NCBI GenBank assembly: GCA_016184105.1
Contig: JACPDI010000035.1
Coordinates: 1-64,000 of the forward strand
DNA length: 64,000 nt
DNA from: Acidobacteriota bacterium
Lineage (GTDB): Bacteria; Acidobacteriota; Vicinamibacteria; Vicinamibacterales; 2-12-FULL-66-21
Direction of reading: 5' to 3'
This document shows, in pieces, positions 1 to 64,000 of the stretch (positions within the stretch are counted from its first letter, which is position 1; each line of letters starts with the position of its first letter). The notes under the pieces were generated by a model, which saw only the letters and a list, made by a program, of their open reading frames with translations, made no database searches and had not been told where the DNA came from. Made by a program: the position numbers and the translations under genes.

Positions 1-1298
1 ACGTGGATCGGCACGAAGCTCTGGTTGTCCACGCTGGTGGTGAAGATCTCGCTCTTCTCCGTCGGGACGGTCGTGTTGCGGGGGATGAGCCGGGTGAACA
101 CGCCGCCCCCCGTCTCTACGCCGATCGCGAGCGGGGTCACGTCGAGCAGCAGCACCTCGTCGATGGCGCCGCCGAGCGCGGCGCCTTGGATCGCAGCGCC
201 GACCGCGACCACCTCGTCCGGGTTCACGCCCTTGTGCGGCTCCTTCTTGAACAGATCGCGGACGATCTGCTGCACGCGCGGGATCCGCGTGGAGCCGCCG
301 ACGAGCACCACCTCGTCGATCTTGCCGGCGTCGACGCCCGCGTCCCCGAGCGCCTGCCGGGTCGGTCCGACGGTCTTCTGCAGCAGATCCTCGACGAGCG
401 ACTCGAACTTCGCGCGCGTCAGCTTCATCTGCAGGTGCTTCGGCCCGCTCTGGTCCGCCGTGATGAACGGAAGGTTGATCTCCGACTCCAGCACCGACGA
501 CAGCTCCATCTTCGCCTTCTCGGCCGCCTCCTTCAGGCGCTGGAGCGCCATCCGATCCTTGCCGAGGTCGATGCCGTCGCTCTTCTTGAACTCCGCGATG
601 ATCCACTCGATCACGCGCTGGTCCAGGTTGTCGCCACCAAGGTGCGTGTCGCCGTTGGTCGCCTTCACCTCGACGACCCCTTCGCCGACTTCGAGGATGG
701 AGATGTCGAACGTGCCGCCGCCGAAATCGTAGACGGCGATCGTCTCGTCCTTCTTCTTGTCGAGGCCGTAGGCCAGGGCGGCCGCGGTCGGCTCGTTGAC
801 GATGCGCGAGACGTCGAGGCCGGCGATCTTGCCGGCGTCCTTGGTCGCCTGGCGCTGCGCGTCGTTGAAGTACGCAGGCACCGTGATCACCGCCTTGGTG
901 ACCGTCTGGCCCAGGTAGTCTTCCGCGGCCTGCTTCAGCTTCTGCAGGATCATCGCGGAGATTTCGGGGGGCGAATATTCCTTCCCACCGGCGTTCACGC
1001 GCACGTCGCCGTTGCTCGCGCGAACGACCTGGTAGGGCACCATCTTCATCTCTTCGTTCACTTCATCGAAGCGCCGCCCCATGAAGCGCTTGATCGAGAA
1101 GACGGTGTTCTCCGGGTTGGTGACCGCCTGCCGCTTGGCGACCTGTCCCACGAGCCGCTCACCCGACTTGGTGAAAGCGACGACCGACGGGGTGATCCGG
1201 CTGCCTTCGGCATTGGTAATGACGACCGGCTCGCCGCCTTCCATGACGGCCACAACCGAGTTGGTGGTGCCCAGGTCGATACCAATGATCTTGCTCAT
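1..1298 (-). CDS. dnaK: Chaperone DnaK (Hsp70), 3' end outside window
   Basis: ATP-driven Hsp70 chaperone that folds new and stress-damaged cytosolic proteins with DnaJ and GrpE. The frame runs off the left edge, so about 432 N-terminal residues are visible. They comprise the whole nucleotide-binding domain: the phosphate-1 loop [10 protein letters not shown] (residues 6-15), a [10 protein letters not shown] segment near 200, [10 protein letters not shown] near 340 and the linker [12 protein letters not shown] near 390, then the first part of the substrate-binding domain. The ATG at 1296-1298 follows a GAAGGGA ribosome-binding box and a strong sigma70-type promoter. No CIRCE operator is visible upstream. 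The identification is secure from continuous family similarity. Confidence 0.97.
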
Positions 1299-1337
1299 GT
1301 GTTCCAGTCCCTTCTCGATAACGTTAACAATAAAGAT

Positions 1338-1366
1338 AGTATAAAATGTGAGTAATCTATTGTCAA
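1338..1366 (-). promoter_or_regulatory. Sigma70-type promoter of dnaK
   Basis: Read on the minus strand, a perfect TTGACA (1361-1366) and TATACT (1338-1343) are separated by exactly 17 bases. Transcription would start near 1331, giving a leader of about 30 bases before the dnaK ATG. The promoter sits in an AT-rich pocket unlike the surrounding DNA. A near-consensus housekeeping promoter suggests high basal dnaK expression. Confidence 0.75.
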
Positions 1367-1381
1367 TGCCTGTCGGCCAGG

Positions 1382-1457
1382 AAGTGTGACAGTCACACTT
1401 AATTGAGCGGAAGTGTGACTGTCCCACTTACGAAGAAGTGTGACAGTCACACTTCTT
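1382..1457. repeat. Three copies of a GTGTGAC palindrome
   Basis: Three copies of the 19-base palindrome AAGTGTGACAGTCACACTT lie at 1382-1400, 1411-1429 (imperfect, GTCCCACTT at its right end) and 1436-1454. The last extends to 12-base arms (1433-1457) and is followed by a T-rich stretch, so it could act as a terminator on the plus strand. A related inverted repeat occurs at 24627-24683, so this is a dispersed family, probably REP-like. It lies between divergently read dnaK and the FecR-like gene. Confidence 0.7.
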
Positions 1458-1531
1458 GTTTTATAGTTGTACCCGCCAGCCCGCCTGCAGGGTCATCACC
1501 CTGTCGTCCCGTCTCGGGTCAGAGGTCACCG

Positions 1532-3475
1532 ATGGTCACTCGTTCACCAGTCGCCCTGCGGCTCCTGCTCGTGGTGTGCGCACTCGCCGCGGCGATGCCC
1601 GGCCTCGCGCAGACCGCCCCCGAGCCAGATACGCCGGAACCGGCGCATGTCGCCTACGTGGACGGCACCGCGACGATCACGCACGATGGGCGCGCCGACC
1701 AGGCCGACATCAACGTCCCGCTCCTCTCCGGCGACCGGTTGCGCACGCAGGACGGGCGCGTGGAAGTGTTGTTCGTTGACGCCAGCGTGCTCGATGTCGA
1801 CCACTACACGTCGCTCGACTTTCTCTCCGACGAGCTGCTGCGGCTGCTCGAGGGACGCCTCCGGCTGACGATCGCGGGGCGCGACCGCGTCGCGTATCGC
1901 ATCGACACGCCGGCAGGCGCCGTCCGCATCGACACGCCGGGCGAGTACCGCATCGCGCTCCTCGGCGAGAGCAGCGGGCGTCCGGACGTCGAGCTGATCA
2001 CGATCCGGGGTTACGCGACGCTCGTGAACGATCTCGGTGAAACCGGCGTCGGCGCGGGGGCGCGCGCCTTCGCCACGGCGTCACTGGCGCCGTCCTACGC
2101 GCAGGCGTACAACTCGGCCGCGTGGGACGCCTTCGACCGCTGGGCGCAGGATCGCCGCGACGAGCGGACCGGCACGACCTCGGCGCGCTATCTGCCGGAT
2201 GATGTGCGGGTGTATGCCGCCTCGTTCGATCGGTACGGCGACTGGCGTTACGAGGACACGTACGGCTACGTCTGGTACCCACGCGTGCACGTGCAGTGGC
2301 GCCCCTACTCCTACGGCCGCTGGAGCTATTACGGCCCGTGGGGCTGGACGTGGATTGCCGGCGACCCGTGGTGGGGGTGGCCCACGCATCACTACGGCCG
2401 CTGGGGTTTTCGCGCGGGCGCGTGGTTCTGGATTCCCGCGCGGCACTGGGGGCCAGCCTACGTGTACTGGGCCTCGGCGCCGGGTTACGTCGGCTGGTGC
2501 CCGCTCGGGTGGAACGGCCGGCCGATCTTCAACATCATCAACGTGAAGGTCGGCTTCGGCGGGCGCGGGTACTACGACCCGTACCGCGCGTGGACGGTCG
2601 TGCCGCGACACGCCTTCGCCTCCCGCGGCCATGTCGGCCAATACGCGGTGCCGCGCCACTCCATCGAGCGTGCCGTGCCGCGATGGTCGGTCGAGAGCGC
2701 AGCGGCGCCCGTGCGCCCGGACACGGTGAGTGCCCGCGCCAACGCCGCTCCGATCTACGCCGCGGGACGGACGCGCGTGGTCACACGCGGGGCGGAGCTT
2801 TCGAGCCCGCGGCCGGTTGACTCGCACGGGGCGGGCCCTTCAGGTCCGTCACGCGAGGCTGGAAGGCGCCGTGACGGAATGGGAACGCCGCGCGCCACTC
2901 CCCCGGCCGCATCCGGCGTGCTCGGCGCGCCGGCCACCGCCGCGCCGGTAAATCGCGCACGCTCCCGATACCCGTCGGCCGATCTCGGACCGGGGGGGCG
3001 TGAGGGCAGAGGCCAGGTACCAGAGGCCAGAGGTCAGGTGCCGGAGGCCGCGGGTGCGGATTGGGATGGGCCTGCGCGGAGCCGTTCAGTTTACGGCCCG
3101 CGCGGCCTGCCCGATGGTGGGCCAGGCTACGCGCCGCGCGGCGTCCCTCGTTCGGCGCCGCGGAGCTACGAGCCACAGCGGAGCTACGAGCCGCCGTCGA
3201 GCTACGAGCCGGCGCGGCCGCGCGAGCGGGCGTACGACCGGCCGGCGCGGCGCAACCCGGAGTACTCGCGACCGGCGCCGCCGCCCGCGGCTCCGCCGAG
3301 CGCCGATCGCCCGACCCGCTCCGTCCCCACGTACTCCCGCCCGTCGCACGCGCGTCCGTCGTACGGTCCGCCGCCGTCGGCTCCGCGCGGCGGCGAAAGC
3401 GACCGTCCGTCGCGCGCCGTCCCGCGCGGGGGCGATGGCCCGTCGCGCCCTGTTCCGCGTGGAACGAGACGTTGA
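1532..3475 (+). CDS. FecR-domain, W/Y-rich (DUF6600-like) secreted protein
   Basis: Envelope protein of unknown function. Starting at ATG 1532 gives 647 residues with a clear signal peptide (RSPVALRLLLVVCALAAAM, cleavage after AQ). An earlier in-frame start at 1403 would translate the GTGTGAC repeats and is unlikely. Residues about 35-140 resemble a FecR domain (DGTATITHDG, LLSGDRLRTQDGRVEVLF). Residues about 225-345 are very rich in W, Y and G, as in DUF6600 proteins. The C-terminal third is a low-complexity P/R/S region with repeated SYEP and SRPVPR-type units. Near positions 3004-3053 the coding sequence runs through a heptad repeat (RGQVPEARGQVPEA). FecR domains often belong to sensing systems, but no sigma factor is adjacent. 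Confidence 0.8.
   Translation: MVTRSPVALRLLLVVCALAAAMPGLAQTAPEPDTPEPAHVAYVDGTATITHDGRADQADINVPLLSGDRLRTQDGRVEVLFVDASVLDVDHYTSLDFLSDELLRLLEGRLRLTIAGRDRVAYRIDTPAGAVRIDTPGEYRIALLGESSGRPDVELITIRGYATLVNDLGETGVGAGARAFATASLAPSYAQAYNSAAWDAFDRWAQDRRDERTGTTSARYLPDDVRVYAASFDRYGDWRYEDTYGYVWYPRVHVQWRPYSYGRWSYYGPWGWTWIAGDPWWGWPTHHYGRWGFRAGAWFWIPARHWGPAYVYWASAPGYVGWCPLGWNGRPIFNIINVKVGFGGRGYYDPYRAWTVVPRHAFASRGHVGQYAVPRHSIERAVPRWSVESAAAPVRPDTVSARANAAPIYAAGRTRVVTRGAELSSPRPVDSHGAGPSGPSREAGRRRDGMGTPRATPPAASGVLGAPATAAPVNRARSRYPSADLGPGGREGRGQVPEARGQVPEAAGADWDGPARSRSVYGPRGLPDGGPGYAPRGVPRSAPRSYEPQRSYEPPSSYEPARPRERAYDRPARRNPEYSRPAPPPAAPPSADRPTRSVPTYSRPSHARPSYGPPPSAPRGGESDRPSRAVPRGGDGPSRPVPRGTRR
3004..3053. repeat. 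Heptad array inside the FecR-like gene
   Basis: About seven consecutive 7-base units of the type CCAGAGG / CCAGGTA / CCGGAGG. The same words form the intergenic array at 29511-29571 and the insert in uvrC. Here they are translated in frame as part of the disordered C-terminal region. Confidence 0.7.
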
Positions 3476-3535
3476 GTCCCCGGAGGACGCCGAGTCACAA
3501 ACCACGGGGGGCGCAGGGGACGAACTTCTCGGCGG

Positions 3536-4102
3536 TCAGCGCTTCGGTTTCACAGTCGCTGCTGCGGTGTAGATGAAATCATCCATCGGCGACTCGTCGT
3601 TATTCGACGCGTTCGCTGCGACGTCGAACCGCACGGGGACGCCGGTCTTCGGCGCCGTCCAGCGGAATCGCCATGAGATCGTTCCCGGGGTCTTCGTGCG
3701 CGTCCCCGCGGGGGAGTGCTGGATGTAGGTCGTCTTCCGGTCCTCGCTCGTGACGACCTGCAGATCCGTCCCCTGCACGACGAGCCCTCCGGCGTCGCGC
3801 CCGCGCGACGCGCCGGAAGCGGCGCGGGCGGAAAGCTGGAACCCGCCCTTCTCGAGCCCATTCTTTGCGAGGGACACCGAAACCGTGTAGCTCTGTCCCG
3901 GCTCATACACTGCGGGCAGGCCTGAGAGCGTGACCTTCCCGCCCGGGGCGTTGAGGTCATTGCCGAAATGGCACTGCTGGCAGGTGGGCTCGTCGAACCC
4001 TCCGGTGAACCCGGGGAACGGGCCTTCGGCAAACGAGTGAAGGGTGACCGGCGTAATAGCGATCAGTGCCAGCAGGCAGCCAAGCAGCAGCACGCGAAGC
4101 AT
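3536..4102 (-). CDS. Secreted CxxCH protein, choice-of-anchor V-like
   Basis: Exported protein of 188 residues when started at ATG 4100-4102. This start puts a signal peptide (LRVLLLGCLLALIAI) at the N-terminus; the upstream ATG at 4130-4132 would overlap the divergent gene's start. A single haem-c-type motif CQQCH lies at residues 41-45. It is followed by a β-rich domain with GQSYTVSVSL and GFQLSAR segments, as in the choice-of-anchor V / Reeler-like group. Whether haem is attached cannot be told from sequence. Function is unknown; similar proteins are often single-haem envelope proteins in acidobacteria. It is divergent from the propeller gene, with about 30 bases between starts. Confidence 0.7.
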   Translation of the reverse strand: MLRVLLLGCLLALIAITPVTLHSFAEGPFPGFTGGFDEPTCQQCHFGNDLNAPGGKVTLSGLPAVYEPGQSYTVSVSLAKNGLEKGGFQLSARAASGASRGRDAGGLVVQGTDLQVVTSEDRKTTYIQHSPAGTRTKTPGTISWRFRWTAPKTGVPVRFDVAANASNNDESPMDDFIYTAAATVKPKR

Positions 4103-4130
4103 CGTGGAACTATAGCAGGAGGGGGGACAC

Positions 4131-5165
4131 ATGAGCGGTCGAACGGTCTGGTTGGTGCCGGCGTTGCTCGCCGCATCGGCGGTCGCCAGCCTGGGTCAGT
4201 CAACGGGGAGCCGGCTCCACGTCACGATCGACGAGTGGCCGGTGCCGCAGCCGAAGTCACGCCCGCATGATCCGGCGGTGGCGCCCGACGGCGCCGCTTG
4301 GTACACGGGCCAGATGAACAACACGCTCGGACGGCTGGACCCGTCCACGGGCAACATCCAGGAATTCCCGCTGCCCACGCCGAAATCGGGCCCGCACGGG
4401 TTGGTGGCCGACACGGAGGGGAATATCTGGTACACGGGAAACTTCGCCGCGCACATCGGCAAGCTCGACCCGAAGACCGGCAGGGTCACGGAGTACAAAA
4501 TGCCGGACCCGCGCGCGAGAGATCCGCACACGCCGATCTTCGACCAGAAGGGCACGCTGTGGTTCACCGTGCAGGGGGGCAATTTCGTCGGCAAGCTCGA
4601 TCCGAAGACGGGAGCGATCACGTTGACGGAAGCGCCGACGCCCAACTCGCGCCCGTACGGGATCGTCGTGACCTCAAAGGGCGTGCCCGTTTTCGATCTG
4701 TTCAACACGAACAAAATCGGCACGATCGATCCGAAGACGATGGCGATCACGGAATACGCGTTGCCCGAGGGGGCGCGTCCGCGCCGCATCGCGGTGACTG
4801 CCGACGACACGATCTACTACACGGACTACGCGCGCGGGTATCTCGGCCGGGTGACGCTCACCCCGTGGAACGTGGAGGAGTTCAAGTCGCCCGGCGGCGA
4901 GCGGTCGCGGCCGTATGCCATTACGGCGACCTCGGACGGCGCGATCTGGTACAGCGAGTCGGGCGTCGAGCCGAACACCATCGTCCGCTTCGATCCGAAG
5001 ACCGCCACGTTCCAGACCTGGCCGATTCCCTCGGGCGGTGGCGTCGTCCGCCACATGGTGACGGCGCCGAACGGCGACCTGTGGATCGCGTGCAGCGGGG
5101 TGGACAGGATCGGGAGGGTGAGGATCAGGCACAAGGCAATAGGCACGAGGCACGAGGGTTCCTGA
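4131..5165 (+). CDS. Secreted β-propeller, virginiamycin B lyase-like
   Basis: A 344-residue exported protein made of repeated blades of about 40 residues, each with an IWYTG- or LWFT-like strand and an LDPKTG turn. This is the pattern of Vgb (streptogramin lyase) and SMP-30-type propellers. The start ATG follows a strong AGGAGGGGGG box (4118-4127). The first 22 residues look like a signal peptide, ending near SLGQ. True Vgb linearises streptogramin B antibiotics in the cytosol; a signal peptide and the common occurrence of such propellers in acidobacteria make another, unknown role more likely. The last residues (RIRHKAIGTRHEGS) and the stop are encoded by a heptad repeat. Confidence 0.75.
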   Translation: MSGRTVWLVPALLAASAVASLGQSTGSRLHVTIDEWPVPQPKSRPHDPAVAPDGAAWYTGQMNNTLGRLDPSTGNIQEFPLPTPKSGPHGLVADTEGNIWYTGNFAAHIGKLDPKTGRVTEYKMPDPRARDPHTPIFDQKGTLWFTVQGGNFVGKLDPKTGAITLTEAPTPNSRPYGIVVTSKGVPVFDLFNTNKIGTIDPKTMAITEYALPEGARPRRIAVTADDTIYYTDYARGYLGRVTLTPWNVEEFKSPGGERSRPYAITATSDGAIWYSESGVEPNTIVRFDPKTATFQTWPIPSGGGVVRHMVTAPNGDLWIACSGVDRIGRVRIRHKAIGTRHEGS

Positions 5166-5208
5166 AGCCTTCCTTGTGCCTTGTGCCTCGTGCCTGACTA
5201 CTGCCTGA
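5126..5208. repeat. Heptad inverted array (GGCACGA / TTGTGCC)
   Basis: About eleven 7-base units in register. The left half contains GGCACAA, GGCAATA and two GGCACGA units. The right half contains TGCCTTG, TGCCTCG and TGCCTGA, i.e. the reverse complement of the left. It lies between two convergent genes and supplies the stop codons of both the propeller gene (5163-5165) and the PBP gene (5198-5200). A hairpin here could end transcription from both sides. Related copies are at 45276-45333 and 48836-48904. Confidence 0.8.
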
Positions 5209-7459
5209 CGGCCGCCCCCGGCTGCGTCCCCGCGATGAACGCTTCCTGGATGGTTCCCGGGGTGCCGGGCTCGACGGCGTCGCCGGTGGAGCGATCGATC
5301 GCCACGAAGACGATATTGCCCGGCGGCTCGAAGGAGGCGGGGGGCGTGCGGCCGTCCACGTAGCGCTTCATGAGATCGATCCAGATCGGCAGTGCCGCCT
5401 CGCTGCCGGTAAACCCGGGTCCGATCGTCTTCTTCTGGTCGTGCCCGATCCAGATGCCGACGGTGACCTCGGGATCGAAGCCGATGAACCACGCGTCGCT
5501 GTAGTCGTCGGTCGTCCCCGTCTTGCCCGCAAGGGGCCACGCGATCTCCGCGGCCTTGGCCGCCGTGCCCCTCACCACGACGCCGCGCAGCAGGTTGGTC
5601 ATGACATACGCGGTGTCTGCACGGATGGCGTCGTGCGGCTCGGGACGGTGCTCTTCGAGCACGTTGCCTTCGCGGTCCGTCACCTTGGCGATCGTGTACG
5701 GCGACATGCGGACGCCCTGGTTCGGATAGACCGAGTAGGCGCTCGTCATCTCCAGCAGCGTCGCTTCCGCCGCGCCGAGCGCCACGGCGAGGTACGGGGG
5801 GATCGGCGAGGTGAGCCCGAGGCGCCGCGCGTAGGCGATCACCTGCGGCGGGCCAAGCTCCTCCATCATCTTCACGGCCGGCACGTTTCGCGACTGCTCG
5901 AGCGCGCGCCGGAGCGTGATCGGCCCCCAGAATTCATGGTCGTAGTTCTGCGGTGAGTACGGGGGCTGGTTCGGGCCGGTCGGGAAGGCGACCGGCGCGT
6001 CGATGATCGTCGAGACCGGCGTGTATCCCCGATCGATCGCCGCGGTGTACACAAAGGGCTTGAACGCCGATCCGACCTGCCGGGCGGCCTGCGTCGCGCG
6101 GTTGAACTTGCTTCGGTCGAAACTGTAGCCCCCCACCATCGCGAGGATGCGGCCGGTGCGGTTCTCGATCGCCAGCAGCGCTCCCTCGAGCGCCGGCGGC
6201 TGTTCGAGCGAGCCTGTGAGGGAGCCGTCGGGTGCGACCTGCTGCACGCGCAGCTCGACGAGATCACCGGCCCTGCCGATCTGCGCCGGCTTCCGTCGCG
6301 TCCACGCGTAGCCGGACGGCTCGATCACCGCCGCGCGCGCGCCCACGCGCAGGCGCAGGCGCGGCCCGTCAACCCCGATGAGCAGGGCTGGCACGACGTC
6401 GCCGGCCGCGACCGGCTTGTCCCATCGCGGGTGCCGGAACGCGCTGGCGGCGTGCCCCTCGGCCACCACGTTGCGCGACGGCCGGCGCCATCCGCGGCGC
6501 TTGTCCAGCCGCCGCAGCCCCTCGGTGATCGACAGGTTCGCCGATCGCTGCAGGTCGCTGTCGAGCGTCGTCTGAACGGTGAGGCCTCCCTCGTAGAGCG
6601 GCTTCACGCCGTAGCGCGCCTCCAGTTGCTTGCGCACTTCCTCGACGAAGTACGGCGCCATCGACTGGTCCTGGGCCGGATCGCCGCGCAGCGTAATCGG
6701 CTTCGCCTTCGCGGCGGCGGCCTGCTCGGGCGTGATGTAGTGCAGGTCCGCCATCCGCTGCAGCACATACCCGCGGCGCCGCTTCGCGGCGTCCATGTTC
6801 ACGTACGGGCTCTGGCGCGAGGCCGCCTGGATGATGCCGGCAATCAGCGCCGCTTCTTCGAGGCCCAGGTCCTTCGCGGATTTCGCGAAGTAGAGCCGCG
6901 ACGCGGCCTGCACCCCGTAGGCGCCGTGCCCGAGGTGAATCTGGTTGCAGTAGAAGGTGAAGATCTCCTGCTTCGTGTACCGCTTCTCGAGCTGGATGGC
7001 GACGATCGCTTCCTTGATCTTCCGCTCCCACGTCTTCTCGAAGCCGATCGTGGCGGGGAAGAGGTTGCGTGCGAGCTGCTGCGTGATGGTGCTCGCACCG
7101 GCGGCCTTCCGCCGTTCGATGATGTCCTTGACGAGCGTCAAGGCGATGCGCGGAATGCTCAGCCCGAAGTGCTGAAAGAATTCGTCGTCCTCGGCGGCCA
7201 GGATGGCGTGGCGCAGCGTGGGCGAAATCTGCTCGTAGGTGATGACCTCGCGCCGCTGGATGGCGAAATCGCCGATGGTCCGGCCGCGCGCGTCGTACAC
7301 GCGCGTGATCGTGCTGGGGGTGTAGTCGTCCAGCGCCTCGATCGCCGGAAGGTCGCCGGAATAGGCGAAGAGAACGCCGGTGACCGTGCCCAGCCCCGCC
7401 GCGACGAAGAACAGCGCAACGATCCCGGCGCGGCGGGCGAATTTAAGGACGACGGTCAA
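5198..7459 (-). CDS. Class A penicillin-binding protein (PBP1A type)
   Basis: Bifunctional peptidoglycan synthase of 753 residues, anchored in the inner membrane by one N-terminal segment (about residues 12-32). The glycosyltransferase (GT51) domain carries EDDEFFQHFG near residue 92 and the GASTITQQLARNL motif. The transpeptidase domain has the catalytic serine in GSAFKPF, then SRN and KTGT. It polymerises lipid II glycan chains and cross-links the stem peptides. Length and motif order are normal for PBP1A. It faces the propeller gene convergently, with a heptad array between them. Upstream on the same strand is prfB. Confidence 0.95.
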   Translation of the reverse strand: MTVVLKFARRAGIVALFFVAAGLGTVTGVLFAYSGDLPAIEALDDYTPSTITRVYDARGRTIGDFAIQRREVITYEQISPTLRHAILAAEDDEFFQHFGLSIPRIALTLVKDIIERRKAAGASTITQQLARNLFPATIGFEKTWERKIKEAIVAIQLEKRYTKQEIFTFYCNQIHLGHGAYGVQAASRLYFAKSAKDLGLEEAALIAGIIQAASRQSPYVNMDAAKRRRGYVLQRMADLHYITPEQAAAAKAKPITLRGDPAQDQSMAPYFVEEVRKQLEARYGVKPLYEGGLTVQTTLDSDLQRSANLSITEGLRRLDKRRGWRRPSRNVVAEGHAASAFRHPRWDKPVAAGDVVPALLIGVDGPRLRLRVGARAAVIEPSGYAWTRRKPAQIGRAGDLVELRVQQVAPDGSLTGSLEQPPALEGALLAIENRTGRILAMVGGYSFDRSKFNRATQAARQVGSAFKPFVYTAAIDRGYTPVSTIIDAPVAFPTGPNQPPYSPQNYDHEFWGPITLRRALEQSRNVPAVKMMEELGPPQVIAYARRLGLTSPIPPYLAVALGAAEATLLEMTSAYSVYPNQGVRMSPYTIAKVTDREGNVLEEHRPEPHDAIRADTAYVMTNLLRGVVVRGTAAKAAEIAWPLAGKTGTTDDYSDAWFIGFDPEVTVGIWIGHDQKKTIGPGFTGSEAALPIWIDLMKRYVDGRTPPASFEPPGNIVFVAIDRSTGDAVEPGTPGTIQEAFIAGTQPGAAVRQ

Positions 7460-7523
7460 CGGAGGCTCCAGTCGTCAATGATCGATGATCTGCCTGCACA
7501 AAGGGACACGGGCCCGTGGTTTG

Positions 7524-8661
7524 TTACTCAGTGTCCTCCGCCGTTGCCGACAGCGCGCCGGCGGCCTTCTTCATCAAGTACGCCTTGATGAACATGTCGA
7601 TGTCGCCGTCGAGCACGCGATCGACGTCACCCACTTCCTCTTTCGTGCGGTGGTCCTTGATCATCCGGTAGGGGTGCAGGACGTAGCTGCGGATCTGGCT
7701 CCCGAAGGCGATGTCCTTCTTCTCGCCGCCAAGCTGCTCCAGCCTCGCCTGCTGCTCCTTCGTCTTCAGATCGTAGAGGCGCGCCTTGAGGACGCGCATC
7801 GCCGAGTCGCGGTTGCGGTGCTGCGACCGCTCGTTCTGGCAGGACACGACGAGCCCGGTGGGCAGGTGCGTCAGCCGCACGGCCGAATCGGTGACGTTGA
7901 CGTGCTGGCCGCCACGGCCGCCGGACCGGAACGTGTCGATGCGCAGGTCCTTTTCCTCGATCTCGATGTCCACGTCGTCGGGCAGCTCGGGCCAGACGTA
8001 GACGGACGCGAACGACGTGTGGCGGCGGCCCGCCTGGTCGAAGGGGGACATCCGCACGAGGCGGTGGACGCCCGCCTCGGCGAGCAGCAGGCCGTACGCG
8101 AAGTCGCCGGTCACGGTGAACGTCGTGCTCTTGATGCCGGCTTCATCGCCCGGCTGCAGGTCCATGACTTCGCGCTTGAAGCCGCGGCGCTCGGTCCAGC
8201 GCAGGTACATGCGCAGCAGCATCTCGGCCCAGTCCTGCGACTCGGTGCCGCCGGCGCCCGGGTGGATGGTCACGATCGCGTTCTTGCGGTCGTGCTCGCC
8301 GCCGAGCATCTTCTTGATCTCGCCGGCGTCGACGTCCGCCTGGAACAGGTCGAGCGCCGTCTTCAGGTCCTCCTCGACCGGCTCTCCGGCCTGTGCCCAT
8401 TCGATCAGCACACCCGCATCGTCCGCGTGCCGGCCGAGCGCGTCGCCGAGCTCGCGGTCTTCCTCGACGCGCCTGCGTCGCTGTAGGACCTTTTGTGCGT
8501 TGGCCTGGTCGTTCCAGAAATCAGGCGCCGCGGCCTGCGCCTCTATCTTCGCAAGCTCGGCATCGAGGCGTGCAACGTCAAAGATAACTCCGAAGATCGC
8601 CGGCCCGCTTTGCGAGCTCCTGGTAGCGTTTGACGAGTTCGTCGATCTGCTGAACGGCCAT
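7524..8661 (-). CDS. prfB: Peptide chain release factor 2, programmed +1 frameshift
   Basis: Release factor that recognises UAA and UGA stops and triggers peptide release. The real start is ATG 8659-8661 (MAVQQIDELVKRYQELAKRA). After 27 codons the reading frame meets an in-frame UGA (8578-8580) in the slippery context CTTTGAC. A Shine-Dalgarno-like CGGAG stands three bases before CTT, as in the known RF2 autoregulatory frameshift. A +1 shift continues into LDVARLDAEL and the rest of RF2, including the GGQ loop (GRGGQHVNVTDSAVRL) and the C-terminal domain. Low RF2 would favour shifting, so the gene regulates itself. It should not be called a pseudogene. Confidence 0.95.
8578..8594 (-). promoter_or_regulatory. 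prfB frameshift site
   Basis: On the minus strand the order is CGGAG, TTAT, CTT, TGA, C. The internal SD-like CGGAG and the P-site CTT (8581-8583) followed by UGA (8578-8580) match the arrangement of the conserved RF2 recoding signal. RF2 itself would read the UGA, so this is a feedback switch. Confidence 0.9.
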
Positions 8662-8681
8662 GGGACCATTGTAACTTGTTG

Positions 8682-8838
8682 GTTCGGCACGGGGGGTTCA
8701 GCGCCGAACCTGCCGTGCCGAACCCCCCGTGCAGAACCCGCCGCGCAGAACCTATCGTGCAGAACCTATCCTGCAGAGCCTATCGTGGAGAACCTACCGA
8801 AAGACCCTCCTGGAAGAACCAACCGTCAGAACCAGAAG
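8682..8838. repeat. 14-base (double heptad) tandem array
   Basis: About eight to ten degenerate 14-base units with consensus close to GCAGAACCTATCGT run in tandem, preceded by one inverted copy (8682-8700). The array fills the space between prfB and lnt and extends into the 3' end of lnt, encoding its last residues and stop (8794-8796). A few units of the same kind recur at 39893-39956. Confidence 0.8.
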
Positions 8839-10245
8839 AGTGACGGCAAGTCCTGCGTACGCCACCGAGTCGCCGATGACGCCGTAGACGGTCCGTCCGG
8901 TGAGAAAGCGCACCTCGCGAACCCGCACGGCGGGCTCGAACAGCTTCGTGTCGGCGATCACGCGGCCGTAGGGATCGACGAACCCGCTGATCCCGGTGTT
9001 CGCCGCGCGCGCGAGGTAGCGCCCCTGCTCGATCGCGCGCATCGCTGCCTGGTCGAAGTGCTGGTAGGCGGCGGATGATTCGCCGAACCAGGCATCGTTG
9101 GTGATCGTTGTCAGCAACTCGCTGCCGCGATCGACCATGCCCGCGATGAGTCGCGGGTACACGACCTCGTAGCAGATCGCCGTGCTCGCCGCATGGCCGC
9201 CGATCGGCAGCGTCGTGGGCGCGTCCCCGGGCGAGAAGTCGGACACGGCCTCCACCAGCGGCGCGACGAAAAACAGCAGGTCCTTGAGCGGCACGTATTC
9301 GCCGAACGGGACCAGGTGCATCTTGCGGTACACGGCGCCGGTCAATCCATCCGGCAGCACGAGGAAGGCCGCGTTGTAGTAGCGCTCGCGCGGCGACCTG
9401 CCCGGGACGGACTGGACCTGCTCGATCTGATCGCTGCCAACCAGGAACGCCGCCCGCCCCTCGCGCGCCAGACGCCGGATCGGCTCCACGCCGGCGCGAT
9501 CGACCTCGAAATAAAACGGCAGCGACGACTCGGGCCAGAGCACGAATCGCGCCCCCTCCCCGAGCGCGGCACGGCTCAGATCGATGTAGCGACGCATGAT
9601 CGCGTCGCGCAGCGACGGCGACCACTTCTCGTCCTGCGAGATGCTGCCCTGCACGACCCCGACGCGAATCGGCGTGCCCTCGCGGGTCAGCGCCGCGCGC
9701 GAGACTCGCGCCGCTCCCCACGCCGCCGTCGCTGCGATCAGCGCCGCGGCGGCGATGGCGGGCACGAACCTCCGGCGGCGGGCCACGAAGGCATAGGCGA
9801 GCGCGGCGCTCGTCAAGGCGATCAGCATCGAGAGCCCGTAGACGCCGGCGAGGCTCGCGGTCTGCGCAATCGGCGTCACCCGCACCTGGCTGTAGCCCAG
9901 CAGCGCCCACGGAAAGCCGCTCCACACGTACGTGCGCCCGAGCTCCCCCGCGACCCACGCGGCCGGGGCGAGCAGCAGGCCGCTCGCGCCGAACGTGGCG
10001 CACGCGGCCGCGACCGCCCACGCCGCAATCCCGACGAACAGGGCGAGGTAGGCGATCAGGAGGATCGCGACGCCGATCGCCACCGGGGTGCTGAGGCCGC
10101 CGTAGACGGTCATCACCTGGACGAGCCAGTAGAGGGTACCGGCGAAGTACACGAGCCCCGCGATCCATCCCAGGAGGAACGCGCGCCGCCGCGCGCGCGC
10201 GCGGCCGCAGTCCCACGCCGCGATGAGCAGCGGCACGAGCGCCAC
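8794..10245 (-). CDS. lnt: Apolipoprotein N-acyltransferase
   Basis: Inner-membrane enzyme that adds the third acyl chain to lipoproteins, the last step of lipoprotein maturation. Several membrane segments precede a nitrilase-like domain with glutamate in LWPESSLPFYF, lysine in RKMHLVPFGEYVP and cysteine in STAICYEVVYP, the expected catalytic triad. The first canonical start is GTG 10243-10245. However, the conserved N-terminus (LSFPKFGHPAFAW) is encoded upstream of it, so translation probably begins near CTG 10333-10335, overlapping the stop of the SPOR gene in a CTGA. The C-terminal residues (TVGSSRRVFR) come from the adjoining repeat. Confidence 0.92.
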   Translation of the reverse strand: MALVPLLIAAWDCGRARARRRAFLLGWIAGLVYFAGTLYWLVQVMTVYGGLSTPVAIGVAILLIAYLALFVGIAAWAVAAACATFGASGLLLAPAAWVAGELGRTYVWSGFPWALLGYSQVRVTPIAQTASLAGVYGLSMLIALTSAALAYAFVARRRRFVPAIAAAALIAATAAWGAARVSRAALTREGTPIRVGVVQGSISQDEKWSPSLRDAIMRRYIDLSRAALGEGARFVLWPESSLPFYFEVDRAGVEPIRRLAREGRAAFLVGSDQIEQVQSVPGRSPRERYYNAAFLVLPDGLTGAVYRKMHLVPFGEYVPLKDLLFFVAPLVEAVSDFSPGDAPTTLPIGGHAASTAICYEVVYPRLIAGMVDRGSELLTTITNDAWFGESSAAYQHFDQAAMRAIEQGRYLARAANTGISGFVDPYGRVIADTKLFEPAVRVREVRFLTGRTVYGVIGDSVAYAGLAVTLLVLTVGSSRRVFR

Positions 10246-10331
10246 CCAGGCGAACGCTGGATGACCGAATTTCGGGAAACTGAGCGCGAGCAGGACACCG
10301 CTGACGCACGCGAGCGCGACGTGCAGGCGCG

Positions 10332-10955
10332 TCAGCGGGTGATGAACGGCTTGAATTGCTCTTCTCGCTCGAGGCGGCGGGAGACCTGTTCCGCCTCGCG
10401 GCGATCCTGGAACGGGCCCACGCGCACACGGTAGCCGGCGGCCGGCGCACCGGCGCGCGGCTCGACGATGAACGCCTGGTAGCCCTTGCTGGTGAGGCGC
10501 CGGATCATGGCGACGGCGGCTGCGCGATCGCGGAGCGCGGCAATCTGGACCGCCCAGGCCGGGGCCTGCGGCTCGGCGGGCGGCTGGTCGGAGGTCGACT
10601 CGACGGGCGTCGGCGGCTCCGCCGTGGAATCCTCCGGCGCGCCCGGCTTCAACTGCTCTTTCGGATCCTCCCCCTGCAGGCGCCGCGCGTAGCTGAGATC
10701 TTCGGCCGTCGCCGCCGAGGGCTCTCCGGTCTGCGCGGGCGCGGCCGGTGGCGGCGTGACGGCATCATCCGGCGGCGTCTCACGCGTCATGGCGGCCGCC
10801 TCCGTCGCCGCGCGATCGGTCCTGACGCCGCGTCCCACCAGGACGCCGCACAGGAAGATCACCACGGCGACGACGGTGGTCGCCATGAAGAGGAACACCA
10901 GCTGTTTTCCGGTCAGCTGGATTTCGTGGAACCCGTCTTCCGCGGGATGTGACAC
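10332..10955 (-). CDS. SPOR-domain membrane protein
   Basis: A 207-residue protein with a short cytosolic N-terminus, one membrane segment (about residues 18-40) and a long acidic, proline-rich linker. It ends in a SPOR domain (about residues 130-205, from WAVQIAALRDRAAA to GYRVRVGPFQDRREAEQV). SPOR domains bind denuded septal peptidoglycan, so a cell-division or wall-remodelling role is likely. It lies between the slipin gene and lnt on the same strand; its TGA overlaps the probable lnt start by a few bases. Confidence 0.85.
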   Translation of the reverse strand: MSHPAEDGFHEIQLTGKQLVFLFMATTVVAVVIFLCGVLVGRGVRTDRAATEAAAMTRETPPDDAVTPPPAAPAQTGEPSAATAEDLSYARRLQGEDPKEQLKPGAPEDSTAEPPTPVESTSDQPPAEPQAPAWAVQIAALRDRAAAVAMIRRLTSKGYQAFIVEPRAGAPAAGYRVRVGPFQDRREAEQVSRRLEREEQFKPFITR

Positions 10956-10958
10956 ACG

Positions 10959-11723
10959 TTATCTCGGCTGCGATCCGCGGCCGCTCATCAACGCGCTGAG
11001 CAACTCGATCGGCAGCGGAAAGACGATAGTGGAGTTTTTCTCGGAAGCAATTTCCGTGAGCGTCTGCAGGTAGCGCAGGGTCAGCGAGACCGGCTCGGCG
11101 GCAATGACGGCGCCCGCCTGCGCAAGCTTCTCGGACGCCTGCAGCTCGCCCTCGGCATGGATGATTTTAGCACGCTTCTCGCGCTCCGCTTCGGCCTGCC
11201 GCGCCATCGCGCGCTGCATGTCGGCGGGCAGGTCGACGTGCTTCACCTCGACGGCGCTCACCTTGATGCCCCATGGGTCGGTGTGCAGGTCGAGGATCTT
11301 CTGGAGCTGCTTATTGAGCTGCTCGCGCTGCGAGAGCAGGTCGTCGAGCTCGACTTCTCCGAGAACGCTGCGGAGCGTCGTCTGCGCCAGCTGCGAGGTG
11401 GCGTAGTGATAGCTCTCCACCTCGACGATCGCGCGGTTCGGATCCATGACCCGGAAGTACACGACCGCGTTGACCTTGACCGAGACGTTGTCGCGGGTGA
11501 TGACGTCCTGCGGCGGCACGTCCAGCACGATGGTCCGCAGGCTCACCCGCACGATGCGGTCGATCGGAGCGAACACGAGGATGATGCCCGGTCCCTTGGG
11601 CTGGGGCAGCAGCTTGCCGAGGCGGAAGATGACCCCACGCTCGTACTCGTTGAGGATCTTGATCGACGAGATCAGGTAGAGCACGACGATGAACCCGACA
11701 ATCGCGGGTGCAGAGATGGTCAT
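10959..11723 (-). CDS. Slipin / stomatin-like SPFH protein
   Basis: Membrane-anchored SPFH (band 7) scaffold of 254 residues. An N-terminal hydrophobic hairpin (residues 1-18) is followed by the SPFH core ([40 protein letters not shown]) and a C-terminal coiled coil. In bacteria slipins are usually paired with an NfeD membrane protease, as here: its ATG overlaps the stop of the nfeD gene (ATGA, 11720-11723), indicating translational coupling. The pair is thought to act in membrane microdomain or envelope quality control. Confidence 0.92.
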
Positions 11724-13159
11724 GGTTGCTCCTTGGCGATGATGCCGTAGGCCGAGACAACGAGGGTGAGCCCGTTCAGCGCGACCACACGTACGGTGCC
11801 GCCCGGGGGAATCGGGACGTCCGACCGCGCATTCCAGATTTCCCCGTGCACGAGGACCTGCCCGCCGTCGAGCGTGATCGCCGAAAGCGCCCGCCCAAGC
11901 TCGCCGACCATGCCTGACTCGCCCGTGACGGCGCGCCCGCGCTGCGCGGCGACGGCGAGCCGTACGAGGAACAGGATGATCGCCGAGATCCCCAGCGCGA
12001 TCGGCAGGACGAATGACAGCGGCAACCGCAGGTCCGGCGCGCTCGCATCGACGAGCATCAGCGAGCCGACGACCAGGCCGACGAGGCCGCCGGCGCCGAG
12101 CACGCCGTAGCTGGTGAACTTCACCTCGAGCATGATCAGCGCGAGGCCGAACACGATCAGCAGCAGCCCCGCGTAGTTGATCGGCAGGATCGAGAACGCG
12201 AAGAACGCCAGCAGCAGGCAGATGCCACCGACCACGCCCGGCAGGATGGCGCCGGGGCTCCACAGCTCGATCGTCAGCCCCAGCGTGCCGAGCGTGAAGA
12301 GGATGTACGCCACCTGCGGGTGCGCGATCGCGCTCAGGATGCGCTGCCGCCAGTTCATCTCGATCGGGACGACCCGGGCGCCGCGGGTGTGGAGCACTTC
12401 CCTGCGGCCGTCGAAGCGCGCGATCTGCCTGCCGTCGATCTTTCTCAGCAGGTCCGGCACGTCGGCCGCGATCACTTCGACGAGCGGCGGCGAGGCCTGC
12501 GCCGCCTCCTGCTCCGTGTACGAGCGGCTTTCGGTCACCGCCTGCTCGACGAGCGCGACGTTGCGCCCGCGGTGCGACGCCAGCGCGCGGGCGCTCGCCG
12601 CCACGTCCGACGCCATCTTCTTCGACATCGTCTCGTCGATCTTCTCGCCCGAGCCGCTGACGGGGTGCGCGGCGCCGATGTGCGTGCCTGGCGCCATCGC
12701 GGCCAGATCGGACGCCATCGTGATGAGGAACCCGGCCGAGGCGGCGCGCGCACCCGAGGGCGCGATGAACACCACGACGGGGGTGCGCGAGGCGACGATG
12801 GCGGTGGTGATCTCGCGGGTCGAGTCCACGAGGCCGCCCGGGGTCCGGAGCGTGAAGATGAGCAGCGCGGCGCGCTCGGCTTCGGCGCGCCGAATGGCGC
12901 TCACCATGAAGTCCGCGCTGACGGGATGAATGACGGAATCGACCGTCGCCGACAGCACCAGCGGCGGGTCCTGGCGTGCCTGCGCACCGAGGAGGGCCCC
13001 GGCGGCTACTGCAAGCGCGCCAGCAGCTGCCGCGCCTCGGCGGAATCGGGCGCGAGCGCGAGCGCACGCTCCGCCTGTTCCCGCGCGGCGGTTCGATCGC
13101 CGGACCGGAGGTAGGCCCCCCCCAACGCGACGCGCGCCGAAGCCGTGTCCTGGCTCCAT
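11720..13159 (-). CDS. NfeD-family membrane serine protease (long form)
   Basis: ClpP-like membrane protease of the long NfeD type, partner of the adjacent slipin. The protease domain contains [15 protein letters not shown], the serine region [17 protein letters not shown] and the lysine region [10 protein letters not shown]. Four or so membrane segments (about residues 275-400) and a C-terminal OB-fold NfeD domain follow. The only canonical in-frame start that keeps the signal-peptide-like stretch ([19 protein letters not shown]) is ATG 13157-13159, which overlaps the upstream TPR gene by about 150 bases. The next is GTG 12956-12958, which would remove it. The true start is therefore uncertain. 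Confidence 0.88.
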
Positions 13160-15222
13160 ATGGATATTTTTAGCGCGCCGATCGCGTCCGCGACGCGTCC
13201 CGAGCGAAGGTAGACGCGACCGAGAAGCAGGTGCGCTTCTGCATTGTACGGCGAAAGATAGATGGCGCGCCGGAGTTCGGCAATGGCCTCACGGTCGCGC
13301 TGCTGATCGACGAGCCGCCGCCCCCGATCGAGGTGGAACGTCGCCAGCTCCCGCTGCTCGCGCTGCGCGGGCATCGCGATGGCGGTTTCCACGCTCGAAT
13401 GGGGATCCAGGCGCCGCCGAAGCCGCTCGAGGCCGGCAGGGACCTTCACCTTGTCGTCCCCCGCCTCCTTCACCAGTTCGGCGTGCGCGGCGGACAGCTG
13501 CGCGGCCAGGTCGAGCTCGCGCCGGGCTTCGACCGTGTTCGAGGTGCCCTGGAGGAGGGCGCCGAGGACGAAGTGCGCTTCCGCGTCGGCGGGGTTCCGG
13601 CGGACCGTCTCGCGCAACCAGTAAATGGCCGCCTGCGGGTCGTTGTCGAGCGCGTAGGCGTAGCCCAGGTTGAAGTAGGCGTCTGGATCGTTGGGCTCGA
13701 GCGCGGCCGCGCGATCGAAATAGTACGCCGGTTTACCGGTCTGGGGCGTCCACCCGCGGCGGATCTGGGTCACCCCCAGCGCCGTGCGGAGCGCGGCCGT
13801 CGGCGCCTCCACGTCGAGCGCCTTCAGTGCGTCGAACGCTTCGTCGTGACGCGTGAGGTCGAGGAGCGACAGGGCGACGGCAAACCTGGCGCGCCGGGAA
13901 AAAGACGACGACTCCGGGATGCCGCGCGCGGCGGCGAGCGCCTGCGCGTACTCGCCGCGCTCGCTCCGCACCTCCCACAGGGCGAGGTTCGCGCGGTCAT
14001 AGCGGGAGTACTGCCGCAGCGCCGCCTCGAGGTATTTCACGCGCGCTTCCGAGTTCTCCGCGAGCAGGCCCTTCACGTAGCTTTCAAACGCTTCGAGCGG
14101 GACGCGGTCGGGCTCGGCGGAGGCGGCGGACGGGGCGCCGCGGCCGAGCAGCCGGGCAGCGACGCGCTGGAACAACTCGAAGAGCTGCGAGAGCGGCGCG
14201 CGCTCGGTGATCTCCGGATCCAGGCGCCCGGTGTCGAGGCGCACGCCGCGCACCCGGACCACCAGCTCGTCTCCGGCCATGTCCGAATCGGCGGCTGATT
14301 CGCGCCGCGTGCGCTGGAGGCTGCCGACCACGACCCGCGCCGCGCCGACGAGCTGCCCGACCTTGATGACGGTCGCGCGACTGAGCACGGACGCGGCGGG
14401 CAGGTGCAGGTCGTCGAACGCACGGATCCGCTCGGTGCGGGTGATGGCGCTGGCCCCCTGGTCGATCGCGGCGTCGGTGAGCAGGATGGCTGCCCCTTCG
14501 GTCAGCCAGAAGAGCGGGGGATCGCGCTCGACGTTTTCGAAGGGCACCACGAGGAGCCGCTCTCCCGCGGGGCGCTCCTGCGCCGCGGCACCGGCGGCGA
14601 GCAGGGGCAGCAGGAGCAGCGCGGTGAGCACGCCGGCGGCGCCGACGGGAGCGGCGGCGCCGAGCCGGATCACGATGGCGCAGCTGCGCCCCCCTGCAGC
14701 GCGGCACGTGTCGATCTCGCCTTCGGCGGGCACGTTGTAGCGCTGCAGCAGGCGTTCGGCCAGCGCCAGGTAGAAACCGCACAGCATGCGCTCGCCTGGC
14801 TCCCGCACCTCGCAGAAGAGCGAGCCGCGCAGTTCCACCCGCGCGGTGCCGCGGCGAATCTTCGTGATCGCGCGGCTGTCGGCGTACGTCTCGCGCGTGA
14901 TCCGGCGGGCGAGCGACAGCGCCAGCCGCGCGCGCGCCGCGCGCGGCAGCGCGAGCGCCATGGCGCGGCGGACGCGTCCCGTGCTGAGCAGCGCCCACTC
15001 CGCTGCGTGCTCGCCCGCGCGCCGCACGACCTCGGCGTACATCTCCCCTTCGCCCCGGAGGAAGCTGAGCACGGCGGAGATCGCAGCCAGCCCGATGGTG
15101 CCGCGACGCAGCCCGCGCGCGTTCAGCCAGTTCTCGTAGAACTCGAGGCGATCCGGCAGCACGTCGGCGATCGCCTGGTGGAGGCTCGCGACGAGCAGGC
15201 GGCCGATCCGGGCCTCACTCAT
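13006..15222 (-). CDS. V4R-like / TolB-like / TPR fusion protein
   Basis: A 738-residue protein when started at ATG 15220-15222 ([16 protein letters not shown]); longer frames upstream overlap mobA and are unlikely. Residues about 1-170 resemble the V4R/TIGR02265-type sensor fold, ending with the cysteine pattern FC...CGFY...[10 protein letters not shown] hydrophobic segment (about 180-200) may anchor it in the membrane. Then comes a TolB-N/FlgO-like domain ([20 protein letters not shown]), and from about residue 365 onward a series of TPR units ([40 protein letters not shown]). This arrangement suggests ligand sensing joined to an outer scaffold, but function is unknown. Confidence 0.75.
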
Positions 15223-15307
15223 CCAGGCCTCGCGCAGACTGCGCCGCCGCGAAGCGGCTGATGCGCCGCGACAGGCCGCGCCGCGAGGCCTGAACAATGC
15301 TATTGTC

Positions 15308-15949
15308 GTGGGATTGCAGCACCTGTCGGCAGCCATCCTTGCGGGCGGTCGCGCCGCGCGGCTCGGCGGCCGCGCCAAGGCGCTGCTGCCGCTTGGCGGC
15401 ACGCGCATCGTCGATCGCCAGATAGCCGCCCTGCGCGAGGCGCTGGCACCCGGTGAGCCGTTCATCGTCAGCAATGATGCTGGCACGTATGAGCCGCTCG
15501 GCCTCCGTGTCGTGCCCGACCGCATCGACGGCGCGGGCGCCCTGGGGGGCCTGGTGACCGCGATGGCCGAATCGGCGGCGGAGGCCACGATCGTCCTCGC
15601 GTGCGACCTGCCGTTTGTCACGGCCGCCTTTGTCCGATGGCTGGCGGCCGAATGCCGCGGCTATGACGTCGCGCTGCCGAAGACCGCCGATGGGTATCAT
15701 CCGTTGTGCGCCTGCTGGTCCCATCGCGCGCTGGCGGAGCTGGAGCGGCGGGCGTCGTCGGGCCACCGGCGGATCATCGATGCGCTGTCCGCGCTGCGGG
15801 TTCGTGAGATCGGTCCCGGCGAGGTGGCGCGCTTCGATCGACCGGCTGGAACGCTCTTGTTCAACGTGAACACGCCGCATGACTACGAGCGCGCACTGCA
15901 GTTGATCGAATCGTATCACGACCGCCATCACGCTCCCGACGCTTCATGA
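15308..15949 (+). CDS. mobA: Molybdenum cofactor guanylyltransferase
   Basis: Transfers GMP from GTP to molybdopterin in the cytosol, giving the bis-MGD type cofactor. The N-terminal nucleotide-binding motif AAILAGGRAARLGGRAKALLPL (residues 8-29), GALGGLVTAM and LACDLPFVT are diagnostic; 213 residues is a normal length. GTG 15308 is used; TTG 15314 is the alternative. The stop overlaps the argS start as ATGA (15946-15949), so translation of the two is coupled although the functions are unrelated. Confidence 0.85.
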   Translation: MGLQHLSAAILAGGRAARLGGRAKALLPLGGTRIVDRQIAALREALAPGEPFIVSNDAGTYEPLGLRVVPDRIDGAGALGGLVTAMAESAAEATIVLACDLPFVTAAFVRWLAAECRGYDVALPKTADGYHPLCACWSHRALAELERRASSGHRRIIDALSALRVREIGPGEVARFDRPAGTLLFNVNTPHDYERALQLIESYHDRHHAPDAS

Positions 15950-17842
15950 TTCTGCCCATTCATCACACGCTTCGCGCAGCCCTGATCGACACCGTTCGCC
16001 GCCTGTACCAGCTCGACGAGGCGGCAATGCCCGCGACCATCCCGATCGAGACGCCGCCGAACCGCGCAATGGGCGACCTCGCGGTACCCCTGGCGTTCGA
16101 GCTCGCCAGGCGCCTTCGCAAGGCGCCGCGCGCCATCGCGCAGGAAATCGCCTCGGCGCTGCCCGTCCCGCCGGGCGTCACGCAGGTCACCGCGGCGCCG
16201 AGCGGCTATATCAATTTCTTTCTCGACCGGCGCGCGTTCCTCGTCGATCAGCTGACGCGAACCGGCTGGCCGGCGGCCGAAGCCGCCAATCGCGGCAAGG
16301 CCATCGTCGAGCACACGGCCATCAATCCGAACAAGGCGGCGCACGTCGGCCACCTGCGGAACTCGACGCTCGGCGACAGCCTGGTGCGCCTCCTCCGGTT
16401 CCGGCAGATCCCGGTCGAAGTGCAGAACTACATCGACGATACCGGCGTGCAGGTCGCCGACGTGGTCGTCGGGTTCCGGGAGCTCGAGCGCAAGGGGCTG
16501 GACGAGGTTCGAGCCCTCGCCGGCGCCGGCCGGTTCGACTATTACTGCTGGGACCTGTACGCACGCGTGACGGAGTGGTACGAGCAGGACAGGGAACGGC
16601 TGAAGGTACGCGCGCGCACGCTGCACGACATCGAGCACGGCGGGAACGCGAACGCGGAGATGGGGGCGTTCATCGCCGACCGGATCGTTCGCGCGCATCT
16701 GCAGACGCTCGCGCGCATGAACGTCGAGTACGACCTGCTCACGTGGGAAGGGGACATCCTCCGGCTCAAGTTCTGGGCGACGGCCTTCGAAGTGCTCAAG
16801 CAGAAAGGCGCCGTCTACCTGCAGACGGAGGGCAAACTCCAGGGCTGCTGGGTCATGCGCATCGAAGACGATCAGAGCGCGGACCTCGAGGGGGACGAAG
16901 ACGCGGATCACAAGGAAAAAGTGATCGTCCGCTCCGACGGCACCGTCACGTACGTCGGCAAGGACATCGCCTACCAGTTCTGGAAGCTCGGCGTCCTCGG
17001 CAAGGACTTCTATTACCGCGTGTACCAGGAGCGTGGCGCCGGCCGTCCGCCGCTCTGGGCGACGACGTCCACCGCCGGCCAGGATGATCCGCGCCGGCCG
17101 CACTTCGGGGGGGCGTCGATGACGTTCAACGTGATCGACACCCGGCAGTCGTACCTTCAGAAACTGCTGAAGCAGGCGCTGGCCACGATGGGCTACGCGC
17201 GAGAGGCGGAAAACTCGACGCACTTCTCCTACGAGATGGTCGGGCTGTCGCACGCGACAGCGCGGGAGCTTGGGTACGAGCCGGACGACACGAGCAAGCC
17301 GTACGTGGACGTCTCGGGGCGAAAGGGGCTCGGCGTCAAGGCGGACGACCTGCTGGACCGCCTCTTTGAGAAGGCGCTCGGCGAGGTCGAGAAGCGCAAC
17401 CCCGAGCAGCCCGACGCCGAGCGCAGGCAGACGGCGCGCACGATTGCCACGGCGGCAGTGCGATATTTCCTGCTCAAGTACTCGCTGTCGAAGATGATCG
17501 TCTTCGACATCGCCGAGGCCCTGAGCTTCGAGGGGGAAACCGGTCCGTACCTCCAGTACGCCGTCGTCCGGGCGAAGAACATCTTTGGGAAGCTGCAGGA
17601 CCGCGAAGGGATCACCGAAGCGGACATGATCGCGTCGCTCGAGCAATCGGATGGCGCGCCGCTCGCAGCCGGCGAGGAAGGCCACGATCTCTGGGGGCTG
17701 GCGCTCGAGGCCGCGCGCCTCGACGAAGTGGTCGAGCAGGCGGTGCGCACGCTGGAGCCCGCCACCCTCGCCAAGTACAGTGAAACGCCAGCTCACGACG
17801 GCGCTGGACCTCATGGGATGCGAAGTGCCCGCGAGGATGTAA
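15946..17842 (+). pseudogene. argS: Arginyl-tRNA synthetase, disrupted in the anticodon domain
   Basis: Class I synthetase that charges tRNA-Arg. The N-terminal Add1 domain, the HIGH-type motif (AAHVGHLRNSTLGD), the catalytic core and most of the helical domain are intact to codon 611 (ATLAKY, 17761-17778). The family then continues with a FQLAQ.FN.FYH segment and ends in a LGxEVPxRM tail. Here the segment is absent; the tail VKRQLTTALDLMGCEVPARM and its TAA occur in another frame (17780-17842). About 35 codons and the frame appear lost. Without correction the frame reads on into the next gene to 18036. Either a genuine lesion or an assembly error in an essential gene. Confidence 0.85.
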
Positions 17843-17845
17843 GGA

Positions 17846-18541
17846 GTGCCTCACAAGCCGCGGATCGGAATTTCGAAGTGCTCGAGGATGGCGGACTACG
17901 AGGCGTCAGTCCGGGCAGCGGGCGGCGAGCCGGTGGTGCTCGACTGGAGCACGATGCCCGTGGCCGACGCACTGGCGGCGGTCGATGGCATCCTGCTGAC
18001 CGGCGGGCCCGACGTGGATCCGGCGCGCTACGATGAGACGGCCCACCCGCGCGTGTCCTTCGCCGATCCCGCCCGCGACGACTTCGAGCTGGAGCTTTCG
18101 GCCCGCGCGCTCGAGCAGGACGTGCCGCTGCTCGCAATCTGCCGCGGGATGCAGGTGCTCAACGTCGCGGCCGGCGGCACGCTCGTGCAGGACATCCCGA
18201 GCGAGGTGCCAGGCGCCGGAAATCATGCGGTCGCCGAGCCAAGGAACGCGACCGCACATCCGATCGCGATCGCGCCCGGCTCGCGCCTCGCCTCGATCCT
18301 CGGACGCACGATCGCGCAGGTCAACAGCCGCCACCACCAGGCGGTCAGCCGCACGGCCCCCGGCCTCATCGCCACCGCGACCGCGCCGGACGGGATCGTC
18401 GAGGCGGTCGAAAAACCGGACGCGCCATTCTGCGTCGGCGTCGAATGGCACCCGGAGAATTTCGTCGAAGGCGGCGAGTTCGCCGGCCTCTTTCGCGGGC
18501 TGGTGATCGCGGCTCAAGAGAGAAACCGCACGCAAGGTTAG
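17846..18541 (+). CDS. Class-I glutamine amidotransferase (peptidase C26)
   Basis: Gamma-glutamyl hydrolase type amidotransferase of 231 residues, starting at GTG 17846 four bases after the argS tail. The nucleophile elbow is LLAICRGMQVLNV (Cys near residue 99); the catalytic His-Glu are in GVEWHPENF near 205-213. GILLTGGPDVDPARY is typical of the PuuD-like family, which cleaves gamma-glutamyl-GABA in putrescine breakdown. No other putrescine genes are nearby, so the substrate remains open. Confidence 0.88.
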   Translation: MPHKPRIGISKCSRMADYEASVRAAGGEPVVLDWSTMPVADALAAVDGILLTGGPDVDPARYDETAHPRVSFADPARDDFELELSARALEQDVPLLAICRGMQVLNVAAGGTLVQDIPSEVPGAGNHAVAEPRNATAHPIAIAPGSRLASILGRTIAQVNSRHHQAVSRTAPGLIATATAPDGIVEAVEKPDAPFCVGVEWHPENFVEGGEFAGLFRGLVIAAQERNRTQG

Positions 18542-18551
18542 CGGCTCGCCA

Positions 18552-21083
18552 TCAGCGAGGGCGCACGGCCAGCGCCTGCTCGATCCAGTCGCGCTCTCCC
18601 TGGAACGTCACGTCGATCTCCATCCACCCGTCCCGCGTGCCACGCAGGGTGCCTCCGTCGATCGCCACGCGGTTGGAGGGAGCGCGCAGCCGGACGCGGT
18701 AGGTCCGTCCGCGCCGCCCCTGCAGTTTCGCCGTAAAGTCACGGCCGCTCGCCGACGTCCTGATGATGCGCAACCGTCCCGACGGGTCGCCGAGCGCCAG
18801 GGGGGCGTGCTCGGCCACCAGCTCGAACCCTTGCCGCACGCGTACGCGCTGCGTCTCCCGAGTCCGCCCGCCGGCGAACCGCAGCTCGCGCCCCGCACCC
18901 CGGACCTCGGCGCCCGGCGCCGGGGCCAGCTTGACGACGAGCGGCCGCGGTTGACCCTCGTTGCTGACCGACACCGCGATGCCGCCCGGCTCGCGGTCGA
19001 GGATCACGTCGAAGCTCGCGTCGCGCCAGCGCAGGCGGCGCAGCGTCATCCGGTTCCAGTCCGGCGGCATCTGCGGCTCGATCGTCAGAACGCCGTCGGG
19101 CGCGAGCGCCGGCGGCTCTCGCAATCCGATCATGCCGCGCATGATTCCCGACATGAGACCCGTTGTCGCAAACAGCTGGTGCGGCACCGCCGCGTCAACC
19201 GACCGCAGGAGGTCGCCTGAGAACAACTCGGGCATGTAGCCCCGCGGCTCGATGAACGTCAGCTCAGCCGTGCCATCGAGGTACGACCAGGCGGCGTCGG
19301 CGCGATGCTGCGAATAGAGCGCGAGGATGGCGAAGCCGCTCAGGAACGGCCACGCGGCGCCGTTGTTGTAGCTGAGAGGATCGTACAGCCGGCTCTCGCG
19401 CGACAGCATGCGCGCGCCCCAGTCCGCCCCGATGCCGGCCCCCGCCAGCTCGTCGAGCGCGCCGGCGACGGCGGGACGATCCGCGTCGAACACGCCCCGC
19501 CAGATCCCGAATGCCGGCCACACGGTCGGCTCCGCCTGCCCCTTTCCATCCTTCATGTACGCGAAGTTGATTCGCCTGCTCGCGTCGTCCAGGAAGCGTG
19601 CGTTCAGCGAGGCTCGTGCTTTCTCGTGGGCCGCGCGCGCGGTGTTGGACAGGGGATCGCCCGCGATCTCGGCGAGTTCCGCGGCGGCGGCCGCGGCCTC
19701 CGTCCAGGCCGCTCCGAGAAAGACGTCGGTCAGCACGTCGCGGCTCCGGAGCGCTCCCGTTTCAACCGCGGCGAGCCCCGCTTTCGTGTTGTCCATCAAC
19801 CCGTCGCCGTCCTCGTCTGTCGACGCGCAGTACCCGTAGGCTTTCCTGATCGAGGGCCAGAACTCCTTCGCGAGCGCGATGTCGCCGCTCGCGCGCACGT
19901 AGTCGCGTACTGCCGTGATGTAGAGGGGCGTGGTGTCGGCATGGTAGTAGCCGTACGGGAAGTCCTCGAACCAGCGGATGTACGCCGCGCCCTGCGACAG
20001 CTCGTGCATCATCTTCCCGTCGGCGCGCTGCCGCTTGCGGAGGAACTCGAGCGATCGCTTGACCGTCTCGAAGTCGCCGTAGGCGGTGATGGCCCACGAG
20101 TTGATGAACGCGTCGCCGCCGAAGAACCAGCCGAAGCCGGGGCGCTCGGTCGTGCCGGACGGACCGAGCCCCGCGATCAGCCCGCACCCGAGCTGTGGGT
20201 TGCAGATGAAGCCCTTGTCGAGCGCGACCTTCCCCCACTCGAACGCGAGATCGAGCCGGTCGTCGGGCGTGTCGAGCGAGGTGAACGTGTCACGGAGGCC
20301 GCGGTAGTGCGCGGCCGCCTCGTGATACGCGTGTTCCGGGGCCGCGAGCAGGCCCGCGTAGATCGTCCTTGCGGCGTCGGGGCCGTTCGGCGTGGCGGCG
20401 ATGGCGATCGGCACCAGGCCGCGAGCGGCGTCCTCAGGGCTCACCGCGATCGTGAACTGCGAGGGGGCGTCCGGCAGGTTGTGCGCCGGCTGCTCCGGCG
20501 GGGTGAGCGCGAGCGGTGAGCCGACAATCGCCGCGTGCGTTCGGCTGGCTTCTCCCGCCACGTACGCCTTCAGCGTGTCGTCCCAGTAGCTGTACTGGCC
20601 GCCGAGCGCGGCAGGCCACATCGGCTTCAGATCGATCCGGAACTTCACGATGACCTGCAGCGGCACCGACGTGCGAATATCCAGCAGCACGATGCCCCCC
20701 GCCTGGTCGCGCGGGACCAGCCAGATCGCATCGGCCGTGAACGAGTCGTGCGCGTAACGCACCGCGCTCGCCTCGGGGCGAACGTCCACGGACGCCGCGA
20801 GCGCGCTGCCAGGTATCGGGTCGGCGTGCGCCGGCGTGCGGAACGACAGCTCGAACCCGTGGAGCACCTTCAGCGGGTACACCCAGGCTTCGAAGGTGCC
20901 GTCTTCGCGTCCCAGAAACGCGGCGCGCAGCCCCGACGCCTCCATGTAGCGCTGCGGCCGCGCCGGCCCGCTCAGGGCGATGGGGTTGGTGCCACGATCG
21001 AACCGTGAAACGGTCTGCGCCGCGGCCGAGCCGGAGATGCCAATTTGCGGCAGCCACAACAGACAGATGATCCAGCGCCTCAT
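18552..21083 (-). CDS. Secreted glycogen debranching-type glycosidase
   Basis: An 843-residue protein with a signal peptide (MRRWIICLLWLPQIGISGSA, cleavage near AAAQ), thus probably periplasmic. The central (α/α)6 toroid carries FGWFFGGDAFINSW, YGYYHADTTPLYI, DGDGLMDNTK and YNNGAAWPFLSGF, the pattern of amylo-alpha-1,6-glucosidase / GH63-GH133-like enzymes. β-rich domains lie on both sides. The substrate is likely an α-glucan or glycan, but this is inferred from fold only. Its ATG overlaps the stop of the methyltransferase gene (ATGA, 21080-21083). It is the last gene of the minus-strand run. Confidence 0.82.
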   Translation of the reverse strand: MRRWIICLLWLPQIGISGSAAAQTVSRFDRGTNPIALSGPARPQRYMEASGLRAAFLGREDGTFEAWVYPLKVLHGFELSFRTPAHADPIPGSALAASVDVRPEASAVRYAHDSFTADAIWLVPRDQAGGIVLLDIRTSVPLQVIVKFRIDLKPMWPAALGGQYSYWDDTLKAYVAGEASRTHAAIVGSPLALTPPEQPAHNLPDAPSQFTIAVSPEDAARGLVPIAIAATPNGPDAARTIYAGLLAAPEHAYHEAAAHYRGLRDTFTSLDTPDDRLDLAFEWGKVALDKGFICNPQLGCGLIAGLGPSGTTERPGFGWFFGGDAFINSWAITAYGDFETVKRSLEFLRKRQRADGKMMHELSQGAAYIRWFEDFPYGYYHADTTPLYITAVRDYVRASGDIALAKEFWPSIRKAYGYCASTDEDGDGLMDNTKAGLAAVETGALRSRDVLTDVFLGAAWTEAAAAAAELAEIAGDPLSNTARAAHEKARASLNARFLDDASRRINFAYMKDGKGQAEPTVWPAFGIWRGVFDADRPAVAGALDELAGAGIGADWGARMLSRESRLYDPLSYNNGAAWPFLSGFAILALYSQHRADAAWSYLDGTAELTFIEPRGYMPELFSGDLLRSVDAAVPHQLFATTGLMSGIMRGMIGLREPPALAPDGVLTIEPQMPPDWNRMTLRRLRWRDASFDVILDREPGGIAVSVSNEGQPRPLVVKLAPAPGAEVRGAGRELRFAGGRTRETQRVRVRQGFELVAEHAPLALGDPSGRLRIIRTSASGRDFTAKLQGRRGRTYRVRLRAPSNRVAIDGGTLRGTRDGWMEIDVTFQGERDWIEQALAVRPR

Positions 21084-22390
21084 GACGCCTCGGCCCTCTG
21101 CAGCACGGCGAGCGTCTCGACGTGCGCCGTGTTCGGGAACAGATCGAACGCTTCGAGATGCGCCAGGGCGTAGCCGGCGTCCACCGCCTGGCGCACGTCG
21201 CGCGCGAGCGTGGCGATGTCGCAGGACACGTAGACCAGCCGGGTGGCCCCGTGCGAGAGCACCGCGCGGAGCGCATCGCGCGAGAGCCCGGTCCGTGGCG
21301 GGTCGACGATGATGGTGGGCGCGCGCGCCCCCTGCCGCCTTGCCAGGTATCCCTCGACGGATCCGACCTCGACGCGCATGGCGCCGCCGCACTTGCGCGC
21401 ATTCGAGACGAGATCCGCGCCGCTGATGCGGTCCCCTTCCACCGCGGTCACCTGTTCGCGCCCGGTCGCCGCAAGCGCGAGCGCGAACAGGCCCACACCC
21501 GCGTACAGATCCAGCACCTCCCCTTCGGCGGGGACCCACGCGAGCACGGCCTGCACGAGCCGCGGCAGCAGGTAACGATTGCCCTGGAAAAATGCCCGCG
21601 CGCTGCGCTCGACGCGCACGTCACCGAATCGCGCCGCGGGCACCCCCAGGACCTGGCTCAGCTCGTCGCCGACCAGTGGCACGCCACCCAGCCGCACGAC
21701 GGGCGCGCCGCTCGCGAGCTGGCACGTGGCGCCGGTGATCCCCCGCACCCCCGCGATCGGCCCGAAGACCGTCGTGCGGACGCGCGCCGCGGGGCGCAGC
21801 TGCAGGTGGATTGCGCGCTCGCCGCCAGGGATGTTCTCTGAAAGCTCGATCGCCAGCACGCCCTCGGGGTCGATCTGTCGCAGCCGCTGCGAGACCTGCG
21901 CGATGACGCGCGAGGTCTCCGGCAGCAGCTGTCCGGTCGCGCCCGACTCGCACAACTCGTGGGTGCCCTCGCGAAAAAACCCGACGCGTCCCGCCATCAC
22001 TTGAAAGCGGGCGCGCATGCGGTAGCCGTCCTCCCGCGAGCCGGTCACCGGCACGTCGCGATCGAGCGGCAGGCGCGCGAGGCGGGCGAACGCGTCGCGC
22101 ACGACGTCGGCCTTGATCGCCAGCTGATGGGGATAATCGATGAAGGCGTACACGTTGCCGCCGCACGTCCAATCGCCGGCGACAAGACGCCGCGCCCGGT
22201 GGGGCTCCAAAATGTCGACGACGGCGGCATACGCGAGGGTCTTGTCCGCACGTTCGACCCTGGCGCTCACGCGCTCGCCCGGGATCGCGCCGCTCACGAG
22301 GATGACCTGGCCCTCGTGCCGCGCGATCATGCGGCCGCCGGCCGCGGGTTTCTCGATGGTGAGCTCGACGAGGTCGTTGGTGGCCAGCAT
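21080..22390 (-). CDS. 23S rRNA/tRNA (uracil-5-)-methyltransferase, RlmD/TrmA family
   Basis: SAM-dependent RNA methyltransferase of 436 residues. A TRAM RNA-binding domain opens the protein (residues about 1-60), followed by FFQGNRYLLPRLVQAV, the SAM loop LDLYAGVGLFALALA, IIVDPPRTGLSRDAL and the catalytic cysteine in LVYVSCDIATLARDV. The four-cysteine iron-sulphur cluster of RlmD is reduced to a single TCGGN region, so it is closer to cluster-free members; the exact target base cannot be assigned. It is cotranscribed with the glycosidase downstream. Confidence 0.88.
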   Translation of the reverse strand: MLATNDLVELTIEKPAAGGRMIARHEGQVILVSGAIPGERVSARVERADKTLAYAAVVDILEPHRARRLVAGDWTCGGNVYAFIDYPHQLAIKADVVRDAFARLARLPLDRDVPVTGSREDGYRMRARFQVMAGRVGFFREGTHELCESGATGQLLPETSRVIAQVSQRLRQIDPEGVLAIELSENIPGGERAIHLQLRPAARVRTTVFGPIAGVRGITGATCQLASGAPVVRLGGVPLVGDELSQVLGVPAARFGDVRVERSARAFFQGNRYLLPRLVQAVLAWVPAEGEVLDLYAGVGLFALALAATGREQVTAVEGDRISGADLVSNARKCGGAMRVEVGSVEGYLARRQGARAPTIIVDPPRTGLSRDALRAVLSHGATRLVYVSCDIATLARDVRQAVDAGYALAHLEAFDLFPNTAHVETLAVLQRAEAS

Positions 22391-22405
22391 CCGGTTGGGC
22401 CGCTT

Positions 22406-23098
22406 TCAGTCGCGATACGCGATGCGCGGAAGTCCGGCGCGCGCGCGCAGGAGTCGTCCGGTCGCGGCCGTCATCGCCTCAGCGTGCGCCTCCCGCGTCA
22501 TGCGCGCGGCGAAACCGGACAGCTCCTGCTCCGCCTCGGCGGCCATCGCCGCCAGGGTCGCGGCATCGGCGGCCTCGCGCACCTGCGCGATCAAGTCGCG
22601 ATCGATGGCCGCGAGCGTCTCGATCGCCGCCTCCCGCGCCGCGCCGCCCCGCGACGCCGAGGCGCTGCGCACCGCCTCCACGCGATCGATGGCCGCATCG
22701 ATCGCGGCGGTCACCGCCGTGTCGCCGCTCGTGCCGCGCGCCGTCGTCAGCTTCTGCAGGACGCGCTGGAGGTGCGCGGGCAGCGACGGCTGGCGGGACG
22801 CCTGCTCGCCGGATGCGCCGGCTGCGGCCACTCGGACCGCGCGACGCCACTGGTCAAACGCGTCGAGCACGTCCGCCTCGCAGAACTCGATCCGCACGGG
22901 ACGCCGGCGCGGCCCCTTCGCGTAGTAACGCTCGAAGTAGCGGTCGATTCCCTGGAAGGCGACTTTCAGCGGAATGCCCTGCTCCGCCCACCCGCAGACC
23001 GTCTCGAAGGCGGGACCGGCAATGCGGATCAAGTGGCCGTCGTTCTTCCGGCACAGGTGCGCTTCGAGTTCGCGGCAGTACTCCCCGGCGTCCACCAT
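22406..23098 (-). CDS. Conserved hypothetical protein
   Basis: Not recognised. It is 230 residues long, soluble, and strongly helical and alanine-rich in the second half (from about residue 90), which may form a long coiled coil. The first part (about residues 1-75) is more varied, with FETVCGWAEQGIPLKVAFQGIDRYFERYYAKG and two or three cysteines. It sits between coaX and the methyltransferase gene with 15-base gaps on both sides, so it is very probably expressed with them. No signal peptide or membrane segment. Confidence 0.65.
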   Translation of the reverse strand: MVDAGEYCRELEAHLCRKNDGHLIRIAGPAFETVCGWAEQGIPLKVAFQGIDRYFERYYAKGPRRRPVRIEFCEADVLDAFDQWRRAVRVAAAGASGEQASRQPSLPAHLQRVLQKLTTARGTSGDTAVTAAIDAAIDRVEAVRSASASRGGAAREAAIETLAAIDRDLIAQVREAADAATLAAMAAEAEQELSGFAARMTREAHAEAMTAATGRLLRARAGLPRIAYRD

Positions 23099-23113
23099 CA
23101 GTCTTCCGGGCCT

Positions 23114-23896
23114 TCAGTTCCTGTTCCGCTCCCAGATCATCTTCAGCCCGAGCAGCGTGAGATCCGGGTTGACCGTCTCGATCGTGTCGGTCTCGGCGGC
23201 AATGATCTCGGCGAGGCCGCCGGTGCCGATGCAGAACGCGCGGGCGGGACCAAGTTCCTTTCGCATCCGGGCCACGATGCCATCCACCATGCCGACGTAG
23301 CCGAAAAACAGCCCCGACTGCATCGACGTCACCGTCGTCCTGCCGATGACCGTCGCGGGCTTCTGCACGTCGACGCGGGGCAGCCGCGCGGCCCGCTGGA
23401 ACAGCGCGTCCGCCGAGATCTGCACGCCCGGGCAGATCACGCCGCCCAGGTACTCGCCGCGCTCGGTGATCGCATCGAACGTCGTGGCCGTGCCGAAATC
23501 AACGACGATGATCGGAGCGCGCTTCTGTTTGCCGTACAGCTCGTAGGCGGCCACGGCGTTGACCACGCGGTCGGCGCCCACGTCCGTCTTCGGCTCGTAG
23601 AGCACCACCATGCCGGCGTTGCCGGCCGGATCCACCACCAGCGCGTCGCGCGAGAAATAGCGCCGGCACATCTCGACCGCGGGGCGCGTCAGCGGCGGCA
23701 CGACGGAACTGAGGATGATCCCGGTAATCCGATCCCGCGGCAGCGCGGCGTGCGCGAACAGCTCGGAGACCAGGATGCCGAGCTCGTCGCTGGTGCGCTC
23801 GCGGTACGTGGCCAGCCGCCAGCTATGGCGAAGCTCCCGGCCTTCGAACACGCCCAGCACGATGTTGGTATTGCCGACGTCTATCGCCAGGAGCAC
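23114..23896 (-). CDS. coaX: Type III pantothenate kinase
   Basis: Phosphorylates pantothenate, the first step of coenzyme A synthesis. The ASKHA fold is marked by LLAIDVGNTNIVLGVF at the N-terminus, KTDVGADRVVNAVAAYE, VVDFGTATTFDAI and GGVICPGVQIS. The start is GTG 23894-23896, which gives 260 residues and overlaps the end of birA by 16 bases. An AGAGGTG box precedes it. The birA-coaX pairing is common in bacteria. Confidence 0.94.
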   Translation of the reverse strand: MLLAIDVGNTNIVLGVFEGRELRHSWRLATYRERTSDELGILVSELFAHAALPRDRITGIILSSVVPPLTRPAVEMCRRYFSRDALVVDPAGNAGMVVLYEPKTDVGADRVVNAVAAYELYGKQKRAPIIVVDFGTATTFDAITERGEYLGGVICPGVQISADALFQRAARLPRVDVQKPATVIGRTTVTSMQSGLFFGYVGMVDGIVARMRKELGPARAFCIGTGGLAEIIAAETDTIETVNPDLTLLGLKMIWERNRN

Positions 23897-24624
23897 GTGG
23901 TCACCTCTCCGGACACAATCCGCTCCACTCCCGCCGGCGTCCGCACGAGCAACGCGCCCTGCGCGTCGATGCCGGCCGTGACCCCCTCGCGCACGACGCC
24001 GTTCGCCGCCCAAGTCACGCGGGCACCGCGAGCGCCGGGTGACAGCTCCAACCAGCGCGCCAGGACGGCCGCCGCACGCCCGTCGAGCAGGTCGTCATAC
24101 CGGCGGTCGAGCGCGGCCAGCGAATGCGACAGAACGCTCGACGCGTCGACCGGCCGCCCCAGTTCTTCCTCGAGCGACGTCGCCCGATCGCGAATCTCCG
24201 GGGGATACGCGCTCGGCCCCACGTTGATGCCGAACCCGAGCACCGCGTACTCCACGCGAGAGCCGCTCGCACTGCCCTCGACCAGGATGCCCGCCAGTTT
24301 GCGCCTTCCGCCCGGCGCGAGCAAATCGTTCGGCCACTTGATCTCGACGGCGAGCGCGGTGCTCTCCCGCACGGCCTCGCACAAGGCGACCGCGGCCGCC
24401 AGCGTCAGCAGTCCGACCACTTCGGCGGGCGGTTTCAGCAGCACCGACGCATACAGGCCGCTGCCGGGCGGCGAGTACCACGTGCGCCCGCGCCGTCCGC
24501 GTCCCGCCGTCTGCGAGTCCGCCACCAGGACGAACCCCTCGGCCTCTCCGCGCGCCCCCCGCGCCGCCACGAGGTCATTGGTCGACCCGACCTCGGTCTC
24601 GTAGACGATCTGGCGTCCAATCAT
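23881..24624 (-). CDS. birA: Biotin-[acetyl-CoA-carboxylase] ligase
   Basis: Attaches biotin to the carboxyl carrier protein through biotinyl-AMP. Of 247 residues, STNDL, the biotinyl-AMP loop QTAGRGRRGRTWYSPPG and the catalytic KWPNDLL are clear. There is no N-terminal helix-turn-helix, so this is the non-regulatory (group I) form. The ATG (24622-24624) stands right beside a GTGTGAC inverted repeat at 24627-24683, which leaves no ordinary ribosome-binding site and may affect expression. Confidence 0.93.
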   Translation of the reverse strand: MIGRQIVYETEVGSTNDLVAARGARGEAEGFVLVADSQTAGRGRRGRTWYSPPGSGLYASVLLKPPAEVVGLLTLAAAVALCEAVRESTALAVEIKWPNDLLAPGGRRKLAGILVEGSASGSRVEYAVLGFGINVGPSAYPPEIRDRATSLEEELGRPVDASSVLSHSLAALDRRYDDLLDGRAAAVLARWLELSPGARGARVTWAANGVVREGVTAGIDAQGALLVRTPAGVERIVSGEVTTCSWR

Positions 24625-24626
24625 AT

Positions 24627-24683
24627 AAGGGGGACAGTCACACTTTCCGAGGCAGCGACCGGGACAGTGTGACTGTCCCCCTT
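24627..24683. repeat. GTGTGAC inverted repeat at the nadC 3' end
   Basis: 18-base perfect arms (AAGGGGGACAGTCACACT at 24627-24644 and its complement at 24666-24683) with a 21-base centre. The element encodes the last dozen or so codons and the stop of nadC and abuts the birA start. It belongs to the same family as the three palindromes upstream of dnaK. Confidence 0.8.
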
Positions 24684-25537
24684 TCTCCGATCTCCAGACT
24701 CAAGTCCGCCGCCGGCGCCGAGTGCGTGAGCCCGCCGACTGACACGAAATCCGCGCCGGTGGCGGCCAGCTCCGGCAGCCGGTCGAGCGTCACGCCCCCG
24801 GAGATCTCCGTCCTCGCGCGGCCGGCGATCCGGCCGAGCGCGTCCCGGATCTCCGCGATCGTCAGGTTGTCCAGCAGGATGATGTCGGCGCGGGCGGCGA
24901 TGGCGGCATCCACATCCGCGAGCGACTGCGCCTCGACCTCAATCGGCAGACCGCGCGCGGCGGCTCGCATCCGCTCCACCGCCGCACCAATGCCGCCCGC
25001 CAGCCGGGCGTGATTGTCCTTGATCAGGATCGCATCGAAGAGGCCGAACCGGTGGTTCGTGCCCCCGCCGCAGCGGACGGCGTACTTCTCCAGCGCCCGC
25101 AGCGTCGGCGTCGTCTTGCGCGTGTCCAGGATGGTGATGCGGCCCGCGGCGGCATCCACGAACCGGCGCGTCATCGTCGCAATGCCGGAGAGGCGCTGCA
25201 GGAAGTTCAGCGCCGTCCGCTCCGCCGTCAGCAGCCCCGCCGCGGAGCCGTCGATCTCGGCCACGACGACGCCGGCCGGGCAGTGGTCGCCGTCATCGAG
25301 GTGCCGCGTGACCACGCTCCATTGATCGGCCTGGCGGAAGGCGTCCTCGGCGATGTCGAGGCCCGCCAGCACGAGCGGGGACTTGGCGACGAGCTGCGCG
25401 CGGCCGCGGCGCGAGGGCGCAACCGTCGCGCGCGTCGTGATGTCGCCCGTGCCGACGTCCTCCTCCAGCGCGCGCCGGACCAGATCCTGGTAGTCGGCCG
25501 GATCAAGCTTCGGTCGCGAGCTCGACATCGACGCCAA
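24638..25537 (-). CDS. nadC: Nicotinate-nucleotide pyrophosphorylase
   Basis: Quinolinate phosphoribosyltransferase, which makes nicotinate mononucleotide in de novo NAD synthesis. Signature segments are EDVGTGDITTRA near residue 30, RTALNFLQRLSGIAT, DTRKTTPTLRALEKYAVRCG, HRFGLFDAILIKDNH and the C-terminal EISGGVTL and GADFVSVGGLTHSAPA. It overlaps valS by 35 bases; ATG 25526-25528 is a possible shorter start. The last residues (GTVTLSRSLPRKV) are encoded by the inserted GTGTGAC repeat and are not family sequence. Confidence 0.94.
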   Translation of the reverse strand: MASMSSSRPKLDPADYQDLVRRALEEDVGTGDITTRATVAPSRRGRAQLVAKSPLVLAGLDIAEDAFRQADQWSVVTRHLDDGDHCPAGVVVAEIDGSAAGLLTAERTALNFLQRLSGIATMTRRFVDAAAGRITILDTRKTTPTLRALEKYAVRCGGGTNHRFGLFDAILIKDNHARLAGGIGAAVERMRAAARGLPIEVEAQSLADVDAAIAARADIILLDNLTIAEIRDALGRIAGRARTEISGGVTLDRLPELAATGADFVSVGGLTHSAPAADLSLEIGERGTVTLSRSLPRKV

Positions 25538-28058
25538 ACTCCTGTGACTCGCGCGCCTCGATCTGCCGGATGAACCCGGCGGCGGTCACGTCGGCGCGCA
25601 CCGCATCGAGGAGCGCGATGCGCTCGGCCGTGTCGCGGATCGACGCCCGCGCCACGGGCGACTTGAGCGGCTTCTGCGCTTCGGACTTCCGCTTCCTCAC
25701 CTCGCTCAGCACGAGCGCCCCGAACTCGAGCGCGGAGGCGGCGCGGTCATCTTCCGCGCCGATCGCGCCCACGATCGCGTCCGCGTCCGGCCACGCCGCG
25801 CGATGCACCGATCCGTCCCGCCACCAGGACCAGGCTTCCTCGGTGACGAACGGCAGGAACGGCGCGAACAGCCGCAGGAAGGTGTCCACGGCCATCGCCA
25901 TGGCGGCATTGGCGGACGCGGCGCCCGCAGCCCCCTGATCGCCGTAGCGCCGCGACTTCACCAGCTCGAGGTAGTTGTCGCAGAAAAACCAGAAGAACGA
26001 TTCCGTGCGTTCGAGCGCCTTCGTGTAGCTGTAGGCCTCGAGGGCCTCGGTGGCCTCGCGCACGACGCGCGCGAGCATCGTGAGCATGCCGCGGTCCAGC
26101 ACCTCGCTCACCGCTCCGCGCTCGCCGCCGGCGGAGGCCAGCACGAACTTGCTCGCGTTCAGAATCTTGATCGCGAGGCGCCGTCCCACTTTCATCTGGC
26201 CGGGATCGAACGTCGTGTCGGTGCCCGGCCGCCCGCCCGCCGCCCAGTAACGGACCCCATCGGATCCGTGCTCCTGCAGGAGCGCCATGGGCGTGATGAC
26301 GTTCCCTTTCGACTTCGACATCTTCTTGCGATCCGGATCCACGACGAACCCCGAGATCGCGGCGTTCGCCCACGGCAGCCGCCCGTGCTCGAGATGCGAC
26401 CGCAGCACCGTGCTGAAGAGCCACGTGCGGATGATGTCGTGCGCCTGCGGGCGCAGGTGCATCGGGAACACGCGCGCGAACAGATCCGCGTCCTCCTCCC
26501 ACGCCGCGGCGATCTGCGGCGTCAGCGAAGAGGTCGCCCACGTGTCCATCACGTCCGGGTCGGCGATGAAGCCGCCCGGCCTGCCGCGCCGGTCCGCGCT
26601 GAATCCCGGCGGGACGTCGCTCGACGGATCGACGGGCAGCGACGCCTCGGGGGCAAGGATCGGATCGGCGTAGTCGACCGTGCCGTCGGTGCGCACGCGA
26701 TACCAGAGCGGAAACGGCACACCGAAGAACCGCTGCCGGCTCACGCACCAGTCGCCGTTCAGCCCCTCCACCCAGTTCTCGTACCGCGCCCGCATGTACG
26801 GCGGGTGCCACTGCAGCTCGCTCCCGCGCGCGATGAGCGCATCGCGGAATTCGATCGTCCGGATGAACCACTGCCGGCTGGTGACGATCTCGAGCGGGCG
26901 GTCCCCCTTCTCGTAGAACTTCACCGGGTGCGTGATCGGGCGCGCGTCGCCGATCATGTCGCCGGTTCCCTTCAGGATGTCGGCGATGCGGTCGCGTGCC
27001 TTCGCGACGGGGAGCCCCTGGAGCTGCGCGTAGAAGCCGGCGGCCTGCGCCGCCTCGTTCGTCTCCCATCCCGCGGAGCCCCACGCGACCGGCGCGAGCC
27101 GCCCGTCGGCCTGGATGATCGCGCGGACGGGCAGGCGCAGCTCGCGCCACCACGTGACGTCGGTGAGGTCGCCGAAGGTGCAGCACATCGCGATGCCGGT
27201 GCCCTTTTCCGGGTTCGCGAGCGGGTGCGGCCGGATCGGCACGCGCGTCCCGAACAGCGGCACGCGGATGTCGCGTCCGAACAGCGGCGCGTAGCGCTCG
27301 TCGTCCGGGTGCGCGACGAGCGCCACGCAGGCCGGGATCAGCTCGGGGCGCGTGGTCTCGATGTCGATTTCCAGCTCGCCGGCCGTGCCGAACCGGACGC
27401 GATGGTACGCGCCCGGCATCTCGCGATCCTCGAGCTCCGCCTGCGCAACGGCCGTGCGGAAATCCACGTCCCAGAGCGTCGGCGCCTCGAGTCGGTACGC
27501 CTGGCCCCGCTGCAGCAGGCGGAGGAACGCGCGCTGCGACACGCGCCGCGCGCGCGCGCCGATCGTCGCGTACGTCATCGACCAGTCCACCGACAGCCCG
27601 AGGAAGCGCCACAGGTCTTCGAAGACCTTTTCGTCTTCGGCCGTCAGCCGCTCGCACAGCTCGATGAAGTTGCGGCGAGACACCGAGATTGGCGGCTTCG
27701 GCGGCTTCTCAGGGGCCACGAACGAGGCGTCGTGCGGCAGCGACGGGTCGCATCGCACGCCGTAGTAGTTCTGCACGCGGCGCTCGGTGGGCAGGCCGTT
27801 GTCGTCCCAGCCCATCGGGTAGAACACCTCGCGGCCGCGCATGCGCTGGTAGCGCGCGATGACGTCGGTGTGCGTGTACGAGAAGACGTGTCCGATGTGG
27901 AGCGATCCGCTGACGGTCGGCGGCGGCGTGTCGATCGCGTAGATGTCGGCGCGCGGGCGCGTGCGATCGAAGCGATACGTGCCTTCGGCCTCCCACCGCG
28001 CGCGCCACTTCTCTTCGAGCCCCTCCAGCGCGGGCTTCTCCGGGACGTGTGGCATCAC
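25503..28058 (-). CDS. valS: Valyl-tRNA synthetase, archaeal-type
   Basis: Charges tRNA-Val. The HIGH motif is SGSLHIGHVFSYTHTD and the KMSKS loop is DRKKMSKSKGN; the editing domain lies between them. GWDDNGLPTERRVQN replaces the usual bacterial GTDHAGIATQ, and the C-terminal coiled coil is missing at 851 residues. Both traits mark the archaeal-type ValS known from some α-proteobacteria and other lineages. Start: GTG 28056-28058 or, overlapping the preceding TGA as TGATG, ATG 28053-28055. Confidence 0.95.
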   Translation of the reverse strand: MMPHVPEKPALEGLEEKWRARWEAEGTYRFDRTRPRADIYAIDTPPPTVSGSLHIGHVFSYTHTDVIARYQRMRGREVFYPMGWDDNGLPTERRVQNYYGVRCDPSLPHDASFVAPEKPPKPPISVSRRNFIELCERLTAEDEKVFEDLWRFLGLSVDWSMTYATIGARARRVSQRAFLRLLQRGQAYRLEAPTLWDVDFRTAVAQAELEDREMPGAYHRVRFGTAGELEIDIETTRPELIPACVALVAHPDDERYAPLFGRDIRVPLFGTRVPIRPHPLANPEKGTGIAMCCTFGDLTDVTWWRELRLPVRAIIQADGRLAPVAWGSAGWETNEAAQAAGFYAQLQGLPVAKARDRIADILKGTGDMIGDARPITHPVKFYEKGDRPLEIVTSRQWFIRTIEFRDALIARGSELQWHPPYMRARYENWVEGLNGDWCVSRQRFFGVPFPLWYRVRTDGTVDYADPILAPEASLPVDPSSDVPPGFSADRRGRPGGFIADPDVMDTWATSSLTPQIAAAWEEDADLFARVFPMHLRPQAHDIIRTWLFSTVLRSHLEHGRLPWANAAISGFVVDPDRKKMSKSKGNVITPMALLQEHGSDGVRYWAAGGRPGTDTTFDPGQMKVGRRLAIKILNASKFVLASAGGERGAVSEVLDRGMLTMLARVVREATEALEAYSYTKALERTESFFWFFCDNYLELVKSRRYGDQGAAGAASANAAMAMAVDTFLRLFAPFLPFVTEEAWSWWRDGSVHRAAWPDADAIVGAIGAEDDRAASALEFGALVLSEVRKRKSEAQKPLKSPVARASIRDTAERIALLDAVRADVTAAGFIRQIEARESQEFGVDVELATEA

Positions 28059-29095
28059 AGCTTCGCTTGTTGTTTGATTCGCTCGATTTCCTCGCGGACG
28101 AGGCGTTCGGCGACATCCAGCACGGTCGAGCGCACGGCGTCGCCGGTGAGGCGCGACGCGACGCGACGCGCGATCTCGTCGATCGCCGCCTCGTCCAGGG
28201 AGGACGCGGCCGGCGGCGCGGCGGGCACGCCGACCTTCTGCTCCGCGGCCAGCAGCGCCGCGAACGCGTCGGCGAGCGCCGGCGCCTGCGCCGCCGGAGG
28301 CGACTCCGGCGCGATCGTGGGAATCTCGTTGGGCGGCGGCACGGGCGCGGCGCCGCGCGTGGCCGGCAAAGTGGCAGCGGGCGCGGCCGGCGGCTCGCGT
28401 GCGGGCTCGGGCGCGCTGCCGCCCTGGCGCGATTCGAAGGGAATGTCCCAGGTGCCGAAGTCGCCGTGTGCTTCCGGCGCCGCCGGCGCCGCAAGCGGCG
28501 CGTCGAAACCCGCCGCGGGCGCGGCGTCGGTCGAGAACGCGGCGTCGAGCCGATCGAAATAGTCGTCGAGCGATTCCAGCGATCTGGCCTCGCCCCCGGG
28601 CGAGTCGGCCCGCGGGGCGGACGGCGACGCGATCTTCGGCGTCACGTCAACCGGCTTGCCTGGCGCGGGAGACGTGGCGCCGGACGGGGCCGGCGGGCCG
28701 CCCGGCGATGCCCAGAGCGAGGCCGGGCGCCGTCCCGCCAGCAGATCCTTCACGCGGTTGATGACCATCTGCGGCTCGAACGGCTTGACGAGCACGCCGT
28801 CGCACCCCACCGCGTGCGCGCGCGCTTCGTCGATCGGCTCGAACGCGCCCGTCAGGAGCAGGACGGGGATGTGCGCCGTGCGCGGGTTGCCCTTGACGTG
28901 GGCGGCCACTTCGTAGCCGTCGCGCTCGGGCATGCCGATGTCCGCCAGGACGATGTCGGGCGGCTCGGCGTCGATGCGCGTCATGGCCTGCTGTCCGTCG
29001 CCGACGGCGACGACCTGGATGTTCTCGTCCGCGAACGTCAGCTCGATGACGCGCTGGATCGTCACGCTGTCGTCGGCCAGCAGGAGCTTCGGCAT
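28055..29095 (-). CDS. Response regulator with long linker and C-terminal helix
   Basis: A 346-residue protein starting at ATG 29093-29095. Residues 1-120 are a CheY-like receiver with the acidic pair ADDS, phosphoacceptor aspartate in DIVLADIGMPERDG, LLLTGAF and LVKPFEP. A long proline/alanine linker (about 125-285) leads to a conserved helical end (LDEAAIDEIARRVASRLTGDAVRSTVLDVAERLVREEIERI). There is no DNA-binding domain. Similar receiver-linker-helix proteins occur in acidobacteria and myxobacteria; the partner kinase is not adjacent. Its stop overlaps valS. Confidence 0.82.
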   Translation of the reverse strand: MPKLLLADDSVTIQRVIELTFADENIQVVAVGDGQQAMTRIDAEPPDIVLADIGMPERDGYEVAAHVKGNPRTAHIPVLLLTGAFEPIDEARAHAVGCDGVLVKPFEPQMVINRVKDLLAGRRPASLWASPGGPPAPSGATSPAPGKPVDVTPKIASPSAPRADSPGGEARSLESLDDYFDRLDAAFSTDAAPAAGFDAPLAAPAAPEAHGDFGTWDIPFESRQGGSAPEPAREPPAAPAATLPATRGAAPVPPPNEIPTIAPESPPAAQAPALADAFAALLAAEQKVGVPAAPPAASSLDEAAIDEIARRVASRLTGDAVRSTVLDVAERLVREEIERIKQQAKL

Positions 29096-29096
29096 G

Positions 29097-29504
29097 TCAG
29101 ACAGGCTCCGTGCGCAGCCGGGCATGCTGGTCGATGAAGGCGATGATCTCCTGCATCGGCGTGCCCGGCAGGAAGATGCCGGTGATGCCCATCGCGTTCA
29201 GCTTCGGGATGTCCACATCCGGGATGATGCCGCCCACCACGACCATGACGTCGCCGAGCCCCTTTTCCTTGAGCAGCTCCATGACGCGCGGGCACGCGTG
29301 CATGTGCGCGCCGGACAGGATCGACAGGCCGATGACGTCGGCGTCCTCCTGCAGCGCGGCGCCGACGATCTGCTCGGGCGTCTGCCGCAACCCGGTATAG
29401 ATGACTTCCATGCCGGCGTCGCGCAGCGCGCGCGCGATGACCTTCGCGCCGCGGTCGTGCCCGTCCAGCCCCGGCTTCGCGATGACGACTCGTATTTTGC
29501 GCAT
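29097..29504 (-). CDS. Methylmalonyl-CoA mutase, B12-binding subunit
   Basis: 135-residue cobalamin-binding subunit of a split methylmalonyl-CoA mutase. It has the base-off motif [18 protein letters not shown] (His near residue 16), [10 protein letters not shown] and VGGIIPDVD. Together with the catalytic subunit encoded just upstream it interconverts methylmalonyl-CoA and succinyl-CoA in propionate and branched-chain breakdown. An array of heptad repeats separates the two genes. Confidence 0.93.
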
Positions 29505-29510
29505 AAGTTC

Positions 29511-29571
29511 CAGGTACCAGAGGCCAGGGACCAGACAGCCAACGTACCTGGCCTCTGGCCTCTGGCCCCTA
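29511..29571. repeat. Heptad array (CCAGnnn / GGCCTCT)
   Basis: Nine 7-base words in register: CCAGGTA, CCAGAGG, CCAGGGA and CCAGACA on the left, then two central words, then (GGCCTCT)x2 and GGCCCCT on the right, which are near complements of the left half. The array also supplies the stop of the mutase large-subunit gene (29569-29571). The same words are found in uvrC and in the FecR-like gene. Confidence 0.8.
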
Positions 29572-31239
29572 GATCAACGGCTCTTCCTCGTACTCCCCCC
29601 ACACCTCGCGGAGCGCGTCGCACATCTCGCCGACCGAGGCGTACGCGCGCGCGCAGTCCATGAGCGGGTACATCGTGTTCTCGCCTCCCGCCGCCGCCGC
29701 GCGCAGCGCGTCGAGCGCGCGGCGCACGGCGTCGTTGTCGCGCGACTTCTTCAGCGCGGCCAGCCGATCCACCTGCCGCTCGGCGGTGGTCTCGTCGATG
29801 TAGAGAATCGGGATCGGCTCCTCGTTCTCCATCACGAAACCGTTGACGCCCACGATGATCTTGTCGCGCCGCTCGACGGACTGCTGGAAGCGATAGGAGG
29901 CCTCGGCGATTTCCTTCTGCGGATAGCCCTGCTCGATGGCCGCGACCATCCCGCCCAGCCGGTCGATCGTGTCGACGTACTGCTTCGCGCCCTCTTCCAT
30001 GTCGAGCGTGAGCTTCTCGACGAAGTACGAGCCGCCGAGCGGGTCCACCATGTTCGTGACGCCGCTCTCGTGGGCGATGATCTGCTGGGTGCGCAGCGCG
30101 AGCGTCGCGGCCTCCGCCGTCGGCAGCGCGAGCGCCTCGTCCAGCGAGTTCGTGTGGAGCGAGTTGGTACCGCCCAGCACGGCGGAGAGCGCCTGGAGCG
30201 CCGTCCGCACGACGTTGTTGTACGGCTGCTGCGCGGTGAGCGACACGCCGGCCGTCTGCGTGTGGAAGCGCAGCTTCCACGAGCGGTCGCTCTTCGCGCC
30301 GAAGCGGTCGCGCATCACCTCGGCCCACAGCTTCCGCGCCGCGCGGTACTTCGCGATCTCCTCGAAGAAATCGCTGTGCGCGTTGAAGAAGAACGACATG
30401 CGCGGCACGAAGTCGTCCACGTCGAGCCCCGCATCCACGCCCCACTGCACGTACTCGATGCCGTCGCGCAGCGTGAACGCCAGCTCCTGGAGCGCGGTCG
30501 AGCCCGCCTCGCGGATGTGATAGCCGCTCACCGAGATCGTGTTCCAGCGGGGCACTTCCTTCGAGCAGAACGCGAACACGTCGGTGATGAAGCGCATCGA
30601 CGGCCGCGGCGGGAAGATGTACTCCTTCTGCGCGATGTATTCCTTCAGGATGTCGTTCTGGATCGTGCCGGAGAGCCGCCGCCAATCGGCCCCCTGCTTC
30701 TCGGCCACCGCGAGATACATCGCGAAGACGATCGGCGCGGGAGAGTTGATCGTCATCGACGTCGTGATCGCGCCCAGGTCGATGCCGTCGAACAACCGCC
30801 CCATGTCGGCCAGCGTGGCGATGCTGACGCCGCACTTGCCCACCTCGCCAAGCGAGAGACCGTGATCCGGGTCGCGCCCCATCAGCGTCGGCAGGTCGAA
30901 GGCCACGCTCAACCCGGTGCCGCCCGCCTTCAGCAGCTGCTTGTAGCGCGCGTTGGTCTCTTCCGGCGTCCCGAACCCGGCAAACTGCCGCATGGTCCAG
31001 AGCTTGCCGCGGTAGCCGGTGGGATGAATGCCGCGCGTGTAGGGAAACTCGCCGGGATGCCCGAGGTCGCGCTGGTAGTCGAGCCCGGCCACCTCGTCCG
31101 GGGTGTAGAGCCGGTCGATCTCGCGGCCGGAAATCGTCGTGAACGGCAGGCCGCGCTCCGGGCTCTTCTTGAGCACGACCGCGAGCGTTTCGCGCTCCCA
31201 ACGCTGCTTGTCGGTCTCGGCGGTGACGCTCTTGGGCAT
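29569..31239 (-). CDS. Methylmalonyl-CoA mutase, catalytic (large) subunit
   Basis: TIM-barrel catalytic subunit of 556 residues. It begins with the usual [12 protein letters not shown] and [24 protein letters not shown] sequences. Others are [43 protein letters not shown] and [23 protein letters not shown]. It stops before the B12 domain, which is a separate gene downstream. A TATAAT only 9 bases before the ATG suggests a leaderless message. Confidence 0.95.
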
Positions 31240-31248
31240 GACGCATCA

Positions 31249-31254
31249 ATTATA
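31249..31254 (-). promoter_or_regulatory. Possible -10 element of the mutase operon
   Basis: On the minus strand a perfect TATAAT (31249-31254) ends nine bases before the mutase ATG (31237-31239). No good -35 is seen 16-18 bases upstream. If used, transcription would start about two to three bases before the ATG, giving a leaderless mRNA for the long minus-strand run. Confidence 0.4.
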
Positions 31255-31260
31255 TAGAAG

Positions 31261-31583
31261 GCTTGCCGCGTCACGCGCGGAACACGCAGACTCAATTGGG
31301 CTTCCGCGCATTGCACGCGTCCTGACCCGCGCGTCCGTGCCCCGGCCGGCGACGCGAGCCGGTCGGTGGCGGTCGCCGAGCACGCGCCAGCGATTTCACA
31401 CGTTCGGCTGCCGGGAAATCGGCGAGACCACGGCGCGGCAGGAGGAGGGCGCGCGCCGGAGAGGTAGGACTGCTCGACGCCGTCGAGGTCGAGAAAGAAA
31501 GCTGCGTAGGCGGCCTGACACCTTCTCTTAAAACGTGGTACTTGAGCCGCTTAGGAACGATGTGCTATTTCGCTTTTATTGTG
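31261..31583. other. Gap without recognisable gene
   Basis: About 320 bases between the mutase promoter region and the start of the leader RNA region. It holds no convincing coding frame, tRNA or repeat. The left part is GC-rich like the chromosome; composition falls toward 31500. It may mark the junction of the lower-GC insert that follows. Confidence 0.5.
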
Positions 31584-31584
31584 C

Positions 31585-31614
31585 TTGACGCGGCAGGTAA
31601 TGGGGGCTTATATT
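31585..31614 (+). promoter_or_regulatory. Promoter-like sequence before the leader RNA
   Basis: TTGACG (31585-31590) and TATATT (31609-31614) with an 18-base spacer. If this is the promoter, transcription starts near 31621 and the RNA lacks the left arm of stem P1. An alternative with TTGAGC around 31543-31548 and TATTTC around 31567 would include it. Confidence 0.5.
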
Positions 31615-31725
31615 GAGTGGCGTTGTAGCCCATCGCTGAGGTTCTCTGTACTGAGAACTGCAATCTCGGCGGTAATATTAGCCCCAGGGGGTACGCCGTC
31701 AGGCGATACCCCCTGATGTTTTTTT
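31603..31725 (+). ncRNA. Candidate structured leader RNA or small RNA upstream of the NYN gene
   Basis: Four nested pairings can be drawn by eye. P1 is GGGGCTTATATT (31603-31614) with AATATTAGCCCC (31674-31685), 11 of 12 paired. P2 is CGCTGAG (31634-31640) with CTCGGCG (31665-31671). P3 is GTTCTC (31641-31646) with GAGAAC (31653-31658). Directly after P1 ends, a terminator hairpin begins at 31686. The RNA ends about ten bases before the ribosome-binding site of the NYN gene, so it could be an attenuator or riboswitch-like leader, or an independent small RNA of 100-120 bases. I do not recognise a known RNA family. Confidence 0.5.
31686..31725 (+). terminator. Strong intrinsic terminator before the NYN gene
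   Basis: AGGGGGTA plus CGCC (31686-31697), loop GTCA, then GGCG, a bulged A and TACCCCCT (31702-31714). This makes a 12-pair stem, followed after four bases by seven T (31719-31725). It lies between the promoter-like sequence and the NYN start, so most transcripts would end here unless read-through is allowed. Confidence 0.85.
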
Positions 31726-31747
31726 GAGGGTAAAAGAGAGGGCTGCA

Positions 31748-32428
31748 ATGCCACGAGATTCGACTTCCGCGCCTGCCGCTTCCAGCACCAATATCACAAT
31801 CACGCGAGTCCGTGTGTTTGTGGACTACTGGAACTTTCAACTCACGTTGAACGAGCGGATCGCCAAAAGCAAAAAGCTGGCAGACACTCGATTCCAAATC
31901 GAATGGCGGAAATTGGGTCCGTGGCTTGCCGCTCGTGCGTGCGAGGCGGCGGGCCTCTCCGGGCATTCGTTTGAAGGCGCACACCTGTACGTCTCGTACG
32001 ATCCCCGCAAGGAGTCGGACAAGAAGTTCTTTGGCTGGGTTAATTCGTGGTTGACGAAGCAGCCGGGATTGATCGTCGAGTGCCGAGAACGGAAACCGAA
32101 GGCGGCGCCCGACTGTCCGGAATGCCATCAAACCATTGCCGATTGTCCGCATTGCAAGAGACCAATTCGACCAAGTCAAGAAAAGGGCGTCGACACATTG
32201 ATCGCGACCGACATGATTCGCTTGGCTTGGGAGAGCGCGTACGACCTGGCCGTGCTTGCGACCTCGGACCGCGACCTGGTTCCGGCCGTGGAATTTCTGA
32301 ATACGAAGGGCCGAAAGGTCGTTCACGCCGCGTTGCCGCCGAAGGGGGCGGACCTGTCGAGCGTGTCGTGGGCGATGTTCGATGTCTTCGACCGGTACAC
32401 AGAAATCGAACGTCCGCCTGTAAAGTAG
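31748..32428 (+). CDS. NYN-domain protein with zinc-ribbon-like insert
   Basis: A 226-residue protein of the NYN/LabA-like PIN-fold group, which are metal-dependent ribonucleases. Conserved acidic positions are visible in VRVFVDYWNFQL (near residue 20), EKGVDTLIATDMIRLAWE and LAVLATSDRDLVPAVEFL. A CPECHQ...CPHCK insert (about residues 122-138) could hold zinc. ATG 31748 follows a GAGAGGG box; an earlier TTG at 31724 lies within the terminator tail. Base composition is clearly lower in GC than the neighbours (50% in 32161-32220 against 73% in 33001-33060), suggesting acquisition. It is preceded by a structured RNA and a terminator. Substrate unknown. Confidence 0.85.
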   Translation: MPRDSTSAPAASSTNITITRVRVFVDYWNFQLTLNERIAKSKKLADTRFQIEWRKLGPWLAARACEAAGLSGHSFEGAHLYVSYDPRKESDKKFFGWVNSWLTKQPGLIVECRERKPKAAPDCPECHQTIADCPHCKRPIRPSQEKGVDTLIATDMIRLAWESAYDLAVLATSDRDLVPAVEFLNTKGRKVVHAALPPKGADLSSVSWAMFDVFDRYTEIERPPVK

Positions 32429-32445
32429 CCGAACGACACGGCTCA
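32429..32445. terminator. Weak hairpin after the NYN gene
   Basis: A short AGCCG / CGGCT stem directly follows the NYN stop codon and has no T-run. It could weakly end transcription or be chance. Confidence 0.25.
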
Positions 32446-32594
32446 GCGAAAGTTGACCACTGCCGGGTGCGGCGCGCGGGTGGACAGCGGCGGTGTTTCA
32501 CGCTACGCTGGAGGGTCTTCGCGCCGCCTCATGGCACCGGTGATGCACCGTCCTCTCACCTGCGCGCGTCGCCTGTACGCGCGAGGTACCCCCA

Positions 32595-33902
32595 ATGAGC
32601 ACAGCCATCATGTCGGAACACACATCATTCAACGCGTTTGAAATGGCGCAGCGGCAGTTCGACCGCGTCGCCGATCTGCTCGATCTCGACCGCGCGACGC
32701 GAGAGCTGCTCCGCGTCCCGCAGCGCGAGTACCACTTCACCATTCCCGTCCGGATGGACGACGGGCACGTGAAGATCTTCCCCGGCTTCCGGGTGCAGCA
32801 CAACGACGCGCGCGGCCCGTCCAAGGGGGGCATCCGCTTTCACCCTCAGGAGACGATCGACACCGTCCGCGCGCTCGCGATGTGGATGTCCTGGAAGTGC
32901 GCGGTGGTGGACATCCCGCTCGGCGGCGGCAAGGGGGGCGTCGTCTGCGACCCGCACAATCTCAGCGCGCACGAGCAGGAGCTGGTTTGCCGCGGCTGGG
33001 TGCGCCAGGTCGCGCGCGACATCGGCCCGCTCGTCGATGTGCCCGCGCCCGACGTCATGACCAACCCGCAGCACATGGTGTGGATGCTCGACGAGTTCGA
33101 GACCATCAATAAAGGCCAGCACTACCCGGGTTTGATCACCGGCAAGCCGGTGGGGCTCGGCGGGTCGCTCGGCCGCACCGAGGCGACGGGCTACGGCGTG
33201 GTCTTCACCATCCGCGAGGCGCTGAAGGCCATGGGCGCCAGGATCGACGGGTGCACCGCCAGCGTCCAGGGCTTCGGCAACGTCGCGCAGTACGCGATCC
33301 AGCTGTTCACCAACCTGGGCGGGAAAGTGATCGCGGTCTCGTCGTGGGATCAGAAGGATCAGGCCGCGTACACCTGCCGCCGGGCCGACGGCCTGCAGTT
33401 CGACTCGCTCATGCAGATCACCGACAAGTTCGGCGGGATCGACAAGGCCAAGGCGCGGGACATCGGGTGCGAGATCCTGCCCGGCGGCGCCTGGATCGAG
33501 CAGGAAGTGGACGTAGTGATTCCCGCGGCGCTCGAGAACCAGGTGCGCGCGGACAACGTCGAGAAGATCGCCCGCAGCGTCCGCGTTCTCGCCGAGGGAG
33601 CGAACGGCCCGACGGCGCCGGAAGCCGACGAGGTGCTGAAGAAGCGGAACATCTTCAACATTCCCGACTTCCTCGCCAACGCCGGCGGCGTCACCTGCAG
33701 CTACTTCGAGCAGGTGCAGAGCAACATGAACTACTACTGGGAGCGCGAAGAGGTCCTGAGCAAGCTGGACACGAAGATGACCAGCGCGTTTGCGGGCGTC
33801 TACGACATCGCGCAGCGCCAGAAGCTCTACATGCGCGACGCCGCCTACGTCGTCGCCATCAACCGCGTCGCCCGGGCGTGCAGGGATCGAGGGTGGGTAT
33901 AG
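32595..33902 (+). CDS. gdhA: Glutamate dehydrogenase (Glu/Leu/Phe/Val family)
   Basis: NAD(P)-dependent interconversion of glutamate and 2-oxoglutarate plus ammonia, in the cytosol. The 435-residue protein has the substrate region VQHNDARGPSKGGIRFHP, the catalytic lysine region ALAMWMSWKCAVVDIPLGGGKGGV, PAPDVMTN and the Rossmann motif VQGFGNVAQYA. GAGGT stands before ATG 32595; ATG 32610 is an alternative. A strong hairpin terminator follows the stop. The size and motifs fit the hexameric 50-kDa GDH class. Confidence 0.95.
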   Translation: MSTAIMSEHTSFNAFEMAQRQFDRVADLLDLDRATRELLRVPQREYHFTIPVRMDDGHVKIFPGFRVQHNDARGPSKGGIRFHPQETIDTVRALAMWMSWKCAVVDIPLGGGKGGVVCDPHNLSAHEQELVCRGWVRQVARDIGPLVDVPAPDVMTNPQHMVWMLDEFETINKGQHYPGLITGKPVGLGGSLGRTEATGYGVVFTIREALKAMGARIDGCTASVQGFGNVAQYAIQLFTNLGGKVIAVSSWDQKDQAAYTCRRADGLQFDSLMQITDKFGGIDKAKARDIGCEILPGGAWIEQEVDVVIPAALENQVRADNVEKIARSVRVLAEGANGPTAPEADEVLKKRNIFNIPDFLANAGGVTCSYFEQVQSNMNYYWEREEVLSKLDTKMTSAFAGVYDIAQRQKLYMRDAAYVVAINRVARACRDRGWV

Positions 33903-33911
33903 CTGTACACT

Positions 33912-33947
33912 AAGGGCCGCACGTCCCTGTGGGCGTGCGGCCCTTTT
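33912..33947 (+). terminator. Terminator of gdhA, abutting the next start
   Basis: Perfect 12-pair stem (AAGGGCCGCACG 33912-33923, complement 33934-33945) with a ten-base loop and a short TT tail. The right arm ends four bases before the ATG of the next gene (33950), so a ribosome-binding site would lie inside the hairpin. Confidence 0.75.
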
Positions 33948-33949
33948 CC

Positions 33950-36661
33950 ATGTCCGACTGGCAGTCCGTCGTTTCATTCCTCCGCGAGAGTGACCCGGCT
34001 CTCCTCGGCCGTATCACCCGGCGCATGGTGAACCACCTGTGCTGGCGGGGGATCAACGAGGCGCAGCCGTTGCTGCAACGCGCCGCCGCGGGGCTGCCGG
34101 AAGAAGACGCCCTGACCGACAACCAGCCGATCGCGGTGCGGGCCGCGACCGCTCCGGTCGAGGAAACCTTCGGCATCGCGTCGCGCCACCTCGCGCCCGA
34201 GGAAATCCTCAAGGACCTCGAAAAGTGGATCAAGGACGACAAGTCCGGCATCCTCATCGAGGCGGTCCAGCGGCAGCACCGGTCGCTCTCCGACATCGCG
34301 CAGGCGCTGCACTTCCAGGAGCATTTCGCCGGGCGGGACCGCGAGCTGTCGCGTGCCGTCCGCACGGGGCTGCGCGCGGCGCTCGCCCGCCGCCTCCTGA
34401 CCGACGACATCGAGTTCGTCGCCAAGGCGAAGCGGTTCATCGGCGTCGAGGACTACAGCCGCGTGCTCTCTCGAACGGTCGACGCCGCGAGCAGTCACGG
34501 GAAGCTGGGCGGGAAGGCGTCCGGACTGCTGCTCGCCGCCGCGATCATCGGCCGCGCGCACGAGGACGCGGAGCTCCTCGGTGAGATCAACGTTCCCAAG
34601 ACGTGGTACCTCACCTCGGACGCCGCGCTCGCCTTCTTCGAGTACAACGAGCTGGACGACGTGCAGAACCGGAAGTACCTGGACATCGAGCAGATCCGGC
34701 GCGAGTACCCGCAGATCGTGCAGGTGTTCAAGCACTCCGAGTTCCCGCCGGACCTCGTGGAGGGCCTGTCGAACGCGCTCGACGACTTCGGCGAGGTCCC
34801 GCTGATCGTCCGCAGCTCGTCGCTGCTCGAGGACCGCATCGGCAGCTCGTTCTCCGGGAAGTACAAGAGCCTGTTCCTCGCCAACCAGGGCACGAAGCGG
34901 GAGCGGCTGGCCGCGCTGCTCGATGCGATCGCCGAGGTCTACGCCTCGGTCTTCGGCCCCGACCCCATCGAGTACCGCGCGGCCCGCGGGCTCCTCGACT
35001 TCTACGAGGAGATGGCGATCATGATCCAGGCGGTGGTCGGCACGCGGGTCGGGCCCTACTTCCTCCCGGCGTACGGCGGCGTCGCGTTCAGCCGCAACGA
35101 GTTCCGGTGGTCGCCGCGCATCCGGCGGCAGGACGGGCTCCTCCGGCTCGTGCCGGGCCTCGGCACCCGCGCGGTCGATCGGGTCAGCGACGACTACCCG
35201 GTGCTCATCGCGCCGGGGCAGCCGGGCCTGCGCGTGAACGTCACGCGCGAGGAGATCGAGCGCTACTCGCCCAAGAAGATCGACGTCATCAACCTGGAGA
35301 CGCGGCAGTTCGAGACGGTGCTCGTCTCCGACCTGATCGCGCAGCACGGCGACGAGTACCCGATGGTCCGCCGGATCATCTCCGTCATGGATGAAAGCGG
35401 CGTGCTGCGGATGCCCCCGTTCGGGTGGAACCCGAAGCGCGCGGTGACGGTCGTGACCTTCGAAGGGCTGGTGCGCGACACGCGCTTCATCGCGAAGATG
35501 CGGGCGCTGCTGCGCGTGCTCAGCGACAAGCTCGAGATGCCGGTCGACATCGAGTTCGCGTCCGATGGCGAACGGTTCTACCTGCTGCAGTGCCGCCCCC
35601 AGAGCTCCGCGGCCGCCGAGGCGGCCGTCTCGGTGCCCCAGGACGTGCCGCGCGACCGCGTGCTGTTCTCGACGAAGCGGTACGTGTCCGACGGGCGCGT
35701 CCCCAACCTCACGCACATCGTGTACGTCGATCCGGAAGGCTACCAGTCGCTCGCGAAGCGCACCGACCTGATCGAGGTGGGCCGTGCCGTGGGACGGCTG
35801 AACAAGCTGCTGCCGAAGCGGCGTTTCGTGCTCATCGGGCCGGGGCGCTGGGGCAGCCGCGGCGACATCCGGCTGGGCGTGCAGGTCACCTATTCGGACA
35901 TCAACCACTCCGCGATGCTGATCGAAGTGGCGGCGCGCCGCGGCAGCTACGTGCCGGAACTGTCGTTCGGCACCCACTTCTTCCAGGACCTGGTGGAGTC
36001 GGCGATCAGGTATCTGCCGATCTTCCCCGACGACCCCGACACGATCTTCGACGTCAACTTCCTGCAGACCAGGCCGAGCGTCCTGGCCGCCATGCTCCCG
36101 AAGTACGCGCACCTGGCGCGCGCGATCCGCGTCATCGACGTCGCCGAGGCCACGGGCGGGCTCACGCTGCGCGTCCTGATGAACGCCGACCAGGAGCAGG
36201 CGCTCGGGATGTTTGCGGAGCCCGAAGCCGTGCAGGCGCGGAGCCTCCGGGCCGTGGAGCCGGCGGCGGCGCCGCCGTCCTACTCGAGCGACGAGCACTC
36301 GCGCTGGCGCATGCGAATGGCGGAACGCATCGCCGAGGAGGCGGACATCGACCGCCTCGGGATCGAAGCGTTCTATGTCTTCGGGAGCACCCGGAACGGG
36401 ACGGCGGGCGCGTCGAGCGACATCGACCTGCTCGTGCACTTCGCCGGCAGCTACAACCAGCGGCGCGCCCTCATGGACTGGCTCGACGGCTGGAGCGCCG
36501 CCCTCGCCGAGACGAACTACCTGCGCACCGGCCGCCGCACCCCCCGCCTCCTCGACGTGCACATCGTCACCGATGACGATGTCGCGCTCAGGCGCGGGTA
36601 CGCGGTGAAGATCGGGGCCGCGACCGACGCGGCGCGGCCGCTGCGCGTGCGCGGGCGATAG
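33950..36661 (+). CDS. PEP/pyruvate-binding protein fused to a nucleotidyltransferase
   Basis: A 903-residue protein. After a helical N-terminal region (about 1-170), residues about 180-560 form a PPDK-N/PEP synthase-type ATP-grasp (IVRSSSLLEDRIGSSFSGKYKS near 300, ending with ERFYLLQCRPQ). A less familiar region of about 190 residues follows (RFVLIGPGRWGSRGDI). The last 125 residues contain YVFGSTRNGTAGASSDIDLLVHF, the GS...DxD signature of MNT-type nucleotidyltransferases. The phosphohistidine and PEP-binding barrel domains of true PEP synthase are absent. The role is unknown; a nucleotidyl- or phosphoryl-transfer regulator of metabolism is conceivable. ATG 33950 lies just after the gdhA terminator. 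Confidence 0.82.
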   Translation: MSDWQSVVSFLRESDPALLGRITRRMVNHLCWRGINEAQPLLQRAAAGLPEEDALTDNQPIAVRAATAPVEETFGIASRHLAPEEILKDLEKWIKDDKSGILIEAVQRQHRSLSDIAQALHFQEHFAGRDRELSRAVRTGLRAALARRLLTDDIEFVAKAKRFIGVEDYSRVLSRTVDAASSHGKLGGKASGLLLAAAIIGRAHEDAELLGEINVPKTWYLTSDAALAFFEYNELDDVQNRKYLDIEQIRREYPQIVQVFKHSEFPPDLVEGLSNALDDFGEVPLIVRSSSLLEDRIGSSFSGKYKSLFLANQGTKRERLAALLDAIAEVYASVFGPDPIEYRAARGLLDFYEEMAIMIQAVVGTRVGPYFLPAYGGVAFSRNEFRWSPRIRRQDGLLRLVPGLGTRAVDRVSDDYPVLIAPGQPGLRVNVTREEIERYSPKKIDVINLETRQFETVLVSDLIAQHGDEYPMVRRIISVMDESGVLRMPPFGWNPKRAVTVVTFEGLVRDTRFIAKMRALLRVLSDKLEMPVDIEFASDGERFYLLQCRPQSSAAAEAAVSVPQDVPRDRVLFSTKRYVSDGRVPNLTHIVYVDPEGYQSLAKRTDLIEVGRAVGRLNKLLPKRRFVLIGPGRWGSRGDIRLGVQVTYSDINHSAMLIEVAARRGSYVPELSFGTHFFQDLVESAIRYLPIFPDDPDTIFDVNFLQTRPSVLAAMLPKYAHLARAIRVIDVAEATGGLTLRVLMNADQEQALGMFAEPEAVQARSLRAVEPAAAPPSYSSDEHSRWRMRMAERIAEEADIDRLGIEAFYVFGSTRNGTAGASSDIDLLVHFAGSYNQRRALMDWLDGWSAALAETNYLRTGRRTPRLLDVHIVTDDDVALRRGYAVKIGAATDAARPLRVRGR

Positions 36662-36685
36662 TCAGTGGATTGAGCCCGGCCGACG

Positions 36686-38719
36686 TCAGCTCCCGACCCG
36701 AAACGCCACCAGTTCCTTCGCCTCGCCCTCGGCCGCCGAGGCCTTGATCTCCACGAGGTACTCGCCGGCCGCGAGCGCGGCCAGCGGCAGCTCGGCCTCG
36801 AAGTCGCGCGCGCCGCCGGTCGGCGCCTTCATCGGCAGATCCGCCATCGGCTTGCCGGTTCGATTGAGGAGACGCGCGGTCACCGCCGGCGGCTGGTCGC
36901 CCGGCGAATAGGCCTGGACGCGGACAACCAGGCGCTCGGCGCGGCTGAACTCGCGTGACGCGGTCGGAGAGGCCGCGGCGTCCGCGCGCAGCGCGTTCAG
37001 GTCGCGCGCCGTCCGGCCGCGCAGGAGGACCGGGGTCGACAGCTGAAGCTGCGGCCGGAGGTAATCGGCAGCCACCAGCTCGCGGCTGTCCGAATCGATC
37101 ACGCGGCCGTCAGCGGCCTCGATGTTGTAGCGAATCTGCACCGGGCCAGGCGGCACCACGAATCGCGCCGCCGTGCGCTCCTCCACCGTCCCGCGGAACA
37201 ACGGCTCGCCGCCGGGAGCCACGACCGTCAGCGAGATTCTGGCCGGTGTCGCGCCACCGACCGATCCCGGGCCGGCCGACGCCGGCTCCCACGCGAAGGT
37301 CACCTGCGTCCTGCCGTCATCGGCACGCATGGTGCCGATCCACGTGCGAGCGGGGCGGCTGCGCGGCACGGCCATCGACGAGAGTGCGCGTTCGATTTCG
37401 GGCGGCACCGCGGGCGTGCCGGCCGCCGCGGCGGCGCCCGATTCGGTGATGCGCGCCGCGTCTTCCGCCGAGTACGCCCAGTAGCCCTTGCGCGCGCGGA
37501 CCTGCACGCCGGGGCGCTTCACGCGCACCCTGATCGCGTGGAATTTCCCGTCGGCCGGCGACTCCGTGGAGTTGTAGCCGAGCAGGTAGTACGCGCTCGA
37601 GTCGCGCACGATCTGCCGCAGGCCGCCGTCCAGATCGTTGCGGTTGATGATCGCGCGCCCGTCGGTCTCGCCCGCCAGCGTGTAGAGCGTGTCGCGGGTC
37701 GCATTGGCCATCTGGCGATCGACGTTGCTCCCCACCCCTTCGTTGATGTCGAACTCGAAGGCCGACAACCCACGCGGATCGAGCGTGTAGATCGCGGTGT
37801 TGGAACGATTGGCGGCCGAGTAGACCTCGCGAAGCTCCGACATCAGGTCCACCTGCGCGAAAAAGTCGCGGGTGGTCGGCCCCGCCGAATCGGGCACCGC
37901 GCCCGGACGGCCGCGGGCGGGGTTTCCGTACCCGGGCATCGCCGCCACGGGGTCCGCCAGCTGAGCGGGCAGCGTGTTGGAGAACCCCTCGCTGACGAGG
38001 ATCACGGCCTTCCGTCCCTCCCGCAGGCCGCCCAGGTGCGTGACGAGCGCGCGCAGCGCCGAGAGCGTCACCTGGTTGCGAATCTGTTCGACCGTCTCCG
38101 CGGGGTAGTACGCGTATCGCTCCTCGAACTCGTTGCGCGGCTCGTACTCGTACTTCCGGCCCAGGAAGCTCTTCAACGCGTTCGCCAGCCCGTCGCGGTT
38201 GCGCGACAGCGCGAAATCGCTGACCGGCGTGAGCGGATACATGATGCCGACCAGGTCGGTCGGCGCAATCTGCTGCTGCACGAACCGGACGAGCGGGTCG
38301 CGCACGCCCAGGCTCGCGCCGCGCCGCACGTGGTAGTCGTCCAGCAGGAACGCGAAGATGCGCACGTCGGCGCGCTCCGCCTCGCGCTCGATGTCCGCCT
38401 GCGTCCGGATCGGGGACGGGACGGTCCCGCCAGCCTCCTGCCCGACTCTGATCACCTGGAACGATTCGACCTTCTGCGGCTTCCCTTCCTCGGTCACCTC
38501 GAAGTCTTCGGGCTTCAGGTCGAGAACGGGGTTTCCCTTGTTGTCGGTCACGATGACGTCAACGCTGACGTAGCTGACGCCTCGCCGGAAAATCGGCTGC
38601 TGCGGTGCCTGCCCCGCCGGCGCCGGTGGCGGCTGCTGGCCGGCGGGGGTGGGCGTCTGCGCAGCGAGAGCGGCGGCGCCGAGCAGGAGGGCGAGCGGAA
38701 CGACAATGGCTCTGTTCAT
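36686..38719 (-). CDS. Secreted VWFA-related domain protein
   Basis: A 677-residue exported protein starting at ATG 38717-38719 with signal peptide NRAIVVPLALLLGAAALAAQ. A β-domain typical of acidobacterial VWFA-related proteins (VSVDVIVTDNKGNPVLDLKPEDFEVTEEGKPQKVESF, about residues 50-85) is followed by the von Willebrand A fold. There the MIDAS is only partly present: FAFLLDDYHV replaces the usual DxSxS. The YLLGYNSTESPADGKFHAIRVRVKRPG segment is also typical. A C-terminal β-sandwich region completes it. Function unknown; such proteins are abundant in acidobacterial secretomes. Confidence 0.85.
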   Translation of the reverse strand: MNRAIVVPLALLLGAAALAAQTPTPAGQQPPPAPAGQAPQQPIFRRGVSYVSVDVIVTDNKGNPVLDLKPEDFEVTEEGKPQKVESFQVIRVGQEAGGTVPSPIRTQADIEREAERADVRIFAFLLDDYHVRRGASLGVRDPLVRFVQQQIAPTDLVGIMYPLTPVSDFALSRNRDGLANALKSFLGRKYEYEPRNEFEERYAYYPAETVEQIRNQVTLSALRALVTHLGGLREGRKAVILVSEGFSNTLPAQLADPVAAMPGYGNPARGRPGAVPDSAGPTTRDFFAQVDLMSELREVYSAANRSNTAIYTLDPRGLSAFEFDINEGVGSNVDRQMANATRDTLYTLAGETDGRAIINRNDLDGGLRQIVRDSSAYYLLGYNSTESPADGKFHAIRVRVKRPGVQVRARKGYWAYSAEDAARITESGAAAAAGTPAVPPEIERALSSMAVPRSRPARTWIGTMRADDGRTQVTFAWEPASAGPGSVGGATPARISLTVVAPGGEPLFRGTVEERTAARFVVPPGPVQIRYNIEAADGRVIDSDSRELVAADYLRPQLQLSTPVLLRGRTARDLNALRADAAASPTASREFSRAERLVVRVQAYSPGDQPPAVTARLLNRTGKPMADLPMKAPTGGARDFEAELPLAALAAGEYLVEIKASAAEGEAKELVAFRVGS

Positions 38720-38761
38720 GACAGATCGGACGATCTGGCGGCCCGGATGGAATGATAACAT

Positions 38762-39887
38762 TTGCAGATTGTGAGCCAGCAGACAGTCGACAGCATTCCT
38801 CCACTGACCGTCCTGACCGAAGACGAGATCATCTTCCGTGACAGCGTGCGCGACTTCGCCGAAGACCACGTCCGGCCGCTCACCCGCGAGATGGACGAGC
38901 AGGCGAAGATCCCGAAAGAGCTGATCAAGAAACTGTTCGACCTCGGCGTCATGGGCATCGAAGTGCCCGAGGCGCACGGCGGCGCGGGCGGCCGCTTCTT
39001 CCATTCCGTGCTCGCGGTGGAAGAGCTGTCGCGCGTGGATCCGTCGGTGGGCGTGCTCGTGGACGTGCAGAACACGCTCGTGATCAACGCCCTGATGCGC
39101 TGGGGCAGCGACGCGCTGAAGCAGCGCTGCCTGCCGCGGCTCGCCGCGACGACCGTCGGCGCGTATGCCCTCTCGGAGGCCGGGTCGGGAAGCGACGCCT
39201 TCGCGCTGGCCTCCCGCGCCGTGGACAACGGCGACCACTACGTGCTCAACGGGCGCAAGCTGTGGATCACGAACGGCAACGAGGCGGACATCTTCATCGT
39301 GTTCGCCAGCATCGACCCCGGCGCCGGGTACCGGGGCATCACCGCCTTCATCGTCGAGCGCGGGTTCGACGGATTCACCGTTGGCAAGACGGAAGACAAG
39401 CTCGGGATCCGGGCGAGCAGCACGTGCGAGCTGATCCTCGAGGACTGCCGCGTGCCGAAGACCGGCGTGCTTGGCGAGGTCGGGAAGGGCTACAAGGTGG
39501 CGATCGAAACCCTCAACGAAGGGCGGATTGGCATCGGCCACGAAAGAACGCAGGCAGTTCGGGCAGCGCATCGCCGACTTCCAGGCGGTGCAGCACCAGC
39601 TCGCGCGCGCGGCCGCGGAGATCGAAGCCGCGCGGCTCAGCGTCTACAATGCCGCGCGGCTCCGGGATGCCGGCCGCCCGTTCCTGACCGAGGCGGCGAT
39701 CTGCAAGCTGCTGTCGTCCGAAGTCGCCGAACGCGTGTCGTCGCTCGCCGTCAACCTCTTCGGCGGCTACGGCTTCGTGAAGGACTACCCCGTCGAGAAG
39801 CTGTACCGCGACGCCAAGATCGGGCAGATCTACGAGGGAACGTCAAACCTGCAGCTGCAGACGATCGCGAAACAGATCCTGGGATGA
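38762..39887 (+). pseudogene. Acyl-CoA dehydrogenase, internal deletion with frame change
   Basis: FAD-dependent fatty acyl-CoA dehydrogenase family. The N-terminal and middle domains are intact (EVPEAHGGAGGRFF, ALSEAGSGSDAFALAS, KLWITNGNEADIF), read from TTG 38762. After GRIGIG (to 39538) the family has about 18 residues leading to the KERRQFGQ motif. Here [21 protein letters not shown] and the rest to [18 protein letters not shown] continue in another frame (from 39543 to 39887). Comparison with the neighbouring dehydrogenase shows the missing segment (its AQALGVGAAALDEALAHA). Without correction the gene ends in nonsense at 40012. Real lesion or assembly artefact. Confidence 0.85.
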
Positions 39888-39892
39888 GAACA

Positions 39893-39956
39893 ACGGAAAG
39901 CCTCTTGTGTTCTGCAATCCGTGAGAACCATCCGTCAGAGCCCGCTCAGCCCCGGA
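39893..39956. repeat. Short heptad/14-base repeat copies
   Basis: Between two convergent dehydrogenase genes stand a few units such as AACCATCCGTCAGAGCC, very like AACCAACCGTCAGAACC at the end of the prfB-lnt array. It also reaches the 3' end of the minus-strand gene. Confidence 0.55.
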
Positions 39957-41094
39957 GCCCGAGCACCTGCTCGGCGATGATCATCCGCTGGACCTCTGAG
40001 GTGCCCTGGTAGATTTCCGTCGCGCGAACGTCGCGGAACAGCCGCTCGACGGTGGAGCCGCGGCGGTAGCCGGCGGAGGCCAGGATCTGCATCGCCTTGT
40101 CCGCCGCCCGGTGCGCAGCCTCGGACGCGGCGAGCTTCGCCATGGAGGCTTCGAGGCGGGCGGATGGCTTGCGGGTGCGCGCGTCGGCGGCCTGCCACAT
40201 GAGCATGCGCGCGGCTTCCAGCTCGGTGGCCATGTCGGCGAGCATCCACTGGATCGCCTGATAGTTCGCGATCGGCTGGCCGAACGTCTCCCGCTGTTTC
40301 GCGTGCGCGAGCGCCTCGTCGAGCGCCGCGGCGCCGACCCCCAGCGCCTGCGCGGCGATCGCGACGCGCCCGCCGTCGAGCGCCCACAGCGCGATCTTGA
40401 AACCCTCGCCGCGCGAGCCGAGCATCGCCCCCGCGTCGACGCGCACGTCCTTGAGTTCCAGGTCCATGCACCCGAGCCCGCGGACGCCGAGCGAGTCGGC
40501 CGAGACGTGGCGGTGGACGCCGGGCGTATCGAACGGGATGAGGAACGCGGAGACCCCGCGGCCGCGCAGCCCGGGCTGCGTGGCGGCGAACACGACCGCG
40601 ACGTCGGCCGCTTCGGCGTTCGCGGTCCACACCTTCCGCCCGTTGATCACGTACCCGCTGCCATCGAGGGTCGCGATGGTGCGCTGGTTCGCCGCGTCGG
40701 TCCCTGCCTGCTCCTCCGACAGCGCGAACACGCCGAGCCGGCGGCCGCTCACGAGATCGCGCAGCCAGGCGTCTTTCTGCGCGTCGCTGCCGAACTGCGC
40801 GATCGGCTCCGCGACGAGCGAGTTGTTGACGGCGAGGATGACGGCGACCGTCGCGCTGGCGCGCGCCACCGCTTCGAGCGCCAGCGCGTACGCCACGTAG
40901 TCCTGGCCGGCGCCGCCCCACTCGGGCGCGATCGTCGCGCCGCACAGCCCGGCCTTCGCGGCCTCGGCAATCAGCGCGCGTGGAAACTCGGCGTCGCGAT
41001 CGATGTGCGCCGCCTGCGGCGCCACGCGCGCGGACGCAAACCGCGCCGCGGCGTCGCGGAAGGCGGATTGCTCAGGGGTGAAGGAGAAGTCCAT
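39946..41094 (-). CDS. Acyl-CoA dehydrogenase
   Basis: Complete 382-residue FAD flavoenzyme that oxidises acyl-CoA to enoyl-CoA, probably in fatty-acid or branched-chain degradation. Seen are the FAD/substrate segments FALSEEQAGTDAANQ, INGRKVWTANAEAADV, the KQRETFGQPIANYQAIQWMLADMATE motif and, near the end, EIYQGTSEVQRMIIAEQVLG; the usual catalytic glutamate lies in the YQGTSE region or its replacement. It converges with the broken dehydrogenase; both may once have been paralogues in one pathway with the mutase genes upstream. Confidence 0.92.
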   Translation of the reverse strand: MDFSFTPEQSAFRDAAARFASARVAPQAAHIDRDAEFPRALIAEAAKAGLCGATIAPEWGGAGQDYVAYALALEAVARASATVAVILAVNNSLVAEPIAQFGSDAQKDAWLRDLVSGRRLGVFALSEEQAGTDAANQRTIATLDGSGYVINGRKVWTANAEAADVAVVFAATQPGLRGRGVSAFLIPFDTPGVHRHVSADSLGVRGLGCMDLELKDVRVDAGAMLGSRGEGFKIALWALDGGRVAIAAQALGVGAAALDEALAHAKQRETFGQPIANYQAIQWMLADMATELEAARMLMWQAADARTRKPSARLEASMAKLAASEAAHRAADKAMQILASAGYRRGSTVERLFRDVRATEIYQGTSEVQRMIIAEQVLGLRG

Positions 41095-41109
41095 AGTGGC
41101 GTAGACGTG

Positions 41110-41170
41110 TAGCCGCCGGTCTTCAGACCGGCGCAGCCGAAATCGCCGGCCTCAAGGCCGGCGGCTGCAC
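41110..41170. repeat. GC-rich double-hairpin element
   Basis: Two adjacent palindromes, CCGGTCTTCAGACCGG and GCCGGCCTCAAGGCCGGC, lie within an outer AGCCGCCGG...CCGGCGGCT inverted repeat. It occupies the gap between two minus-strand genes and encodes the last residues (SRRP) and stop of the HIT gene. It is probably a mobile REP-type element and may also end transcription. Confidence 0.7.
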
Positions 41171-41652
41171 AACCGCTCAAAGATCGGCCTCAGCCTCGCC
41201 GACACCTGCGGCAGTTCCTCCGGCAGGACGCGCACGTTGCCGACGACCGACATGAAATTGGTGTCGCCGTTCCAGCGGGGCACGACGTGGATGTGCAGGT
41301 GGTCGAGAACGCCGGCTCCGGCCGGGCGCCCCAGGTTGATGCCCATGTTCATCCCGTGCGGGGTGTAGGCCTCGGTCAAGGCGACTTCGGCGAGCTGCGT
41401 CAGCTGCATCAGCTCGCCCAGCTCCTCGGCCGTCGCGGACGCCAGCGTCCCGATGTGCCGCTTGGGGACCACCATCAGGTGGCCGTTGTTGTAGGGATAC
41501 AGGTTGAGAATGACGAAACAGGTCTCGCCGACGTGGACGACGAGCGGCTCCGCCGCCGCGCGATCGAGCGCGCCGCAGAAGATGCAGCCCGGATCCGGAT
41601 TACCGGTACCGGTCACGTACGCGAGCCTCCACGGGCTCCAGAGTCGCTCCAC
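41152..41652 (-). CDS. HIT-family hydrolase
   Basis: Histidine-triad nucleotide hydrolase or phosphorylase of 166 residues. The triad is in LDHLHIHVVPRWNGD (about residues 117-131); CIFCGAL near residue 23 gives a possible zinc-binding cysteine pair, as in Ap4A phosphorylase-like proteins. FVILNLYPYNNGHLMVVPKRH is also typical. Substrates are dinucleoside polyphosphates or AMP conjugates. The last five residues lie within an intergenic repeat. Confidence 0.9.
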   Translation of the reverse strand: MERLWSPWRLAYVTGTGNPDPGCIFCGALDRAAAEPLVVHVGETCFVILNLYPYNNGHLMVVPKRHIGTLASATAEELGELMQLTQLAEVALTEAYTPHGMNMGINLGRPAGAGVLDHLHIHVVPRWNGDTNFMSVVGNVRVLPEELPQVSARLRPIFERLCSRRP

Positions 41653-41666
41653 AGCGTGACTGGTGC

Positions 41667-41691
41667 GGCTGCCACGCCATTCGTGGCAGCC
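41667..41691. terminator. Hairpin between HU/IHF and HIT genes
   Basis: A perfect 9-base stem, GGCTGCCAC / GTGGCAGCC, with a 7-base loop directly downstream of the HU/IHF stop. It has no T-run on either strand, so it would be a weak or factor-dependent terminator. Confidence 0.45.
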
Positions 41692-41703
41692 ACAACAAGG
41701 ATT

Positions 41704-42072
41704 TCAGGTGAGCATCGAATCGGAGCCGTTGGGGATCCCCGGGACCACCGACGCAGGAGCCGGCGCGACCGCCGCTTCCGCCTCGATGCGGTTGATCAGG
41801 TCCTTCAGCTCCTTGCCAGGCTTGAAGTAGGGCACCTTCTTCGGCGGCACGTCGACCTTGTCACCCGTCTTCGGGTTGCGTCCCTTCCGCGGCTCACGCT
41901 GCCGCAGCCGGAAGCTGCCGAACCCACGCAATTCGATCTTCTCGCCGCGGTGCAGCGCATCGATGATGCTCTTGAACACCGTGTCCACGATCAGCTCGGA
42001 GTGCTTCTTCGTGAGATCCGACACGCGCGAAACTTCTTCGACGAGTTCCGCCTTGGTCATTGGTGCCCCCAT
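41704..42072 (-). CDS. HU/IHF-family DNA-binding protein
   Basis: Nucleoid protein that bends DNA. The family core MTKAELVEEVSRVSDLTKKHSELIVDTV and the β-arm GFGSFRLRQREPRKGRNPKTGD are clear (residues about 5-95), followed by an alanine/proline tail of some 25 residues that is longer than usual. ATG 42070-42072 has AAGGGGA at good distance; ATG 42058-42060 is an alternative. It is the second gene after rpsA, as often seen for ihfB, so the IHF β-type assignment is plausible. Confidence 0.92.
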   Translation of the reverse strand: MGAPMTKAELVEEVSRVSDLTKKHSELIVDTVFKSIIDALHRGEKIELRGFGSFRLRQREPRKGRNPKTGDKVDVPPKKVPYFKPGKELKDLINRIEAEAAVAPAPASVVPGIPNGSDSMLT

Positions 42073-42088
42073 GAGGGTCCCCTTTCGC

Positions 42089-43819
42089 TTACTCGCCCCG
42101 ATTCAGCTGCCGGAAGTGGTCGCCGAGCGTGGCGCCCGGGCGGCCGGACGACTCGTTGTACTCCTCCCAGTCGGTGCGGAACTCGTCGCTCTTCAGCGCG
42201 CGGATGCTGAGACCGATCTTCCGCTCGCCGGGCACGAGCTTGATGATCTTCATCTGGTAGCTCTCGCCCACCTGCAGCTCGAGGCGCTCGCCGCGCTGGT
42301 CGTCGAACTCCGACACGTGGATCAGCCCCTCGATGCCGTCCGCCAGCTCGACGAAGGCGCCGAAATTGGTGACGCGCACCACCTTGCCCTCGACGATCTC
42401 GCCGACCTTGTGCTGGGAGAAGAACTCGTCCCAGATGTCGGTCTGCAGCTGCTTGAGGCCGAGCGACAGCCGCTGGTTGTCGGCGTCGATATTGAGCACC
42501 ATCGCCTGGACGGTGTCCCCCTTCTTGAGGACTTCCGACGGGTGCTTGATCCGCTTGCTCCACGACATGTCGGAGATGTGGATCAGGCCGTCGATGCCCT
42601 CCTCGACCTCGACGAACGCGCCGAACTCGGTGAGGTTGCGCACCTTGCCGGTGATGTTCGTGCCCACCGGGTACTTGTCGGCAAGCTCGTGCCACGGGTT
42701 CGACTCGACCTGCTTGAGGCCGAGCGAGATCCGCCGCGCCGCCGGATCCACGCCGAGGACCATCGCCTCGACCGGATCCCCCGCGTTCAGCACCTTCGAC
42801 GGGTGCTTCACGCGCTTGCTCCACGACATCTCGGAAACGTGGATCAGCCCCTCGACCCCCGGCTCCAGCTCGATGAACGCGCCGTAGTCGGTGAGGCTCA
42901 CGACCTTCCCGTTCACGCGGTGTCCCACCGGGTACCGCTCGATGACGGTCTGCCACGGATCGCCCACCAGCTGCTTGTGCCCGAGCGACACCCGCTCGGT
43001 CGCCGGGTCGTACTTGAGGACGACGACATCGATCTCGTCGTTGACCTTGAACAGCTCGGAGGGATGGCCGACGCGCCCCCACGACATGTCCGTGATGTGC
43101 AGCAGGCCGTCGATGCCGCCCAGGTCGATGAAGGCGCCGTAGTCGGTGATGTTCTTCACCGTGCCGCGCAGCACCTTGCCCTCGGCGAGCGTGTCGAGCG
43201 TGTGCTTCTTCCGCTCGGCGTTCTCCTCCTCGAGCAGCGCCTTGCGCGACAGCACGATGTTGCCCCGCTTCTTGTTGACCTTGATGACGCGCATGCGGAG
43301 CTCCTGCCCCTTCAGCGCGTCGAGGTTGCGGACGGGACGCACGTCGATCTGCGATCCGGGCAGGAACGCGCGGACGCCGATGTCCACCGCGAGGCCTCCC
43401 TTGATCCGCTCGATGACGCGGCCGATGACGACCTTCCGCTCCGCGTAGGCCTTCTCGACCTCGTCCCAGATCTTCATCTTCTCGGCCTTCTCGCGGGACA
43501 GCACGACGTAGCCGTCGCGGTCCTCGGTGCGCTCGAGCAGCACGTCCACCGTGTCGCCCGGCTGCACCGTCACGGTGCCGGTCTCGTCGATGAACTCCTC
43601 AATCGGGATCATCCCCTCCGACTTGTAGCCCACATCGACGACGACCTCCGACGGGGTGACCTTGAGCACGGTGCCCTTGACCACCTCTCCCTCGGAGAGA
43701 TTCCGGAAACTGTTGTCATAGAGTTCCAGCAGTCGCTGATATTCCTCGGGATCGACCGCGTCGTCGCTGACAGCACCTCCTTCGATCGGTTTCTTCGTGA
43801 TTTCGTTTGAACTTGCCAT
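42089..43819 (-). CDS. rpsA: 30S ribosomal protein S1
   Basis: Binds mRNA and helps the ribosome start translation. The 576 residues contain six S1 motifs, with recurring elements such as YGAFIELEPGVEGLIHVSEMSWSKRVKHPS and FGAFVEVEEGIDGLIHISDMSWSKRIKHPS. It is followed by the HU/IHF gene; in many bacteria cmk precedes rpsA, and here cmk is encoded nearby (44607-45266) but separated by a gene on the other strand. A promoter is visible upstream. Confidence 0.96.
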   Translation of the reverse strand: MASSNEITKKPIEGGAVSDDAVDPEEYQRLLELYDNSFRNLSEGEVVKGTVLKVTPSEVVVDVGYKSEGMIPIEEFIDETGTVTVQPGDTVDVLLERTEDRDGYVVLSREKAEKMKIWDEVEKAYAERKVVIGRVIERIKGGLAVDIGVRAFLPGSQIDVRPVRNLDALKGQELRMRVIKVNKKRGNIVLSRKALLEEENAERKKHTLDTLAEGKVLRGTVKNITDYGAFIDLGGIDGLLHITDMSWGRVGHPSELFKVNDEIDVVVLKYDPATERVSLGHKQLVGDPWQTVIERYPVGHRVNGKVVSLTDYGAFIELEPGVEGLIHVSEMSWSKRVKHPSKVLNAGDPVEAMVLGVDPAARRISLGLKQVESNPWHELADKYPVGTNITGKVRNLTEFGAFVEVEEGIDGLIHISDMSWSKRIKHPSEVLKKGDTVQAMVLNIDADNQRLSLGLKQLQTDIWDEFFSQHKVGEIVEGKVVRVTNFGAFVELADGIEGLIHVSEFDDQRGERLELQVGESYQMKIIKLVPGERKIGLSIRALKSDEFRTDWEEYNESSGRPGATLGDHFRQLNRGE

Positions 43820-43908
43820 GAACTGCCGGTCCTCCTCTGACGAACTACCGGAATTTCGGGCTCCGGCGGACCCTAGATTGCTGTCGCTGGATTTGCGATA
43901 AGCAATAC

Positions 43909-43938
43909 AATATAAATTACTTACAGGCGTACGGTCAA
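43909..43938 (-). promoter_or_regulatory. Promoter of rpsA
   Basis: On the minus strand TTGACC (43933-43938) and TATATT (43909-43914) with an 18-base spacer, in a clearly AT-rich stretch. The leader to the rpsA ATG is about 85 bases, room for autogenous control by S1. Confidence 0.6.
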
Positions 43939-43954
43939 GCTAAAGAGGGGGCGC

Positions 43955-44581
43955 ATGGCGAAGGCGAAGCGGCGAGCGGCGGGACGCAAGGGGGCGGCCA
44001 AACGGCGCCGGAAAGCGACAAAACCGGCGCGGAAACGAACCCGGAAGATGGCCCGGAAGACCGTCCGGAAGACCGCCCGCAGGACAACGTCGAAGAAAAC
44101 CTCCCGGAAGCCGCCGGGACGGACCCCGCGGGCCAGCGCGCGCCTGAAGGCCCGCCCGACGGCAAAAGGGGGCCGATCGCCGTACCTGGAACGCGAGCGG
44201 AAGCGGCTCCCCGAGGTGGAGGAGGAGGACGTTCAGGGCCCGCCGTCTTCGCTCGACCTCGACCGTCACCCGTCGGCTGCGCGGACCGGTCGCGAGGAGC
44301 TGCGCGAGGCCTTGCGCGAGCACACCGAGACCAGCCCGGCCCTCACGGGAGGCGACGTCGACGCCGACTGGGAGAACGCGTACTCGAGCGGCGAGGAAGC
44401 GCCCGGCGGCGACAACCCGACGCCGGATCAGCAGCGCGTGGACGACATCGGCAAGGCGCTCGGCGTCGAGTACCAGGACAACGAGGAACTGCGCGGCGTG
44501 GACAAGATCGACGATCGCGACAAGAAGCGGTGGGAGCTGGATCCCGCGTCGGCGGAAGACTACAGAGAGCGGCAGAAGTAG
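43955..44581 (+). CDS. Histone-tail-like basic N-terminus with DUF6335 domain
   Basis: A 208-residue protein in two parts. Residues 1-75 are almost all K, R, A, T and P (MAKAKRRAAGRKGAAKRRRK start), similar to histone H1 tails and bacterial H1-like proteins. Residues about 105-208 match the DUF6335 type (SPALTGGDVDADWENAYSSG, GEEAPGGDNPTPDQ, VDDIGKALGVEY, RWELDPASAEDY) and are acidic. The basic tail may bind DNA or RNA, while the acidic domain's role is unknown. ATG 43955 follows an AAGAGGGGG box. Confidence 0.75.
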   Translation: MAKAKRRAAGRKGAAKRRRKATKPARKRTRKMARKTVRKTARRTTSKKTSRKPPGRTPRASARLKARPTAKGGRSPYLERERKRLPEVEEEDVQGPPSSLDLDRHPSAARTGREELREALREHTETSPALTGGDVDADWENAYSSGEEAPGGDNPTPDQQRVDDIGKALGVEYQDNEELRGVDKIDDRDKKRWELDPASAEDYRERQK

Positions 44582-44609
44582 GGTTCTGGGTTTGGAATCC
44601 TGAACCCTA
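44582..44609. repeat. Heptad palindrome (GGGTTCT / GAACCCT)
   Basis: Four 7-base words: GGGTTCT, GGGTTTG, GAATCCT and GAACCCT, with complementary ends. It lies between two convergent genes, where a hairpin could end both transcripts, and holds the stop of cmk. Confidence 0.65.
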
Positions 44610-45266
44610 TTCGCGCGCTCGCACGATTTCCAGCACGCGGGCGACGACCTGTTCGACGGGCACCCCCGTCGTATCAATCACCACGGCGTCCGGCGCGATG
44701 GCGAGCGGCGAAGCCGCGCGCGTCGAATCGCTCCGGTCGCGCGCGGCCAGCGCGGTGGCCACCTCCGACAGCGCTCGCCCTTGCGAGCTGGCGTGCGCCG
44801 GGTCCAGCGCGCGGCGGCGGGCCCGTTCTTCGGGCGAAGCGTCGAGGTAGATCTTCACGTCGGCGTCCGGGAACACGACGGTGCCGATGTCGCGCCCCTC
44901 CATCACGATGGCGCCGTCCTGGCCGTACTCCCGCTGGCGCGCCACCAGCACGCGCCGCACCGCCGGATGCCGCGCCACCAGGGCCGCCGCGGCATCGATA
45001 TCCGGCGTGCGGATGGCCGCGGCCACGTCGTGACCGTCGATCCGGATGCGCCCGGCATCCAGCTCGAAGATGGCGCGCTCGCCGATGGCCGCCACGCCAG
45101 CCTCCTCTGACAGATCCTGCCCCTCCTGCATCGCCTTCCAGGCGAGCGCGCGATACATCGCGCCGGTATCCACGTGTCGATACTGCAGCGCGCGCGCGAC
45201 GGCGCGCGCCACGGTGCCCTTGCCCGCTCCCGACGGGCCGTCGATGGCGATGATCAGTGGCTTCAT
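44607..45266 (-). CDS. cmk: Cytidylate kinase
   Basis: Phosphorylates CMP and dCMP. A P-loop (IAIDGPSGAGKGTVARAVARAL) opens the 219-residue protein; HVDTGAMYRALAWKA, MEGRDIGTVVFPDADVKIYLDASPEERARRR are characteristic. It diverges from the hydrolase gene across a heptad array. Confidence 0.96.
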   Translation of the reverse strand: MKPLIIAIDGPSGAGKGTVARAVARALQYRHVDTGAMYRALAWKAMQEGQDLSEEAGVAAIGERAIFELDAGRIRIDGHDVAAAIRTPDIDAAAALVARHPAVRRVLVARQREYGQDGAIVMEGRDIGTVVFPDADVKIYLDASPEERARRRALDPAHASSQGRALSEVATALAARDRSDSTRAASPLAIAPDAVVIDTTGVPVEQVVARVLEIVRARE

Positions 45267-45275
45267 GTCCAGGCT

Positions 45276-45333
45276 TCAGGCACGAGGCACGAGAGACTTC
45301 CTTGTGCCTTGTGCCCGATGATTCGTGCCTGAT
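45276..45333. repeat. Heptad inverted array (GGCACGA / TTGTGCC)
   Basis: Left half CAGGCACGAGGCACGAG, right half CCTTGTGCCTTGTGCC plus CGTGCCTGA, as at 5126-5208 and 48836-48904. It lies between the divergent cmk and hydrolase starts, so it occupies the promoter region rather than a gene end. Confidence 0.75.
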
Positions 45334-45351
45334 CACGATATCATCGCCCCC

Positions 45352-46500
45352 GTGCGGAGCGCTCGACCCGTGACGCTGCTCGTGGTGGCGGCGGCGCTCG
45401 TCGCGGCCGGACTGGTGCTGCCCGGCTACCAGCGTGGCGCCGCCTTCGTGCTCCGCGCCGCGGACATCCACGGCTGGGCCGAGCCGATCGCGGCCTTCGG
45501 CGAGCTCGCGTATCGCACGACGGCGGTCACGGTGCCGTCGCGGCACGGCCGGCTGGCCGCGCGCATCTACCGCCCGCAAGGGGCCGTGCGCCGCGGCGTC
45601 GTGCTCGTGCCAGGCGTGCACGCGGCCGGCATCGACGAGCCCCGGCTCGTGGCGTTCGCCGGGTATCTCGCCGCGCGCGGGCTCGCGATCGCCACGATCG
45701 AGCTGCCGGATCTCAAACACTACGCCATCACGCCGCGGACAACCAACATGATCGAGGACGCCGGCGTCTGGATGGCCGGCCGCCCCGAGCTCGCGCCCGA
45801 AGGACGCGTCGGCCTCATGGGCATCAGCTTCGCCGGCAGCCTGGCGGTCGTCGCCGCAGGGCGCCCGGCGCTGCGCGACAGGACCGCGTTCGCGTTTTCC
45901 TTCGGCGGGCACGGCGATCTGCCACGAACGTTGGAATATCTCTGCACGGGACGACAGCCGGACGGCCAGTACCGCGCGCCCCACGACTACGGCGTCGCCA
46001 TCATCCTGCTCGGCGTCGCCGATCGCGTCGTCCCTCCGGAACAGGTCGAGGCGCTGCGTCACGCCATCAACGTGTTTCTCGAAGCGTCGCACGTGGACAT
46101 GGTGGACAAGCGCCGCGCGCGCGCCATTTTCGAGGAAGCCAGGACCCTGGCCGCGCGGATGCCGGAGCCCGCGGGCACGTACATGCGCTACGTGAACGCG
46201 CGGGACGTCGGCAGGCTCGGGCCGGTTGTCCTGCCGCACGTCGCGGCGCTCGCCGGCGACGCCGCGCTGTCCGCGGAACGCTCCCCGGCGCCGCGCGCGC
46301 CCGTCTACCTTCTGCACGGGAGCGACGACAACGTCATCCCCGCGGTCGAGTCCACGCTGCTCGCGCGCCATCTCGCGCCTGCCACCGACGTGCGCCTGCT
46401 CCTGACGCCGCTCATCACCCACGCCGAGCTCGACCGCCCGGTCGACGTCGTCGAGATCGGGAAGCTGATATGGTTCTGGACGGCCGTGCTCGATGAATGA
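45352..46500 (+). CDS. Membrane-anchored α/β-hydrolase
   Basis: A 382-residue α/β-hydrolase-fold protein; GTG 45352 is preferred (VRSARPVTLLVVAAALVAAG gives a signal anchor), since GTG 45325 lies in the repeat. The nucleophile elbow is LMGISFAGS (Ser near 170), an acid site may lie in LLHGSDDNVIPAVES and the histidine in LITHAELDR. Substrate unknown. Its stop overlaps the pseudouridine synthase start by eight bases. Confidence 0.82.
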   Translation: MRSARPVTLLVVAAALVAAGLVLPGYQRGAAFVLRAADIHGWAEPIAAFGELAYRTTAVTVPSRHGRLAARIYRPQGAVRRGVVLVPGVHAAGIDEPRLVAFAGYLAARGLAIATIELPDLKHYAITPRTTNMIEDAGVWMAGRPELAPEGRVGLMGISFAGSLAVVAAGRPALRDRTAFAFSFGGHGDLPRTLEYLCTGRQPDGQYRAPHDYGVAIILLGVADRVVPPEQVEALRHAINVFLEASHVDMVDKRRARAIFEEARTLAARMPEPAGTYMRYVNARDVGRLGPVVLPHVAALAGDAALSAERSPAPRAPVYLLHGSDDNVIPAVESTLLARHLAPATDVRLLLTPLITHAELDRPVDVVEIGKLIWFWTAVLDE

Positions 46501-47290
46501 CCTGGACGAAATGACCACGAAGACCACCAGCACCACACAGAGGCTCACGGTGACAGCAGTCAGGCTTCAGAAGATTCTCTCGGAGGCGGGCGTCGCGTCG
46601 CGGCGCACTGCCGAAACGCTGATCCAGCAGGGACGCGTCTCCGTCAACGGGAAGGTCGTGGCGGAGCTGGGGTCGAAGGCGGACCCGGCCGAGGACGACA
46701 TCCGCGTCGACGGGCGCCGGATCCGCGCGGCGCAACGCAAGCGCTACCTTCTCCTGAACAAGCCGCGCGGGTACGTGACGACGAGGTCCGACCCCGCGAA
46801 GCGGCCGACCGTGATGGATCTGCTCAAGGGCGTGAAGGAGTACGTGTACCCGGTGGGCAGGCTCGATTACGACTCCGAGGGGCTGCTCCTGCTCACGAAC
46901 GACGGCGAGCTGGCGGCGCGATTGACGCATCCGCGGCACGAAGTGGAGCGGCTCTACGAAGCGCGCGTCCGCGGGATTCCCGATGCGCACGCGCTCGACC
47001 GTCTCGCCTCCGGCATCGTGATTGAACGGCGCAAGACCGCACCGGCCACCGTCAAGCTGGCGAAGAAGATCGACGCAGACAGCGGCCCTCAGGCCGTGGT
47101 GCTCATCGGCATCCACGAGGGACGCCACCGGCAGGTGCGCGAGATGTTCGACGCCGTCGGCCACCCGGTGATGCGCCTGAGGCGCGTGCGGATCGGACCT
47201 GTGCGCGACCCCCAGCTCAAGACCGGACATTACCGGGAGCTGAGTCCCGCGGAAGTGGCGAAGCTGAGGAAGGCCGCGGGGCTGCCGTGA
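46493..47290 (+). CDS. Pseudouridine synthase, RsuA/RluB family
   Basis: Converts uridine to pseudouridine in ribosomal RNA. An N-terminal S4 domain (VRLQKILSEAGVASRRTAETLIQQGRVSVNGK) precedes the catalytic domain with the aspartate in PVGRLDYDSEGLLLLTNDGELA; HEGRHRQVREMFDAVGHPVMRLRR follows. At 265 residues it resembles RluB. Starts at ATG 46493; later ATG codons (46511) are possible. Confidence 0.93.
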   Translation: MNDLDEMTTKTTSTTQRLTVTAVRLQKILSEAGVASRRTAETLIQQGRVSVNGKVVAELGSKADPAEDDIRVDGRRIRAAQRKRYLLLNKPRGYVTTRSDPAKRPTVMDLLKGVKEYVYPVGRLDYDSEGLLLLTNDGELAARLTHPRHEVERLYEARVRGIPDAHALDRLASGIVIERRKTAPATVKLAKKIDADSGPQAVVLIGIHEGRHRQVREMFDAVGHPVMRLRRVRIGPVRDPQLKTGHYRELSPAEVAKLRKAAGLP

Positions 47291-47294
47291 TATT

Positions 47295-47318
47295 GCTGCG
47301 GGGCGGACCCGCCGCAGC
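47295..47318. terminator. Hairpin between the convergent rluB-like and scpB genes
   Basis: GCTGCGG (47295-47301) and CCGCAGC (47312-47318) enclose a 10-base GC-rich loop directly after the synthase stop. No T-run. Confidence 0.4.
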
Positions 47319-47353
47319 CTGGGCGGAGGCGGGAAGGCTCGCGCCACACCTGC

Positions 47354-48022
47354 TCAGTGCACGGTCTCCGGCGTGTCATCCTTCGACTCGGAAGGTGGCT
47401 CCGCGCGTTCCGCGGATTCTGCAGGCGACGGCTCGGCGGGCTCGAACGGCAACGTCACGGTTGCCGCCCCGGGCGTCAGGCCGCTTGGCGGCTCGAAGCC
47501 GAGGAGGTCGGCCATGTCCTCGATCTTCGGCAGGTCGTTCAGATCTTTCAGCCCGAACCGGTCCAGGAACTCGCGCGTCGTCCCGTACATGAACGGCCGG
47601 CCGACGACCGGCTTGCGGCCGACGATCTTGATCAGCTTGCGATCGATCAGCGTGCCGACGACGCCCGAGGTGTTCACGCCGCGAATTTCGGCGATCTCCG
47701 GCGCGGTGACCGGCTGCTTGTAGGCAATCACCGCGAGCGTCTCCAGCGCTTGTACCGACAGCTTCAGCGTCGACTGGTGGTGGAACAGCCGGCGCACCCA
47801 CTCGTGCAGCTCCGGGCGCGTGACGATGCGGAAGCCGCCGGCCACTTCGACCATCTGCAGCCCGCCCGGGCGTTCGTAGTCCTTCTTCAGCTCCTCGAGC
47901 GCGGCATCGACGTCTTCCTTCGGCTCCCCTTCGAGGAGCTTGTACATGGACTTCGGCGTCAACGGCTCGGGCGAGGCGAAGATCAGCGCTTCGAGGACGG
48001 CTTTCAGCTCAGACATCGGCAA
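47354..48022 (-). CDS. scpB: Segregation and condensation protein B
   Basis: Kleisin-associated subunit of the SMC-ScpAB condensin, a pair of winged helices that binds ScpA. LKAVLEALIFASPEPLTPKSMYKLL begins the protein; LETLAVIAYKQPVTAPEIAEIRGVNTSGVVGTLI is characteristic. 222 residues, with an acidic serine/proline C-terminal tail. Follows scpA with 15 bases between. Confidence 0.95.
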   Translation of the reverse strand: MPMSELKAVLEALIFASPEPLTPKSMYKLLEGEPKEDVDAALEELKKDYERPGGLQMVEVAGGFRIVTRPELHEWVRRLFHHQSTLKLSVQALETLAVIAYKQPVTAPEIAEIRGVNTSGVVGTLIDRKLIKIVGRKPVVGRPFMYGTTREFLDRFGLKDLNDLPKIEDMADLLGFEPPSGLTPGAATVTLPFEPAEPSPAESAERAEPPSESKDDTPETVH

Positions 48023-48037
48023 TCTGGCGGCGATCGG

Positions 48038-48829
48038 TCACCGCTTGACCTCGGGATCGAGTATCGGATGCGGCGCATCGGCGGGGCGCGCGCGTTTGTA
48101 CACGCGAATCGGGCCGAAGGCGCCGGACTGGAACACGCGGATCAGTTTCAGCCGGATCATCTCCAGCAGCGCGAGAAACGTGACGATCAGCCCGGACCGG
48201 GTCTGCACGTCGGCGAACAGGTCCTCGAACCCGCACGCGTCGGTTTCCGACAACCGGCCGAGCAGCTGGTCGATCCGGACCTCGATCGGGATCTGTTCGG
48301 GCGGCAACGGGACCATCGCGCGCTGCTTCGCGCGCTCGAGCACGCCCCGGAACGCGGTGAGCAGGCTGAAGAGATCCACCTCCAGCTCCGGCTCCGGCGG
48401 ATTGTCGGTCAGGTCCTGCACCGCGCCGTCGGGGCGGCTCCACTGTGCACTGCGGATCGTCTCCCGCTCGTGCAGCAGTTCCGCCGCGGCCTTGAACTTC
48501 TGGTGCTCGAGCAGCCGGCGCACGAGCGCGTCGCGTGGATCCTCGAGCGGATCGTCCTGCGACGGATCCGGGCGCGGCAGCAGCATCCGCGATTTCACGT
48601 GGATCAGCGTCGCGGCCATCACCAGGAACTCCCCCGCCACGTCCAGGTTCAACTCCTCCATCAGCTCGAGGTACTCGAGGTACTGCTTCGTGACGAGCGC
48701 GATGGGGATGTCGTAGACGCTGACCTCGTGCTTCTTGATGAGGTGCAGCAGCAGATCGAGCGGCCCTTCGAAGATCTCGAGGCGCACGGGATACTGCTCG
48801 AGGACGGACTCGAATTCGGGCTGGTCCAT
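48038..48829 (-). CDS. scpA: Segregation and condensation protein A
   Basis: Kleisin subunit that closes the SMC ring and acts in chromosome compaction. RLEIFEGPLDLLLHLIKKHEVSVYDIPIALVTKQYLEYLELM and AGEFLVMAATLIHVKSRMLLPR are diagnostic, with a C-terminal winged helix (VTFLALLEMIRLKLIRVFQ). 263 residues. A heptad array separates it from trpS upstream. Confidence 0.95.
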   Translation of the reverse strand: MDQPEFESVLEQYPVRLEIFEGPLDLLLHLIKKHEVSVYDIPIALVTKQYLEYLELMEELNLDVAGEFLVMAATLIHVKSRMLLPRPDPSQDDPLEDPRDALVRRLLEHQKFKAAAELLHERETIRSAQWSRPDGAVQDLTDNPPEPELEVDLFSLLTAFRGVLERAKQRAMVPLPPEQIPIEVRIDQLLGRLSETDACGFEDLFADVQTRSGLIVTFLALLEMIRLKLIRVFQSGAFGPIRVYKRARPADAPHPILDPEVKR

Positions 48830-48835
48830 GTGAAT

Positions 48836-48904
48836 CCAGGCACGAGGCTCGAGGCACGAGGCTCAAGGAACCTCCTTGTGCCTTGTGCCCCATGACTCGT
48901 GCCT
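48836..48904. repeat. Heptad inverted array (GGCACGA / TTGTGCC)
   Basis: Third full copy of this family: GGCACGA, GGCTCGA, GGCACGA and GGCTCAA units, then CCTTGTGCCTTGTGCC and CTCGTGCCTA. It lies between two same-strand genes, trpS and scpA, and probably forms a hairpin in their message. Confidence 0.8.
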
Positions 48905-48906
48905 AT

Positions 48907-49899
48907 CTAGTATCGCAGCCGCACCGCTGCGCGGACGCGGTCCATCGTTTCCCGCGCCACCGCGCGAGCGCGGCGTGAGCCGTCCTGGATGATGTCGCGC
49001 AGCGCGTTCGGATCGCGCAGCACCTCCGCGCGCCGCTCGCGCATCGGCTCCAGCATCGCATTGATCGCCCTGGCGAGCTTCGTCTTGACTTCCACGTCGC
49101 CAACCTTGCCGGCGCGGTAGCGCGTCTTGAGGTCTTCCACCTCGGCGGCGTCCGGGTTGAAGGCGTCGTGGTAGACGAACACCGGATTGCCCTCGACGGT
49201 GCCGGGAATGTCGGCCCGGATCCGCTTCGGGTCGGTGTACATCTGCATGACCTTCTTGCGCACGGTCTCCGCGTCGTCCGAGAGGTTGATGGCGTTGCCG
49301 TAGCTCTTGCTCATCTTCCGGTTGTCGAGGCCCGGCAGCCGCGAGGTGGGCGTCAGCAGCGGCAGCGGCTCTTCGAACAACGGCCCGTAGAAGTTGTGGA
49401 AGCGCCGCACCACTTCGCGTGACAGCTCGAGGTGCGGCACCTGGTCGTCTCCAACCGGGACGTACTTCGCGTTGTACATCACGACGTCGGCGGTCTGCAG
49501 GAGCGGATACGCCAGGAACCCCACCGTGGACAGGTCCTTGTCGGCGAGCTGGTCGATCTGCTCCTTGTAGGTCGGCACCCGCTCCAGCCACGGGATGGGG
49601 ATCACCATCGACAGCAGCAGGAAGAGCTCGGCGTGCTCCGGCACCAGCGACTGCACGAAGACGACGCTTCGCGTCGGATCGATGCCGGCGGCAATCCAGT
49701 CCGCCACGTTGTCGAGCCCGTTGTCGACGATCTCGCGCGTGTCCGCATATTCACTCGTCAGCGCGTGCCAGTCGGCGACGAAGTAATAGCAGTCGTAACG
49801 GTCCTGCAGCGTCGCCCAATTTCGAAGCGCGCCGACGAGATGGCCGAGATGCAGGCGCCCGGTCGGGCGCATGCCGGAAACAACACGGGGTCTGCTCAC
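48907..49899 (-). CDS. trpS: Tryptophanyl-tRNA synthetase
   Basis: Charges tRNA-Trp. [17 protein letters not shown] carries the HIGH motif and [11 protein letters not shown] the KMSKS loop; 330 residues is normal for bacterial Trp[15 protein letters not shown]-type sequence ([18 protein letters not shown]) marks the tryptophan pocket. A promoter is visible upstream. Confidence 0.96.
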
Positions 49900-49910
49900 G
49901 AGAGACGTTC

Positions 49911-49939
49911 AGGATACGGGAAAAGCCCCGGAGGCTCAA
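49911..49939 (-). promoter_or_regulatory. Possible promoter of trpS
   Basis: On the minus strand TTGAGC (49934-49939) and TATCCT (49911-49916) with a 17-base spacer, a moderate match to the housekeeping consensus, 12 bases before the start codon. Confidence 0.4.
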
Positions 49940-49968
49940 GAGTTTGAAGCAAGAAAGGCCGCGGTACC

Positions 49969-51918
49969 TCACGGATTGGCCGCGAAGTGGGCGAGCACCG
50001 CGTCGGCGACCTTCGGGCCCACGACGCGCACGAGCTCCTCGCGCGTGGCGCGCCGGACGCCCGCCAGGCTGCCGAAGTGGGTGAGCAGCGCGCGGCGGCG
50101 GCGCGGCCCGATGCCGGGGATATCGTCCAGCGCCGACCGCAGGTCCCGCATCGTCCGCGCCTTGCGGTGGAAGGTGACGGCGAACCGGTGCGCTTCGTCG
50201 CGAATACGCTGGATTAGGAGCAGGGCCGGGCTCTCCGCGGCCAGCGCGATCGGATCGGCGTGCTCGCGGGTGTAGAGCAGCTCCTCCTTCTTGGCGATGC
50301 CGACCGCCACGAGATTGGCCAGCCCCAGCTGCTGCAACGCGTCGTACGCGGCGTTGAGCTGTCCCTTGCCACCGTCGATGAGCACCAGGTCCGGAAACGG
50401 CCCGCCGTGTTCGAGGAGCTTCCGATAGCGGCGCAGGACGACTTCGTTCATGGCGGCGAAATCGTCTTGCCAGGCGACCGGGACCGGAGGCCGGAGGCCA
50501 CCAGGTACCGCTGCGCGCTCGGGGGTCGCCTCCGGTGCCTGGCCTCCGCTGCCTGGCCTCTGGCCTCTGGCACCCGGCCTCCGGCCTCTGATCCTGAACT
50601 TCCTGTACTCCCCCCGCTTCATCCGGCCGTCCTCGCAGACGACCAGCGACGCGACCGTTTCGGCCCCCTGGATCGTCGAGATGTCGAAGCACTCGATTCG
50701 CCGCGGCAGGGCGGGGAGGTTGAGCACCAGGCGCAGCGTTTCGAGCGCGTCGTAGTTGGCGGCGACGTTCTCGTTGAAGCGCGCGTTGTAGGCGACCGCC
50801 GCGTTGCGCGTTGCCAGCTCGAGGAGGCCGCGCTTTTCGCCGCGGCGCGGCACGACGAGCTTGACCTTGCGTTCGGCGCGGGCGGACAGCCACGACTCGA
50901 GCGCCTCGCGGTCCGCGTCCGGCAGGTCGAGCGGCACGTGGATCTCCGGCGGCGGCTCGCGATGTTCGTAGAACTGCTGGATGGCCGCCTCGAGGATCTC
51001 AGCCTCAGCCTCAGCCTCAGCCTCAGCCTCAGCCTCCGCCTCCGCCTCCGTGGCGCCCTCCGCGAACAGCTCGATGCGCTCGATCACGCGGCCGTCGCGC
51101 ATCTGGAAGACCTGGACCGAGGCGCCGGCGGGACCCGCCTTCAGGCCGAACGCGTCGCGGTCGCCGAGCGCCGGCGTCGACATCTTCTGCTGCCGTGTGG
51201 CGACGGTTTCAATCGTCCTGATCGCGTCGCGCAGCTGCGCCGCCTGCTCGTATCGCTCCCCGGCGGCCGCGTCCGCCATGCGGCGCCGCAGGTCCTCGAG
51301 GAGTTCCTCGTTGCGCCCCTCGAGGAACAGCTGCGTATCGGCGACCGCCGCGCGGTACTGCGCCTCCGAGCAGATCTCCGCCACGCACGGCGCGATGCAG
51401 CGCCTGATGTCGTATTCGAGGCACGGCCGCCCGCGGCGGCCGGTGATCTCCTCGTTGCAGGAGCGGATGCCGAACAGCCGGTGCGTCAGCGCCATCGTCC
51501 GCCGCCCGAGCCAGGCCGGCATGAAGGGCCCCACGTACACGTCGCCGTCGCGCTCGACGCGGCGCGCGACCAGCACCCTGGGGAACCGTTCGCTGGTGGT
51601 CAGCTGCAGGTACGGGTAGTTCTTGTCGTCGCGCAGCAGGATGTTGTAGCGCGGCTGCCGCTGCTTAATGAGGTGGTTTTCGAGCGCGAGCGCCTCGACG
51701 ACCGAATCGGTGACAATGGTCTCGAGCCGCTCCGCCTCGCCGAGCAGCGCGTCGTGGCGGGGGCTCGTGCCCCAGGCGTTCAGGTAGCTGCGCACCCGGT
51801 CCCTGAGCACGCGGGCTTTCCCCACGTACAGCGTCTCCCCGGTGGCGTTGTAATAGAGATACACGCCGGGCTGTTCCGGGAGGCGGGCGATCTGGCTCTT
51901 GAGGTCCCTGATGGGCAT
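49969..51918 (-). CDS. uvrC: Excinuclease ABC subunit C, with repeat insert
   Basis: Dual-incision nuclease of nucleotide excision repair, acting with UvrA and UvrB. The GIY-YIG domain (PGVYLYYNATGETLYVGKA) is followed by the cysteine-rich stretch, a UVR motif (about residues 205-240), the RNase H-like nuclease (LVLIDGGKGQLNAA) and a tandem helix-hairpin-helix (DIPGIGPRRRRALLTHFGS). Two oddities occur. A run of AE dipeptides (about 295-310) comes from a hexanucleotide repeat. About 35 extra residues (starting [12 protein letters not shown]) between FRI and DDFAAM are encoded by a heptad array. Both leave the frame open, so the gene is probably functional. Confidence 0.95.
   Translation of the reverse strand: MPIRDLKSQIARLPEQPGVYLYYNATGETLYVGKARVLRDRVRSYLNAWGTSPRHDALLGEAERLETIVTDSVVEALALENHLIKQRQPRYNILLRDDKNYPYLQLTTSERFPRVLVARRVERDGDVYVGPFMPAWLGRRTMALTHRLFGIRSCNEEITGRRGRPCLEYDIRRCIAPCVAEICSEAQYRAAVADTQLFLEGRNEELLEDLRRRMADAAAGERYEQAAQLRDAIRTIETVATRQQKMSTPALGDRDAFGLKAGPAGASVQVFQMRDGRVIERIELFAEGATEAEAEAEAEAEAEAEAEILEAAIQQFYEHREPPPEIHVPLDLPDADREALESWLSARAERKVKLVVPRRGEKRGLLELATRNAAVAYNARFNENVAANYDALETLRLVLNLPALPRRIECFDISTIQGAETVASLVVCEDGRMKRGEYRKFRIRGRRPGARGQRPGSGGQAPEATPERAAVPGGLRPPVPVAWQDDFAAMNEVVLRRYRKLLEHGGPFPDLVLIDGGKGQLNAAYDALQQLGLANLVAVGIAKKEELLYTREHADPIALAAESPALLLIQRIRDEAHRFAVTFHRKARTMRDLRSALDDIPGIGPRRRRALLTHFGSLAGVRRATREELVRVVGPKVADAVLAHFAANP
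50484..50592. repeat. Heptad array inserted in frame in uvrC
   Basis: Left: CCGGAGG words and CCACCAG; right: nine consecutive 7-base words of the GGCCTCT / GGCCTCC / GGTGCCT kind. The same words make the array at 29511-29571. It sits where normal UvrC sequences join FRI(K) directly to the DDFAAM segment. Confidence 0.8.
51001..51048. repeat. Hexanucleotide microsatellite in uvrC
   Basis: Six perfect AGCCTC units followed by two CGCCTC units, encoding alternating Glu-Ala on the minus strand. Since the unit is two codons, copy-number change would alter length but not frame. Confidence 0.85.
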
Positions 51919-51977
51919 GCGTTACTGTTACTACGTTGATTCTGCGCGTTTTTCGAACCTTTCATTATAGCAACTGA

Positions 51978-52577
51978 ATGACCGTCACCGGCTTCATCGG
52001 CACCGTCTGCATGTTCCCGCTGCGCCTCATCATTGCCGCGGCGGTGGCCCTGCGCATCCACCCGAACGTGCTCACCTTCGTGGGGGTCCTCATCAACGTG
52101 GCGGCGGCGACCGCGCTCGGCGTCGGCCGGTTCACGCTGGCGGGCGTCATCATGATCGTCGCCAACATCTTCGACTTCATCGACGGCAACGTCGCGCGGG
52201 AGACGAAGCTGGTGAGCAAGTTCGGCGGCTTCTGGGACTCGGTCATCGACCGCTTCTCGGACATCGCGCTGTTCATCGGGCTCATCTACCTCTACTCGGA
52301 GCTGCGGCGGACCGATTACGTGATGATCACGGCGCTGGCGATGCTGTTCTCCATCATGACGAGCTACGCGCGCGCGCGCGCCGAGTCGCTGATCCCGCGC
52401 TGCAAGGTGGGCTTCATGGAGCGTCCGGAGCGGATCGTGCTGTTCATGATCGGCGCGTTCACCAACCGCATGGCGGCCGTGATGTGGGTCATCCTCGTGC
52501 TGTCGATCGTCACCGTGGCCGACCGGATCTTCTACACGTGGCGCGAGCTGCGCGCGGCCGAACGGGTGACGGTATGA
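51978..52577 (+). CDS. CDP-alcohol phosphatidyltransferase
   Basis: Membrane enzyme of phospholipid synthesis that joins a CDP-diacylglycerol with an alcohol such as glycerol phosphate or inositol phosphate. The family motif D-x2-D-G-x2-A-R-x8/9-G-x3-D-x3-D is visible in FDFIDGNVARETKLVSKFGG and FWDSVIDRFSD. Five to six hydrophobic segments in 199 residues. The exact head group cannot be predicted. Overlaps the next small gene as ATGA. Confidence 0.88.
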   Translation: MTVTGFIGTVCMFPLRLIIAAAVALRIHPNVLTFVGVLINVAAATALGVGRFTLAGVIMIVANIFDFIDGNVARETKLVSKFGGFWDSVIDRFSDIALFIGLIYLYSELRRTDYVMITALAMLFSIMTSYARARAESLIPRCKVGFMERPERIVLFMIGAFTNRMAAVMWVILVLSIVTVADRIFYTWRELRAAERVTV

Positions 52578-52777
52578 CGGTCAAACGGACGCTGTCGCTC
52601 CCCGCGGTGATCGTCTGGAATGCGCTCTTCTGGACCTACGAGCGCGCCACCTGGCAGTACGACCTGATGGTGATCGCCATCCTCGCCTTCATCTGGCTGA
52701 CGCCCCCGTCATGGCTGCAGGACCCCACCTCGAGCGGGCCGGGGCTGCTGCAGTGGGTGCTTCAGTACTTTCGATAG
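52574..52777 (+). CDS. Small membrane protein
   Basis: A 67-residue hypothetical protein starting at ATG 52574, four bases inside the preceding gene (ATGA). Two hydrophobic stretches (SLPAVIVWNALFW, DLMVIAILAFIWLT) suggest membrane insertion. Coupling to the phosphatidyltransferase points to a partner role, but no family is recognised. Confidence 0.6.
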   Translation: MTVKRTLSLPAVIVWNALFWTYERATWQYDLMVIAILAFIWLTPPSWLQDPTSSGPGLLQWVLQYFR

Positions 52778-52803
52778 ACGAAGGCTCGCACGAGGGTTCG
52801 TGC

Positions 52804-53361
52804 CTACACATCCTCCCGCTCGTCGTGCCCGCCCAGGTCGAGCGTTTGTCCCGCGAAGTGGATGTCGTGCGCGGCGATGTGATCGCGCAGGATCCGGCGC
52901 GCCTCGCCGTAGAGGTTGAGCGGCACCTCGAGGCGCCGCGCGAGGCGGCGCGCGCGCGAAATGACGACGAGCGTGATCGTCTCGTTCTCGCGCCACGTCA
53001 GCCCGCCAATCTCCGCGTAGCGCATGAAGCCGGTGTCCGACCAGATGCCGTCCTGGTAGAACCCGCGGCCGATCCGCCAGCTGAGCGGCGCCGCGTAGCC
53101 GTAGTAGACGAGCATCATGCTCTCGCCGAAGGCGTTCGACGGCGGTTGCCGCTGGATCACGAGCTTGACGATGATGAGGAGGCCGAGCGCGCCGGCCAGC
53201 GCGGCGAAGAAATGCGAATAGGCGGGACGCCCCGCCGGCCAGGTGAGCACGGCCGAGGAGCGGAGGCGCAGGAAGCGCAGGAACTGCAGGAGCAGCCGCG
53301 CGTTTGCCACGGAAAACCCCACGCCGAGCACGAACAGCACCCGCGGCAGCAGCGCTTCCAT
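52804..53361 (-). CDS. DUF5673-like membrane protein
   Basis: A 185-residue protein with two to three N-terminal hydrophobic segments (VLFVLGVGFSVANARLLLQFL, AALAGALGLLIIVKLVI) and a soluble end. The latter contains GFYQDGIWSDTGFMRYAEIGGLTWRENETITLVVI, close to the DUF5673 pattern. Function unknown. Between it and tdk lies the 87-base palindrome. Confidence 0.65.
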   Translation of the reverse strand: MEALLPRVLFVLGVGFSVANARLLLQFLRFLRLRSSAVLTWPAGRPAYSHFFAALAGALGLLIIVKLVIQRQPPSNAFGESMMLVYYGYAAPLSWRIGRGFYQDGIWSDTGFMRYAEIGGLTWRENETITLVVISRARRLARRLEVPLNLYGEARRILRDHIAAHDIHFAGQTLDLGGHDEREDV

Positions 53362-53373
53362 GCGACCATTCTA

Positions 53374-53460
53374 GGGGTCAGATCCCGAATTCTCACTTTT
53401 TTCTAGGGCTGACCCTTAGGGTCAGCCCTAGAAAAAAGTGAGAATTCGGGATCTGACCCC
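53374..53460. repeat. Perfect 87-base inverted repeat
   Basis: Two 42-base arms match without a mismatch around a TTA centre. The outer end reads GGGGTCAGATCCCGAATTCT and the arm includes TCACTTTTTTCTAGGGC. It starts 12 bases upstream of the DUF5673-like gene and ends two bases after the stop of tdk. It would form a long hairpin in RNA and probably belongs to a mobile palindromic family such as REP/RAYT-mobilised elements. Confidence 0.9.
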
Positions 53461-53462
53461 CT

Positions 53463-54038
53463 CTACTGCCCCAGTCTGGGGTCGAAGCACCGGCGGCACC
53501 GCGCCTCGTAGGCGCCGTGCGCGCCGACCAGCACCCGCTCCCGGCTCGCGACCAGCCGCTGCGTGTGGTTCGCGGGCGCGCCACACACCATGCAGATCGC
53601 GAGCGTCTTGGTGATGTATTCCGCGATCGCCAGCAGCTGCGGCATCGGCTCGAACGGCTTCCCCAGGTAGTCCTGGTCGAGGCCGGCGACAATCACCCGC
53701 TTGCCCTGGTCCGCAAGCGAGTTGCAGATCATCGGCAGCTCGGCGTCGAAGAACTGCCCCTCGTCGATCCCGACCACTTCCGTGTCGGGATGGACCTTGT
53801 CGAGCAGCTCCCGCGAGCTGGCGACGTTCTCCGACGGGATGCGCATCTCGCTGTGCGACGTGATGTGGTCGTCGCCGTAGCGGTTGTCGATGGCGGGCTT
53901 GAAGATCTGCACCTTCTGCCGCGCGATCTGCGCGCGGCGCAGCCGGCGGATGAGCTCCTCGCTCTTGCCGCTGAACATGCTGCCGGTGACGACCTCGATC
54001 CACCCGCCGGTGGAACGCGGCTGAACGACTTCGGTCAT
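53463..54038 (-). CDS. tdk: Thymidine kinase
   Basis: Salvage kinase that phosphorylates thymidine. The P-loop is [28 protein letters not shown] and the lasso region with [14 protein letters not shown] and CRRC zinc cysteines mark the type II (TK1-like) family. 191 residues. ATG 54036-54038 overlaps the stop of efp (ATGA). Confidence 0.95.
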
Positions 54039-54598
54039 ACGCGCGACTGGTACTCGCCAGACTCGGTGTTGACGCGGATCATGTCTCCCTCGTTGACGAA
54101 CGGCGGGACCTGCACGACGAGCCCCGTCTCGGTGCGCGCCGGCTTGAGCTGCGCGCTGGCCGTCGCCCCCTTGATCGCCGGCGTCGTCTCCAGCACCTTC
54201 AGATCGACCGTCTGCGGCAGCTCGATGCCCACCGGCTCGCTCCCGTAGAACTCCACCGCGATCACCATCTCCGGGATCAGGTAATTCACCGAGTCGCCGA
54301 GCGTCTCTTCATTGATGTGGATCTGCTCGTACGAGTCCGTGTCCATGAAATGGAACGAGTCGCCGTCGCGATACATGTACTGCATCTGGCGCTCGTCGAG
54401 CGTGGCGCGTTCCACGTCCTGCTCGGCCCTGAACTTGTGGTCCGACAACGTCGTCGTGCGGATATTGCGCATGCGGGCCTGGACGAAACCGCGCTTGTTG
54501 CCCGGCGTCATGTGCTGAAGATCCATGATCCGGAACAGGTCGCTGCCCATCTTGATGAGCATGCCCCGCCGGAGCCGTGTGGCCTGTACTGAACTCAT
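54035..54598 (-). CDS. efp: Elongation factor P
   Basis: Relieves ribosome stalling at polyproline sequences. The start ATG 54596-54598 ([15 protein letters not shown]) gives 187 residues with the KOW/OB three-domain layout. The loop that is modified in other bacteria reads [14 protein letters not shown] with lysine at its tip. [24 protein letters not shown] is the usual C-terminal end. No modification enzyme is visible in the window. Confidence 0.94.
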
Positions 54599-54634
54599 TC
54601 CTGCTGTCTCCCGAACCATCTATCCTAGCCCCGA

Positions 54635-54692
54635 AATCGCCGGATCCGCAATCGTGGGATCGCGAGTCCGCAATCGGCAATCGGGGTGTTAG
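54635..54692. repeat. Heptad array (CAATCGG type)
   Basis: 7-base words such as CGCAATC, CCGCAAT, CGGCAAT follow each other between the divergent efp and hsp20 starts, with partially inverted ends (CCCCGA... and ...CGGGG). Confidence 0.6.
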
Positions 54693-54701
54693 GATCGAGG
54701 C

Positions 54702-55088
54702 ATGTCGTGGGATTCGCTCCGCGAGCTGATGGCGCTGCAGGACCAGCTGGGGCGCGGGCCCGAGGGCGGCTGGACCCCTCCGGTCGACGTGTTCGAGACC
54801 GACGACCGGTACGTCGTGACCGCGGAGCTGCCGGGCCTCACGCGCGACGACATCCAGATCGAAGTCCACGACGGAGAGCTCGTGATTCGAGGCCGCCGGC
54901 CCGAACCCGGCGTGCCGCCCGCGGCGTACCTCCAGATGGAGCGGCTCCAGGGACCCTTCGGACGCGCCTTCCTCTTCACCGAGGCCATCGATGCCGCGCG
55001 GATCGCCGCGGAATTCCGCGACGGCGTGCTGACGATCACCGTGCCGAAATCCGCGCGGCCCGAGCCGCGCCGCATCGACGTCACCTAG
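54702..55088 (+). CDS. Small heat-shock protein (Hsp20)
   Basis: ATP-independent holdase of 128 residues. The α-crystallin domain spans about residues 25-120 (PPVDVFETDDRYVVTAELPGLTRDDIQIEV, FRDGVLTITVPKS). The C-terminal I-x-I/V tail is not obvious. Starts at ATG 54702. It is followed by the HtrA protease gene on the same strand, a plausible stress pair. Confidence 0.9.
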   Translation: MSWDSLRELMALQDQLGRGPEGGWTPPVDVFETDDRYVVTAELPGLTRDDIQIEVHDGELVIRGRRPEPGVPPAAYLQMERLQGPFGRAFLFTEAIDAARIAAEFRDGVLTITVPKSARPEPRRIDVT

Positions 55089-55106
55089 CCGGGGCCGCGT
55101 CCACTG

Positions 55107-56288
55107 ATGCCAGCCATGCGCAAACTTGTTCTCGCCCTCGTCTTCATCACGTGCGGCGTCGCCGCGGGCCTCGTCCTCGCCGGCCGCATGCGATCCGCCG
55201 ACGATGTGATGGCCCTGCCGCCGGCCACGGTCGCCCAGCCGGGAGGCGCCCGGACCGCCGCGGCGGCACCGCCCGTGACCGGTGGCCTCCCGGACTTCTC
55301 CGCGGTCGCGTCACGCGCGGTCAACGCGGTCACGAACATCGCGTCCGAACAGGTCGTGCGCGAGCGGAACTCGCCGTTCGCGGCCGACCCGTTCTTCCGC
55401 CAGTTCTTTGGCGACGATAGCGACATCTTCGGCTACCGGAACCGCATTGAATCGAGCCTCGGGTCGGGCGTGATCGTCTCGAGCGACGGATACATCCTCA
55501 CGAACTCGCACGTGGTCGGCAACCTGCGCGCGCGCATCACGACGACCTTTGCCGACAAGCGCGAGGTCAAGGCGGAGATCGTCGGCGTGGACGAGCTCAC
55601 CGATATCGCGCTGCTGAAGGTGGACGCGCGCGACCTGCCGACGCTCGACTGGGGGGACTCGTCGAAGCTGAAAGTCGCCGAGTGGGTCCTCGCGATTGGC
55701 AACCCGTTCTCCCTCAGCTCCAGCGTCACCCTGGGCATCGTCAGCGCGACCAAGCGGAGCCTCCAGGGGCAGGTGGCGGGCTACGAGGATTTCATCCAGA
55801 CCGATGCGGCGATCAATCCCGGCAACTCCGGCGGCGCGCTCATCAACGCGCGCGGCGAGCTGGTGGGGATCAACACCGCGATCTTCAGCCGGTCGGGTGG
55901 GTACCAGGGGATCGGCTTCGCCGTGCCGAGCAATCTCGCGCGGCGCGTGATGGACAGCCTCATGAAGTACGGCGAGGTGCGCCGCGGATCGGTCGGCCGC
56001 CTCGACGTGGTGCCGCTGACCACGCAGCTCGCGCAGGAACTGGGCGCGCGGGACATGCGCGGGGCGGTCGTCTACCAGATGTCCCGCAGCTCGGCCGCGT
56101 ATGAGGCGGGCATCCGCCCGGGCGACATCATCGTCCGCTTCAACGGCCAGAACGTCGACGACCCGTCGCAGTTCGTGCGGTTGCTCGCCGACGCGCCGAT
56201 CGGCAGCACCGTGAAACTGGGAATCATCCGCGAGGGGCGCGCGATCGACGTGCCGGTGACGGTCACGAGCGCTCAAATAAGAAGGTGA
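55107..56288 (+). CDS. HtrA/DegP-type serine protease
   Basis: Envelope protease/chaperone of 393 residues. An N-terminal hydrophobic segment (about residues 5-25) anchors or exports it. The catalytic triad is His in LTNSHVVGN, Asp in DELTDIALLK and Ser in INPGNSGGALIN. A single PDZ domain follows (about 290-385, MSRSSAAYEAGIRPGDIIVRFNGQNV). The order with hsp20 upstream suggests a protein-quality function. Its end overlaps the convergent mpg gene. Confidence 0.93.
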   Translation: MPAMRKLVLALVFITCGVAAGLVLAGRMRSADDVMALPPATVAQPGGARTAAAAPPVTGGLPDFSAVASRAVNAVTNIASEQVVRERNSPFAADPFFRQFFGDDSDIFGYRNRIESSLGSGVIVSSDGYILTNSHVVGNLRARITTTFADKREVKAEIVGVDELTDIALLKVDARDLPTLDWGDSSKLKVAEWVLAIGNPFSLSSSVTLGIVSATKRSLQGQVAGYEDFIQTDAAINPGNSGGALINARGELVGINTAIFSRSGGYQGIGFAVPSNLARRVMDSLMKYGEVRRGSVGRLDVVPLTTQLAQELGARDMRGAVVYQMSRSSAAYEAGIRPGDIIVRFNGQNVDDPSQFVRLLADAPIGSTVKLGIIREGRAIDVPVTVTSAQIRR

Positions 56289-56923
56289 GTGCCTTTTGCC
56301 TTTTGCCTTTTCGTCACCGCCGCGCTGCGCGCATCCACGCAGCGCCAGTGGTGCTCGACGCCGACGGTGATCCCGATCCGCGGCGACCAGTGCACGTCCC
56401 TGCCCGCCGCCAGTCCGCGGTCCTCGATGCGCAGCGCGCTGCCGGTGAGATCGCAGCGGTTCTGGCGCAGGTCGACCCCGAGCGCCCGCGTGAGGTTGCC
56501 GGGCCCGCGGCACAATTCCACCTCGTCGAAGTCCGCCCCCTTGCGGCGCGTGCCGCGCGCGCGCCGGCGGCGCATCACGCTGATGCCCTCCAGCGGCTCG
56601 AGCGCGCGGATCAGGACCGCTGCCGGCCAGCCGTCAGGCTCGGTCACCGCGTTCACCAGGTAGTGGATGCCGTAATTCACGTAGACGTACGCGAATCCCG
56701 GCGGCCCGTACAGTGGTGCGTTGCGCTCGGTGGGTCCCGGCGCCGCATGACAGGCCGGGTCGGATTCGCCGATGTACGCCTCGGTTTCGACGATGACGCC
56801 CGAAGCGGTGCCCGTCCTGGTCTCGTGAACGAGGACCATCCCGATGAGGTCGCGTGCGACGATGAGGGTGGGCCGGGCGTAGAAGTCCCTGGCGAGGGGG
56901 GACCCGGGCCGAGCGTCGATCAT
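56273..56923 (-). CDS. mpg: 3-methyladenine DNA glycosylase (Mpg/AAG)
   Basis: Excises alkylated purines for base-excision repair. ATG 56921-56923 gives 216 residues: FYARPTLIVARDLIGMVLVHE, IVETEAYIGESDPACHA (catalytic Glu) and YVYVNYGIHYLVN with ELCRGPGNLTRALG. The C-terminal TKRQKAKGTHLLI is encoded by a GCCTTTT heptad repeat and overlaps the end of htrA by 16 bases. Confidence 0.93.
   Translation of the reverse strand: MIDARPGSPLARDFYARPTLIVARDLIGMVLVHETRTGTASGVIVETEAYIGESDPACHAAPGPTERNAPLYGPPGFAYVYVNYGIHYLVNAVTEPDGWPAAVLIRALEPLEGISVMRRRRARGTRRKGADFDEVELCRGPGNLTRALGVDLRQNRCDLTGSALRIEDRGLAAGRDVHWSPRIGITVGVEHHWRCVDARSAAVTKRQKAKGTHLLI
56283..56312. repeat. GCCTTTT heptad triplet
   Basis: Three consecutive GCCTTTT units (about 56291-56311) at the junction of two convergent genes; they encode part of the Mpg C-terminus. 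Confidence 0.7.
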
Positions 56924-56962
56924 TGACAGGCCGCTTCCGGTGGGAGTACGGTTCTGCTCCCG

Positions 56963-58711
56963 ATGTGGAGGGCTTTCCGGCCGCGGCGCCCTGACCCCGT
57001 CGTCTTCGTCATCGCGGCACTCCTCTGCGCTTCCACGCTCGTCATCTTCCTCCATCACAGGGCGCTGGCCGCGCTGGACCGGCAGACCACGGTCATCCTG
57101 CAGAAGATCTCCGAGCAGACGGCGGCGGCCGCCGCCCAGCGAATCCGCGCCACCTTCGATGGCCCCGTCTTCGACACGCTCGCCTCGGTCAACCATCCGT
57201 TCCTCGTGGCGGGCCGGTTCGACCTCGTCGCCGCGGCCTATCGCAAGGGGCTCGCCACCTACCCGCAAGTGGACCGGTTCTTCATCTGGACCGACGCCGC
57301 CGATCGGAATGCCCCTGGAGAAGCGCTGTTCTACGGGCCGGCAATCCCCGTCGCGGCCCCGGGCGGCGGCGATCCGAAGGGCGGGCTCTCCCGCGATCCG
57401 GTCCTTGGGCAGGCCGTGCTGGCTGCCGCGCGGCGATACGCGGTCGCGCGGCAGATCTACGCGGCGGTGCCGGCCGAGGCCAACGGCGAGCGCTACGACG
57501 TCTTCATCCGGCTGTACTACACCGATGCCGCGCGTGACCGCTTCTTCGCGGTGCTCGGGTTCGTGGTCAACCTGAACCACGTGCGCACGCACCTGTTTCC
57601 GGACCTGCACCGGCGGTTCCTCGCCAGCCTCCTGGAGCCGAAAGATGCGAGCCCGCGGTTCGACATGCGCATCATCGATGACGAAAACCGCCTCGCGTAC
57701 GGCCCGGCCGAGCCGATCCCCGCGATCAGCGCGCGCAGCCCGTTCGCCCTGCAATTCTACCCGGTCGACGACATCCGCACGCGCATGGCGGCGATGGTGC
57801 CGCACCGGCAGTGGACGATCGTGATCAGCCCGCGCTCGGAAACGGCCGGCGGCATGTTTGGATCGACCGGCGCGCAAGGCTACTGGCTGTCGGGGCTCTC
57901 GGTGCTCCTGATGTTCGTCGCGCTGGTCTTTGCCATCCAGACCAGCCAGCGCGCGGCGCAGCTCGCCCGGATGCAGTCCGAGTTCGTGGCGCACGTGTCG
58001 CACCAGCTCAAGACGCCGGTGTCGCTCCTGAGCGCGGTCGCCGAGACGGTCAGCCTCGAGCGCGTGCGCTCTCCGGAGAAGCTGGCGAAGTGCATCGGCA
58101 TCATCCGCGGCGAGACGGCGCGGCTGTCGGCGCTCATCGAGCGCATTCTCGACTTCTCCCGCGTGGCGGACACGCGGCGGCGCTTCGAGCTGGAGGCGGT
58201 CGAACTCGAGCCGCTCGCGCGCGACACCGTGGAGGCGTTCGTGGAGGCGCTCGACACGCGCGGCTACCGGATCGCGGTGGTCAACATCGGCGGCAGCCCG
58301 GTGGTGGCCGCGGATCGCGCCGCGCTCGAGCAGGCGCTGCTCAACCTGCTCGACAACGCGATCAAGTACTCGGGCCTGGCCGGCGAGATCGCGGTCCGCG
58401 TCGGCATCGCGGGGGGCGAGGCGATCATCGACGTCGCCGACCAGGGGCCGGGAATCGCGCCGAAGGACCAGGCGCGGATCTTCGACCGGTTCTACCGCGG
58501 CGCAGCCGCGGCCGCGCATCGCCAGGGCTTCGGCCTGGGCCTGCCGATTGTGCGCGAGATCGTGACCGCGCATCGCGGCCGCATCGATGTGGCCAGCACG
58601 CCGGGTGCCGGCAGCACGTTCCGTATCCGCCTGCCGCTGCTCCAGGATGCCGTGCAGGCGCCCGCCGGCTGGTTGCGCACGCGCGTGGGGTGGCGAAAGG
58701 AGGCCTCGTGA
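56963..58711 (+). CDS. Sensor histidine kinase
   Basis: Membrane-bound kinase of 582 residues. Two membrane segments (about 13-31 and 308-328) flank a large periplasmic sensor domain. The H-box is EFVAHVSHQLKTPVSLLSAV (His near 347), with N-box LLNLLDNAIKYS and G-boxes VADQGPGIAPKD and GFGLGLPIV. It phosphorylates the response regulator encoded next, whose GTG start overlaps its TGA (GTGA). The signal is unknown. Confidence 0.93.
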   Translation: MWRAFRPRRPDPVVFVIAALLCASTLVIFLHHRALAALDRQTTVILQKISEQTAAAAAQRIRATFDGPVFDTLASVNHPFLVAGRFDLVAAAYRKGLATYPQVDRFFIWTDAADRNAPGEALFYGPAIPVAAPGGGDPKGGLSRDPVLGQAVLAAARRYAVARQIYAAVPAEANGERYDVFIRLYYTDAARDRFFAVLGFVVNLNHVRTHLFPDLHRRFLASLLEPKDASPRFDMRIIDDENRLAYGPAEPIPAISARSPFALQFYPVDDIRTRMAAMVPHRQWTIVISPRSETAGGMFGSTGAQGYWLSGLSVLLMFVALVFAIQTSQRAAQLARMQSEFVAHVSHQLKTPVSLLSAVAETVSLERVRSPEKLAKCIGIIRGETARLSALIERILDFSRVADTRRRFELEAVELEPLARDTVEAFVEALDTRGYRIAVVNIGGSPVVAADRAALEQALLNLLDNAIKYSGLAGEIAVRVGIAGGEAIIDVADQGPGIAPKDQARIFDRFYRGAAAAAHRQGFGLGLPIVREIVTAHRGRIDVASTPGAGSTFRIRLPLLQDAVQAPAGWLRTRVGWRKEAS

Positions 58712-59412
58712 AAGGCGATGACAACGCCGCCGCTCGGATCCTGGTCGTTGAGGACGAGCCGGAGATGCAGTTCCTGCTCGGTGAGAACCTCGAGGTCGAA
58801 GGATACGAGGTCACGACCGCGGAGACGGGCGAGCGCGCGCTCGACGAGATCGGCGAGCAGGCGTTCGACATGATGATCCTCGACCTGATGCTGCCAGGCA
58901 TGAGCGGCTTCGCGGTGTGCCGCGAGGTGCGCGCCCGCGGCCTGCGGCTGCCCATCATCGTCCTCACGGCGCGGTCGTCGGAATCCGACCGCGTGGTCGG
59001 CCTCGACCTGGGAGCCGACGACTACGTCACCAAGCCCTTCGGCGTGCAGGAGCTTCTCGCGCGCGTGCGCGCGCAACTGCGGCGCGGCGAAGCCGGCCGC
59101 GACGGCGTGGCGAAGTCGTTTCTCCTCGGAGACGTGCGCATCGACCTGAGCCGGCGCATCGTGAGCCGCCACGGCCGCCCCCTCGAGATCTCGACGCGGG
59201 AGTTCGAGCTGCTGCGCTACCTTCTGGCCCACCGGGGCGAGGTGGTGAGCCGCGAGCAGCTGCTGCGGGACGTGTGGGGCTACAGCCCGGTCGTCGTCAC
59301 GCGGACGGTGGACACCTTCGTGGCGAAACTGCGCAGTCACATCGAACGGACGCCGCACGATCCGCAGTTCCTGGTGACGGTCCACGGCAGCGGTTACCGG
59401 CTCATGGTCTGA
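58708..59412 (+). CDS. OmpR/PhoB-family response regulator
   Basis: A 234-residue DNA-binding regulator: receiver with VVEDEPEMQF and phosphoacceptor Asp in DMMILDLMLPGMSG, then a winged helix (ISTREFELLRYLLAHRGEVVSREQLLRDVWG, RTVDTFVAKLRSHIE). GTG 58708 is preceded by AAGGAGG at ideal distance and overlaps the kinase stop. Probable targets include the TonB receptor gene downstream, whose upstream region has 11-base-spaced direct repeats. Confidence 0.94.
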   Translation: MKGDDNAAARILVVEDEPEMQFLLGENLEVEGYEVTTAETGERALDEIGEQAFDMMILDLMLPGMSGFAVCREVRARGLRLPIIVLTARSSESDRVVGLDLGADDYVTKPFGVQELLARVRAQLRRGEAGRDGVAKSFLLGDVRIDLSRRIVSRHGRPLEISTREFELLRYLLAHRGEVVSREQLLRDVWGYSPVVVTRTVDTFVAKLRSHIERTPHDPQFLVTVHGSGYRLMV

Positions 59413-59437
59413 CGAGCTTGCGCGTTCCGCGGCGGCC

Positions 59438-59475
59438 CTCACAAAGTCTTCACAATTCCGCCACATCTCTTCACA
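59438..59475 (+). promoter_or_regulatory. 11-base direct repeats, candidate response-regulator site
   Basis: CTCACA (59438), TTCACA (59449), GCCACA (59460) and TTCACA (59470) occur at intervals of 11, 11 and 10 bases, in the same orientation. OmpR/PhoB-family proteins bind such helically phased direct repeats. The cluster lies 25 bases after the regulator gene and about 115 bases before the TonB receptor start. Confidence 0.5.
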
Positions 59476-59540
59476 TTCCGCCCGCGCGATCCGGGGTAGC
59501 GTTCAGCCTCTGACACAGGCCGGGGCCTGCGGTCCTCGGG

Positions 59541-59567
59541 CGTCGCGCGACGATACGTCGCGCGACG
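59541..59567. repeat. Paired CGTCGCGCGACG palindromes
   Basis: Two copies of the self-complementary CGTCGCGCGACG separated by ATA, 24 bases before the TonB receptor ATG. In RNA each could pair alone or together, so it may be an operator or a leader hairpin. Confidence 0.5.
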
Positions 59568-59590
59568 ACTGTTCTTCAGGAGGAGTTTCA

Positions 59591-62487
59591 ATGCTCGCAG
59601 TCGCACGACTGGTGACCCTCGCCGTGGCGCTCGCCGCAGCGGCCGCGGGTCCCGCCATGGCGCAGCAACGCGGCTCGATCAGCGGCAAAGTGGTGGATGC
59701 GGGAGGGCTCGCCCTGCCTGGCGCCACCATCACTATCACCGAACAGCGGACCGGCTTCACCCGCACGGCGATCACGGCGGATAACGGCGCGTACACGGTC
59801 CCCAACCTGGATCCGGGCATTTACACCATCAGCGTCGACATGCCGGGGTTCGCCGCCTACAAGCAGACGGACCTGCAGCTCACGGCGGGGTCGGAAGTGA
59901 CCCTCGAGTTGAAGCTGCAGATCGCGGGGTTGCAGGAACAGGTGACGGTCACCGGGCTCGCTCCCCTCGTGGAGCGGACCACCAGCAGCGTCGGCGGCAG
60001 CCTCTCGGGCAAGGAGATCGAGGATGTGCCGTCGAACTTCCGGAACTTCACCGCGCTGACGCAGCTCATTCCAGGCATGACACCCAACCCGGCGCAGTCC
60101 TCGTTCGAGGGAGGGCAGGTGGTCGCCAACGGCACGCCGGCGCAGTCGAACGTGTACCTCATCGACGGGATGTACAACAACGACGACCGCCTGGGCGGCA
60201 GCCAGGGGACGCAGGTGCGCGTGGTGCTGGACAACATCGAGGAGTACCAGGTGCTGTCGAACCAGTACAGCGCCGAGTACGGCGGCGGCGCGGGGGCGAT
60301 CATCAACATGGTGACCCGCGGCGGGACCAACGCCCTCTCCGGCCGCGCCTACACGTATTTCCGGGACGACCGCTTCAACACCCGCGGGCACTTCCTGCCG
60401 GAGGGCGCGGAAAAGCCGGAGGAGCGGACCGTCCAGGCGGGGTTCGCCATCGGCGGGCCGATCGTTCGCGACCACGCGCACTTCTATTTCACGCTCGAGC
60501 GCGACAACGAGAAGATCGCCGGCCTGAAGCGCTTCCCCGCCGCGGCGGCGCCGCTCGCGCGGGATTTCGTCGGCGAGTTCACGGTGAACGCCACGAACTA
60601 TTTCGGCCGCGGCGACCTGCAGTTGAACGACAGCAATACGATCAGCGCCCGTTGGGTCCTGGAAACCGCGCCGACCCGCGGAGAAGGCTTCAACACCAAC
60701 AACGAGACCACCGACGCCCAGGGCTGGGAGAGCGACTGGGACCATCTCTTCAGCGTCTCGTACACGAGCATCCTCAACGATCGCTCGACGAACGTGCTCC
60801 GCGTGGGGCGCATCGGCGAGCAGCTCGGCACGGGCGCCCAGGCGTTCTTCGACGACGAGGAGGTGACGTTCGTGGGCTTCAACGGCCGCGACCCGTTCAC
60901 GCTGGGGCAGCGGAACGAGCATCCCAGCTACATCACGGGCAAGGGAGGCGACGGCGTCAACACGCGGATTCGGACGTACACGCTGGACAATTCCTTCAGC
61001 TACTTCGTCCCGTCGCTCTGGGGGGGCGAGCACACGTTCAAGCTGGGGGGCGGACTGAGCTTCAACCAGGCCACCCCGCGCACGACCGTCAGCTCGGGCA
61101 CCTACCAGTTCTCTGGTGACCTGCCGTACAACCCCGCGAACCCGGCGACCTATCCGTTCCAGTTCGACATCACGGTGGGCCCCGAGGGGGAGGGCTTCCC
61201 GGCGTTCGCGAAGGACCGCCGGTACTATGTCTTCGGCGAGGACAAGTGGCGGCTGACGGACAATTTCACGCTGAACCTCGGCGTGCGGTACGATCACCAG
61301 CGCCACACGCCGAACAGCAAGGACGACATCGCGCCCCGCGCGGGGTTCGCGTGGGACGTGACCGGCAAGGGCACGACGGTCGTGCGTGGCGGCGCGGGCC
61401 GTTTCTTCTCGTACGTGCCGGTGTCCGTGGCACTCGCGTTCGACCAGTCGGGCGTCCTCACGAGGTTCCCGAACATCAGCATTCGCGATCCGAACAACCC
61501 GGTCCTGCATCCGGACATGATCAGCGACTCGGAGGGCAGCCCGGGTGTCGCCGTGTTGAGCGCAGCGGGCCGCGCCGAGCTCGCACGCCTTCGCAGCCAG
61601 GTGCTGTCGGGGCTCACGTTCAACCGCAACCCCCGCGTGGACGACCCCGATCGGGAGCTGCCGTACCAGTGGGCCTGGAGCCTTGGCTTCAGCCACGAGT
61701 TGTTCGGGAATTCCGCGATCAGCTGGGAATCATCGACATCAACGAGCCGATCGGCGGCGTGCGCCCCGGCGTGGCCGGGTTCGACCCGGGCGGCTCGATC
61801 GTTCCGCCCGAGGCGCGCGGGACCAACTTCGCGCGCGTGCTGCAGTCGCAGACCCGCGACGAGCTGAACGGCGACTACCAGTCCCTCCAGCTGTCGTTCG
61901 TGCGCCGGATGGCCAATCGCTGGAGCGGCCGCGCCGCCTACACGCTGCAGAAGAGCAACTACGTCGGCCTCGGCAACCCGGACAACCGCCGCGTCTGGCT
62001 CGATAACGACGTGCGCGCCGACTACGGGCGGTTCGCCTTCGACCGCCGGCACGTCCTCGCGGCGAGCGGCACGTGGAACGTCTGGCAGCGCCTCAACGTG
62101 GCCACCGTCGTCAGCGCGATTTCCGGCGCGGCGATCAACGAGACCGTCGGCCGCGACGTGAACGGCGACGGCGACAACAACGACCGTCCGGTGCGCGGGA
62201 TCGACGATGCCGTGCTGCCGATTCGATCGGAACTGGACTCCCAGGGCCGGGCGGTGATCAACGGGCTGGACGGCCCCGGGTCCTTCCTGATCGATCTCTC
62301 GATCCGCTACCAGATCCCGTTCGGCGCCGGGCTGGACAGCCTCGACCTGTTCTACGACGTCTTCAACGTGCTCAACCGCGAGAACCTGGTGAACCCGACC
62401 GGCAACCGCCGCTCGGCCAACTTCATGAAATCCACGGCGGCGCAGTTCGCGCGGCAGATGCAGTTCGGCATCCGGGTCCGGTTCTGA
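59591..62487 (+). pseudogene. TonB-dependent receptor (Oar-like), with an internal frame break
   Basis: Outer-membrane β-barrel receptor with an N-terminal carboxypeptidase-regulatory-like domain (GSISGKVVDAGGLALPGATITITEQ), a plug domain (about 125-240, ending GGAGAIINMVTRGG) and barrel strands, the type common in acidobacteria and myxobacteria. ATG 59591 follows AGGAGG and a signal peptide. The frame is open to about 61723; the expected strand sequence continues as RDQLGIIDINEP in another frame to a normal C-terminus (AQFARQMQFGIRVRF, stop 62487). About ten codons seem missing between SAIS and RDQ. The junction (CGCGATCAGC, 61714-61723) fits both frames, as if two copies recombined. Confidence 0.85.
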
Positions 62488-62495
62488 GGGCGGCC

Positions 62496-63464
62496 GTGCG
62501 CGGGACACGTCACGGGTTCTGCGGCCCGGGCGCCGCGATCATCCTGGGGGCGCTCGTCGCGGGCGCCCCCGCTCCGGCGTCCGCCCAGATGGAGCTCGGG
62601 GTCATCCAGGGAACGGTGCAGGACGAGAGCGGCCACCCTCTCGAGGGGGTCACGTTCCGGCTGCGGGATGTCAGCCGCGGCCGGAGTTACACGACAAAGA
62701 GCGACCGCGACGGCCGTTTCTATCGCCGGGGTCTTCCCGCCGTCGAATACGAGATCGTGGTCGAAAAAGACGGATACCAGCCGATCAAAGACAAGCTGAA
62801 GCTCGACGCGGGCGTGCCGAAGCGCTTTGATTTCAAGCTCGCCAGGGCGGCGCCCGCGGGGGCCGAAGAATTCGTGCGCGGCGTCGAAGCGTTCAACCGC
62901 GGCGACGCCGCGGCCGCGGCCGGCGCGTTCGAGGCGGCGCTCGTCAAGGCCCCGGACGCACCGGAGGTCCGGGTCAACCTGGCGCTCGCGTACCTGCGGC
63001 TGAAGCGCACGGACGACGCCGTCGCCGAGCTCGAGAAAGCCGCGGCCCTCGCGCCGGCCAGGCCGCAGGTGCTGTTGCAACTGGGCGGCGCGTACGTCGA
63101 AGCGCGCCTGAACGACAAAGCGATCAGCGCATTCGAGCAGGGCCTCGCGCGCCAGCCGGACCCCGCCGATCCGCTGGCCTATGAGGCCACGGTCACGCTG
63201 GGCGCGCTCTACTTCGCGGTCGGGCGAAACGATCAGGCGATCGAGACCTTCCGCAAGGCCCAGGCGGCCCGGCCCGACGCGCCCGCGCCGAAGCTCGGCC
63301 TCGCCAAGTGCGCGTTCAGCAAGGGGGACGTCAACGAGGCCCTGCGCCAGTTCCGCGAAGTCGCCGCCAGCGCGCCGGGAACGCCGGAAGCGGCGGAAGC
63401 GGAAGCATTCATCAAGGAACTTGAAAAAGTGAAGAAACCCAACGGGCAGGAGGACGCATGCTGA
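62496..63464 (+). CDS. Exported carboxypeptidase-regulatory/TPR protein
   Basis: A 322-residue protein starting at GTG 62496 with a signal peptide (GAAIILGALVAGAPAPASAQ). Residues about 35-110 form a carboxypeptidase-regulatory-like β-domain (GTVQDESGHPLEGVTFRLRDVS, DGRFYRRGLPAVEYEIVVEKDGYQP). From about 120 to the end are TPR units (VNLALAYLRLKRTDDAVAELEKA). It follows the receptor gene by nine bases and overlaps the next gene by seven, so all three are probably one operon. Its role could be assembly or support of the receptor. Confidence 0.82.
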   Translation: MRGTRHGFCGPGAAIILGALVAGAPAPASAQMELGVIQGTVQDESGHPLEGVTFRLRDVSRGRSYTTKSDRDGRFYRRGLPAVEYEIVVEKDGYQPIKDKLKLDAGVPKRFDFKLARAAPAGAEEFVRGVEAFNRGDAAAAAGAFEAALVKAPDAPEVRVNLALAYLRLKRTDDAVAELEKAAALAPARPQVLLQLGGAYVEARLNDKAISAFEQGLARQPDPADPLAYEATVTLGALYFAVGRNDQAIETFRKAQAARPDAPAPKLGLAKCAFSKGDVNEALRQFREVAASAPGTPEAAEAEAFIKELEKVKKPNGQEDAC

Positions 63465-64000
63465 GCAGAAGCAAGGCCGCACTGCTGATCGCCACGACGG
63501 CGGCGGTGTGCATCGCCGCGGGAGCGGCCGCGCCGCAGACAGCACCGGAAAAAGGAGGAGGCGACGAGTTCGGGTCGTACGAGCTGGTCGCCGGCTGGCC
63601 GCAGAACCCCTGCGGGCCGGGCTACCAGTTCGGGTCGACCGGCGGCATCTTCGCCGAGTCGCCCGATCGCGTGTTCATCTACCAGCGCGGGTGCCTGCCC
63701 GCGCTCACCGACAACTCGTTCGGGCAGCCGCAGAGCCTGGTGCCGAGCCGCAACGCGTCGGGTTACGACCTCTCGCGCACGGAGCCGGAACGCCGGCCGC
63801 GCTGGGACCACGTGCTGTATATCGTCAACCGCGAGGGAAAACTGATCGACTCGTGGGATCAGCACAACAAGCTGTTCGTGCGCCCCCACAAGGTGCTGAT
63901 CAGCCCGTACGATCCCGAGAAGCACGTGTGGCTGGTCGATGACGGCGCGCACGCGGTGTACAAGTTCACCAACGACGGCAAGACGCTCGTGATGCAGCTG
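63458..64000 (+). CDS. Exported propeller-like protein, 3' end outside window
   Basis: The first 181 residues of an exported protein (signal peptide SKAALLIATTAAVCIAAGAAA). Segments such as VLYIVNREGKLIDSWDQHNKLFVRPHKVLISPYDPEKHVWLVDDGAHAVYKFTNDG are typical of NHL/six-bladed propellers. ATG 63458 is preceded by AGGAGG. The frame runs off the right edge. Context with a TonB receptor suggests a secreted binding or lyase role, unproven. Confidence 0.75.
   Translation, partial: MLSRSKAALLIATTAAVCIAAGAAAPQTAPEKGGGDEFGSYELVAGWPQNPCGPGYQFGSTGGIFAESPDRVFIYQRGCLPALTDNSFGQPQSLVPSRNASGYDLSRTEPERRPRWDHVLYIVNREGKLIDSWDQHNKLFVRPHKVLISPYDPEKHVWLVDDGAHAVYKFTNDGKTLVMQL

Follow-up and report, generated by a model that had tools for sequence, protein, structure and literature searches.

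A two-unit structured RNA beside a mobile NYN-domain nuclease gene: a candidate RNA-neutralised toxin-antitoxin module

Within the window, that is, the whole stretch of 64,000 nucleotides of Acidobacteriota DNA analysed here, we identified an inserted cassette composed of a small structured RNA gene and the gene of an NYN-domain ribonuclease, and relatives of this RNA were found almost always next to nuclease genes of the same family. By sequence comparison across loci we could show the two genes, the structure and repeats of the RNA, its promoter and terminator, its association with the nuclease, the mobility of the pair and the trans arrangement of its two members. The pair quite probably belongs to a new class, whether of RNA-neutralised toxin-antitoxin systems or of RNA-dependent NYN nucleases, with an undescribed two-unit RNA. 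The more specific reading, which we favour with some reserve, is that of a two-component mobile module in which the RNA would serve as a type III-like antitoxin that holds the NYN endoribonuclease in check. NYN-domain proteins, whose fold is that of PIN-like nucleases, are common in bacteria and mostly unexplained, and a whole NYN family with a dedicated, covarying, repeat-built RNA seems to be uncatalogued.

The inserted cassette and its nuclease gene

The features of the cassette are listed in Table 1. The gap between the mutase and glutamate dehydrogenase genes that flank it measures 1355 bp in the window, versus about 250 bp in relatives without NYN; at two such loci, in relatives from the same taxonomic order (L091 and L092), the two genes are divergent, with about 250 bp and no NYN gene between them. 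The third-position GC content (GC3) of the NYN gene is 0.69, as against 0.92-0.95 in three neighbouring genes (window GC, 68.6%), and the drop in GC at 32161-32220 noted in the first-pass annotation was computed as 50.0%. Because of this low GC and the empty site in relatives, the cassette is, on compositional and comparative grounds, a recent insertion at this locus.

Table 1. Coordinates of the features of the cassette in the window
Feature	Position	Strand	Basis or detail
Intergenic span holding the inserted cassette	31240..32594	.	Flanks: mutase gene (-), glutamate dehydrogenase gene (+)
Sigma-70-type promoter of the RNA: TTGACG 31585-31590, 18-nt spacer, TATATT 31609-31614	31585..31614	+	10/12 matches
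Small structured RNA, two tandem units; predicted RNA partner/antitoxin	31621..31725	+	Covariance-model match, 71.8 bits
Unit 1 single-stranded motif CGTTGTAGCCC	31621..31631	+	7/11 positions match the linker motif in the window
Unit 1 hairpin ATCGCTGAGG...CTCGGCGGT (inner helices of the first-pass annotation)	31632..31673	+	Fold; helix 1 compensatory changes
Unit 2 single-stranded motif (linker) AATATTAGCCC	31674..31684	+	Motif comparison
Unit 2 hairpin, intrinsic terminator CAGGGGGTACGCC-GTCA-GGCGATACCCCCTG with T7	31685..31725	+	Fold; helix 2 covariation
RBS/start of NYN mRNA GGGCUGCAAUG	31740..31750	+	11/11 complementary (2 G-U) to unit 1 motif
NYN-domain ribonuclease gene, 226 aa, predicted active-site Asp 26, 149, 174	31748..32428	+	Pfam NYN

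The gene had previously been read as a ribosome-binding site followed by an NYN-domain frame with a CxxC...CxxC insert, and both readings hold: the start codon is the ATG at 31748, the protein scores 39.4 bits against the Pfam NYN cut-off of 24.2, and the insert is zinc-ribbon-like (C123, C126, C133 and C136) and invariant among relatives. The Pfam search showed NYN and no Abi_2. The AlphaFold model of the protein (pLDDT 94.6) found its best structural match in 2QIP, an uncharacterised NYN protein (Z 17.2 over 160 residues), and also matched the NYN domains of mouse (Z 14.8) and human (Z 14.4) MARF1; a ToxN structure was absent among the structural matches listed for this model, and a search of the PDB by sequence gave chance matches only. 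D26, D149 and D174 are invariant in 29 full-length NYN proteins that come with the RNA. The NYN protein of B. fragilis has D13, which was probed by mutation, together with D118 and D143, and since its D118-D143 spacing of 25 residues is the same as that of D149-D174 (PMC11346440), Asp149 is predicted to be catalytic. HEC-09 (PADLOC) is the nearest defence family (E 4e-11), with only the C-terminal part of the window protein matching (residues 129-201 of 226 against positions 87-160 of the 203 in the profile), which is not a full-length match. A second, more distant NYN-domain ORF with no RNA-model match is present in the window's own genome (L002, contig C8, 563-1471).

Architecture of the RNA

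NYN-protein relatives were fetched from 31 genome loci and the DNA in front of each was read. About twenty of these loci have the same element upstream of NYN, a sigma-70 promoter and then a short RNA with the consensus CATTGAAGCCC-hairpin-TATTnnAGCCC-CAGGGG...CCCCTG-TATTTT. The RNA is about 105 nt long and has its own promoter and its own terminator. About 27 of 32 relatives have a promoter similar to that of the window, and it stops some 5 nt short of the RNA; promoter scores in 32 loci average 9.2 of 12 versus 6.1 in shuffles, and the promoter stays with the RNA at L012 and L019. As the promoter in the window is TTGACG/TATATT, we place the 5' end of the RNA near 31621. For the outermost helix proposed earlier, P1 (31603-31614/31674-31685), an inverted repeat with a single mismatch does exist, but it is not a conserved helix and was rejected as a structural element: its 5' arm covers the -10 hexamer, so that P1 is no part of the RNA, whose conserved sequence begins past that arm, and what is conserved in front of relatives is the promoter, not P1.

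The remaining structure fared better. Positions 31621-31725 fold at -46.8 kcal/mol, and a near-identical stretch of 107 nt gave a folding z of -5.0, reached by 0 of 200 shuffles. The terminator announced by the first-pass annotation was recovered at 31684-31725, with a 13-pair stem carrying one bulge and followed by seven T, while the inner helices P2 and P3 are conserved across relatives as one hairpin, not two. General fold predictions gave nested helices only, with no pseudoknot of the kind formed by the ToxI antitoxin among them. The view that the RNA belongs to no known family agrees with Rfam 15, in which it has no match at gathering threshold; the one sub-threshold match of the window RNA was tfoR (18.2 bits versus 70 needed), and five relatives searched against Rfam gave no family match at the RNA.

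Compensating changes in front of other NYN genes had been suggested as a check on the structure, and RNAalifold on 22 RNAs, in an alignment not fitted to the model, gave 16 pairs of which 14 carry them. In the alignment of 32 RNAs to model R1, 95.4% of cells are paired and 14 of the 16 pairs are changed on both sides, with a covariation of 0.58 (0.22 shuffled); for 21 RNAs outside model building, 95.0% of cells are paired and 14 pairs compensated, with a covariation of 0.63 (0.21 shuffled), both of these alignments being fitted to the model and so leaning toward structure. Slid controls fail, as slid partners in the 32 RNAs reach at most 0.13. Compensatory changes affect 8/8 pairs of helix 1 and 6/8 pairs of helix 2, in which about 99% of cells are paired.

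Each unit consists of an 11-nt single-stranded motif (YAUUnnAGCCC) followed by a hairpin, which in the second unit is the terminator. The two motifs of one RNA have a mean identity of 7.2/11, versus 6.1 for motifs taken across loci and 3.1 with letters shuffled. This within-RNA likeness was reached in 0 of 10000 permutations, and again in 0 of 10000 in an independent set, counts that are not strict probabilities because the permutation ignores relatedness. Since the paired motifs of one RNA match better than those across loci, the RNA is a two-unit repeat with its last hairpin doubling as terminator; TATT appears again after the terminator in many RNAs.

Association, gene order and mobility

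The 44 RNA relatives are distributed over Acidobacteriota, Chloroflexota, Myxococcota, Planctomycetota, Proteobacteria, putative viral contigs and small complete plasmids, and 43 of them adjoin a nuclease gene from a single NYN family. Conversely, the RNA is present in 24 of 30 genomes with NYN relatives, nearly always as a single copy beside NYN; G020 has a second copy at a distance of 1.9 kb, on the far side of a PDC-S11 gene. In 396 Acidobacteriota genomes the RNA model gave six matches, of which five adjoin NYN and the sixth is an orphan (L077). Similar RNAs missed by the covariance model were recognised by eye at L072, L086 and L112. The NYN family is rare and scattered, with occurrences in 14/396 genomes of the window's phylum (RNA-less clade included), 6/301 Chloroflexota genomes (phylum of G011), 3/297 genomes in the phylum of G002 and 1/388 Pseudomonadota genomes (phylum of G006). 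The genome with the orphan RNA (L077, 1501-1574) shares its genus with G053, where both RNA and NYN are present. Neighbours of NYN are mostly ordinary genes, defence-island context is mostly absent, and neighbour clustering gave no third gene common to most RNA-bearing loci; single defence-like neighbours are a PDC-S11 gene (L022) and an SNF2 helicase gene (L026). At L022, two RNA copies (4812-4916 and 6669-6773) flank a frameshifted NYN gene and the PDC-S11 (candidate defence family) gene.

Three RNA-NYN arrangements were observed, in unrelated lineages: (i) upstream co-directional, with the terminator between RNA and NYN, as in the window, (ii) upstream divergent, with the RNA on the opposite strand (L103, L113 and L114), and (iii) downstream convergent, again on the opposite strand (L012 and L019). 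The loci of the last two kinds, to which a terminator between the genes is inapplicable, were found by the model and lie outside its training set. Because co-directional, divergent and convergent placements all occur, the RNA is, as judged by its position, an independent, trans-acting gene and not a leader or riboswitch.

Five small, complete plasmids of 6.3-12.4 kb carry NYN homologues; their hosts are cultured bacteria (Novacetimonas, Aeromonas, Cobetia, Pararoseomonas and Paracoccus), and the RNA lies upstream in two, is divergent in two and was recognised only by eye in one (L112). A search of viral contigs for NYN found none with a single sequence and seven with an alignment, and six of these seven putative viral contigs carry the RNA; no NYN homologue was present in the named phage genomes and E. 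coli searched. Comparison thus lends good support to the cassette as a horizontally moving two-gene module. The Cobetia plasmid record (L114, 1-8550) is apparently a head-to-tail dimer of a unit of about 4.3 kb with NYN, rep and mob genes, and on the Aeromonas plasmid (L113, 8299-8401) RNAI, the ColE1-type replication control RNA, lies directly downstream of NYN.

One clade of the nuclease has no RNA. Asp149 is kept in 30/30 NYN proteins beside the RNA and is Glu or Thr in 10/10 of the RNA-less clade (L025, L027, L028, L029, L031, L033, L024, L068, L069 and L071). On the midpoint-rooted tree this clade is nested among RNA-bearing NYN proteins, so that the RNA looks ancestral, with moderate support (90/74); the losses of RNA and of Asp149 map to one branch and may be a single evolutionary event, so that they do not replicate each other independently. 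The RNA-less NYN genes share conserved, apparently vertical neighbourhoods (by eye, a gcvP-like or a TGS/uridine-kinase-like gene), while the RNA-bearing ones share none, and the RNA-less protein is possibly a repurposed one. On adequate contigs no active-site-intact NYN of the clade studied is clearly without RNA; a distant homologue that lacks it (L109) was left out of the active-site comparison. The RNA, for its part, still matches the model where NYN is truncated (L019), frameshifted (L022 and L026), deprived of its start (L066), interrupted by an internal stop (L081) or absent (L077), the broken genes being mostly from metagenome assemblies, in which frameshifts can be errors. Read at face value, the RNA is kept without an intact NYN and not the reverse, which is the asymmetry expected of a toxin and its antitoxin.

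Possible roles of the RNA

We propose that the RNA inhibits the nuclease because the layout and trans arrangement match those of AbiF/RCd22 and, in outline, those of ToxIN and AvcID. The two-unit RNA of about 105 nt, made from a constitutive promoter, would bind the NYN (PIN-like) endoribonuclease and render it inactive, and the intergenic terminator, through which transcription would rarely pass, would keep the RNA in excess over the nuclease. Once the RNA was lost, by phage shut-off of host transcription or by plasmid loss, the stable nuclease would be freed and would cut cellular or viral RNA. What we infer is that the RNA binds the protein directly, that it inhibits and does not activate it, that the nuclease is toxic, and what the trigger is. 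An RNA partner in a toxin or defence module had been among the options of the first-pass annotation; the partnership is supported by the NYN association, the covariation and the loss of RNA with loss of Asp149, and the toxin or defence role is presumptive. The cassette may be a new module of phage defence or of plasmid maintenance. As a new class of RNA-neutralised system, it would span at least five phyla with their plasmids and viral contigs, and NYN would become the third unrelated protein group, after AbiF and AvcD, in RNA-neutralised systems of the ToxIN kind. The pair offers a compact and testable two-gene system for studying the way in which RNA control of unrelated nucleases arises, with the nested RNA-free, active-site-altered clade as a natural control.

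In C. difficile, the RCd22 RNA (about 100-130 nt, two motifs, own sigma-A promoter and terminator) neutralises AbiF in cis and in trans (PMC12373285). The likeness extends to the two-motif RNA, its own promoter, its terminator and a start site-to-ATG distance of 168 nt there (PMC12373285) and a predicted 127 nt here; AbiF, however, is an Abi_2 protein, kin to the Cas13 lineage, whereas the toxin candidate of the window is NYN/PIN. ToxIN, CptIN and TenpIN resemble the cassette in their tandem-repeat RNA, terminator, endoribonuclease gene and frequent mobility, but differ in having a ToxN/AbiQ fold instead of the NYN fold (2QIP, MARF1) and repeats of 34-50 nt (PMC12373285) instead of two imperfect single-strand-plus-hairpin units. 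AvcID likewise joins a type III RNA antitoxin to an enzyme toxin of unrelated kind, which becomes active when transcription is shut off, although this toxin is a deoxycytidylate deaminase, the RNA measures at least 171 nt and no terminator is predicted between the genes (PMC10511110). HEC-09 and the CRISPR-associated B. fragilis NYN (PMC11346440) belong to the same NYN nuclease superfamily, but the sources compared describe no such RNA partner for either, and we found no open-access paper in which a comparable RNA is paired with an NYN gene.

The main rival, which we regard as possible though rather unlikely, is a ribonucleoprotein effector in which the RNA would be a cofactor or guide that activates NYN or targets it against foreign RNA. 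Much of what was observed, association and covariation included, would be expected of such a particle as well, the conserved single-stranded motifs could serve as recognition elements, and NYN nucleases do occur with type III CRISPR (PMC11346440). However, the hairpin 1 loops drift slowly in close relatives (L079/L080/L081 and L013/L014) and are not swapped as guides would be, and RNAs that outlast a broken or absent NYN gene are odd for a mere cofactor.

Two further readings bear on the pairing of the unit 1 motif CGUUGUAGCCC (31621-31631) with the NYN start at 31740-31750, which has a dG of -17.9 (0/300 shuffles). This pairing is found in 3 of 26 loci (window, L008 and L111), and shuffled versions of the loci's own start regions gave worse scores in 100/100; own-locus complementarity is, nevertheless, no better than that to other loci (about 0.2 by permutation). 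It is striking in the window and could, on sequence grounds, be a lineage-specific extra antisense layer, but antisense control as a general NYN mechanism finds no support, being not significant across the family. We hold it improbable that the RNA is a substrate or product, that is, that NYN matures a base-pairing sRNA whose C-rich single-stranded motifs bind the ribosome-binding sites of other mRNAs and, in some lineages, that of NYN: the motifs and the complementarity at the three loci would suit it, whereas the lack of own-locus preference does not, and a housekeeping processing pair would hardly be expected to be mobile and plasmid-borne. A type I-like antisense antitoxin, which would pair with the NYN start and block translation, is allowed for by the complementarity to ribosome-binding site and start codon in the window, in a translational rather than protein-binding role, but its restriction to so few loci makes it very unlikely. 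A cis-acting attenuator or ligand-sensing leader, the other option of the first-pass annotation, is hardly credible: although the RNA terminator ends just before the NYN ribosome-binding site in the window and most relatives, and the G-rich arm of the terminator is a conceivable pairing partner for the 5' GCCC, most relatives have the RNA's own promoter and terminator, one RNA is an orphan, and the five loci with a divergent or convergent RNA on the opposite strand contradict a riboswitch or attenuator.
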